Source of the DNA: Oidiodendron maius Zn
Taxonomy: Eukaryota > Ascomycota > Leotiomycetes > Myxotrichaceae
Assembly: GCA_000827325.1 (NCBI GenBank)
Contig: KN832888.1
Location: 905,094 to 955,114, forward strand
Direction of reading: 5' to 3'
DNA length: 50,021 bases
The notes under the pieces were generated by a model. The model was not told the DNA's origin and searched no databases. It saw only the letters and a list, made by a program, of their open reading frames with translations. Shown here piece after piece: positions 1 to 50,021 of the stretch. A program made the translations under genes and the position numbers. Every line of letters starts with the position of its first letter. The first letter of the stretch is position 1.

Positions 1-414
1 CAACGCAGCTTGGCAAACGAGCGGTGGCGCTTCGAGCAATTGGCGCATGGTGAGAGGGCGGTCTGGTTGACTGAGCGGCTGGGCGAGTGTGTCAAGGATG
101 GGACCATCGTGCCTGTGTCTCGTGGCGCGCCATCGTCCTCGTCGTCAGCGGCACTATCATTCGAGGGGACGATGGTCAGGCAGGAGACGACGACATACTC
201 ACGCAAGAGGAGAGCCGCCGGCGTAGACCCGCACGACCCACTGGGCCTGCTGCAGCTCAACGCGGAGGTGAAGCGCAAGAGCTGGATCGCGCTGCAGGTA
301 GTGAGTTCGCTCGGCGTGCTGGGAGGGCTGGCATATTACATCACGCGCAGCTGGCAGTCGGTGGGAGAGGGTGAGAGGATCGGGGTATGGGAATGGATTC
401 TTGAGGCGCTTTGA
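1..414 (+). CDS. 3' end of a gene for a tail-anchored protein of unknown function (partial)
   Basis: The reading frame is open from the first base of the window to a TGA at 412-414, so this is the C-terminal piece (about 137 residues) of a gene starting upstream. The piece has a Ser-rich linker, then a conserved-looking block around PHDPLGLLQLNAEVKRKSW, then one hydrophobic segment (about 20 residues, ALQVVSSLGVLGGLAYYI) followed by a short polar tail. That is the layout of a C-terminal membrane anchor. I do not recognise the family. The neighbour downstream is about 2.8 kb away on the same strand. Frame and end are fairly sure; function is unknown. Confidence 0.6.
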   Translation, partial: QRSLANERWRFEQLAHGERAVWLTERLGECVKDGTIVPVSRGAPSSSSSAALSFEGTMVRQETTTYSRKRRAAGVDPHDPLGLLQLNAEVKRKSWIALQVVSSLGVLGGLAYYITRSWQSVGEGERIGVWEWILEAL

Positions 415-3233
415 GTGTGTCTAGGATGGGGAAAAGAGAGGAGTGGAAGGACGGATGAAAGCGACGAAAGCGAAAGAAGAAGATCCAATCTCACTACTCC
501 TAAAGTCTGTATTCTTCTGCTGAAGAAGCATACCAGAACGTATATCATATCACTGACGCACAACACCTAGAGAGAAACAGGGGCGAGGGTAGAGCATAGT
601 AGGAGTACAGGTAGCATAGTCCATGTTCTAAATCCCATATCCTAATTCCACATCCTCTTCGCTTGTTTTAACGATTCCGTATGGCGGTATTGCAATCCCA
701 CAAGGCTGATTATAGCAGTTTAGTTATTTCATACTAGGAAGGGGAATCACTTGATCTGGGTTTGAAGGTTTTGCGCATGGGTTATGCCACTCCATCGTTC
801 CGCTCCGCTTTTTGTTTCGTTTCACAATCTCAAATGCAACACCCTAATCCAGTAGTGTGGCCTGCTGGGAGAATGCTACTGCACTGCATGTCTGCGAGAT
901 CCCATCACAAGTTCCCAGTAGTACTCTGGCCCTACTTGTGCTATCCATTCTCCTTTGGCTCCAAATCCACACGAATAGCACGGCGCGATCATTTTCTCCG
1001 CCCCGGCACTTCCACTCTCCTCTCCTCACGAGGATGCGGGGTCGGGGGGTGGCGTAGTTCGGCGTTTAAGCTTTTAAGGTTACCTTGCTTCTCATAGTGT
1101 ATTGTGCTTCCTGTACCGTCCACGCTCCGAGCGTGCACAAGTGTACAGCGCCTAAAGCATCCGCGCCACGCCGTGCCCCGTCACCGCTGCTTCCTGATGC
1201 CGTCATTTGCGGAGATTGTGTGCGGGAAGGGGTAGTGGAGAATGCAGTTTGCAGGGGAGACCAGCTGAGCTGGAGGATAGGAAATAAACTTGGACCGGGG
1301 AGGATTGCAGGCTTGTGAGGCGCGTGCGAGGGATTGATGATGGACGAATGATGCGTGGGAAAGGGGCCGAAGTGGGAAGTAGGAATGAAGGGGACGGGGA
1401 GCAGGAACTTGAGATTTAGGGTAGGGAGCCGGAGAACCGGGGGTTGAGTATGGGGTAGAAGAGTACTCTTTGCAGTCAAGTCGAGACCGGTGTACACACA
1501 TTTGAGCACGGCGTAATTGTGCTTCGAAGTTGATGCTGCGTAGTAGTTCGCAATGCTTACCGGAAAAAGGCCAATCCCGTGGATGCCCGATTTGTGCCTC
1601 AGGCGTGAATCAGGATGGGCAGAGTCTGGGGTAAAGTGGGATAGGAAAGACTTCTCGGCCCAGGAAGAATGGATTTACAGGCGGGATCTTTCGAGAACGT
1701 GAGTCGAGATCTGATGGTAATCTTAGAGCGACAATCTTAAGGGTACGTACCGCAGACCCCGTATCGTCAATAATAAGGTGGTGATAAATATAGACAGAAG
1801 AGATCAAAGGATGGCCAGCATTTCCACCCCGATCATGCGTTCCCCTGATCTGGTAAGCAGAATCTGGCAGGGCGACTGCGCGGGTCGCTCGGGGTGGCCA
1901 GGAGGAACAGGAAGAAGTAGAGCAGAAGCACGGAGCGGGGACCGCAAGTAACCACAGTACAGTAAGGGATGACAGAGGGAAGAGCCAGGAAGTAGTTCGA
2001 TTCCGGGTGACACCCAGCCCATCGGGGCCATCGCCTGTTGCAGCCAAACGCCATCGAGGCGCGAAGGCCGATTGGTGGAGCAGTACGACGGAGGAGGAGA
2101 TTAAGGGCGGCACAGGGCGCAGGTGCGCGGAGGAGACTTGAGAGGGAGGAGGCAAAATCCCTTTCTGGCAGCGCGAAGGGAGAAACAGAGTACTCAGCAC
2201 AGAGGTCTGGAGAGCGCAACCGCAGCGACAGAGCAGAGAGGAGCAGCCGGAGATGGAGGGGTGGATGGGATGTTGGTGATGTGCGTGCGGCTGGATTGCT
2301 GCTCACACGTAGTATTTTTTTGGGATGGAAATATACCCGGAAGTGGAAGGACAGCACTGCGGACCTGTTCTTCGGGGATGGGATGGTCTTCTTCATGCGT
2401 GAACACGCAGTAGTGCTAGGTCCCTGCTTGAGAGGAAGGGCATATTCCAGCCCTCGTGGGTGTCTCAGAGGGTGGTCGTTGCGACGGCCTGGTAGTATGA
2501 GCGAGCAGTCGTAGGCCAGGGAGGGGAGGGTGCCGTGGGCAAGTGATGGCCAGAGTGCCGTCGTAGTTGTAGTTGTCGTAGCACCAGTTGCAGTACGTAG
2601 TCTGTAGTCCGTGTTGTCATATGTATCGATTGCCTGCCTTCTTCTGTCCCTTCTCTCCCGCCCGTCCGCCGCCCCCTTCTCACCTCATCCGCTCCCTTTC
2701 TGTCGACCACAACACCACACTCACACGCTCCCATCACCGTCAGACTTATCCTCAACCAGCTAATACTGTCTATTCGCTATTGTCTAACCACCTCCGTCAC
2801 CTCTCGCGATCCCGCTGTCAGCGCCCTCGCTTCCCCGCACTGAGAGAATGGTCCCCGTCGACCCTGCGCTCATCCGGACCGAATACTAGACCTCCAGATT
2901 CTGTCCCCCATCGCCAGCACACGCTCTACTGCCCTCTCTCCAATCCCCAATCCCCCATTCCCCGCGCCAGCCACCCGCCGCATCTGCGACTCCACCCGAG
3001 TCCCCAGGTTTTCGTCTCTTCTCGTCCGTCCTTTCTTTCTTCCTTCTCGCTCTTTCCAGTCCTCAGCGTCGACGACGTCCTTCTGCCTCGCCCTCATCCC
3101 ATCGACAGGAGGCACGAACGAACCCGCCCGGGCCGTCTGTCGATTTGACTCGACTCGACCAGTCTCAACTGGATCTGCCTCTTGGGTTCGACCCGACTCG
3201 ATCCTCGCGAAGGATAGTCCCACAACCACAACC
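415..3233. other. Long gene-free interval and leader of the Zn2Cys6 gene
   Basis: About 2.8 kb with no recognisable gene. Several open frames of 100-196 codons exist on both strands (for example minus 1610-2200 and 1833-2396, plus 2038-2514), but they overlap each other, are low in complexity (Arg/Ser/Pro rich) and match no family I know. From about 2630 to 3230 the plus strand is strongly pyrimidine-rich, typical of fungal promoters and 5' leaders. An ATG-initiated upstream frame runs 2621-3148 and stops 85 bases before the regulator start codon. Confidence 0.5.
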
Positions 3234-5347
3234 ATGTCGTCGTCGGTCAAGCGCGCCTGCGACGCCTGCCATCGTCGCAAAGTGAAATGCGACGGCATCA
3301 ACCCGTGTCGCAATTGCTCCTCCGCCCAGCTCTCCTGTACCTACCATGCCATCCCACAGAAAAAAGGCCCCAAGGGCTCGCGGGCGAAGGTCATCAGCGA
3401 ATTGCGAGAGACGCAACGCCAGACGACGCTCTCATCGAAAGTAGCCAGCCGTCTCAATGGCCTCTCCACCGCGCCCTGCGCGCCCACTCTCGCGCCCACG
3501 CCTGGCCTCCTCACCACGGAGATGATAAAGGAATGCACTGAGTTTTTCTTCAACAACATGTACCCGACTCTGCCCATCTTACATCGTGGTCGCCTCGAGC
3601 AGCAGGCCCTTTACGCCGACCAGAACGTCGACACCTACTGCCTCCTCACATCCCTCTGCGCTTTCATGATGATCCAGCCTGGCATGACCATCCCTGGTGA
3701 CCCGATGGGCCTTGAAAGCATGCCCGGCGCGAACCTCGTGTCAGGGAACGTGTTGCTGGAGGAGACCCTGCGCGTGCGGAAGGGCTACGACCACCTCGAG
3801 ACCCCGACCATGAACAGCCTCGTCACCAGCTTCTTCCTGTTCGGCTGCTACTTCGGCCTCGACCTGCACAACAAGGCCTGGTTCCACCTGCGGGAGGCCA
3901 CGACCCTCGTACACATCCTCGGCCTCCAGAAGGAGGAGACATACCAGCAGTTCGACGCTGCCGAGTCTTCCAGGAGGAGGCGGCTGTACTGGCTGTTGTT
4001 TGTTACTGAGAGGTATGATAGGCAGCTTTTCCGTCCCACTACCATTTACTCACACTCTACAGAGCATATGCCCTGCAACGGCACCGACCACTCTCTCTCC
4101 AGGCTACCATCAATCTGCCCACCGAGCACGACGATCCTACCGATACCCAGGCTCACCATCTCCATGGCTTCCTACATCTCGTCAACCTCTTCCGACCCTT
4201 TGATGAGGCCTTCGTAGCCCTCTGGAACAAGACGAGATCCGACTGCTCGCCGTCGTACCTCGCGGCCTTACAAAAGCAGCTCACTGACGCCCTTCCGACA
4301 TACCTCAACTCGACGGACAATCAGACTGCTGATCTCCGAACGAGCCAACAGTGGCTGCGGACAATGGTGTGGCAGATGAGCATGCAGAACGGTTATCTCA
4401 GCAATGGATGTGACGACCCGACACTGACATTCAATTATCCCGTTGATATCTCGAGAGATCTGCTCTCTATGACATCCCAGTTCTCGAACCAGAGTATGGA
4501 AGTCCACGGAGTTGGCCTGGTACGTCCGCTCACCTGCTCCCCTTCATCAAGCACAACCTAACCTTTACAGATTGAGAAGCTCTTCGATGTAGCCTGCTCT
4601 CTGACCGATGTCCTCTCCCTCCTACCCGCGAACCCTCAACCATTCACTCTCGGTCCCCGCGACTACCTTAACCAGTTTATGACTCTCCTCTCCGTCCTTC
4701 GCAACGGTGACCACCGCTTCCTCCCACTCCTCCTATCCAAAGTGCATGATGTCCTCCCCACTCTCGTCAACCCGATGCTCCAGACCGTTCCTGATACCCC
4801 GACAAACAATATGTGTGCCGAGGTCGATATTTTTGATGGGTTTGGTGCCTTTAGCAATGGGGTCACGACTTACCTGCCCAATACCTCCTCATCCCAACAG
4901 GAGTTCAAGATCGAGGCTCCAGGGATTCCGTTCGACCACAGAATAGAGGAGATTAGTTCGCCGATACACCGAGAGAACGGAGACAACTCGCCTTTCAGCC
5001 CGGCTATTATTTCTCCAACAGTCGAATATCCCGGGCTGGATAATTACAATCCCTTCCCAGATCTGAACGGACAGCGGATGCCAAATAGTTTTGACGGGGT
5101 TGGAGGTCGACAGATTGATTTCAAGGTTGAGTTTGAAGGGAGCATAGGGATGGGTGCGAACGGCCATAGTCAAATCAGGAGACCTCCTATACGACAAGGA
5201 AGTGGAAGCTCATATGGCCTGCCGAGCCCTAGTGGCGTGCAGATACCGAGGAGCGTCCCCGAGCAATTCCATCACCCAGGGCTGCAACGCACGACCAGCG
5301 GTGGCGAGGTGGATAGGTTGAGTACGGCAAACGATTCTTACAGATGA
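3234..5347 (+). CDS. Zn2Cys6 fungal transcription factor, 3 exons, 670 aa
   Basis: Model join(3234..4012, 4063..4519, 4571..5347), 2013 coding bases. The start is ATG in a good context (CAACCATG). The binuclear zinc cluster is at residues 9-35 with spacing C-x2-C-x6-C-x5-C-x2-C-x6-C, followed by a basic linker KKGPKGSRAKV. The middle homology region (about 95-300) contains the usual ER-YALQRHRPLSLQ block, which is only restored when the first intron (GTATGA...CTACAG) is removed. The second intron is GTACGT...TTACAG. The C-terminal third is low-complexity and Pro/Ser/Asn rich, as in activation domains. It should be a nuclear DNA-binding regulator. The cluster and linker remind me of the RglT-type regulators of Aspergillus, but this is from memory and unchecked. 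The target pathway is unknown. Confidence 0.88.
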
Positions 5348-6989
5348 TCAACGATCTCAACATCTCACCAAGAAACCACTGCTCAACCTGCGGCAGGGGG
5401 CTATCCTGTCAATGGAGTCGCCGTCGTGATTTTTGTTAAGGCCAATGTAGCTACTGAGGAGTTTGATATGGCGTCACCAGTTCGCCGCTTAAAGCTCGCA
5501 GGGAAATTGGGAGACGGACTGTATGGCGATAAAAATAAGGCGTTAATGCTACGAATGTGGCTTCTGTGCACGGCAGCAAATATTTTGTGGTGTTGGATTT
5601 TAGGCGTTCTGTCTTGCGGAGCATTGGCAATACTATCTGTATATATCTGCACATCTGATCGAGGCAGGAAACAGGTGAGGCGGTTTATTTGATGTGAATA
5701 CAAACAGTCGAAGTTGACTGCCCTGTCTGATGAAGTACGAGATGAACGAGATATGAAATATGTGCTTTATACCACTCTTTATGATCTTCTCTACGTCTAT
5801 GTATCATTCTGTGTTATACGGCAGCAATACCGATGCCACACCTGAGACACCTCTTTAAGCTCTCTGTATATGTACTATCTCTTTAGCGGAAGATGTATAT
5901 CTATAGAGCTATAAAAGTTCTCGCTTTGCCAAACAAGACGAACTATCATCTTCCGCGCGTACAATTAGTTTTCGATCCTCCGACATATCCGGCTCAAGGC
6001 GGTCTCAACACATCACCTCACGTCGGGAAATTGCAAATCCGCAAAGTGGCAGCACAGCGGATTCGCGGATCCAGACATGTTCGAAGTAAATTCCCAGGTA
6101 GATAGGAGAAGATAGGAGCCAGAACGTCATTCATACCTTCTCTCTCATATACTATACTTGTCCGTCGTGTTAATCTGCAATCCGCATGGCATTTGAATTT
6201 ATCCGTGTCCATTTTCTGACTGGGGGCGGTCGTAAGGTACAGCAGCTGTAACGTTAACTGTGACTACGGAGCCTCAGACGCAGCCCTGCAAACTAGCCTA
6301 CGCGGTGGAGCATGAGTTGGGGATCGATCGTCCTTGGGGTCCCTGGGGGGAGGGAAAGGATCGAATGATTGGGGGTGCTGTGGAAATCGGCCCGGAACGA
6401 GAATGGTGGGTTTATACAGTAGCTCTACACTTGGGTGGTTGGGGGGGTGACTGTTTGCTGGACTGGGAAGTGGCTTCATGATAAGGGTTCGTATAGAGTG
6501 TGTTCGGGAGATCTTGACGAGTTTGTTGAATTAGGGATGGGGGATGGGGATTAAGGATGTGTGAGGCTTTGTATGATGGGAAAGAGTGGAGAAAATGAGG
6601 CTTTCGGTGGAGATGATGGGGTGTGGTTTAGCGAGGAGAAAGGGGAAGGGGTAAACAGCACGGATCGGATTGTAGGCCGTTTAGAAGGAGATGTGAGTGG
6701 ACGACTCGTTTTACGTAGTGGCTAGGTAAAGGCATTTGCATGTTCATATCCATAATGGAGTGAGTGCCTTGCGTGATCTATGGCAAGGCCATAGACGGGT
6801 TGGAATAGGTAAAGATATATATCTAACACTAGATCGTGAAACGATACGTCTCGGGGTTGACGATACCGCTTCTTTCCTTCATAGGTAAGTCAGTAGATAA
6901 GTCAGTCGATGACTTTTAGCATCATCTGCACTGATATTTTCGCTGACCGATGGAGAAATGCAACCACAAGAGACACGTTAATTGGCCTC
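5348..6989. other. Convergent intergenic region
   Basis: About 1.6 kb between two convergent genes. It will hold both 3' UTRs. The short open frames (for example plus 5426-5692, 88 codons) have no recognisable domains. G-rich tracts occur around 6330-6450 and 6530-6650. I see nothing else. Confidence 0.4.
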
Positions 6990-8146
6990 TCACCACCACT
7001 TCTCATATAGAACATGCCTCTCATCCATCCCCTCGGCTTTTTTCGCCCTCCTCACCAGCTTCTCTGTCATCCCCGGCACCCCACAGACATAAACCACCGT
7101 TCCCATCCTCTCCTCTACAGGCCCTAGCACTCTCTCCAGGTCCTCCCCACGGATTCTCCTCCCCCTATACAGCGCTTCTCCATCCTCGCCCCCAATCACT
7201 GCCATCCCATCCTTCCCCTCGCCCTCTCCAGGCGTCAGGAACAGCTCGAGGGCGTCGAAATCCCCCAACTTCTCCACCACCGCCGACAGCCTGCCCAGAA
7301 ACAAGATCTCCTTTGACGTCCTCTCTACCCCGGGATCGCGCACGGAATACAGGATCTTCACCTGGAACGGCAGCCCCTCCCTCGGCGCGGCATCCGCGAG
7401 GCTCGAGAGTATGGACATAAGGGGATTGATGCCTATCCCGCCGGCGACGAAGATGGCGCGCTTGAGACCCTGCGGCGACACAACGGGCGGCCAGACGAAG
7501 CTCCCACCGACGCGCACCTGCAGCTCCGTGGAGAGTAGCTCGATCGAGGGTCGGCTGAGGAAGACGGCGTGCGGATTCGACGGCGCGTATTGCACGGCGA
7601 GCTCGAGGTATGGCGTGGGCGAGCTCAGGGCGGATGGCGACGAGGTGATGCTGAACCCGCCGGCGTGGGCCAAGCCGGGGACATGCACGTCAAGGAATTG
7701 GCCCGGGAGGAACTGAGGCGTGAGTACGGGGTGATGTAGATTGTAGTATATTTAGCGCAGGGAAGAAGTTGTGGCGAGTATGCAGGGGTGGAAGTTTTAT
7801 CCTTCCTATCTCACTTGGGATATTATGAGGCATAAGCTCGAACCCTTGCGAGCATGAGATGTTCGGACACCAGATATAAATTCCACACCAACCTTGATCG
7901 GCTGCTCGCCGGCCACGGGATGGAGCTGCAGCAGCCGGATGTGCTTGTTCACTTGGAAGATGGAGCTCACGATCACTCGATGAAGCGCCTGTTCGCATAA
8001 ACTTTCGCATCAGCCTTTTCATCCCATCTCCAACCCCACCTCAAGTGCCGCGCCGCCGGAGGGGTAAGACGAACCTCTTCACGTGGCTCCTTCGCAGTCC
8101 TCTCCAGATGAGTTGTGGACACTGGGGAGGCCGGAGTGCTCGCCAT
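6990..8146 (-). CDS. OXNAD1-like NAD-binding oxidoreductase (ferredoxin reductase fold), 3 exons, 296 aa
   Basis: Minus-strand model: exon 1 8146..8075 (24 codons), exon 2 7988..7893 (32 codons), exon 3 7712..6990. All junctions are phase 0 with GTTCGT/ACAG and GTTGGT/TCAG borders. The first exons give an ERTAKEPR start and a VIVSSIFQVNKHIRLLQL strand, typical of the FAD-binding beta-barrel of this family. Exon 3 holds FLPGQFLDVHVPG, GGFSITS (flavin contact), VAGGIGINPLMSIL (NAD phosphate loop), YVCGVPGM and the aromatic C-terminus YEKWW. Length fits fungal homologues of human OXNAD1, which are thought to be mitochondrial; the substrate is not known. The two small 5' exons would be missed by a single-ORF call, which would begin wrongly near 7688. 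Confidence 0.85.
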
Positions 8147-8537
8147 TGCGGATTACGGGGATACTCTGCGCTCGATGGAGGTGAGACGAGGGCCAAACAT
8201 ACTCCGTGGTGCGTCGTGGGGTGGGATATATGAAGGTTGAAGGTTAATTGAGGACGTGGTTGCCCGAAGCGGACTAGCCGAGGGGCGTGGGCATATGCTT
8301 TTTTTGGCGACGAGAATCCATGTCGATATTAAATACACTTTCACGTCGGACAGTGATGGGAGAGACACGGGAATTACGCTGTACAATTTAATTGAAACTG
8401 CTATCGAATGTTCTGTTATACCACCAGTCGGTTCATCATCATACCCCCGTGGAATGCACGCCGGACCCGACCCGTCATCGTACACAGCGCCCTGCGCCGA
8501 ACGCCTCATTCCCATGCCGGCCAATGTTTTGCACAAA
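8147..8537. other. Intergenic region upstream of the OXNAD1-like gene
   Basis: About 390 bases between the 3' end of the phosphoesterase gene and the start of the OXNAD1-like gene, both on the minus strand. It should contain the promoter of the latter and the terminator region of the former. No specific site is recognised. Confidence 0.4.
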
Positions 8538-10336
8538 TCAATTCTCGTTAACGAGCTCCGCGGGTTTCCCTCCCTCCACGATGATCTGCTCGTCGATCCG
8601 CTTGTTTATCTCGCCATACTCGACCCGCTTGTATGTCGTGATGCGGCCCTCGTTCATGTCGAGCTCGAAGAACCGCACGCGTCGGTGATACCCTCCGTAT
8701 CCGCCGTACCCGCCAAACCCTGATCCGCCGGCGTAGCACATCCACAGTGCCGGCAGGTCATTCTCATGCCTGGAGAGCGCACAGTACTCATTTGCATGAT
8801 CACTGCGCTACGTTAGTTTCCTGCATGCTCAGAGAAAGTGGATGAACTTACTGCCCACAGCTCACCATCACGACGCCCTCATCTACTAGAGCATCCCGGA
8901 AGTGGGAATTGAAACTAGGGGCCGTAACCCTCTCCCTCGATTCTCCCTTCCGGGAGTTCGTCGCGATGGCGTATTCAGGTAGTGGGATGTGGATAAATGC
9001 TAGGTTCATGTGGGTGTACGAATATCCAGCATGTGCTTTCTTAAGCCCTTGAGCCGTCTTCCTGAACCACTCGATCTGGGTCTTCTTGATCCAGTCATAG
9101 CCATCATAGGATCGCTTGTCTGGGGAGTAAGCGTGAGTGTCAAGCAAGTATATCGTCACTGCGGAATGCCCTGAGCTACCTCGTGCCAAGATTTCGATGT
9201 AGTAGTTGCCTACCCCGTCGATATCTGCAGGCCCCGCTTCTGATAGAGAGTAGGGGAGAGATTCGATGAGTGCCATTTGCTCCTTGCGGGATAAAGACGG
9301 ACCTTCGTCGTCGTGATTGCCAAATATGGTTGCAAACGGTATCTTGCGTTCGATGAACGGTTGCGCGTACTTGAATATAGCCTATCGGACAGTTAGCAAA
9401 TATTCTGTAGTTGGGAAAATACTCATACAGTTTGGGTATCGGGCGCGCTCTCTCCATTCACCTGATCGCCACTGAGGATGACGAGGTCTGGCTTGTCTTC
9501 CTCGTCCAGCAATCTCTCAATGAATTCCAATGTCCTCGGGTCGGCCTCGCATTTCCCATTATTGTATCCCTTTGGCTCCTCATCCCGACACTCCCCAGTT
9601 CCTGTACTGAGATGCAAGTCCGACACCTGGAGGATCTTGAACTTGCCATTTTCTCTTATCTTCAGGACCGGTTTCTTGGTTTCTGGAGGATTTCCCCTTC
9701 GTATGCTAAGTCGAGGTTCATGCATCTCTCCAGATGAACCTAGAAGTAATGGCGTACCGATAACTTTCCACCCATTTCTGGGGTCCACTGCGTCTGCTCC
9801 AAATAGCACATCGACAGAGGTGATGACCCTATCCGAATCACTTTCGCCCGCCTTCCCCGACCTCTTCACCCAAATCCCGGCTTCTCTGGGTTCCCACTTC
9901 TCTGTATCATCACCTTTCTCACCGGAAGAAGGGACTAGTTTCCCAACGCTGATATCGATGACCACTTTATCCTCCGGCAATAGCTCTTCTTCCTTCTTCC
10001 TCCTGATATGAATGTATGCGCTCGAGACCCACCCATGGTCCAAGTAGAGGTCCTTCTCCACGCGGTGCCACACAGCAGGATTGAGCTTGCAGCTGCTGAG
10101 CGGGTTGATACTGGAACATTTGGTCACTGAGATGTCCACGATCACCATCCCAGGGTGATGCGCTGGGAGCGCATTGTGCAGGCGTGCAGGGAGAACGCGG
10201 TATCGTGAGTCGAGGAACCAGACTATAAAGAAGGCACCGATGCCAGCGATGGCGAGCTGCGTTATTGTACGGGTCTGCAATACGATTAGGGCTGCCGCGG
10301 GGAAGGAGATGGGATACTGACGATTCTTCTCGCCAT
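8538..10336 (-). CDS. dcr2: Dcr2-type calcineurin-like metallophosphoesterase, 4 exons, 551 aa
   Basis: Minus-strand exons 10336..10322, 10274..9429, 9381..8852, 8802..8538 (1656 bases). The first exon encodes only MARRI; exon 2 then gives one N-terminal membrane segment (LAIAGIGAFFIVWFL). The metallophosphoesterase motifs appear in order: VSDLHLS (about residue 222), LSGDQVN (about 273), FGNHDDE in exon 3, and SCGHDHANEY, which is created exactly by joining exons 3 and 4. Each splice site is therefore supported by a catalytic motif. In budding yeast Dcr2 acts in cell-cycle progression and in shutting off the unfolded-protein response by dephosphorylating Ire1; the same role here is inferred from homology. 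The C-terminal Gly/Tyr-rich stretch (GFGGYGGYGGY) is ordinary for this family. Confidence 0.9.
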
Positions 10337-10782
10337 ATTGGAGGTCTGTAGCTCACAGCTGTCGAGAGAAGTAGCTCGACGGGGTGCAGCGACGAACGAT
10401 TCCCATCCGTCCGGGTATCAGTATCTCATGGCCGAGGTCGTATGTACTGGTATGAAGGAGATAGGTCAACTGGTAAAGAGGTAGATGGTCCCGTGCTTGA
10501 GATATTTTCCAGCAACCTGGTATAATCCGGGGTACCATAGCCTGATCTGGCGCTAACTGTGGCGCGGTCTAGATGCTCGTGATCGCTTGGCGATTCCACT
10601 CAGGGGAACGCGATGCCAATGTAAAGTGATCTTGATCCAGCTACTGCGGAACGTAGTTTAATTTTGACGAGGGGCAGTTACATTCAAATATGATATGTAC
10701 ATGCAAAGGTACATCGGCTTGTGGGAATATTATTACATTTTACCCGGTTTTATACATCTATGCTATATGGATACATCTTGCC
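10337..10782. other. Intergenic region between two minus-strand genes
   Basis: About 450 bases holding the promoter of the dcr2-type gene and the 3' end of the methyltransferase gene. No specific element is recognised. Confidence 0.4.
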
Positions 10783-12161
10783 CTAGAAGTGCATTCTTCT
10801 CCATAACCCGATGAATCCCCCGCCTTCAATCCTGACTCCAGGTTTTGGCCGGCATACTGTCTCCAGGTCTTCCTGGCTCGTATCTTGCCATGGCTCAACA
10901 TCAGGTTCTGACTCGCTGTTTGTCTGCGATGTCTCGGTCTCTTCATCATTAAGCATTGTGTCCCCGGACACGTTAGTAGAATGCCTTTCTATTTGCTTCA
11001 CATTCTGCTGTCTCGACTTCGGTAGCACGCTCCTAAGGTCCCATTCTCTCCCCCCACTTCCAAATCCAGCTCCTACCTCCAATACTTTTTCTAATATGAG
11101 CGGCAAACGCTGCTCTTTGACGGCCTGAAAGCTGTTCAGCGTCTGGGTAACGCTGGGACTGAAGGTGACTAACTTGCCGAATGGATTCAATGCTTTGCTA
11201 AGTATTTCGAGATACAATGATGGATCCGGGAGGTCGAGAATGGCATGCGTAAGAAATGGTTCATCCTTGTTAGATGCCAAGCGTGAAGACAGAAAGTCCA
11301 CAATTTCGCCGACATGAAAATCTACATGTGGATAGTACATACCACGGCGAAAGTTTCTAACAACCATCTGCGCGTGTGAGGAATGCGCTGCAGAGGCATC
11401 AATGGAACTAATCAGAGCCCGTCGGTTTGCTCGCCAAACTCCATATGCGTCTCCCTCCTCATCCTCAGAGGTAGTAGCACTGCTTGGAATGTTGGGTGCA
11501 TGCGTATTTGCCCCGTGTATTGCCCTCGCAAGATGTAGTGTCAATGACCCATGGCCAGTCCCAGCCTCAAAAATCTCTAGCCTTTCTTCTTTTGTCCTAT
11601 CTTCTGTATCTGGCGTGCTGGGATGGAGGTCGAGGAGAGAAACAATGAGACTGGCGTCTTGAGGGTAAATCTATACATTAAAATTAGTATTTGAATGATG
11701 AGTAGATAATACACGATTCCTACTGGTGTGACAACACGCTCACTGCACGATGTATATTCTGCCAGTGTCGGATCCTGCAACATGTATTTCTGACCCTTCA
11801 TCGATGTGACCCAGTCCCTTTGCTTCTTTCCAATGATATCATTCATTGGTACGCTGTCGGCAACTTTTGCCCACCGTCCTCGAAGTTGCTTTCCAGGCAC
11901 AGGCGCCCTGCCATCACGAGCAAGGGGCTTCGATATAATAATATGTATATTAACATCTGATACGGGCTTATACGTCAGAGCTACTACATCGCCTTCTACA
12001 GCCTATCTCATTAGCACGAATCTAGCTCGTGAAGGTAAGGATTTCTTGCCTTGAAACACTTTCTGAGAGTACATCCGCAGGCAACATCTTGAGTGCAGAG
12101 GTGTGCGCCTACTAACCAAGCCTCGTGCCGTGTTGGGAGAGACCCAATGAAGAGCTCTCAT
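10783..12161 (-). CDS. TRM61-like tRNA (adenine-58-N1) methyltransferase, possibly mitochondrial, 3 exons, 403 aa
   Basis: Minus-strand exons 12161..12117, 12002..11724, 11670..10783, all phase 0. The N-terminal domain carries VEGDVVALTYK and a GRWAKV...NDIIGK block as in TRM61/GCD14 proteins. Exon 3 opens with IYPQDASLIV and contains the AdoMet loop EAGTGHGSLTLHLA (about residues 143-156) and the DLPDP motif. The first exon, MRALHWVSPNTARGL, has no acidic residues and could begin a mitochondrial presequence, which would make this a paralogue like human TRMT61B rather than the nuclear TRM61 that pairs with TRM6. The first intron is the least certain part: its 5' site is GTTAGT and its branch site GCTAAT. 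A continuous reading past that donor also gives a basic stretch but then shifts frame. The C-terminal 80 residues are acidic and low in complexity. Confidence 0.8.
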
Positions 12162-12364
12162 AGCTGAGGCATGTGTTATGGAGATTCCATTGATATCGTT
12201 CCGAACCTTGACGAAGCTAAGGAGCTGGGCCTCGGCAGCGGCCGCATGTCGAGAAGGTATGTTAATCTTCCTAGATTTACCAAATGTCTGACCACCTACA
12301 ATTATTATTCAAATTCTTTCCAACTTTATAATCATTGCCCCGATTCTACTGTCATATTGTCAAG
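12162..12364. promoter_or_regulatory. Compact divergent promoter (methyltransferase / lipase)
   Basis: Only about 200 bases separate the two start codons of the divergent genes, so both promoters must lie here. The right half is pyrimidine/AT-rich (CCAACTTTATAATC near 12318-12335). No factor site is assigned. Confidence 0.4.
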
Positions 12365-13324
12365 ATGCCAACCGAAGTCGAAGGAACCCATAAAATCGGG
12401 GATCTGTCCCTCTATACCAAAACATGGCTCGTAAGCTTCCCCTCCCTCCTCCTCCGCTCTCCGCTGACAGCAGTCCCAAAGCCGGACGGCACCCCGAAAG
12501 CCAAGCTCATCTTCGTCCACGGGTTTAACGACCATATAAACCGCTACTATGGACTCTTCCCCTACCTTGCCAGCCAGGGTATCGCAACATACGGCTTTGA
12601 CCAGCGCGGCTGGGGCCGCAGCGCTGCAACCCATGCCCAGCAGGGCCTCACGGGCCCGACCTCCCTCGTCATCTCTGATATCGTATCTATTATCCGCACC
12701 CAGCTGCCATCCTCCGTACCCGTCTTTGTCGCTGGTCACAGCATGGGCGGCGGCGAGGTGCTGACCTTAGCTTCCGATTCGAAGTACGAGGATGTGATTG
12801 CCCAGATCCGCGGGTGGATATTGGAGAGTCCTTTCATTGCCTTTCCGAAGGGCTTCGAGCCTTCTTTTCTGAAGGTCTTCTTTGGGCGACTGGCGGGTAA
12901 ATTGCTCCCACACATGAAGCTTGCTAACCCGATCCCACCTGAGAATGTATCGCGCGACCCAGAAGTCGTGCAGAGCATCAAGGACGATAAGTGGCTGCAT
13001 GGCAATGGCACATTGGAGGGGCTGTCATCGCTGCTAGACCGGACGGCGCAGTTGGAGAGCGGGGAGGCGAAATTGAGTAAGAGTGTCAAGGCTGTCTGGA
13101 TTGGGTGCGGAACGGAAGACAAAGGGGTGTCATATCAAGCTTGTAAGAAGTGGTTTGAAGCGCAGACACAGCTTCAGGATAAGGAATTCAAAACCTACGA
13201 CGGTTGGTATCATCAGCTACATGCAGATTTACCAGACAATAGGGACGTGTTCCCAAAGGATGTGGCTGGCTTCATTCTGGCTAGATGTGAAGGAGGAAGG
13301 GTTGGGGACGGATCAAAGCTGTGA
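12365..13324 (+). CDS. Yju3-like monoglyceride lipase (alpha/beta hydrolase, S33 serine aminopeptidase family)
   Basis: ATG at 12365 (AAGATGCC) gives 319 residues if unspliced. The fold markers are clear: VHGFNDH (oxyanion loop), DQRGWGRS, nucleophile elbow GHSMGGGEV, acid loop GTEDKG and histidine loop YDGWYHQLHAD near the C-terminus. The protein should hydrolyse monoacylglycerols, probably at lipid droplets or membranes, as yeast Yju3 does. Between TKTWL and PDGTPKAK there are 51 in-frame bases (12431-12481) beginning GTAAGC, with a pyrimidine run and three possible AG ends. Removing all 51 restores the spacing I expect from homologues (302 aa), while the stronger-looking CTGACAG acceptor would shift the frame. 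Whether this is spliced cannot be decided here. Confidence 0.85.
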   Translation: MPTEVEGTHKIGDLSLYTKTWLVSFPSLLLRSPLTAVPKPDGTPKAKLIFVHGFNDHINRYYGLFPYLASQGIATYGFDQRGWGRSAATHAQQGLTGPTSLVISDIVSIIRTQLPSSVPVFVAGHSMGGGEVLTLASDSKYEDVIAQIRGWILESPFIAFPKGFEPSFLKVFFGRLAGKLLPHMKLANPIPPENVSRDPEVVQSIKDDKWLHGNGTLEGLSSLLDRTAQLESGEAKLSKSVKAVWIGCGTEDKGVSYQACKKWFEAQTQLQDKEFKTYDGWYHQLHADLPDNRDVFPKDVAGFILARCEGGRVGDGSKL

Positions 13325-13526
13325 GTGTATATCTAGAACGTGGCGTTGGTCATAGTCTTTAACGAAGAATGATATCCCGGAAGATGTCAAGATGTATAAG
13401 TGATGATAATATACATGGCTCCACATGTAGGAGAACTCTGCTTCATCCTTGCAACTTCTTCTTGTGTACTATCTTGACAGAGTTTCTCATATTGGCTGTG
13501 ACCGGATTGTGTGACTCTGATGCTTG

Positions 13527-14975
13527 TCACCCCTCAATGATTAGATCTCTTGCCATCTCCTCTTCTTGAACAATGGCCGGTTTATCTTCCTCCGAATGAC
13601 CAACATCCAAAAACTGTCCATGTTCCGCTAGGAATCCCTGTAGTTGCCAAAGCTTCATCTCAAGCTCAACCGTCAGCCTTGCATTCTTAATAATCAAGAA
13701 TTCTTCCTTAAAGATGTCGAATGTATCTTTCAATCTCTGGAGATGTTCCCCCCCAAGTAGCATCTCCAAATTATGTACCGGAATCCTCCGCTTTCCCGAT
13801 TTCGTTACTATGTCAACCGTCGCAAATTCAGGAGGCTCAATTATGGAATCGAATTTCCTCTGTTCCTCCGGCACTCCACCAATCCACAGGATAGCTGAAG
13901 CATGCGTCTCAGGCATTATGGCTTCCTTCCAGTCAGCACACTTTAGTATGTAAGCACCTAGTTTCGTCACATATGCCAGCTGTTCCGACGCCCTTCTCCG
14001 TAGAAGTTCTAGCACAAATGTGTCAATATCAGGCCGGATCTTCGCATTTTCGATGATTTGTTGGAGACTCCCTCGTTCACGCACTTTGATGGGGAACGAC
14101 GATTCCAAGATTTGCAGTTTGGCTAGAGGTTTACCCCTGGGGAGTCCTGCTAGGGCATGTTGTCGTGCAAGTATGTATGCTTTGGGGCCCATTGAGCGCG
14201 TAGAAGATGGAAGCTCTTTGGAGGAAGAGTTGTTGGTAGATTCCGACTCGTTCACTCCCGCGTAATGCGGTTCAGGTTCGGATTCTTTAATTTCCTTCAC
14301 GGAGTGCATTTTCCCTTCTTCGCTACCCTGTGTGGTAGGATTATTTTCCTTCACATCTTCCTTCCCCCAAGGAAGTGGATATTTCCTCGCAAGGCCCCTT
14401 GGAACCCACCATGGTTCCTTTGTCTCTGGATGTACGACCAAACTTAGATCTTGGAGGAAGAATCGAGGTAAAGTGACATTTGTAGCGCGGCAAGCGCGAA
14501 GAGGAGTCGCAAGTGCGCGGGCGTAGGGATTCTTAGCAATTCGTTTCCCGAATTGGGAGAGCTGATGGATTGGGCGCGATTTTGGCTTTGGGGTACGATA
14601 TTTCTCTTTCGCGGCAATTGTTTCGGGGTCCATGTATGGCGACGTGGGAAGCTCGCGACGCTTCAGAGGTTTAATTGTAGCTGAAGACTGTTCGGCGGTA
14701 TGGCCATCTTTGTCTGCTGTATCCCGCCTATGGCGCCTCTCCAAGCCAATGTCTATCGTTGGGGTTTTGGAGTTGCCATCTGAAATACCAAATTCTCGTT
14801 CCAGGTCCTCGAGGGAAAGAGGTGTCGCAGGTGTCGAGTAAGTTTGACGGGCTGCTACGAACAGCCTCGCAGAGCTGCTACCTCTGGATGCCGCGCATCT
14901 GATCATTCCACATTCCCTTGCCGCAGCAGGAGACGCTGGTGGTGAAGACTGTTGTTCAGAATATCGGTGTTCCAC
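13527..14975 (-). CDS. Conserved fungal protein, probably mitochondrial, 482 aa, function unknown
   Basis: A single uninterrupted minus-strand frame of 482 codons. An internal Met at residue 24 starts MIRCAASRGSSSARLFVAA, rich in Arg/Ser/Ala with no acidic residues, which looks like a mitochondrial presequence; translation may start at either Met. The conserved core appears to be around residues 125-205 (FGKRIAKNPYARALATPLR, then LPRFFLQDLSLVVHPET and PWWVPRGL). The C-terminal third is charged and helical with a possible coiled coil. I recall similarly built proteins in many Pezizomycotina but cannot attach a function; a mitochondrial ribosome or translation role is only a guess. It converges with the lipase gene (202-base gap) and diverges from the dienelactone hydrolase. 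Confidence 0.72.
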   Translation of the reverse strand: MEHRYSEQQSSPPASPAAARECGMIRCAASRGSSSARLFVAARQTYSTPATPLSLEDLEREFGISDGNSKTPTIDIGLERRHRRDTADKDGHTAEQSSATIKPLKRRELPTSPYMDPETIAAKEKYRTPKPKSRPIHQLSQFGKRIAKNPYARALATPLRACRATNVTLPRFFLQDLSLVVHPETKEPWWVPRGLARKYPLPWGKEDVKENNPTTQGSEEGKMHSVKEIKESEPEPHYAGVNESESTNNSSSKELPSSTRSMGPKAYILARQHALAGLPRGKPLAKLQILESSFPIKVRERGSLQQIIENAKIRPDIDTFVLELLRRRASEQLAYVTKLGAYILKCADWKEAIMPETHASAILWIGGVPEEQRKFDSIIEPPEFATVDIVTKSGKRRIPVHNLEMLLGGEHLQRLKDTFDIFKEEFLIIKNARLTVELEMKLWQLQGFLAEHGQFLDVGHSEEDKPAIVQEEEMARDLIIEG

Positions 14976-15447
14976 CGTATAAACTTCTTGGAATAAGCTC
15001 GGGATTTCCTACCGACCACGGAGTTGACAAGTGGTATTGGTTCGCTCGCTTGTTCCAGTACAGAATCTAATCTGAACTGCTGCCTACAGTAGAGACGTTC
15101 GTTAGAATTTCCGGGAAAAAATCCGGGCCTGATCCTTCAGGGAGCAGAGTTTCTGAAGACATAAGTAAATAAATAAATAAATAGAAGCTGTATCATATAA
15201 CCGATTCAGTCTTCTTTGCTCTTCAAAAAATTGAAGCCTCATTCCTTGGTGTTGGACTTCCTTATCTCCGCGGCTGAGAACTACCACACCCGCTCTCATC
15301 GCCTGCCTGAGTTTCTCCTTGGTAGGCAGTATTCAATTTCCACAGCTATCTACGTACCTAACTACGATACTAACATCTGGTAGACTTGCCTCGGTAGTAC
15401 ACCCATTCTCCCTTCAAGTAGAGCATTTGTCTCGGCTGGAGAGCAAA
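14976..15447. promoter_or_regulatory. Divergent intergenic region (mitochondrial protein / dienelactone hydrolase)
   Basis: About 470 bases between two divergent start codons, so it should hold both promoters. It contains a small AAAT repeat (TAAATAAATAAATAAATAG, 15165-15183). No transcription factor site is claimed. Confidence 0.4.
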
Positions 15448-16194
15448 ATGTCGGTCTCCTCATGCTGCCTCACGGGCTTTGAATGGGATGGGACTCCCAG
15501 CGGCCGCGTTGACAAGCTGGGCCAAAATGACACTTATATTACGGGCAACAACCCTGACGTGGCGGTAATGCTTGTTCACGATCTGCTGGGCTGGGCCTTT
15601 CCAAACTCGCGTTTACTAGCAGACCACTATGCGCGCGAGGCAAATGTCACCGTGTATGTCCCTGATTTCTTCGGCGGTGAAGCTCTCCCTTTCGAGCCTA
15701 TCTTAAATGAGAGATGGCATGAGTTTGACTTGAAGGGATTCATGGCAAAGAACACAAGAGATATCCGCGAGCCCGAGATCTTTCAGTGCGCCAAAGCTCT
15801 GCGAGCCAAATACAAGAAGATTGGCGCCGTGGGCTTTTGTTATGGCGGCTGGGCGGTGCTGCGTTTAGGTGCAAAGGAACACCAGCCGCCGCTCGTGGAT
15901 TGCGTATCCATGGGACACCCGAGTCTGCTTGTAAAGAAAGATCTTGATGAAATTGCTGTGCCTGTACAGATCCTGGCCCCGGAAATCGATCCCGCCTTTA
16001 CACCTGAGCTTAAGACGCATAGCTTCGAAACGCTTCAGAAACAAGGTTTGCCGTTTGACTATCAGCACTTCCCTGGAGTTGTCCATGCTTGCTTTATTCG
16101 AGGGGACCCAGGTAAGCCCGGAGAGCGTGAGGCAATGGCTAGGGGAAAGAATGCTGCAGTTGGCTGGTTGAAGCAGTATCTCCATGCCGACTAG
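15448..16194 (+). CDS. Dienelactone hydrolase family protein, 248 aa
   Basis: The ATG at 15448 (AAAATGTCGG) is chosen because homologous sequence begins just after it (SCCLTGFEWDGTPSGR); the frame is open further upstream but without a better start. The catalytic triad is visible: Cys131 in VGFCYGGWAV, Asp181 in APEIDPAF and His213 in GVVHACF. Length matches the family. Fungal members are cytosolic hydrolases related to those that open dienelactones in aromatic-ring degradation; the real substrate here is unknown. It is a single exon, complete, with no neighbours that point to an aromatic pathway. Confidence 0.88.
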   Translation: MSVSSCCLTGFEWDGTPSGRVDKLGQNDTYITGNNPDVAVMLVHDLLGWAFPNSRLLADHYAREANVTVYVPDFFGGEALPFEPILNERWHEFDLKGFMAKNTRDIREPEIFQCAKALRAKYKKIGAVGFCYGGWAVLRLGAKEHQPPLVDCVSMGHPSLLVKKDLDEIAVPVQILAPEIDPAFTPELKTHSFETLQKQGLPFDYQHFPGVVHACFIRGDPGKPGEREAMARGKNAAVGWLKQYLHAD

Positions 16195-16863
16195 CCGTGA
16201 AGTTGACCCTCACTCGTTAGCGCTGACGGGGAAAGGAATGCAGTCGTAAGCTTGTGGGCATAGTTTCTGTATGCCACGGAGCCGCGGAACGTCACTTCTC
16301 CTTATGTATGCACATTTTGCCGCAGGTGAGGATCTAGATTGTGATACATAGCAATTCGAGGGTAATAAGAGCTGGCAGGGTCTGTGAAGGCCGGTATCAA
16401 GGAAGATTTACTTCAATTCTCTCATTACTAGGTTTTAGAAATACCAAATAACCCCTACGGCAACATCCTATGCTTGAGGGAGAAATAATTGCATCTAAGC
16501 TCATGGGGAGACTGTCAAAGCGTTTGGGCCGATCCTGTAAAGCAGCCCAACGGATATGACTAAAGACTGAAAAGGAAACTCGGTATTTATGTGTAATAAT
16601 CCACTTCGTTGAGCGGCTATATGTGGTATTTCAATTTTCATTTCTATTATAACAAGTCTAGTTTTGTAATATATTATGCTTTGGCTCAACTTGGGCGTTA
16701 ATTCCTCCTGTGTCCGTGGATGGTTACTATTAATCGAGTATGCTAAGTCTTTAGTCCGCATTTCTCCCCCATGACCTGCCAGGTAATAATTGCTTCGCGA
16801 GTTGTGCTTTGATCTATGTTACATCGAAGAAGGTAAAGATAACCGTGGATTACACCAGGCCAC
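16195..16863. other. Convergent intergenic region
   Basis: About 670 bases between the 3' ends of the dienelactone hydrolase (plus) and the MFS transporter (minus). It becomes AT-rich towards 16600-16750. No gene or element is recognised. Confidence 0.4.
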
Positions 16864-18435
16864 TCAGCCTTCCTTCTCTTTGTCTTCCAAAGGGTCTTCG
16901 ATAGGGCTTTCGACTGCACTCTCCGGGTCTGGAACTCTCGCATCCGGTATTTTCATTGGAGTTGGCGCGAATTTTGACCGTTTTCTGATCTGCTCGCCAT
17001 ACTTGTAAAAAATGAACGGAATTGGAGCAAGAAGCGTAGCGACTCCGGCGATAAGTGATCCACCACCTCCAACTCCTAATGCATCGAACATATATTGTGT
17101 GAATAGAGGGGCGGACGCACCGGCCGCTGATCTACAAACCGTATTTGCCGCAACCGCACTCGCTGCGTACATCAGGTATGTGTCGGTCAGATAGTTCAAG
17201 TAGGCAACAAAGACCAGAAGGATCGAGGACGACAGAAACACTCCTGCAAGAGTCGGCACGATCCAGTGAACAGAATTATATTCCCCACTCCATGCCAGCC
17301 AAAACATAGTTATTGGGAAGAGAATCCCCCCAATCATTGCAACTGGCAACCGGTCTTCGGCACGGCCTACGTGCCCTGCCTGCAGTCTCTTCCTGTCTCG
17401 AGCGGAGACTGCAAATATGAATGATCCTCCTAGGACAGCGCCAATGACCGTTCCAATCAACGGCAACTCGCCGACGCCAGAGTTCCATCCTCGCTTCTGC
17501 TGAAACACAATTGGATAGATGGTGAATAGCATATAGAGTAAAGTGTAAACAATCGAAAGGTAGATAGCGACAAATAATGATATTGGGTCAATGAGAATCC
17601 TCCATGGCCGGGTGAGCGCTACTCTGAAGAGCGAAGCCAGTGTCCGATTGGAGTCTTCAACTTCAGATTTCACGTTTTCGAAACCAGGAACTTTCATGCG
17701 CCGTATTCTTCTCGCCTTATTCACCAGGACTTGGGATGGTAGTGTCTCTGGAATGGTCCACATCAGAACTTCAGTAATTCCAGCTAGCCACAAAAGAACA
17801 TAAAAGTTCCATCGCCAGTCTTTTTTCAATTGCAGGAAACCGGATATGACAGGGCCTAATGCGGGACCAACAAAGGTCATCATTGAGAATAAGGCCATGG
17901 CATTGCCCCTCTCCACCGGGCCCCAGATGTCTGCGAGAACCCCGGGAGCATTGGATAGCGGAGCGCTGGCAAAGGTCCCAGTTAAAAACCGTCCTATTAG
18001 CAAGGCCGCAAAATTGTTCGCAAAAGCGCAGAGAAAGTTGAAAGCTAGGTACAAGGTGAACGATATGTAAAAGATATATCGTCGGCCATAGAACTCAGAG
18101 AGAGGAGCCCAAAACAAGGGGCCAAAGCAATATCCCAGCAGGAAGAGTGTAATAACCAGCCCGGCAGCCTCTTCCGAAATATGGAACTGGGCAGTAATTC
18201 CCTTCAGAGCGCCTGAGGGACTAGACGACGCGAAGGTGGCGTTGACGACCAGGAAAACCGAGACTATGGTAATATACCAGCGTCGCGCACTCGACCAGTT
18301 TTTTGGGTTCTCGATATCGCCGGGTGCAAAGTCCAAGTGCCCATTTTGATTAATGTATGGTTGTTCGTTGACAAAATTCTTCGAACGGTAGGGTTTGGCA
18401 ACTGGCCGCGACAGGAAGCGCTCTATCCGATCCAT
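16864..18435 (-). CDS. MFS transporter, DHA1 (Tpo1/Flr1-like) type, 523 aa
   Basis: Single-exon frame from ATG 18435 to 16864. The N-terminal cytosolic tail ends in ENPKNWSSARRW, then twelve hydrophobic segments follow in two blocks of six with a charged central loop (about residues 235-270). Family markers are APLSEFYGRRYIF after the second segment, RFLTGTFASAPLSNAPG in the fourth and GPALGPVISGF in the fifth. The C-terminal tail is acidic. It should be a plasma-membrane proton antiporter for drugs, polyamines or a metabolite. It is divergent from a Zn2Cys6 regulator, a common arrangement in which the regulator controls the transporter. A T20 tract (on its own strand) lies about 70-90 bases upstream of its start. 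Confidence 0.9.
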   Translation of the reverse strand: MDRIERFLSRPVAKPYRSKNFVNEQPYINQNGHLDFAPGDIENPKNWSSARRWYITIVSVFLVVNATFASSSPSGALKGITAQFHISEEAAGLVITLFLLGYCFGPLFWAPLSEFYGRRYIFYISFTLYLAFNFLCAFANNFAALLIGRFLTGTFASAPLSNAPGVLADIWGPVERGNAMALFSMMTFVGPALGPVISGFLQLKKDWRWNFYVLLWLAGITEVLMWTIPETLPSQVLVNKARRIRRMKVPGFENVKSEVEDSNRTLASLFRVALTRPWRILIDPISLFVAIYLSIVYTLLYMLFTIYPIVFQQKRGWNSGVGELPLIGTVIGAVLGGSFIFAVSARDRKRLQAGHVGRAEDRLPVAMIGGILFPITMFWLAWSGEYNSVHWIVPTLAGVFLSSSILLVFVAYLNYLTDTYLMYAASAVAANTVCRSAAGASAPLFTQYMFDALGVGGGGSLIAGVATLLAPIPFIFYKYGEQIRKRSKFAPTPMKIPDARVPDPESAVESPIEDPLEDKEKEG

Positions 18436-19071
18436 CTAGTTAGTGGCGCGAATAACAACAGCATGAAATCCTCGTCCAGGACAACAGAGATAAAGCGAAA
18501 CAAAAAAAAAAAAAAAAAAAAGGCACACTAAGTGATGCAAGAGAGGGCTAAGTAAAAAGAATCTCGGGATTCCTGCCGAGAGGCTTTCACAATTGCTGGA
18601 GTCATAGGGCCGGATTTGAAGTCTTTTATGGGGCGGTACGGGTAGAACGGCAAAAGTGTGTCCAATGTTGCTGGCAGACGGAAGGGAGTAATGGATGGGA
18701 TTTATAATAAGAAGGGAGGGTCTACAGGGCCGGCACATGGTAGTTTAGATACCACACCGGGAAATGCTGACGGCAGCTCAAGTCTCAGGCGTAGAGAGGC
18801 AACATTCTATCTCGATCAGGACAAAAGGCCGCTTTGTGTGAAGCCATAGAGAAGAGGCGATTTTCCCTGCATTCATGCCTGACATCTGAGGTTCCAACTT
18901 TGATGCGACGTAAGGGCGTGAGGGATTGTTAGGGCCTTCCACAGTCAACGCGGCCCTGCCACCCAGTCAGGAGTTGGTAATACATCTTCGTATTACTTTC
19001 ACGGGCCTTTGCGAGACCGATTTTAATTCACTTTCCCTTTCTGCTGCAGGCCATCTAATCGGTTCCCTGAC
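18436..19071. promoter_or_regulatory. Divergent promoter region (MFS transporter / Zn2Cys6 regulator)
   Basis: About 640 bases between divergent start codons. It includes an uninterrupted A20 run at 18502-18521, a poly(dA:dT) tract of the kind that keeps nucleosomes off fungal promoters. No CGG-type palindrome is assigned with confidence. Confidence 0.45.
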
Positions 19072-21471
19072 ATGGACATCGTGCCGCGGTCCGGGGCTCA
19101 ACCTGCTCGCAGCCCGCGAAAGAGGAATCGAGCTGCGGTGTCCTGTGGACACTGTCGAATCCGAAAGTAAGGCGGCTCGAGTTCGCCCGATGCCTCCTAC
19201 TACTCTATGATAGTAGAATGATCCCAACTAACCCTGCATCAGACTAAAATGCAGTCGAACCCAGCCCTGTGATTCCTGTCACAGGTCAGGGGATTCGGCA
19301 ACATGCTCCTATGAAACGCAACGTTCCAATGCTGCTGGGGCAATTTCAGACCCAGTGCAAAGAGCCAATTTGATGACTCGGATTGACCGTCTGGAGTCCC
19401 TCTTGGCTTCAGCCATGGCTACGAACGGCGAGCCGATGACAAAGGCTGGTGCCATCCAGGACGCGGTCTCCAAGATTCCCAACATGGAAACCCACGAAAT
19501 TCCTACAGCTGAAAGCTCTAATCCTCAGAGGAGCAACGGGGGAAATAGTCTCGATGTTGATGGAATGATTAAAGGATTTGGAAGTATGAAGGTAGATGCA
19601 GCCGAGAATAGCTCAATATATCTTGGCGGGATTCATTGGGTCTCGATCGTGAACGAGGTAGGCTGTTTAATAACATTTTTGACGGTTAGATTAACTTAGT
19701 AGCAGATCGACGAATTTCGAACATTTATAGAGAATAACCATGAAGAATTCGAACAAAATGCGCTACAGCACTGTGCCTTGTCGAAAGATGTTAGAAACTC
19801 TCCCAGCCTGCTACGGGGAACTACCACGCCGGCTTCTAGAGAGGAGTTGGAGTCATATGTTCCATCTAAAGATGTAGCAGATATGCTGATGAATAAGTTT
19901 TTCAGCTTCTATGGCTTAACACTGCGTACGTATCACTGTATACTCCAGGCCGTTCACTGAAATGACGGAATTAAGCTATAATACACGAGCCGACGTTTAG
20001 GCAAGAGGTCGGCTTTGTCTTTCAACGTTGTACGACCTTGCTAACCCATGGTAGTACAATATGTATTGGACCGATTCGACTACGGCGAGGACTATATGGC
20101 TTGCCTTGCTCTTTGCGATGTTTAATCTTGCTGAACTGTCATACTCTGAGGAGCCAGAGACATGCCTGAAGGAGCAGACAGGAAAGTACAAACTGAGAAC
20201 AATCCAAGCCCTTGTCTCAGCAGACTACACCACCCCGGTTGGATATACCCTGGAGACACTAATGCTCTATGTTGAGGCCGAATGGATGATCTCCCAGGAT
20301 CCTAGCATCGAGGCGTCCATGGTTCTAGGTCTAGTCATTCGCTTGGCAATGAGAATGGGAATCCATCGCAATTCGAAAGCGTTTCCTCACCTCACGCCGT
20401 TCCGATGTGAGATGAGGCGCCGACTCTGGGCAGTAATTCATGGAGCCGACATCTTTTATTCGTTTCAACTATCTCTGCCACCTGTCATCCGCCAGGATGA
20501 CTGCGACTGTGGTCTGCCTAAGAATTTAAAGAATGAAGAATTGGGAGAAGATCAGGACCTTCCGTCCTCTAGGCCATTGTCCAACCCAACGGAAGTTACC
20601 TACATAATCATTAGATACCGAATGCTACTTGTCTTGGGGAATATTGTTCAGTTCATTAATACCGATGGCAACAGCCAGGTCGACGGCATAACAAAACTCG
20701 AACACTCCTTCGTTGAAGTTTATGAAAGTATACCTCCACATCTCAAGATTTCAGAGGAGAGAGGCGCAGAAACTTTAAGTTTGAAAAAAGAACAAATCCT
20801 TCTTGATCGAATTTTTCAATTAGGACAATGTCTGCTGCATCGTGGGATTCTGCACCGTCGCAACGATCCATATATCCTGCACCGTCGTCAATCTTGTATC
20901 GACGCTGCAATGAAGCTTCTCAGTTACCAAGCAGCATTATTTTCGGAATCTGGGTCGGCCTTTCTTCAAAATATCAGGGGACGAAATATGGCCAGTCTTA
21001 CTTGTCAAGATTTCTTGGTTGCTGGTACGGTAGTGGCTTTGGATCTGCATTACGGATTAGAACTCGAACATCTGTCGCCAAGTCCAAGTGATATGTCGAT
21101 ATGGGGCTTTAGCCGGCGTGCTGAAATGGCAAGCGCATTGGAAACATCCGTCCAATTCTGGAGCCTTTTAAAGGACGAGTCAATTGGGCCAGCTAAAGCC
21201 TACAACTTATTCTCCTTCGTCCTCACGAAGGTTAAGAATGCGATGATTCTCCTGGGAGAAGTGACGCCAGCAACATCAGGTTCGGAAGAACAACTTGCAT
21301 ACGCCATGGATGCGGAGTTAGTTGATAATATGTCAGAGTTCAATTGGGTGAGTGAGGGTAATCTAAGGCTCGAAAGCCAAGGCTGACTCGTAGTCCAAGG
21401 CACTCTGGGATTCGTATAACGGTGAAGAAGGACAAAACTTTTCATCATTCCTCCAGTATTCAGTCAGGTGA
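19072..21471 (+). CDS. Zn2Cys6 fungal transcription factor, 5-exon model with one doubtful junction
   Basis: Model join(19072..19166, 19243..19657, 19706..19951, 20055..21347, 21394..21471), about 708 aa. The zinc cluster is completed only by removing intron 1 (GTAAGG...CATCAG): Cys residues 25, 28, 35, 41, 44, 53. A short coiled coil follows (RIDRLESLL). Exon 4 holds the fungal-specific regulatory domain, with WTDSTTARTIWLALLFAM and RLAMRMGIHRN. The last intron (GTGAGT...CGTAG) leads to a short C-terminal exon. The third junction is the weak point: the strong donor GTACGT at 19926 puts the next exon out of frame, and the in-frame alternative uses a poor donor at 19952 and drops the segment (usually like ILHxPTFxxEY) expected here. 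The gene could be damaged or carry a microexon. It probably controls the divergent MFS gene. Confidence 0.65.
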
Positions 21472-21546
21472 TTGATATCTGGCCTGAATTGCCACATCAG
21501 GAGATAATGTCTATAACGGAATTAAGAGGCATGACTAAAAATCATA

Positions 21547-21632
21547 GGTGGTGTTGGGCGGTGGTAATGGCGGTAGTAATGACAGTGACAGTGGCAGTGG
21601 CAGTGGAGTGGCAGTGGAGTGGCAGCGGTGTC
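21547..21632 (+). repeat. Imperfect G/T-rich tandem repeat (GTGGCA/GTGGAG units)
   Basis: Short units such as GTGGCA, GTGACA and GTGGAG recur from about 21547 to 21632. It is a low-complexity microsatellite-like tract just downstream of the regulator gene. It creates spurious His/Cys-rich open frames on the other strand. Confidence 0.6.
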
Positions 21633-21898
21633 TCGATCCAAACTGATGGATTTGGATGAATTGAGAGAACGGAGGGGTATTGTTCGTGAGAGTCGATCCC
21701 AAATAGGTCGCGAATGCATCACACTGAGGGTACCAGGCGAGGTAGAATCTTCTAAAGACAATTTTTTAGAGGGAGAAATGAATTTGATAAATTGCTACAA
21801 TATGGTAACTCTCACTCAAGTGATTGACTCGCAGACGTAAGGATCTCAATGGTATTGTCGTGCTCCTCTCTGAGGAGGGGAAAAGAACGGAAGGAGGC

Positions 21899-22185
21899 TT
21901 AAGTACTGGTAAGGGGGAGCCGGGGCCACACTAGAGTCGCTATATCGTCGGATTTAAGCCTGGTGTCCGTGGTGTTTGGTAGTCGTACTAATTCATCACA
22001 AGGATTGACCGGCACAATTAACTTCATACCTTCACAGTTCACCAAGACCTCTTTAGTATTCCCCTTTCTCCAGGTGAATGGCATGGCCTCATACTGCAGA
22101 GCTCTGTCGCTCTCTACACAGAAGAGCCGACAATCGATAGGATTGCTTTTGTCCACAGGCTGAAGCTCTAGTATTCAGATAGACG
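21899..22185 (-). pseudogene. HET-domain relic (N-terminal fragment)
   Basis: On the minus strand the frame reads ILELQP...DKSNPIDCRLF and then LQYEAMPFTW, matching the start of HET domains (usually ...IRLLxLxP...IxCRLxxVSL...YEALSYTWG). The text is recognisable for about 85 codons and then ends at 21899 without the LWIDAICIN core. Just upstream of ILELQP there is an in-frame TGA where Arg (CGA) is common in the family, a C-to-T type change. I see no start or downstream exons. I call this a dead fragment of a heterokaryon-incompatibility gene, distinct from the complete HET gene 3-5 kb to the right. Family assignment is moderate; non-function is fairly sure. Confidence 0.5.
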
Positions 22186-23859
22186 TTTTAGTTTTGAAGC
22201 GCGGGTGTTGGCAATTCTTATTCTCATATTTGGGCAGTTTCTGATAGAAATTAGTGACAACATGCCCATGCCCCTTTTAATCCTCCGCCATAAACTGGTC
22301 TTAGTAAACAAACCTCTTCACTAACAAATCCTACTCCATGTACTAGGCAGCCGCTTCAAATTGACCTGACCTCACGATGAATAATCCTCTCCCGTAATGC
22401 GGACGGCTGCATCTCCCAAGTGACAGATCGCAAGTGAGATGTTCAGGCAGGCAGACATGCATCGAGGGATTCATGTGATGTTTATGACTGAAATTCACGG
22501 GAGGTAGAAACGCCACGTCAATATTTCATCTTGACTGCAGACTTTAGCTTCGCTTCGGAAACCATCAACAGGCTTCCGACTCTCATTCTGGTGTTGTATC
22601 TTGACCTATAAGAGATAAATGAGAGGAAATTGTTGCATATACAATCAATTAATAATAGGAGAAATGTATGTCTTTATAGGCAAGCGGTACAAGCCATATC
22701 ATTAAATTCCCAATACCAGAAGAGAGGAACCGGAGATGATACCGTTATCAGCAGTACCCAAATTAAGCAGGGGGTTAGTGAAGCAGATAATCAAGACAGA
22801 AGAAAGTCTTGGCCGTGCCATAAAATTGAGTTGGGCAGCATTAGCAAAGAAAAGCAATTCTGATTTCTGAGAATCTGGATGTGCAGGAGCATTGGATTTA
22901 TACACCTGTCAGTCAGCTTCGAGTGGCCGCCGCACACTACGTTGGACCTATGAAGACGGAAGAAAATTTCCTCATTTATTTGTATATCAGTAAGTTTAGA
23001 GAATTTATTGGCACATACGACCACAGACTAAGGAATACTGGGCATCCCGTCCGCTCTGCCATACATAAGCCTTAGATCGATGAATTAGTAGTTGGGTGGG
23101 TGACCACCAGCGAATTCTCATTGCCGTATGTTTTTTTTTTTCTCTTTTTGGTTAATTTTTTATCTCTCAGACACCTCACTTTTTCTCAAGTCATTTGTCA
23201 TAACTTAGCGCGTTAATCTTGTCAATAATTGGTGTTTCCTCGCTCACTTATCCAACCAACCATCATCGCCTTCTCTGGTAGATTAAGCAGGGTATTCCAT
23301 CTCAAGAATTCTCGCTCTAAATGTGTCAATTCATATTATTGTTTTAGGTTGCCTTTTACTCTTTTTCTCATTGGATCTGTTTTTCTCTTGGAAGAAATGT
23401 ACTCTCCACATCTTATTTAATTTTGAGGGTTTCGACCCTGAGAACACCACAACCGAACACCAGACAAGAGCCGTCAAGCTCAAGCATAGATAGAGGCTAA
23501 TACAAGGCTCCACGTGACAGAATATCGATGAAAATGACTGGCCAAAAGAGTTTATTAGCTCCAGAAGAAGCCCAGAACCGAACGGTTAACTGTGGAAGTC
23601 TATGGAAGATAGGGTCATGTCAAAGTAATGTCAAGGTCATGTCAAAATTGCGCCCTTCAGTGACACCGCGATGTCCGCCCCTGCAGTTAACAATTTTCGC
23701 CCTTACAAGACATATCTGCCTTAGGTTTCTATTCGAGCATGTATCATCGAGGGACAGTTAAATAGGTCCAGCGTGGCCTTGGATAAAAGTTTGTCCATTA
23801 AAATTGTTCTCGACATTTATTCGTTGTTTCCTTTTCTATCGTCTTTGACCATCCAAATC
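22186..23859. other. Gene-free interval upstream of the GNAT gene
   Basis: About 1.7 kb with only short open frames and no domain that I recognise. A T-rich tract lies around 23130-23165. It should include the promoter of the acetyltransferase gene near 23700-23859. Confidence 0.4.
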
Positions 23860-24432
23860 ATGTCGCCAATTAAACTCCAATTCCGCCTTGCCACGCCAGC
23901 TGATATCAATACTCTTCTCCCCTTGATTCGCTCTGCCTTCGGTGGCAAACAGAGCCGCAATGGGTGGACCACTGAAGCCGATCTCGTGGCAAATGATCGC
24001 ATCGATGAGTCCGGTTTACTCGCAAAGATCGTAACGCCAAATGGCGTCGTCCTATTAGGAACTGATCCCTCTGGTACTCTGGTCGCCTGCTGCGAGCTCC
24101 TGAAGCTAGATGGTGGGCTGGGCTACTTCGGTTTATTCGCTGTCGATCCTCGGCACCAGAATGGCGGGCTAGGCAAGCAGTTCCTGCTATTCGCCGAGAG
24201 CTACGCTCGTGAGACGTTGGGACTGACGAGGATGGAGATGAGTGTAATCTGGATGCAGACTGAGCTCATTGCGTGGTACACCCGCAGGGGATATACTAGA
24301 ACAGGAGAGAAGAGGCCGTTCCCTTACGAGCACTTTGTCAATGCCAAAGCAGGGGCAATGCGAGACGACTTGTATTTTGAGGTTTTAGAGAAAGATTTGT
24401 TGGCTGGGACAACGATAACTGCTGCTGCATGA
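23860..24432 (+). CDS. GNAT family N-acetyltransferase, 190 aa
   Basis: The ATG at 23860 (CAAATCATGTCG) begins MSPIKLQFRLATPADINTLLP, the usual first strand and helix of a GNAT domain. Acetyl-CoA binding motif A is GLFAVDPRHQNGGLGKQFL (Q-x-x-G-x-G type). The C-terminal part has LIAWYTRRGY, the typical strand before the last helix. One exon, normal length for a stand-alone GNAT. The acceptor is not predictable; resistance, amino-acid and polyamine acetylation are all possible. The open frame extends 29 codons upstream but starts with a non-ATG codon. Confidence 0.85.
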   Translation: MSPIKLQFRLATPADINTLLPLIRSAFGGKQSRNGWTTEADLVANDRIDESGLLAKIVTPNGVVLLGTDPSGTLVACCELLKLDGGLGYFGLFAVDPRHQNGGLGKQFLLFAESYARETLGLTRMEMSVIWMQTELIAWYTRRGYTRTGEKRPFPYEHFVNAKAGAMRDDLYFEVLEKDLLAGTTITAAA

Positions 24433-25034
24433 TTGTTTAATTTTGTTTGCTGGGGGTTGATTGTATAGGAATACATATCAAAATCTCCGTTCATGATAAT
24501 GGAAAAGAGATGAGATCCGGATTTACAAGCGCTTTAGTTGTAGACTTGATATTCTTCATGAAGTGTTGGCAAAAGACTATGATCTACCTCCGGTGGATCT
24601 CACTAATGTCAACTCTAGATCCCTATTCTATTGGCACAATATTACACCTGAAGAAGTTGACGATTGAATGAGTTGTTTATGTGAGCGAGAAGTGTACAAA
24701 GTCATCTAACTTCTATCCCTGCGTGCCGAAAAACCCTGTGTGCCGAAAAAAATAGAGGGTACTTTGACTTTAAGCATCTTAACTCTATACATACATCGAT
24801 ATCTTAAATATTTTGGGTATAAGTCGTGTTCCATCGCTACTCCTAAACACTTTAAACCCCTCCTACTAGAATTTATATTTGCTTATTTCTATCGCGCTTA
24901 ATTTATAAAGAGTTCCCTTTTATAGTATAATTAAATTCCCTTACTGTCAAGTTCTTATTACTCTTAATACTTATAAAATAGTTGTACAGTAACATTCGAA
25001 ACCAGCTTCAGTCTACAATCTATAAGTTTTAATA
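24433..25034. other. AT-rich spacer with mobile-element traces
   Basis: From about 24700 the sequence turns AT-rich with short homopolymer runs. A duplicated phrase GTGTGCCGAAAAA / GCGTGCCGAAAAA occurs near 24721-24750. At 24980-25030 lies a fragment also found inverted near 27870-27915 (see repeat entries). No gene. Confidence 0.4.
24980..25034 (+). repeat. Left copy of an inverted repeat flanking the HET gene
   Basis: The stretch ACAGTAACATTCGAAACCAG followed by CTTCAGTCT and CTATAAGTTTT is found again, reverse-complemented, at about 27868-27915. The near-identical core is about 30 bases and the similarity is looser outside. The two copies bracket the whole HET gene (25435-27480). They are probably fragments of one dispersed repeat, such as an LTR, in opposite orientations. 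Confidence 0.6.
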
Positions 25035-25366
25035 AGGGGCCAGCTAAATCTCGTCTGCTAATAGCTAAATCCCGTCCACCTTTCCTCTTACAGAACGACC
25101 TACCAATAATATCGCGATATTTTTGCTCATTATTATGTAATATTATTAAGGCATCAACTCCCTTATGGACTAAATCTTGAAGTATATAGCTCATTCTAAC
25201 ACAAAGGTTAGCGGTTAGTGGTTAGGATTAGTCTCGGGGGGTTTGGGGGGTGTCCGACCCCCCATCTTTGGATATGGTTAAAATATAGGGTGCGTTTTAG
25301 TAGGTTTTGAGGTTCAGGCGTCAGACGGGATTTAGCTACTAGCGGACGGGATTTAGCTGGTCCCTA
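25035..25366. mobile_element. Non-autonomous terminal-inverted-repeat element, copy 1 (about 332 bp)
   Basis: The left end reads AGGGGCCAGCTAAATC and the right end, reverse-complemented, AGGGACCAGCTAAATC. Inverted similarity continues for about 45 bases and contains an internal echo, since AGCTAAATCCCGTC occurs twice in each terminus. The interior has no convincing coding capacity, plus a G-rich run at 25236-25252. A second, longer member with the same ends is at 34273-34892. The target duplication is unclear because the flanks are TTAA-rich. The element lies 69 bases beyond the 3' end of the HET gene. It fits a MITE-like DNA transposon; the superfamily is unknown. Confidence 0.75.
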
Positions 25367-25434
25367 TTAAAAACATATAGTTGTGAACCTATATTGCTAT
25401 CCGGAGTAAAAAAAAAGCTTTATCTACCCTCAAT

Positions 25435-27480
25435 CTACAATATTGAGATTCTGTATCTGTTTTTATCCAATATAGACTCATACTCTAACCAATGTTCGTG
25501 CCTAATGTCTTGAAAGTCGTTCCAACTTATCATCCCAAGTGCTCCGGTAGATGCAAGAAGAATTCCAACTCTTTTAAATTGACCTTTTTTAATTCCAGTG
25601 GGTTCGAGCAAGAGGCAGGTGACATGCCATGTCGGAAGCTGGCGAGTATCAAGGAAAAGGGGAAGACAGTGAAACTCGAGTGTAGTATAGACACGGTCAA
25701 GAGAGATTTTCACATCATGCTTCTCAGGCCACCATGACCCGTTGAAGAATATATGCCACCCGGCAACAGGGTCTGGACAAAGACGAACAGTAGCTAGTAA
25801 GCCTGATAACATTAAACTACCTCCAGTGATCATACCAAAGGTGTCATCCGTGGCGGTTTCAACTTTGCACTCCATAAGGTTAATCAACATCTCTAGATGA
25901 TTGTAATCTTCTTCGGAATAAACCCCTACTGCAATACGACCGTCTAAACTTGCCCATGACCATGATGGTGCACAGTATGTGCGAGGCCCTTGGGGCAGAT
26001 CTTGTATATTATGCGACCGTGACCATGACAACTCTACGGCCAGGTGCTTCTCCCACAATCCAGCGCAATATTTATCATCAAGAGCTGGCTCCATGATCCT
26101 TGCAATGCCGGAAAGAGCGACCAGCTTGTCAGTTGTATATGTCAAGTTGCATGCGGTGTATATTTCCACGATTCCTGCCCACAGTCTCCTTGAAATGTAT
26201 AATAATTTAGATTTCATGAGCATGTCCGTGGTGCTGGAGTGGTTGATACTATAGTTTAACACTGCCCATAGAGCTTCTCTAGTCTTCCAGTGATATCCAC
26301 CACTTGGTATACCTCCTGGATACGTCTCACTTGCAGTTAAGTCATAGCACTCCCAAAAGAGTTGAGTACCGGTTAAATAGAGCACTCGTGGCGCCAGGAG
26401 TAATTCTTGAACAACCCATGCTCGCTTGTTCAAAGGCATTTCATCGAAAGTATGATCCAGAATTTTGTTGTGATACAGTAGGTAATTATCGTTGGTAGTG
26501 TTAGTCCATGAAGTTTGTATGATACATGGTTTGACTATTGAGAGGTCCCGATCGGGGAAACAAGCCATGTTGCTGTTAGCTGCCACACTTGCTGCGATAT
26601 TCATGACTGCACATCTATAGACATTGCTCATAAGAGGGGATTCCTGTTGCCAGTCCGTCTGAGAATCCTGAAATATACAGAGAGAGTCAATCCAGAGGAA
26701 CTGAATCCCTAGCGAACGAGCAGTAAATATGGCGTCTTGGAAGACTTGTGCTAGTTGTGAAACAGGAAATCCCCCCTCTAGAAGAGGGAGGGAAGCGGAT
26801 GTCAACTTCAATGGGCTTGAGCCACCCCAACAATGACTGACTGTAGCATACTGAATTTTAGATTCGGCTAGGCTTGGATGAAGTAATAAGCTGATTTTCT
26901 CAGCACTTGGCTGCCCGATCTGTAGGAGACGCGTAGGAATATAGCTGCTTGATCCGGACAAGCTGATTGCTTGACACCGGAGATGGCTCTCCAAGCATTG
27001 AGATAACCAATTTGTTGCTGCGCAGGACATGCTTGAAATCCAGCTACTACTGTCGATGATCTTTTCTTCAGCGGTAAATCCGCTCGCGTCTAACTCAAGG
27101 TAAGTGAATAGCTATGCTATTAGAAAGAGGTACGCCTTACCATCCATACTTAATAAATAGAAAGTAAAAGTTCCATCGCATTTGTCAATGCCGTTCTTAT
27201 GAACAGTAAAGTAGACCTCCGAGATATCTTTCGACCAATAAGATTGCTGTATAATGCGATAGCGTGACACTGGTTTTGAATCCACCACATTCCCCTGGGT
27301 AGTATAAGTTTCAGGAATCTCTCCATTGGGGGGTTTATTCGAAATAGCTCGCCATAGGACCTGACAAATGTAACAATTTTCGAAGGCTGCTCGTTCAAGC
27401 CCATGGCTGTCAAGGTGATGATCATAATCCGTAACCTGGCATGATCCTCGAAAGATTTGGGTACAAATTTGGCACAACAT
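25435..27480 (-). CDS. HET-domain (heterokaryon incompatibility-like) protein, 2 exons, 664 aa
   Basis: Minus-strand exons 27480..27141 and 27089..25435 (1995 coding bases), intron GTAAGG...GTTAG of 51 bases. The N-terminal exon has MLCQIC...ERAAFENCYICQVLW, the Cys-rich start seen in many HET proteins. The HET domain proper spans about residues 194-350: YATVSHCWGG, FLWIDSLCIFQDS, NVYRCAVMNIAAS, then KRAWVVQELLLAPRVLY and QLFWEC. The rest carries APSWSWASLDG, the usual C-terminal marker. No NACHT, ankyrin or TPR domain is fused to it. HET proteins are cytosolic and some trigger cell death when non-self strains fuse; whether this one is an incompatibility gene is not shown. The frame is intact although the surroundings are full of element debris. 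Confidence 0.88.
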
Positions 27481-27867
27481 TATATAAATGTTGGCTTTGG
27501 TATGTAGCAGACAATAATAGAACAATCCAGTCTGAGGAATAATCAACAACCGCAAGGCAACAACCACAAGCAGTTTACAGGCTCATCAAAAAGTCTAGAA
27601 ATCGCTTAAGAAAAGCACAAAGACACAGTACAAACATAAATAATCATGTCTTCTAAAATACCGAGCACGATAATAGTCCTGGCTAGTAAAATCAAGTGTC
27701 GAAATTGAAGATAGACGAGAGGAGAGATGGAGAATACTGTTACTACAGCGAACGGTGGCTGTACTTATCACGTGTTATGTCCTAAGCAGATTGATATGCG
27801 ACGTGCGAGGACGAATCTGCTAACCGTATCTATGCTATTTAGCAAGAAGATCTCGGCGAATTATAAA

Positions 27868-27915
27868 AACTTATAGAGGGCAGACTGAAGCTGGTTTCGA
27901 ATGTTACTGTATTTA
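27868..27915 (-). repeat. Right copy of the inverted repeat flanking the HET gene
   Basis: Reverse complement of the core at 24980-25030 (CATTCGAAACCAGCTTCAGT, then CTATAAGTTTTTATAA). On the minus strand it lies within a longer repeat-like stretch that begins TGTTAGGCGTGCCCAG near 28059, which has the look of an LTR start. Confidence 0.6.
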
Positions 27916-28230
27916 AGTGTAAAGTCTTTAATACTATCTTAAGAATTATAATTAGCCTTATAGCTCCTATAGTTGTAATGCACGAGGTTAGGCTCGCTCC
28001 ACTGCACTAACTGGATTAAAAGATCACAGTGCACAGCCTCGACTGGGCACGCCTAACACCATGTATATTGATACTCAGCTACTACATACGTGCGCCCGCG
28101 TATGCATGTCAATGCTGCGCACCTGACAAAAGCTAATAGGTTTTAAGGTAGAACATTTCTTATATAAGAATAAAGTATTTTAGAGAGGGAACTTAGCAAA
28201 GCGTAAGGTATATAGATAGGTTATAGACTT

Positions 28231-28470
28231 GGTATGCATTATGTTGACTGATATCAGGGCCTCAAGCATATGAAAGGCGATACAGCACTGATACAACATA
28301 CAGAGCCTATGCATTGAGTGCTCAGTCCTCTTGTATTAAGTTTGCGTATAGAGCTTACGAGTCCTACAGACTGCAAGTGTATATATAAGGACTGTACTGC
28401 TAAAGAGGTTCCTTAAGTTGTCTCTGTATCACTCAATAGTCAATATAACTGAGTTTCACCTTCATTCCTA
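28231..28470 (+). mobile_element. Possible solo LTR or LTR fragment
   Basis: The stretch begins TGTTGACTGATATCAGG, contains a TATA-like box (TATATAAGGACTG, 28383-28395) and ends in a T/C-rich part (CACCTTCATTCC). That is promoter-plus-leader architecture as in fungal Copia-type LTRs. No clear CA end, primer-binding site or polymerase frame is visible, so the right boundary is a guess. Confidence 0.35.
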
Positions 28471-29093
28471 ACTACGACCTGTGCATTACCGAACCTCTGA
28501 TCAAGACATTATACAATCTATTATAAAATTTCTTAATAGGTCTTAGGAGGCTTGTATTATAGGTTCAGCTCCTGTGACTTTCATATATCATTTCTAAGGC
28601 TATTTACAACTTTATATAAATCAGCATAAAAGATAGATTTCCTTACAAATCTCTTCTCTCCTTATAGCCTTCTTAAGCTTGTGTTATATATTATTGTGGC
28701 CTCAGGCACCACAGTCTAGGCGAGGTCCATGTACATAGATCTCCGACGCCTTCCTTTCCCTTAGCTCAGTAGCTTCTCAAAGGGATACATCATCAATGCA
28801 TAGTTTCAGTCGAGTCCATCGATTCTGTTCAGTGCGGTTCCCCTTATATATATACTCGAGGCCCTTATGCTGTCAGTATAATTTGATCGGTGTCGATGGA
28901 GATAACCCAATATGTACCACGAGTGTCAGCTTAATTAAAATACTCTCCAAATAATAGCCTAGTACAATAGTATCATAAAAAACTGTGTCAGGGCCACTAA
29001 CATACTGTGCTACCATTTCTGAATTATAACTGGCCTACCCCATCACATGCCCAAAGTACAGCCTTGTTCACATTGACCAAGCCGTAAGAATTC

Positions 29094-29549
29094 TTACCAT
29101 CCCTCGATTTGACGAAGTATGGTGAATGAATCAGCCATGACATTGATATGGGTTATCTTTACCCCTGCCAACGAGCAATTGAGTAATGTAGCATGTCGAA
29201 GCTCTATCCGGTGGCGGGAATAGAGGCGTCTGCCAAGTAATCTGGCACCTGCAGAGTGAAAGTAAAGTGTGCCGCTGAGTCTGGTAACAGTTGGGGTCCG
29301 GTCGCCGGAGCCAATGGCCTGGATGTATGGATCGTTTTGTATCCTTAGATTTGAAAACGAAGTTCGGTGCTGGCGAATAACGTTGAGAAATGCCTCTAAG
29401 CCAAGAACTTCATCACTTACACCGACTCCGAATACATTGATATCGGGGGAATAATGTAAACTCCGGGCGTATATTTTCCCAGCATTGAATGCAGAGTCGG
29501 AATCTGTGTGGCTGCTTTGTTTCCGGCGACTTGGTCTCGGCCAGGGTTG
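29094..29549 (-). other. Unrecognised open frame of 151 codons without a start
   Basis: On the minus strand the frame stays open from just after a TAG at 29550-29552 to a TAA at 29094-29096. It contains DINVFGVGVSDEVLGLEAFL and LGRRLYSRHRIELRHATLL, a normal amino-acid mix rather than low complexity. No ATG occurs until near the end. A further minus frame (29808-29554) sits directly upstream in another phase, and its hydrophobic beginning resembles a signal peptide but starts with TTG. The two could be exons of one gene joined at the TAG acceptor, or a relic. I do not recognise a family. Confidence 0.3.
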
Positions 29550-29998
29550 CTATTTAGCGCGACAGCATCGTCAGAGGGGAGTTAGGTTGACTTCCAACAA
29601 GTTGGCTTCTCGGTGGTTGGAGGGCACAGCCTCGTAGGCAGCATCCTTCAATCCTATCGAAATCCACTAAACTTAACGAACTATGGCGCATCAGGTGAGA
29701 CTGGCCGATAGTCATGATAGAGTAGGGGGTAATAGCTACAGCAGCCTTTGACACTCTCAACAGGACGATCGATAGTAAAGCCAAACTGTAGTATTTTTCT
29801 AACTGCAAGTGGAGCCCTTGTAGAGAAATAGCTAAAGAACGATAGCAAACAGATTATAACTTTATATATTTATTTGGTGGAGATTTAAGAACCCCAAACC
29901 ATAAAGTTTTTCGGCATGCAGGGATAGACGTGAGTCTGTGGCCGTCCATTCAGCTGTCCCTAGGTCATCTAAATCTAGCTGCAGCCGAAACCCTTGTC

Positions 29999-30933
29999 TT
30001 AGACTATCATTCTCATTTTAAGCTTCCCTTCATTAACAATCTCATCTTTTCTTGCTTCCAGCTCATCAACATCCCAGTTAGCACTCAAGTATCTCCCATT
30101 TAACCACGATCTCTGACTCTTGGTATACCACACTATGAAGCCACCGCAGAGGTCAGGTGTGTCAACCAACACTGCGGCGATTAGCATCAATAAAAAAAAC
30201 GAAATGTAGTCGACTTACTAGCTTGAATTGCTTTGTTATTTTTTGACATCTCAGTTAACACACCACCAGGATGTATAGCCACACAGTTTACTCCTTCATT
30301 CTCATACTCAGTACAGACAAACTCTGTGAGTCTGAGGAGGGCGAACTTGGATGTTTGATAAGCAGAGGCTCCGAAGGCAGTGAGATGCGCGCCGATGGAA
30401 GTCAAGTTGACAATATTGGCTTGTGTCTTTTCGTTCTTGGCCGTATCTATAAGCAACGGGGTAAACGCTCTGAGCATGAGATAAGTTCCTTTAAGATGCA
30501 CCTCCCATGTCTTCCAGTACTCGTCTACTTTAGAGTCGACGAGAGGTATCCATGGAGCGCTAACACCAGCATTATTGACCAGGACGTCGAGTCTGCCTTC
30601 TTCTTTTACCTTGTCGATAGCTAACTTTACTTGCTTCTCATCGGTGACATCTAGTGCAAGTTTGCGGACATTGACGTTTGCATTAATCGACTTAATTGCT
30701 TCCTCAACTTCATCTAGTTGGGAAGAAGTTCTGGCACAGATAATGATACATGCCACGCCACAATCGGCATAACGTAGGGCAATTGAACGGCCAATTCCTC
30801 GCCCAGCTCCAGTTATCAGAACAACTTTTGAAGGCTGTGACAGATCTCTCTTTGTGGGATCAGTTGAAGCATTGATATCATGGTGAAGCGTTTTGGTAAA
30901 GTTAAATCCAACATGAGCTGGGAGATGGGCCAT
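29999..30933 (-). CDS. Classical short-chain dehydrogenase/reductase, 2 exons, 295 aa
   Basis: Minus-strand exons 30933..30219 and 30171..29999 (intron GTAAGT...GCCGCAG). The start MAHLPAHVGFNF is preferred to an ATG-less upstream extension. The nucleotide loop TGAGRGIG is at residues 41-48, followed by VNNAG; the active site is SIGAH...SAYQTSK (S-Y-K triad). Exon 2 completes VDTPDLCGGFIVWYT and GRYLSANWDVDEL, which is typical of a fungal SDR subfamily; without splicing the frame ends prematurely in SKSTT. NAD(P)-dependent, substrate unknown. It lies alone between element-rich stretches. Confidence 0.87.
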
Positions 30934-31740
30934 TGTGCTGGCAGATGATACGAATCCGAGGTTACAGATGAATGTAGTAGCTATATACAACAGCAGGGCC
31001 CTTATTTATATTTATAAATATCCACCAGGCTTGGAGAGCATCGATGTTATGGAGAAAGGATGGTAAATCCGAACCCCTGTAACAATGGGCCAATGAGAGA
31101 TATATAATTATGTGATTTGTCAGTTTCCAGATCTGGGGCTGCATTGAAGAGATCCTTTTATATGTCATCTGCGCCTAATATGCGACGGTCTCTTAGTTAA
31201 TAACTAGCAGGAGGGTCTGGTAAATGATAAATTAATAGGAGTTGTGTGATGATACCAAAATATATCAGGTTCGTGGTAACTCCGAACCCATGAATTTTCC
31301 CCGCGCCATTACCACCGCCATTATCGCCGCCAGTTGGTTGGGTTAGGTGGCCTATATGTGCTTGTAAATTTTAGAAAATCAGGTCCTGTAAATCTCTATA
31401 ATATAAAATAAGATTTAGTATCTGTGGCGAGCAGTACGTCCGGCCTCTGGCTCTTGTATCAACAAAGTCTGGTGATAGCCCAGTATCCTTCAGTCTGTGG
31501 CATGTGATATGGATAGTCATAGAGACGCCTATATAGCAGCTGATTTGGGACTGATGGATTTCCGGTGGGTGGCTCCTTTCAGCGATAATGTATCTAGGTA
31601 CTTTCCGTGGGGCGTCCTAGTCAGAGCCGTGATCGACAACGCCTACCTTTGTAGGTACGCTAGTAGAGGGCCTTTGCTCTCTAGCACAAAGGCAGCCCTC
31701 ATTGGCCGCTGTGAAACAGGTGATTTGAGCAATCAATGGT
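30934..31740. other. Intergenic region between SDR and the NO VEIN-like relic
   Basis: About 800 bases, AT-rich near 31160-31300. A plus-strand open frame (31497-31760, 87 codons) has no recognisable domain. It may be the decayed 5' part of the following relic or chance. Confidence 0.35.
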
Positions 31741-34087
31741 ATGGATCCAAAAGAAAGTGATCTAGAGGTGATAATGTGCTGCAATATTCTCCCGGTTAGA
31801 GGAGACTGTTCTAGCCCAGACAGGTTATCTCTTCAAAATTACCGGAGCAACTTTGTTATCATTGATCGAGCGAAACTCGAAGACTATTTTAGTGATCATA
31901 TTGAATTCCTGGACTTCTCTCCAGAAGAAGTGCGACAACTGGATCCCTTTCTTAAAGCACTTAACCTTGGTGACAAATATCTGTCATACATTTGTATGGA
32001 AGTGACAGCATGCTCCGAAGGTAGGACGCGGATATGGGTTTGGCAACGGAATTTGTGGATAGAGCTTATTCCATCCTTCGGTGAGAGACATCACCTCTGT
32101 AGTGTCAAAATACTAACAAATTCCTGTAGCTGTGCCGTTTCTACTCGCAGTCCATTGACTTTAAGAAGTCCTCTGCCAATCTATAACCGGCCCTTGGCTA
32201 CTACGGTCTTCAAATCCTACGGCGTATCGATTCAGTATACAATAAAATTCCAAAACGGGGGAAGCATTGGACCAATCGTAGACGGAACTAATCGCCTGCA
32301 TATCCAGGAGAATGAATTTGGATGGCAAATATTTGTTCCTCGAAACAAGCATTCAAGGGAAGTCAGTTACTGAAACACAGTCCCAGATGCTCTGATAAAA
32401 CTGTTGAAAATTAACCAAGCAGCTCGAGAGAGTATTGGCTACGCCTTGAACTCCAGCACTTTGGTAATAGATGATATTTTGGAACACGCAGGAATTTCTC
32501 AGGTTCCAGGCATTGAATCCAACCAACAAGAATTATTGCGAACACAGACGAAGAGGAATCAGAGGGTGAAGTAAAGGAGTCTTCCGAAAGTGAAACCATT
32601 GTGGCTCCAGACCAGATTTCACTTGAAGCCTCTGATGATATCTACTTTGAATTTTCACTTAAATGGGAAAAAGAGTTGACGTTCCTTATTTTGGGGAATT
32701 TTTGTGTCTGCAGAGACGAGCTTTTACTAATCCACAGGAAGGCTCAACTTAGCCACAATGGCCCCGAGTTTTAAACCCCGCACGTCTTTCTGATCTTTCC
32801 TCGCGTCTCACAGCATGAAAACTATCTCAGCCGCTGCTTGTTAACATTCTTTCGCCGTATTTGACGCTGCATTTGCTGCTCTCCCCTACTTCCTGCGGTG
32901 CGGTACTCCTAGAACTCAACAAGCATGCCGATGGCAACAGCACCGTGCAGTGTCCTGGTCGCGCTCTCGCCGGTTTCGGACTGGCGTTCGATGGTGAAAT
33001 ATCCCTCCAGCTGCGCCGCAGCTTGGTCCCAGTGCCTCTTGTTCACCTGCCTCTGTGCTCGCTTGTCCTCTATTGTGAAGATAATAGGGAGGGTTTTGTC
33101 AGGCCGCAGGTGCTTGACCATGATGTCAGCAGCATCTGCTGGTTGCTGGTGGGCGACCCTATCTCGGACGACCACCACATACCCTTCTTCAATAGGGAAA
33201 AGCGCTGTTAAAATGCACTGCTAGATAAAGTCTACCTTATTTTCTAGTGACCCTTGTTCCAGGACTTCATCTTGTACGAATTTAAAAAGCTGAAGGTCCC
33301 AATACTAAGAATACAGGCAGGAGTAAGCACGCTAGGCTTTTATCCGATAGTTATAGGGAGTATAGTACTTACGTTTAGGTTGTGGGATCTTGTCCCAGCT
33401 GCTGCTATTGTAAATTCTTTGCTTTGATTCAAGTTTTGAATCTAAGATGTTAGATTAGAGAGATTTTACCTAGATTCTAAGGTATAATAAGGGAAACGCT
33501 AAACTTACATTATTGGCGTCGTGGAGGTCGATAAGGCGCGTGTCGGCCAGACAGTTTTGCCACATAATAGTGCTTTACCAAGTCCTGGAAACGGTCCATT
33601 ACATCAAAACTTTGAATTACGAGGCCGCATTTGGTATTAGATCACAGGGAGAAATGAGCCATGACATGAAAATAGGTGCCGTAGGAGAACTTTTCGTGAG
33701 TAGTCCTTTTCCAACGATTTAAAACGCATTCTAAACCGAATTCTACCAGATATGCGAGCGTCTTCGTAACATGGGCCTTCCGTCCTTTGATTACGGTAAC
33801 TGGCGTAGTACGATTCAGAGGGAGGTCACCATCCACCCGCTGTATATGAGCATATGGACTGGTCGCGAGACATCGGATTTCGTATATCGGGACAAAGACA
33901 GTGTTCCTACCAAATTTCTTATTGACACCGTTTATCTAGACCAGGTGATCTGGACAGGTGCTACCCACACTACTTCATCGAGGTTAAAACAACGACTTGT
34001 AGGAGTCAAAGGACTTCGCAAATTGGGACTAGAGATTTAAACAAGAACTCTAAACACACGCTTCAGTCACCTATGGCCCAAATATAA
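31741..34087 (+). pseudogene. Relic of a fungal NO VEIN/DUF3883-type protein (C-terminal portion, interrupted)
   Basis: The 5' part reads FVIIDRAKLEDYFSDHIEFL...VRQLDPFLKALNLGDKYLS, then NRLHIQENEFGWQIFVPRN. The 3' part reads MKIGAVGELF / CERLRNMGLPSFDYGNW...WTGRETSDFVYRD and YPHYFIEVKTTT. These are blocks I know from large fungal proteins with a histidine-kinase-like ATPase N-terminus and a DUF3883 nuclease-like C-terminus. Lesions: no ATPase part upstream; an in-frame TGA at 32371; a frameshift near 32537 before an acidic linker; about 0.8 kb of unrelated sequence (32700-33500); and a frameshift near 33960 just before the EVKTTT block. Two introns with good borders survive (about 32082-32130 and 33696-33750). 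It is dead as a full protein. Confidence 0.65.
32909..33178 (-). other. Minus-strand open frame inside the NO VEIN-like relic
   Basis: An 89-codon frame reading RPDKTLPIIFTIEDKR...WDQAAAQLEGYF...HGAVAIGMLVEF. I recall similar short fungal hypothetical proteins, and the IEDKR step vaguely resembles a PD-(D/E)xK core, but this is weak. It breaks the relic in antisense orientation, so it may be part of a separate insertion. Confidence 0.3.
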
Positions 34088-34272
34088 ATAGACAAAATAG
34101 AGTAACCCAACATTCTCTTCTCTGCGGCCTGATGTAAAGTCCAAATCGCCAAACAGAGTTCTGTACACCCGTGCATGGACATTGAAAAGGAAATCCCATT
34201 GAATTGCCGGCCCCACTTCGTGCGGAATTTCCCGACCCCTGAACAGTGCTGCGCAATGTAAGACGTTTCTTC

Positions 34273-34892
34273 AAGGGACCAGCTAAATCGTAGCCCTTAG
34301 TAGCTAAATCGTAGCCACCTTTCCGGATTAAGATAATGACTCAGCACATCTCGTATACCTGCACCACAGTAATTTTTTCTGCCTGATTGCATGTACCCCT
34401 AATGCTCTACATCAACACTCCAACAGCTGAATTTTCGTGCATTAGGTGGTGTTATACGGCCTACTAGTACCCGCCGGGAGCCTTCTGCCTTTGAGATCCC
34501 TTCTAGTTCAGCCCGTCCTGCCTTTAATACGCCTCAAGAGCCTCTTTATATCGTCAATTCAGGGCTAGTTCGGCTTCAAAACGGCTACCAGGATATGTAT
34601 ATTGCCGGAACTCAAGCAGAGAGGGGATATATGCGTGGTATAGCATCAATATATCAGCCAGATAGTCTAGTTGATGCTGCAGCTATATCACTCATTGAGG
34701 GCGAGGCTTTTGACTGTATTGAGGTAGACACTGGTATTTAGTTAGTTTTAATATACTAAGCATTAGGGGTACATGCAATCAGGCAGAAAAAGTACTGTGG
34801 CGCAGGTATACGAGGTGTGCTGAGTCATAAATCCCGAAGAGGAAAGGTGGCTACGATTTAGCTACTAAGGGCTACGATTTAGCTGGTCCCTT
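34273..34892. mobile_element. Terminal-inverted-repeat element, copy 2 (620 bp, 133-bp TIRs)
   Basis: Left TIR 34273-34405 and right TIR 34760-34892 are near-perfect inverted copies over 133 bases, starting AAGGGACCAGCTAAATCGTA. Within each TIR the phrase TAGCTAAATCGTAGCC echoes the terminus. A 4-base direct repeat CTTC lies on both sides (34269-34272, 34893-34896) as a candidate target duplication. Between the TIRs a plus-strand frame is open for 112 codons (34403-34738, stop TAG) with ordinary composition, e.g. GYMRGIASIYQPDSLVDAAA, but no start and no match that I know. It shares its ends with the element at 25035-25366, so both belong to one family. Confidence 0.82.
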
Positions 34893-34995
34893 CTTCAACT
34901 GCTCCACGACAGTAACGAGCCTTATTCACCCTCAAATTTGTCTCGCTCATCTGAAGACGCTCTTTACCACAACGTTTTGTATAGGCACCCTTGAA

Positions 34996-36048
34996 ATGGG
35001 GGGGATGTGGCAGCTGTTCCAAATCGCTCGTCGCATCTTCCTGCTTGCTCTGGGTGGTTTCATTGTTCTAAGCCTGTCATGGGCATTTCTCCCGTTCCCT
35101 TCCGGCGAGAGTGATGGCGATGATGGCACAGACTATTCAACCAAAGTGCTCTTGAGTGGCAAGACGTTGACTCGAGTCTATGAGTTGGTGATCCCCCGCC
35201 CTATGTTCGGATCCACAGACTAATCTTCCTGCGTATACAGGATCCCCATAGCCGCTGATTCTGGCGAACATCGACAAGGCTTTGCACTGACCTATGAACT
35301 TACCGTCTCCAATCTCACACTCTCGATTTCCGGTTGTGAGCGGCAACTCCCCATCATACATCCTGCGTTGCTGAGCGGCCACGAGATCACCGAGGAAGTC
35401 GATGCAGTTGTTCGAATGGGCGATCAAGATGGGGCGAACTTACCTTGGTTCCCACTTGCGGATGCGATTATGCTCTTCTGGTGGATACACAGGGAAAGGG
35501 CAACTGCTCCTCTTGTAGCAGAGTGGTCTAAGGGATCTGATGACCTGCAGAAGTTCACTGTCTGGGCCGTGAAGGAGCGAGGAAAGAGATACAATACCGG
35601 GGTGGATGTTCTATCTCTTGAGATTCGAGGCCATGACATATCGACGATAACCGCTCGGGTCCCTCCGAGACCTGACTCTTCCTCACCATCACGTACGTAC
35701 CCCGCTCGTGTTGCCATCATTACTATCCTCGCCCCAACCGCCGTATTCCTGAACGACGTTCTCTCGGTGCCCGTGAGTGCTGTCATGATAATACTATATG
35801 GCGTCGTGAACATTGTCTTGAACATCACTCCGTATGTACTTGTTCTATCTGTGGTAGCGGCAGCTTATCTCTATTACACTGGGAGACGTGTGCAGGATGT
35901 CATTATACCAGTTACAAGGAGATTGCAAACGCTCAAGGAAGGAGTCACGATCACTCAAGGCCGGTGGCGGCCACAGAGATTAAGTGATACGGAGAAGTCA
36001 GTAAATCAAGCCCAGGATGGACGATTATCACAGGAGAGGGAGCAATGA
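34996..36048 (+). CDS. Membrane protein of unknown function, 2 exons, 331 aa
   Basis: Model join(34996..35183, 35241..36048), intron GTTGGT...TACAG, 996 coding bases. The joined frame has an N-terminal membrane segment (RIFLLALGGFIVLSLSWAF), a soluble stretch of about 200 residues with YELTVSNLTLSISGCERQLP, and two or three C-terminal membrane segments (about residues 222-285) before a charged tail. The reading frame is clean and codon use is ordinary. I do not recognise the family. The start lies only about 100 bases beyond the right end of the 620-bp element, so that element may have supplied or disrupted the promoter. Confidence 0.65.
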
Positions 36049-36193
36049 TGGATGCCAATATATAACTTAGACTATAGACTTCGCCCTAGGTGCAATTTCC
36101 AGCAGCAAATGGAGAATTTAGGCTTGTAATAAGATCAATTTCATCCCATTTGATTAATTCAAACATATTCAAACAGGATATCATCGTCTGATG

Positions 36194-37681
36194 TTAGCTT
36201 CTACCAAGTACCAAGTCAATCTCGAATTTCGGAAGAATCCCCATTCCCTGCGCCTCCCTCAAGACCTCCAGGAAATTCTCAGTTGAGTCCACATACCCCA
36301 GCCATCCAAACCTTCTGGCCTTCGACATCGACTCTAGTTTACCGTAATCAATAGCCATGTTGCGATCCGCATAGCCCCAGCTAGCCCGCTCAAAGGCATC
36401 TTCGTCCAACCCCTCCCTCTCTTGGAGCTTCTTCCAAGCTGCCAAAGTGCGTTCTTCTTTCGCCCACTTATCCCAACTATTGCGCAGCTCAATATTACCT
36501 GGCTTGGCGTAATCCAATGGACGCACTGTCGGGAATTGCGACTTGACAGGGCGAGGGGCAGGCTTAGTAAACTGCGAAGGAGAGGGTGGCCGAAGTTTGA
36601 AAAAGGTGCATAGTTCAGGGAAAAGCCTTGCCCAAGTTAAGACGTCACCATTCGTTATGTTAAATGCCTCGTTTGAGCTTTCAGGAGTGAGGGCACACCA
36701 CTCAGTAAAGTACGCGTTCATGGTTGAGGAAGAGAGGGCCTCGGCGCTGTGATATTTAGCCCACGTACCATTGAAATCCGGCGTTTCACCGAGCTCCTTG
36801 GTGACGGAGAGATACAAGCCGACAGCCATACTGGGTTCATGTTAGGATAGGTTTTGCAATGAGTGTTCTAAGTACGAACGCAAGATTTAGGAAGTTGCCT
36901 TTCAAGGCTCCGATAATTGTCATAGGCCGGGTGATTGTATAGTCAAATCCATATTTACTTCCCAGCTCCTGCAAGGTATCCTCTTGTCTATATCTGTAAG
37001 TATATATTACTGAGTTTAGCATTAGAACGTAGATACCGATAATAGAAATTTTGTCCTAGAGTGACTCGCGGGTCATCTTCCTGCGCCGGAATTCTGTATG
37101 GTCCTTGATGGACGCCATAATGCTGAGCGACAATGTTAGTTCATTATATCAAGTCTTGAAAAACTATTTGGACTGACCTTGCCACCTGTCTGCAGCACCA
37201 CTCGCTTTGGGATGGCATTAGCGAGATATAGAGCGTTAAGGAGAGTCTCGAGCATATCACCTGGAGGACTCCAATAAGCATAATGAGCACGAAATTTAAT
37301 CGCAAGTAATTGTAGGTTCGTACCATTCTCTGCATAGATTACAGCGGGATCTGCGCTCTCCTTATAAGAGAAATAGAAGCAATACCCTGACTTGATGTGG
37401 TTCTCCATGAGGACATTTGCCACCTCCTTAACATCGTCCAGAAAGTCGACAGCTATGTGATGGACTTTCTTACCCGAAGTTCCATTCTTCAATGGTGGTC
37501 CTCGAGAAATGGCATAAATAGTCGTCCACCGTTCAGGGTGCGCAAGGAGAATTTTGAGCATGGCTTGCCCTGAGATCCCGTTGGCTCCTGTGACGATAGC
37601 CGTCTGGCCGACAGCATCGAATTCCGGCAGACCATGATAGATGCCGACGGAGTGCGTCTTTTGTTGGTTTCTTTCAGCCAT
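36194..37681 (-). CDS. PRISE-like NAD(P)-dependent epimerase/reductase, 5 exons, 423 aa
   Basis: Minus-strand exons 37681..37324, 37260..37178, 37122..37037, 36987..36880, 36830..36194 (1272 bases). Each join restores family text: YAENGDMLETLL, QTGGKHYGVHQGPYRIP, NFYYRQED and NLAMAVGLYL. The Rossmann loop is TGANGISG at residues 31-38. The C-terminal half has TEWCALTPESSNEAFNITNG and WARLFPEL as in progesterone 5-beta-reductase/iridoid-synthase-like (PRISE) proteins, many of which in fungi sit in secondary-metabolite clusters. The substrate is likely an enone or ketone but is unknown. The first intron is 63 bases with no stop, so retention would keep the frame. It is divergent from an extended SDR. 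Confidence 0.87.
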
Positions 37682-38207
37682 AGATGATGTATTTTTAACC
37701 TCTGAATTTATACTTTTAGCGTCGAATAATACAACATGCGTTTCTCGAAGCGTGAACCGTCGATCTCGGTTGCTTTGCTGCTTTGTGGAGGAGGCCCAAG
37801 ATGGTCATTAAATGCCTCTTCAATGTTCTAGTTTGCTCTATCCTGCATTAGAGCAAAACTTATTCTGATTACAGTTATAAGTTTTAGCTGCAGATGGCTA
37901 TAGGTTACTTGCATCTGCGCCGAGTCTAAGTTTTAGAGGGTGATTGGTAAGGCGCATTGCCCAAATACGGCAATAATCCAGCCAACCTACCAGCGAAATT
38001 GCATGGCTTTCCAGACATCTTTCTTATTCAGCTCCTTTCAAAGCTAGGTTCTGTGATCTGTCGTCGTATGTGCTTATTATATCATAGATATCACGTAACT
38101 ATCAGCACAGATGAGCAAGTATATATAGAGGTTGGATTCTGAAGAGTTGTCTTCAGTACGTTTTAACCAGAGCATAGAGTCATCTTTTCAATATACTACT
38201 TTCAACA
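37682..38207. promoter_or_regulatory. Divergent promoter region (PRISE-like / extended SDR)
   Basis: About 525 bases between divergent start codons, AT-rich, with TATATAGAGG near 38119-38128 about 80 bases before the plus-strand gene. The shared promoter suggests co-regulation of the two reductases. Confidence 0.45.
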
Positions 38208-39352
38208 ATGTCACCTAAATCCGTCTTAGTAAATGCCCCAAGCCTTCATTATCTTCCCTGGCGCTAATTCCTAAGGTTACTGGCGCAAATGGTCATCTTG
38301 GCTTCCGTGTCCTTGTCTCGGCATTAAAAGCCGGTCACATGGTCCGCGCAACCGTCCGGCGTTCAGAAGCTGCAGAGAAAGTTTTAGATGCAAAATCCAT
38401 TGAGCCGTATCGATCTCAGCTCGAGGTGGTGATTATCGAAGATATTTTAAAGGAGGGGGCGTTCGACGGTGCCATCCAGGGCATAGAGGCTGTGCTGCAT
38501 ATTGCAAGCCCAGTATCTAGACCAGTGAGTTGCAACAATGACAGATCATGAGGTGTATATTCTCTTACATATTTACAGAGCGATAATTACCTGGATGACT
38601 TCATCAATCCCGCAGTTCAAGGAACGCTCGGGCTACTGAACTCTGCAGTGAAAAGTTCTTCGGTGAAGAAAATTGTAATCACGTCTTCTATAGCGGTCTT
38701 AGACATTGAGAAGTCTGGCACAATCTCAGGTAAGCCCTCGCTTGCTATTCAGAGACGGAAACTAATATCAAATCCAGCCCACGAATTAGGCCCGATCCTA
38801 CCCCTCGACAAACTTTCCAGTCCGTTTACTGGTTACATTGCCTCTAAACGGATCGCTCTGCAGAAGACGATCCAATTTATTGAGGAGAAGAAGCCGAGAT
38901 TCAGCGTCATCCATGTCCTTCCCTCCGTAATTATCGGCCGAAATGAGCTTGTGACAAGGGCCTCGGATTTCTCGTCTGGCACCAATCGTTACGTTATCAA
39001 CATTGCTAAAGGACTTGATGCTCCTGCACCCTTGTTGGGTGCATCCGTGTACGTCAACGACTGCGCGGATATCCATTTGCTGGCACTGGATGATAAGATA
39101 AACGGAAACCAGAACTTTATTGCTAGTGCGGGTGCGGTTGTTTGGAATAACGTAAGTGAAATTATCAGGCATGATTTCGGCGAGAAGGTCAAGGAGCACG
39201 GTTTAAAGTTGGAAGGTAACCTTGATACAAAAGCATTGGACCTCGATCCCAGCGATACGGATAGAGCGTTTGGAGTAAAGTGGACGGCGTTCAATGCCCA
39301 AGTAAAGAGTGTTGTAGAACACTATCTCGAAATAGTAACAGGGAGAGACTAG
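38208..39352 (+). CDS. Extended SDR, aldehyde/dihydroflavonol-4-reductase-like, 4 exons, 331 aa
   Basis: Model join(38208..38228, 38276..38524, 38579..38729, 38778..39352), 996 bases. The seven-codon first exon MSPKSVL joins to VTGANGHLGFRVL, giving the NAD(P)-binding loop. Further marks are VLHIASPVSRP, SSVKKIVITSSIAVLD (active Ser), and GYIASKRIAL (Y-x3-K). The third intron (GTAAGC...TCCAG) removes KPSLAI-type text and restores TISAHELGP. Members reduce aldehydes or ketones, such as methylglyoxal and cinnamoyl or flavonol-type substrates; the true one is unknown. It is probably co-expressed with the divergent PRISE-like gene. Confidence 0.87.
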
Positions 39353-40133
39353 GTTTTGTTTAATATACATTATTTGAACAAAAGTATAACTGAAAATCAT
39401 CAAAAAGAGCCTATTACGGCACTCAGCCTTAGGCATCATGGCAGCCACTAAGGCTCCTCCTGCTGTACTTAGCCAGATCCTCGATCGCATCCTTCTTTTT
39501 TCTAGTCAAGAGAGATACATACCACAATACAAGTTGCATTGAGTCCATCATAGCAACCCGTGCAGCTGCCCCAATATGGTAGCAATATCACGTTTCTTCT
39601 TCGATCGTTTTAGGTTATAGACCTCCCCCACACCGACCCAAAGGGCGGTGCCGCTCTCTTCACGGTCGAAGAGGGATCCAACCCAGCCACTACTAACGAC
39701 TATCAAACTGAACTTCGGCGATCTTTAAAGCCCTAGTTGATACTACTCGGTAATCCAATCAACGTCATCCTTGATCGATGCCGGGCAGCAAGGGTAGATA
39801 CAGAGACACGAAGACTGCGCGTTTCGTAAAGACCCCAGCAGATCGCAGCGAACCCCCAACGACTGAACAAACAACGCCGATCCCTGCACAGAGCCTATCC
39901 ACCAGGACCCAATCCAAGCCCCTTCTCGATACCGGTCTCTAGGAGCGCCACATCGCTTCACTTCCATTCTCGTGGATTGATGTGCCGAAATTCTCGGTAG
40001 TAGGCACGTGCATTAGCTTAGCCCTAGTCACTATATAGGCAGCAACTCCGAGCCTTATGCACCTGCACCCTTGACAAATATCGGCATTCTGACATCTCCA
40101 TGTCACATCGCTCTTACTAGTACGTACGTCGAC
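39353..40133. other. Intergenic region with the left copy of a direct repeat
   Basis: No gene is recognised. Positions 39846-39937 match 42698-42776 (see repeat entries). The last 60-100 bases should be the promoter of the trypsin-fold gene. Confidence 0.4.
39846..39937 (+). repeat. Direct repeat, left copy (about 92 bp)
   Basis: Contains CGACTGAACAAACAACGCCG, ATCCCTGCACAGAGCCTATC and TCTCGATACCGGTCTCTAGG. All three are found in the same order at 42698-42776, where a 17-18 base piece (AGGACCCAATCCAAGCC) is missing. The two copies bracket the trypsin-fold gene. Confidence 0.75.
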
Positions 40134-42006
40134 ATGTCTGCTTCGAAGCCTTCACCTCGTTCAAGGGTCGCTACAGAACCCACGCTTCGAGCGGTGACGC
40201 GGAGGAAGCGCCCTTCGTTTAGCCCACAGAAGCGGAGATCAGGACTGACACCAGAACAGCAAAAGCAGCGTCGTCAATCTCACAGCAGCAGTGCCAGTAG
40301 TCCGTCACTCCAGAAAGAGCTACAAGGTCTAAATCTTACAATGCGCAACCCAAAGACTGCAGCTCTTGACTTTGAAGAGTTCTCATACGTCGATAACCAA
40401 GGGACATTTCGCCGCATAGGTGCCGCTTGGCTCCACATATTATGTGAATACCTCGAGAAGTACTACCAAGCCGAGTCGGTTTCAGAAAGATTGCCATATC
40501 TAGTTGTGTGGTGCAAGGATACAGTGCCGCCACCCTCAGAGCGGCCTTTCATGATTGCAGGCCTTGTTGCCGTTTGGCTTGTACAGGGAAAAGACAAGTA
40601 TCCACTGGTGAGATTTGGCTCCTATCTCCCATGTATACCAGAAAGCCCCATACTAATTTTGCCTGTAGGATATGGACCTTGGAGACATGGGCCGTAGTGA
40701 GGACAATCGATGGATATCGCTAGAGCAGAACCTGATTGACGATCTTAAGGTTTTCGTCATCCCGAAAGCTAAAACCCTGTCGACCATCATGAATCAGCAC
40801 TTTCCAGAAGCTCTTGCAATTTCTTACATCAACCATCGAATCGTCGTGGAATTCAAGGAGATTAACAATGAGCAACATAAAAAGCGTTTAGATTCTTTAC
40901 CACATGCAATTTCAAGGACAGAGGTGGCCCTAAGATACCACAATGGTGCAATTCACGGCCAAGAGCTAAAGCGTTTGAAGGAACCAAATCCAACAAAGTT
41001 CGATGGCCAGTACGATGATACAGACTATGTAAAGACCCATGGGTGCTTCTATCCTGGTGCGATGCTATCGTCCAAAAATAATACGTTGATTAGCGCAGGC
41101 ATTCAAGTTCAGAAACAACAGAAGATCGGATTGACAGTGGCCATCCACTGCTGGGACAAGCAGCTTGAATCCGATGTTAAACTTGGCCATGAAGACTACA
41201 CTGTTAAGCAAGGCGACTGGGTAGACGGAACAGTCGTTGGAACGGTTATGCAGCGAATAGGATCTAGTGACATTGGAATTGCAAAAGTGGATAAACCATT
41301 TAGCAACCGATTCCTGGACTTAAATGGTTCTGCTTCTAGTCTTTTGCACAGTAACGATTTCAGGACAGTTAACGAATTATTCTGGATTGATAGCTTTGTG
41401 ACCGGACCACAGCAGCTTGCTAGCAATGGTAGGAGAATCTATAAAGCTAACAAGAGAGGCAAAGACCTGTTTGATGACCCAAGCACACTCCCTGGGCGTG
41501 GAAAATATATTGAGCTTGTTCAAGGCATATATGCAACTTCCGCGCCGGAGATCAACAGCCAGCCGAAAATCCGGGAAGGGGTTTGCGGTGCAGCGATCAT
41601 TCGCGCTCGAGAAGACGAGCCTACTCAGACCGGAGAACAAGTGAAGACGCCAACGCTGCGTAACGAAACTCCTACTGGCCAAGGATCTTCGCCCCAGGTT
41701 TCGACTCCCAAGCAGAGAACGTCTGGCAAAGGCCCAGGAACGCCTTCTTCAGCTGGTTCAGCTACACCACTACACAAGCAGCTTCCTCAGGAAGAAACCA
41801 CTGGAGAAATCGCCGGGTTCATGCATTGGTTTGATATCCAGTCTCTGCACAACAGTGACTGCTTATTGTGCTTCGCTGACGCAGTCGACGGATTGATCGA
41901 GGATGGATGGAAGGTAGTGTCGGCACCTGAGAAGCGAAAAGCTGATGCAGCTGGCTTGGACGATGCTTCGGACCCATTCATCACCAAAATTTCTCCTAAG
42001 AAATGA
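40134..42006 (+). CDS. Trypsin-like-fold protein with a Cys at the nucleophile position, 2 exons, 603 aa
   Basis: Model join(40134..40607, 40669..42006), intron GTGAGA...CTGTAG. ATG 40134 starts MSASKPSPRSR; the first 70 residues are basic and disordered. The C-terminal half has the order expected of a chymotrypsin-fold peptidase: TVAIHCW (His318, compare TAAHC), SSDIGIAKV (Asp359) and REGVCGAA (Cys464 where GDSG-type enzymes have Ser). Then comes a Pro/Thr/Ser-rich linker and a last conserved-looking strand, TGEIAGFMHWFD. I recall related uncharacterised proteins in many Pezizomycotina. A peptidase role is inferred from motif order only; the domain may be inactive. The protein seems intracellular (no signal peptide). 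It is intact between direct repeats in a decayed region. Confidence 0.72.
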
Positions 42007-43206
42007 TTCTCTGGGGTTTAGATTCAGGCATTAGATTTTTGTGATTCGTGATTTGAGTTGTAGTAATCAATATAATCTTAGCTAGCCTGAACCTTGTATA
42101 AGCACAGCTTCGCTCCCTTTCCGGATTCTGCTATTTATTTATAAGAACTGATCTAGAGTTATAAGTTTGTGCTGTTATCGTAAGAAAATAGTCCCAGATG
42201 TCTGGTCAATCTAAAGTCTTTTACGTGGTAGAGCATAGAGATAACCCGGAAAGGATAATTGTATGTCCAAACACGTCCTTCGGTCCTTCTTTTATCTGCA
42301 CCGTTACAAAGATCTTTGAAGGGGATGATTTTAACCAGCGTTTTGTGCTTAGGATTGTCGCAGCGACATGTCCCGGCTCAGGCTCTGTGCCAATGGGTTT
42401 CGCAATCAAAATGGTCTCTGAATTATTTCGATAGGAAAGTTGGACAATCGAAATACGTTCGGAAAAGATAATCATCCTCTAGTTCAGCGTCACTGAAAGA
42501 AATTAAGCTCTCACCTTCACCACTGCAGGTTTCGGATAGGAAATTATCCTCTTCTGCAGGGTTTGGCTCTGGTACACGTAATCCATCCCAAAACCCAAGA
42601 ATCCCTCATTATTACCCACCACCTTCCTCTAAGTATAAGCCTAACGTTCTTGAATGCTTCTAGAAGAAAAGAACAAAAATGTCCTTTCAGACGGAGCGAA
42701 CCCCCCCAACCGACTGAACAAACAACGCCGATCCCTGCACAGAGTCTATCCACCTTCTCGATACCGGTCTCTAGGACAGCTACAGCTCCGTACCCAAGAA
42801 GGACGTGCAGCCGCTAGAACCGCTCTACTCGGGATGGCCGACCAATAAAATACCACGGGCGAGACCTGTGAAGAAACTCGGGACGACAGACCACCTAAGG
42901 AATGCCAGGGGAGACGCAGAGATCTAACTACTAAGTTTCGCGTTAATCTTCTATTCCGCTGCGCGCTACTATCAAATGTACTACTAGCAATATGCGGTGT
43001 GCAGGAAGGATAAGTCAAATAAGGAAGGCGGTAAGCCCTTAATGACGAGTTGATAATGGTAAGTCAACCATCCACCTCTATAAATATGTCATCGAGTGCA
43101 TCACTGGTTACAACACCCATCTACGCTCTCAATATACTGATCGATCCAGACACAGCCGAACCCCTTACTCCAATGGCACTACTTACGACCCGACCTAGCC
43201 ATCATC
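42007..43206. other. Intergenic region with the right copy of the direct repeat
   Basis: A small ATG-initiated frame (42198-42434, 78 codons) has no recognisable domain. The direct repeat lies at 42698-42776. Nothing else is identified. Confidence 0.35.
42698..42776 (+). repeat. Direct repeat, right copy (about 79 bp)
   Basis: Same core as 39846-39937 with a short internal deletion and one C-run length change. Similarity ends abruptly on both sides. Confidence 0.75.
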
Positions 43207-44515
43207 ATGGACCGCGAAGCTTCACCACTACTGGTACTGCCTTGGGCCACGCCTTCTGAAACGAGCCCCTCGAAACCAATTCCCGAATTGTCTGCCACCA
43301 CTCTCACTCCTGCCGAGGAGATCCGGGTCGATACGCTTGAGAAGACGATAGAGAATGTCCTGCCCACCACGGAAGAAGCCCTCGACGCTGAAGATGACGT
43401 CGAGAGTATTGACGAAAACGACAAGCTGATTATAGAAAACGGTGTTAGAGATGAAGAGGCCCTCGAGGAGCATGGATTTGACCCAATCTGGACCTCTTGG
43501 GGGGGCTACCCAGGCAAGATCCCGGATGAGATTTCAGAGTACCTAGATGAGCGTGGGAAAAGTATTTAATCCTAGCCGACAGGAGAACGTAGGCTAACCT
43601 CACGGATAGGGAGATACGAAATCGTCGGGTCTAATCGGAGTATATTCTGGCTGAACGGGTACATGGATATTGTGGAAGCTATCGACGATCCCGCCTGCGC
43701 CATTGAGGATGAGGTCATCTGTATCCCCTAGGGGGCGGATGCAGTAGGGTTTCTGTTAGGCCATCGCTACTGGCTGAAAGATAAGATCCCAAGATCCATC
43801 CTGAAGAGACTAGACGGGCAGTACTTTCCGCCTTCCTACAACGCTTACGGTTGCTCCTGTCTTCCAAGTCCCTAGTGGGTTAGAAGTGGGTCAGGCTGCC
43901 ACCCAGCGTCGAATTGCGGATATGTATCCACTAAGCCAATGTCGACAGTTCCCCGAGGCAGTGCCATGCTTACGCGTCAAGCACTCTAAGGCGAAGGAGA
44001 AGACCGTCACCGCTATGATAATTGGGTTACGTGGAGTTGTAGACACTGATACAGACAACGTATGGTTCCGAGGACTTGACCTAACTGCATTAGGTTACAG
44101 TTTAACATTCTTTCTACCAGTCATTAAGACGAGCAACTTCGATAACGAGTTCGGTCCTGGCATATACGCGTCCAGCAACATTGACTACGCCGCCGACTAT
44201 GCCATGCCCAACGGGGCAATAATGGTATTCAAGAATCCAGACCTACGAGAGCTAACTGTGTGGAAGCTTGAGCCCTCAGAGTGGAATACCCTTACGGCGA
44301 CGTGGCTAAACATCCCTCTCAGCAACCTGAGTATGCCGGAGCAGCACAGCAAGGCGGATGTTATTATCGGCTCGATAACCAAGGACAGGAGCGAAGCTAG
44401 GAAGAGAAAGGCCTTTCCTAAGCCAGGGGAAATTACACAGATGGCCTGCGTTAGTTATGAGGGTTGCAAGCGACTGGCTGCATCGTTAGCTGCGATCGTC
44501 TACATCACACCGTAG
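43207..44515 (+). pseudogene. Relic of a fungal DUF3990-like (ADP-ribosyltransferase fold) protein
   Basis: The first exon frame 43207-43552 ends PDEISEYLDE. Removing a 57-base intron (43553-43609, with GGCTAACC branch) continues as YEIVGSNRSIFWLNG. The frame then meets a TAG at 43729-43731 directly before GADAVGFLLGHRYWLKDK, and shifts phase near 43850 before FQVPSGLEVGQAATQRR. The 3' frame (to 44515) carries DNVWFRGLDL, FGPGIYASSNIDYAADYA and ADVIIGSITKD, which resemble DUF3990 domains of the ADP-ribosyltransferase superfamily. One stop and one frameshift make it a probable pseudogene. Either could be a sequencing error, and the TAG fits a C-to-T change from CAG. Confidence 0.6.
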
Positions 44516-45221
44516 GTGTTATTGCAAGTCGCTGTATACTTAGAATCCATAGATTTCTACCGTGTTTCTCTGTTAAATACCCGAATATGGCCAATTCCCC
44601 TTGTATTTTCATAATTGCCATGACGCCCTTTGTTGCAGGGATACAAGTAAGGGTGATATAGACAACGGATTGAACTAGTGTAACCTTCGTTTCATGCACT
44701 GGAGATCCGTAGAGCCTTCCTCCCTAGGCTCTTATCGCCAGAATCCAATCCTGATGCCTAATCAGTGTTTCCCCAACTCTTCAAACATTACAACATTCTT
44801 TGGCCATATCCTATAAGAAGTATGGCTGGTTACTACTCCTATTGCATAGATCACGCAGGCACAGAAGAATCCACGAATTAGGATTTTCTCTGGTCTACAC
44901 ATTTGATCCTTGGTTACGGTAGGACAGTTTTAATATTCACATAAGTAGGAGAAATTGTATAGTCCACAAGTGCTTTAATTCTTGAAGTATCTGCGCGAAC
45001 TTAGGTAACCATTAATTTAGAAATAAATCAGCGTCTCCATCGAAAATAAGTGATTATGGAGCTTATGTAAATCTATATTGTGCTAAAAGTCCATCTGCCT
45101 CGCCAACAGATAATGCAGATGCTGTCTTGTAGATGCTACCTGGTAAAAAGCTAAAGCTGGGCATTTGATCGTCTTTAGGAATGTACTACGATAGTTGGGA
45201 AGTACCTAAGGTCATAATTCC
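44516..45221. other. AT-rich intergenic region
   Basis: About 700 bases with no frame or repeat that I can name. It separates two pseudogenes. Confidence 0.4.
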
Positions 45222-48200
45222 ATGTCGTAACTAAGTCAGATGTAAGGAATCTTCAAGTTGGACCGCTAAGACAGGCATCATATATGGCGGAACTGGGAGA
45301 TCTCCGAGCAACTGCTGCAGGAAGGCTTCAATGTCAGTGACAGTATGCTGCGGCGCGAACACGACATGGGCAGCCAGGAAATCTGGATCGCCTTCACGGA
45401 GTGTGACCACAGCTTCCCTCGAGGAGCCACGTGCTGCTGAGAGGATATTGCTCCCAATGTCAGCAAGCTCGATGCGGGGGCGTCGAATCTTAACCTGCAC
45501 ATCGCCTGCCATACGCCTATGGAAAACCATTGCCCCATCATCTTGAATGTGTCCAATATTGCCCGTGCGATACATTCGCGTCCAGTCGTTGGCGATGTAC
45601 TCAGGCGTTGCGTACGGGCTTGGAACGAAGTATTGATCAGTTAGTTCTTTGTTGTTCAAGTAGCCTAGAGATACACCGGCGCCCCCAGTAACGATCTTTT
45701 CGGGCATTCCAGAAGGTACAAGCTTGAGATGCCCGTCTAGTGTTACATAGTTAGGGAGCGAATATTCACAGGGAGTACGATCTCCTGGAATCGCATCACG
45801 GTAAGCAATCTCCATTTTGGTAGATGAAATTGAAATTTCCCTTGGGCCATAAGAGTTAAAAAAACGCAACTGTGGGAGACTAAAAGTCGAAAATTCCTTC
45901 ATAACAGAGCTGGTCAGGGGCTCGCCACCACCGAGGTGAAGCGCCAGTCAGAAGCTTGCCGGAGGTTGTCGTAGCCATAATGTATCCATAGTGAGTACTC
46001 CGAAGGCGTTGCCTTAGTGTATGTAATGTTGTGCAGTTGAATGATCTTGGTAATCTCGAACGGATCTCCACGTTTGCTCCATGGAACGACATAAACCATT
46101 CTGCCGTTGACTAGACCTCTGTATATCTGGTCCGAGGAGTGATTGAACGTGAAGGCACTCTGCTGTAGCACTCCTTCTACTCCCAGCTTCCACATCTTAT
46201 TATAGCCTTCGATCTCATTGCGGAGGCCTGAGTGTGTCCCGATGATGCCTTTGGGCTGCCTGTCGAGCCATTTGTGTACAAGGTGGCCGCGAGAGAGTCC
46301 TTAAGTGCAGAGTTGGCAACGGGAGCTGAGGGTCTTAACTCCACACGCGACACGTCGATAATGGAAGCATCAGGCATATTTAACTGCTTTGCGTCGCTAA
46401 ATGTGGTGCCATCGGCGAGAGCGGCTCTCGCGACGGCCGCCAAGCGTGGTAAGAGGTTATGGAGGTTCAACGGTACAGTACATAAACGCCTCCCGACGCG
46501 CATGATGGCGAGCATGGAACAAACCTAGTCGGACGTCGCTTGTTGAAAGACGAGCACACGGGATCCTGTACTAACTCCAGCATCCTGCAACGCCTGACAG
46601 ATAGCCTAAATTCGACTGGTCATGTTGGCGTACGTGAGAATTCTCCTGAGGCCATCTATAAGGGGCAACTTTATTAGGGTTCTCTTCATCAACCTGATCG
46701 ATTGGATGTGGAGAGCGCTAGGCCAGTCAGATGTCCAATTTGGTCCTGGCATGATCGTCGGCTGGGGTATCTTGCAAGTGGGTGGACGTTTAAGTTGGGA
46801 ACTTACCTCGTCCTAGTCCGAGAGTGTGTATAAGCTGCTTCTTACTAAAGAGAGGAATATCCTTTAACGGGAGAGATACATCACTGCAGAGCATGTCGAG
46901 CACATGGAGGTACGTCTTTAGTAACAAATTCGTCGCAGCCAGGCCGTAGAAGCTCTTCTGCACTCGGAATAACACCAGGGCTTCCTCCGTGCTCTCCATC
47001 ACGTCTAATGTGATATAGTACGCCGTCCGTCTGGGATGCATCTCCTCTAGCTCGAATTGGCAATTACCCCAAAGATGTTTGTTCTGAGTTCCTGCACGGT
47101 AATTGAAGAATGCTTGGAAGAACGGACTGTATGCGGAGGAGCGGGGTATATTCAGTTCTTCAAGGAGCACATCGAATGGGAGGCGCGAATTCCCAAGTGC
47201 GGTGTAGGCAGTGTCCCGAACCTCTACAATAGCATCCGTAAAACGTTGACATGGCTGGCGGCGGAAACGCAGTATAAGAAGGTTAAGAAGGAAGCCAATA
47301 GTGTGTGCCACATCGCAGTCGTTGAGGTTAGCATCAGCAGTGCCGATTGTCAAGTCTTGGACATCCATGGAAAGGAAAAGAATAGATTTGAAAGCGGCAA
47401 GGTTGAAATGGAATGCAGTCGATCTCTGTGCCTTAGACACTGACCGGGCTCGAGCTGGTATTTCACTTGATGGGTGTCAAACTCCTGCATCGGCATACGA
47501 GAGCTGATTCGAGCCATGGGTAATAGAGGCAAGACTGGTGGTTATCTGGGAGTACTCCGCGCCAGAAGTTGAGCTCGTCGGCCGTATCTCCATTCTCCAA
47601 AGCTTTCGGGGAAAGCGGGCTTGTTGGGGTCGTATACACAGATGTAGAACTTGACTCTACATTCTGAGGCTCAGGTTTGAGCTTTTTGCTGCAGGCTTGG
47701 TAAGCTCGTCCCTAATCTTAGGAGGAAGGTTTTCTGGCACCTTTCCAAGCACTTATTTACAAATATTGGCAAGAGGTGCTCTTCCGAGCAGTTTGAGAAC
47801 TGGCATATCGACCTTCAGCTCTTTTAAGAACCAAGACCGCACCTGGACAGCAACTAATGAATCGATTCCGAGTTTGATGAGTGGAGCATTGCGGTCAATT
47901 ACTTGGTCAGATAACTGCAGCATTGCTCGCAGTTTTGCTTAGAAACATTCTGTATTAGAGTTAGCATTTATATTCATCAATTTGCTCCGGCGATTTAGCT
48001 TACCAGTTAGGACCTCGAAAGCTTCCTCCAAAGTCGTTACATTCGATACTTGTTCCATGACAGGGAGTGTTGTCTTCTTGTCGAGTTCTTCGTATCAATG
48101 ACTTTGGCCTTAACAATATAGTGTGAGAAGGAGAAGCGTGGGTTGTCAAACTAGGGTTTTAATATTTTCGTCGTCCGCAACCGTATGGATACCTGTAGTA

Positions 48201-48707
48201 ATGACTGGGTTGGCCCCAAGGTGTGGATATCTGGCACGAATGGTTTCTTCAAACATCTGGTGGAATCCAGACTCGGAGACTGCCATGTACCCATACTTCC
48301 TCAACTGTTCCACGATGCCTTGACCTATTTGCTCAACATATCCAACCCAAACAGCTTGTCCAATATCAAAAGAAGAAATGGCTAAACCTTGTTGACATCT
48401 GTCTAGCAAGGCTGGTCATATAACCACATCCTGCGCCGTAGTTGGCTTGATCTGAACTCCCGATAGCACACGCTCCCGATGAGAAAAAGATAAAGAAGTC
48501 AAGCTTATCATCGTGGAATAGTTGATCAAGATTATATGAACCATCTATCTTGGGCCCCAGGACTTCCTGCATCGCGTCCAACGACATTCTTGAAAAGAGT
48601 GCGTCGTGGAGGACGGTAGCTCCATTGGCGACGCCTGCGATCGGGTGACAGGTTGCCCGGATGTCATTCACGACCCTATTCAGGCTGTGTTTGTCTGTGA
48701 CGTCCCT
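45222..48707 (-). pseudogene. PKS-NRPS hybrid synthase relic (KR, ACP, C, A fragments)
   Basis: Reading down the minus strand the fragments keep the normal domain order. KR, about 48707-48146: DVTDKHSL, FFIFFSSGACAIG, ANYGAG. ACP, about 47942-47750: [16 protein letters not shown] with the phosphopantetheine Ser. C domain end, about 47440-46790: DCDVAHTIGFLLNLL, SPFFQAFFNYR. A domain, about 46515-45231: [33 protein letters not shown]. The A-domain core is altered (NGSTG for SGSTG; GPRE for GPTE) and the frame ends at TAG 45225-45227 before the NGK lysine region. There are at least two frameshifts (near 46210 and 45910) and several stops. The KS, AT and DH parts and the terminal thiolation/release domain are absent. 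It is a dead remnant of a secondary-metabolite synthase. Confidence 0.8.
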
Positions 48708-48950
48708 ATATTTTCAGCAATATTAGCTAGGTATTCCTGTCCCTAATGTCACTAGGAAGAATTTATTTACCGTCTACCACTACTGTTTACCGCATGAACT
48801 GCCTCTCTTGTTAGGGCCGCAGCGGAGACGTGTCGGGGGTGCCGAGCCGGTCGACTCGTCGTGTAAAAGGGATCTTGAACGTCATTTCACTACGCGGGTT
48901 TATAAATACGTAAACGAACTGAACGAACGATCAACCAATCCTACACAACA
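48708..48950. other. Boundary segment between the PKS-NRPS relic and the right-edge element
   Basis: Too short for a gene. Positions 48890-48950 contain GGGTTTATAAATACG followed by an A/C-rich leader and then an ATG at 48951, which looks like the promoter of the element at the right edge. Confidence 0.35.
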
Positions 48951-50021
48951 TGTTGTCCCGCACTTCTAACGCAACCATGGCAAGCAGCAACCCCGCAGGC
49001 ACTTGCACCCCTATAAAGAGAACCATCACCCCGTCAAGGGAGCAATCATCTGCAAATCGCTGCAGGCTTGCCCCTACGTCCATATCGAACCCCTATACTA
49101 CAGTTGAGACTAGAGAGGCGAACAAGACGGAGAGGAGACTGAATGTCCTCTCTAGTCTTAGTCTTAGAGGTATATCGATTAACCTACTTAAGGGCAAGAT
49201 CCTATAAGCTCTTAAAGGCATATTCCCTTTAACAACTAATATCGCTATAGGTAATTATAATGTATTCCTCTCTTTTAGAGTATACCAGATACCTGATAAA
49301 CCTTAGCCCTTAACTGTAGGCAGGGTCCCGATCACAATCGGTATAAACGTAACCGGGTAGGGGCCTTTGTTCCCGATATACAATATTGGTATACCCGGGA
49401 TTACGATATACAATAAGTTAGACGCCAGGAAGGCCTAGCTTACTAAGACTAAGTTTCGGCACCTAATACAGACTATAGTCAAGTAGTTTCACAAGAACTA
49501 CTCTAACATCTATATAGTCAAGATTATACTATCTAGTAATAGTAGTATATTTATTATTATCAGGAACAAGGTAGATATTAGTATAGCTATATAAACTATA
49601 CTACTAGGGAAGATTATATAGTGTCTTGTAGTATATATAAACAACTAGGAGTTGTACTGCCTAAAGTAGACGGACTGCCAGGTATAATAGGTTATTAATC
49701 TGTAGCCTATAACAGGAATTGTTGATATAATAGTATACAATATAGTCTAGCCTAGTATAATAATTAATAGTATAGCAATAAAAGATTATAGGTACCCTAT
49801 AATATATACTACTATATTAGGTATCTTTATCCAAAACGTTACTAGAGACTAGTTTATAACAGTAGTATCCTATAGTATTAGTGTGACAGCCCAGCTACTA
49901 TAAGCTTCATAAGGGAGGCAGTGGCTGGCAATAATGCTGTATTGACGAAGATACTAAAGTGAGGAGCAACTAGCTAGGTGCGTAGAGGTTTAATATAAGT
50001 GTACAAACAGACCTAGCCATG
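48951..50021 (+). mobile_element. RIP-like mutated open frame, probably a mobile element (continues past the window)
   Basis: The frame starting near 48951 is open to a TAA at 49205. The same frame then continues with coding-like text to about 49910, interrupted by 16 stops in total (counting 49205), all TAA or TAG, the products expected when CAA/CAG become TAA/TAG. The first TGA comes only near 49940. Sequence becomes strongly AT-rich with very many TA dinucleotides. I do not recognise the protein; a transposon open frame is the natural guess because such mutation targets repeats. No terminal repeats are seen because the right end lies outside the window. Confidence 0.5.

What the first reader, a model, noticed from the sequence alone, without database searches (positions are those of the whole stretch)
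40134..42006. Trypsin-fold signature with a GVCG nucleophile step in a fungal protein
TVAIHCW, SSDIGIAKV and EGVCGAA occur in the order and spacing of the His, Asp and nucleophile of chymotrypsin-like peptidases, but Cys replaces Ser. Cellular enzymes of this fold almost always use Ser; Cys is known mainly from viral 3C-like proteases. The protein has no signal peptide, so an intracellular protease or pseudo-protease is possible. It is intact next to several decayed genes, and trypsin-like domains are known effector domains in fungal NLR-type proteins.
Basis: partly seen in the sequence, partly recalled or inferred. Interest (0 to 1): 0.75.

Follow-up and report, generated by a model that had tools for sequence, protein, structure and literature searches.

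The report
Fungal trypsin-like domain with cysteine nucleophile
A fungal gene family, unmatched in the protein-family libraries searched, appears to encode intracellular proteases of the trypsin fold that carry a cysteine where cellular enzymes of this fold normally carry a serine, an arrangement otherwise described from RNA viruses.

Summary
A two-exon gene (40134-42006, 603 aa) carries H318, D359 and C464 in chymotrypsin-like order and spacing; 2 of 100,000 shuffles match a strict pattern, 58 of 100,000 a looser one.

The same genome holds at least six relatives: three open over the protease domain, three decayed. In the four open copies (24-28% identity to the window copy) the His and the block G-x-C-G-(A/S)-A-I are invariant and Asp is kept in three. 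No Pfam, PHROGs, NCBIfam, PADLOC or PDB sequence match is credible.

The four-copy profile aligns to HtrA serine proteases better than all 199 column shuffles, Asp and Cys falling on HtrA's Asp and Ser; a forced global alignment of the three paralogs adds His. Smaller subsets and a plain HMM search score weakly. Best reading: a cellular PA-clan peptidase with a Cys nucleophile. PA-clan cysteine families are described as viral (PMC6524800).

Not shown: the double barrel (single-sequence model failed, pLDDT 30.7), activity, substrate, function. The NLR-effector link is unsupported: two fungal NLR papers never mention trypsin, and the few neighbouring genes identified at paralogs are not immune genes.

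The parts
40134..42006 (+). Gene: 603-aa intracellular protein with a C-terminal trypsin-like Cys domain (two exons, stop included)
   Evidence: Spliced translation; open frames
40134..40607 (+). Exon 1, 158 aa; first ~65 residues basic and Ser/Pro-rich; no recognised domain
   Evidence: (best Pfam E 0.027, below cut-off)
40608..40668 (+). Predicted intron, GT...AG, 61 bp
   Evidence: read from sequence; no transcript evidence
40669..42006 (+). Exon 2, 445 aa plus stop; holds the whole peptidase-like domain
41085..41940 (+). Approximate extent of the trypsin-like domain (from the strand before the His to the C-terminal helix and basic tail); contains an insert not present in the paralogs
   Evidence: alignment with paralogs; hhalign to HtrA
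41146..41148 (+). Codon of His318 (His160 of exon-2 protein), invariant in 4 of 4 open copies
41269..41271 (+). Codon of Asp359 (Asp201 of exon-2 protein), kept in 3 of 4 open copies
41584..41586 (+). Codon of Cys464 (Cys306 of exon-2 protein), putative nucleophile in G-V-C-G-A-A-I, invariant in 4 of 4 open copies
41603..41806 (+). Low-complexity Thr/Pro/Ser/Gln/Gly-rich insert of about 65 residues between the nucleophile strand and the following strand (GEIAGF); absent from the three open paralogs
   Evidence: alignment columns; sequence printed; boundaries approximate
39853..39952 (+). Upstream copy of a direct repeat that brackets the gene
42704..42784 (+). Downstream copy of the same direct repeat (94% over the first 51 bases, 76% over a second 51-base block)

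Best explanation
The gene encodes an intracellular PA-clan (chymotrypsin-fold) peptidase related to HtrA/DegP-type proteases, in which the nucleophile is Cys464 instead of Ser, activated by His318 and oriented by Asp359. It would cleave a protein substrate in the cytosol or nucleus; its divergent N-terminal region and, in this copy, a disordered insert next to the active site probably control targeting or activation. Shown: the motif order and spacing, conservation of His and Cys across four divergent copies, absence of a signal sequence by hydropathy, and profile similarity to HtrA with Asp and Cys in register. Inferred: the double barrel, catalytic activity, location, regulation. The wider role is a guess: repeated copies, three of the seven within 30 kb of a contig end and three decayed, look like a rapidly turning-over accessory family (defence, self/non-self or stress signalling) and not like a housekeeping protease.
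For: Motifs and gene model. Rare by chance. Relatives in the genome; pairwise BLASTP of the window copy with the C15:350683 copy 1e-12. Invariant His, G-x-C-G, A-I, G-F and C-terminal L-I-x-x-G. hhalign of the 4-copy profile to a 5-sequence HtrA profile: score 28.1 against a maximum of 17.9 in 59 column shuffles; to a 28-sequence profile: score 35.0, pairwise E 1.9e-4, probability 47%, against a maximum of 27.4 in 199 column shuffles and 12.5 reversed. Forced global alignment of the three paralogs sets His on His, Asp on Asp, Cys on Ser and the C-terminal helix on that of DegQ.
Against: No credible hit in Pfam or PDB sequences. Structure unverified: pLDDT 30.7. hhalign probability is only 47%; without the window copy it is 3.3% (score 23.3, below the best shuffle of the 4-copy profile), single copies score 15.3 to 23.2, adding the fungal secreted trypsin L025 lowers the 5-sequence comparison to score 21.8, and forced global alignment of the 4-copy profile does not set His in register. 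A plain HMM search with the HtrA profile does not separate family members from other frames: best family frames E 2.6 and 3.8 among 370 frames. Asp is Ala in the C1 copy. No relatives outside this genome could be examined.
Confidence: 0.6

Rival explanations
1. Pseudo-protease: the domain keeps the PA-clan fold and a Cys-His pair but is not catalytic; it binds a partner or peptide, as degenerate trypsin domains do in other signalling proteins.
For: Asp is Ala in one of four open copies. The genome's own HtrA-like Nma111-type proteins have a degenerate second domain with a Cys near the nucleophile position but without the His and Asp (frames; reading by eye), so a Cys there does not prove activity. 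PMC7159879 (passage) reports that nearly all trypsin domains in one effector position of bacterial vWA systems are inactive.
Against: His and the full G-x-C-G block are invariant in 4 of 4 open copies that otherwise share 24-28% identity with the window copy; a pure binding domain has no obvious reason to keep exactly these.
Confidence: 0.25
2. The gene family was captured from a positive-strand RNA virus of fungi and is a domesticated viral 3C-like protease.
For: [quoted passage not shown]
Against: No viral peptidase family of Pfam reached even E 10. The three scans of viral contigs with family queries confirmed no relative, though that collection is not a collection of RNA mycoviruses. The profile resembles HtrA; viral 3C profiles were not compared, so this rival is not excluded.
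Confidence: 0.08
3. The resemblance is convergent or accidental: an unrelated domain with a conserved Cys and His.
For: No library match, weak single-copy profile scores, no usable structure.
Against: 0 of 199 column shuffles reach the profile score, and the aligned positions are the catalytic ones. Motif order is rare in shuffles.
Confidence: 0.07

Closest known systems
HtrA / DegP-DegQ-DegS proteases (MEROPS S1C; Pfam PF13365 Trypsin_2)
   Same: Profile-profile match with Asp and nucleophile in register, and in the paralogs also His and the C-terminal helix; block D-G-I-C-G-S-A-I-W-D-E-D-G-T-V-V-G of the C15:259669 copy runs parallel to R-G-N-S-G-G-A-L-L-N-L-N-G-E-L-I-G of DegQ without a gap.
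   Different: Nucleophile Cys, not Ser; no PF13365 match up to E 10 in any copy; no PDZ domain found; stand-alone proteins with an unrelated N-terminal region.
Viral PA-clan cysteine proteases (3C / 3C-like; MEROPS C3, C4, C30, C37 and others)
   Same: His-Asp/Glu-Cys or His-Cys active site on the same fold; G-x-C-G nucleophile step (viral motif recalled; families from passages of PMC6524800).
   Different: Nuclear gene with an intron in a fungal chromosome, no polyprotein context, no Pfam match to any viral peptidase family; sequence comparison with viral enzymes not made.
Intracellular fungal chymotrypsin-like proteases Ssy5 (S64, PF08192) and SltB
   Same: Intracellular signalling proteases of the PA clan in fungi with weak sequence similarity to known families (passages of PMC4557415).
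   Different: They are described with Ser nucleophiles; no PF08192 match here; no pseudo-kinase domain found.
Peptidase effector domains of fungal NLRs and gasdermin clusters (S8, CHAT)
   Same: Intracellular proteases thought to act in fungal conflict and cell death (passages of PMC10197012).
   Different: Different folds; no NLR domain and no such neighbour found for this family in the frames scanned.

Membership tests
PA clan (chymotrypsin fold) | His, Asp, nucleophile in this order with chymotrypsin-like spacing | tested here: met
   H318-D359-C464, spacing 41 and 105 residues; chance tests
PA clan (chymotrypsin fold) | Double beta-barrel | tested here: inconclusive
   Single-sequence AlphaFold2 model pLDDT 30.7, pTM 0.19
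PA clan (chymotrypsin fold) | Detectable homology to known members | tested here: met
   hhalign score 35.0 against at most 27.4 in 199 shuffles, but probability only 47% and weaker for subsets; plain HMM search not significant
PA-clan cysteine peptidase | Conserved Cys nucleophile and His | tested here: met
   Both invariant in 4 of 4 open copies
PA-clan cysteine peptidase | Cys-dependent proteolytic activity | not testable with these tools
   needs an assay
HtrA / S1C | Ser nucleophile in G-N-S-G-G | tested here: not met
   Cys in 4 of 4 open copies
HtrA / S1C | PF13365 match and C-terminal PDZ | tested here: not met
   no such Pfam match up to E 10; PF13365 search of the own genome found three other places only
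Viral 3C-like proteases (C3, C4, C30, C37) | Sequence match to a viral peptidase family; location in a viral polyprotein | tested here: not met
   no Pfam match; chromosomal gene among fungal genes
S64 (Ssy5) | PF08192 match, Ser nucleophile | tested here: not met
   no PF08192 match up to E 10; Cys present
Fungal NLR effector protein | NACHT/NB-ARC and repeats in the same protein, or a partner NLR gene nearby | tested here: not met
   no such Pfam domain in the family proteins or in the 10 window and 10 paralog-flanking frames scanned; a HET-domain gene lies about 12.5 kb upstream in the window

The most novel reading that the evidence does not exclude
A cellular family of chymotrypsin-fold cysteine peptidases exists in filamentous fungi: an HtrA-like ancestor exchanged its catalytic Ser for Cys, and the family now turns over quickly (copies near contig ends, several decayed) as intracellular proteases of a fungal conflict or self/non-self system, a cellular counterpart to viral 3C proteases.
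Probability: 0.35. Interest if true: 0.82.

Novelty: new variant of a known kind. Interest (0 to 1): 0.6.

Why it matters
[quoted passage not shown] A cellular family with an invariant Cys would show that the Ser-to-Cys switch also happened, and was kept, in a cellular lineage. It would give a natural system for studying nucleophile exchange in this fold, and perhaps a new class of intracellular fungal proteases with a role in signalling or conflict.

Tried and rejected
Family libraries: Pfam, PHROGs, PADLOC, NCBIfam gave only weak chance-level matches (best: GspL_C E 0.027 on exon 1, TIGR03906 E 0.032 and phrog_7324 E 0.41 on the C1 copy, Rrp40_N E 0.16). PDB sequences: a chitinase at E 0.6-0.8, rejected because it rests on a short Gly-Cys-Gly-Ala stretch.

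Relatives elsewhere: three scans of viral contigs with family queries, one of genome contigs, and tblastn of plasmids and phages found none. None of these is a collection of fungal genomes, so absence says nothing about other fungi.

Structure: a single-sequence prediction of the domain failed.

NLR or gasdermin link: neighbours scanned in part only. C15:350683 copy: HAM1-like; C15:259669 copy: fungal rhodopsin-like and cyclin; C8 copy: retrotransposon gag; C1 copy: two frames without match; C5 copy: flanks not scanned. No link seen. No genome-wide gasdermin search was made.

Origin from the degenerate second domain of Nma111: the family profile scores 23.4 (probability 3.6%) against it, no better than noise.

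Full report
The window is G000:C19:905094-955114 of a 45.9-Mb, 58-contig assembly; the contig is 955,114 bases long, so the window ends at the contig end. No telomere array is seen there: TTAGGG and CCCTAA occur once each in the last 2,022 bases. The assembly is unnamed; that it is a filamentous fungus is inferred from its gene content (a HET-domain gene in the window; a fungal-rhodopsin gene elsewhere in the assembly).

The gene. Two frames, 40134-40607 and 40669-42006, join over a 61-bp GT...AG intron to give 603 residues. Exon 1 is basic and Ser/Pro-rich at its start and has no recognised relative. Hydropathy gives no sign of a signal peptide or transmembrane helix. The order and spacing of the three motifs occurs in 2 of 100,000 shuffles (strict pattern) or 58 of 100,000 (loose pattern), the patterns being written after the fact.

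Relatives. Searches of the own genome with the window protein find one relative (C15:350788-351528, E 8e-6, 26%; with the domain alone E 0.0025). That relative, 492 aa open frame, leads to a second on C15 (259669, 570-aa frame), and that in turn to C1:2032261 (54% identical, 307-aa frame), C5:28509, C8:1913 and a 36-residue fragment on C4:2708814. Two further weak rows (C2, E 0.10; C8:64997, E 4.0) are not counted, nor is the E 0.15 hit of exon 1. The link of the window copy to the others thus runs mainly through the C15:350788 copy; BLASTP of those two gives 1e-12. Three of the seven copies lie within 30 kb of a contig end (window copy 8.0 kb, C8 1.9 kb, C5 28.5 kb). Three are decayed: in the matched stretch C5 has 3 stops, C8 has 9, and the C4 fragment has 1.

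Conservation. In the alignment of the four open copies, 31 positions are invariant, among them the His, the G, C and G of G-x-C-G, the following A-I, a later G-F, and L-I-x-x-G near the C terminus. Asp is present in three and is Ala in the C1 copy. Among decayed copies, the C5 copy keeps Asp and Cys but has Tyr for His, and the C8 copy no longer encodes Cys at the nucleophile step (read by eye). The window copy alone has a Thr/Pro/Ser-rich insert of about 65 residues right after the nucleophile strand; being absent from the paralogs and placed next to the active site, it could be regulatory (inference).

What fold. No library names the domain, and PDB sequence searches give nothing credible. 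As a test of homology, the four-copy profile was aligned by hhalign to HtrA proteases: E. coli DegP, DegQ, DegS and two Nma111-like proteins of the own genome (score 28.1, best of 59 column shuffles 17.9, reversed 13.8), then to 28 sequences (score 35.0, pairwise E 1.9e-4, probability 47%; best of 199 shuffles 27.4, reversed 12.5). With bacterial HtrA only, probability 37%. Asp and Cys fall on the HtrA Asp and Ser. In a forced global alignment of the three paralogs, His falls on His as well and the C-terminal helix matches. Results against: the four-copy profile does not register His when forced; three paralogs alone give probability 3.3% locally; single copies score 15.3-23.2; adding the secreted fungal trypsin L025 reduces the five-sequence comparison to 21.8; and a plain HMM search does not separate family frames from background among 370 frames (best family frames E 2.6 and 3.8). 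So homology to the PA clan is likely, not proven. The only structure model is useless (mean pLDDT 30.7).

How it would work. If the fold is right, Cys464 attacks the substrate, His318 activates it and Asp359 orients the His; the loss of Asp in one copy is compatible with a Cys-His dyad, which PMC6524800 describes for some viral members (passage). The protein lacks a signal sequence and its N terminus is basic, so a cytosolic or nuclear site is likely (inference). Copy turnover, decay and places near contig ends suggest an accessory role, which I would guess to be conflict or stress signalling; nothing tests this.

What is known. PMC6524800 (passages) counts nine cysteine families in the PA clan, representing positive-strand RNA virus proteases, and 14 serine families. 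PMC4557415 (passages) describes Ssy5 and SltB as intracellular fungal proteases of this clan with Ser. PMC9815663 and PMC10197012 have no occurrence of 'trypsin' in the main text (term searches). Literature searches for a cellular or fungal chymotrypsin-like cysteine protease listed nothing that describes one, judged from titles and abstract openings; the library holds open-licence papers only, so absence from print is not shown.

Verdict. The interpretation as a trypsin-fold Cys peptidase or pseudo-peptidase is the best reading; the NLR-effector idea has no support here.

Noticed in passing
39853-39952 and 42704-42784: A direct repeat brackets the protease gene (start-to-start about 2.85 kb). 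Genome searches with each copy find only these two places (the DNA search can miss common words). It may mark a duplicated or inserted unit, or a shared promoter-side element.
   Followed up: partly
43141-44515: Downstream gene on the same strand with a weak DUF3990 match (E 2.8e-5, 24.3 bits, below the curated cut-off of 32.2), in separate open frames, so probably decayed.
   Followed up: partly
25435-27582, minus strand: HET (heterokaryon incompatibility) domain gene, E 1.6e-28, about 12.5 kb upstream; two adjoining open frames.
   Followed up: no
45234-47476, minus strand: Remains of a non-ribosomal peptide synthetase: AMP-binding (E 1.8e-4, below cut-off) and condensation (E 7.1e-14) fragments in short frames.
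   Followed up: no
49000-50021: AT-rich end with the dinucleotide bias of repeat-induced point mutation (TpA/ApT 1.59; (CpA+TpG)/(ApC+GpT) 0.63; GC 0.37), unlike the rest of the window (0.82; 1.21; 0.48). Its last ~55 bases resemble a stretch beside the decayed copy near the start of contig C8 (by eye).
   Followed up: partly
L023 and L024 (G000 C1:5320503 and C5:2309082): Two Nma111-like HtrA proteins with Ser in the first domain; their degenerate second domain reads G-Q-C-G-S-G or G-T-C-P-S-G at the nucleophile step without the His and Asp (frames; by eye).
   Followed up: partly
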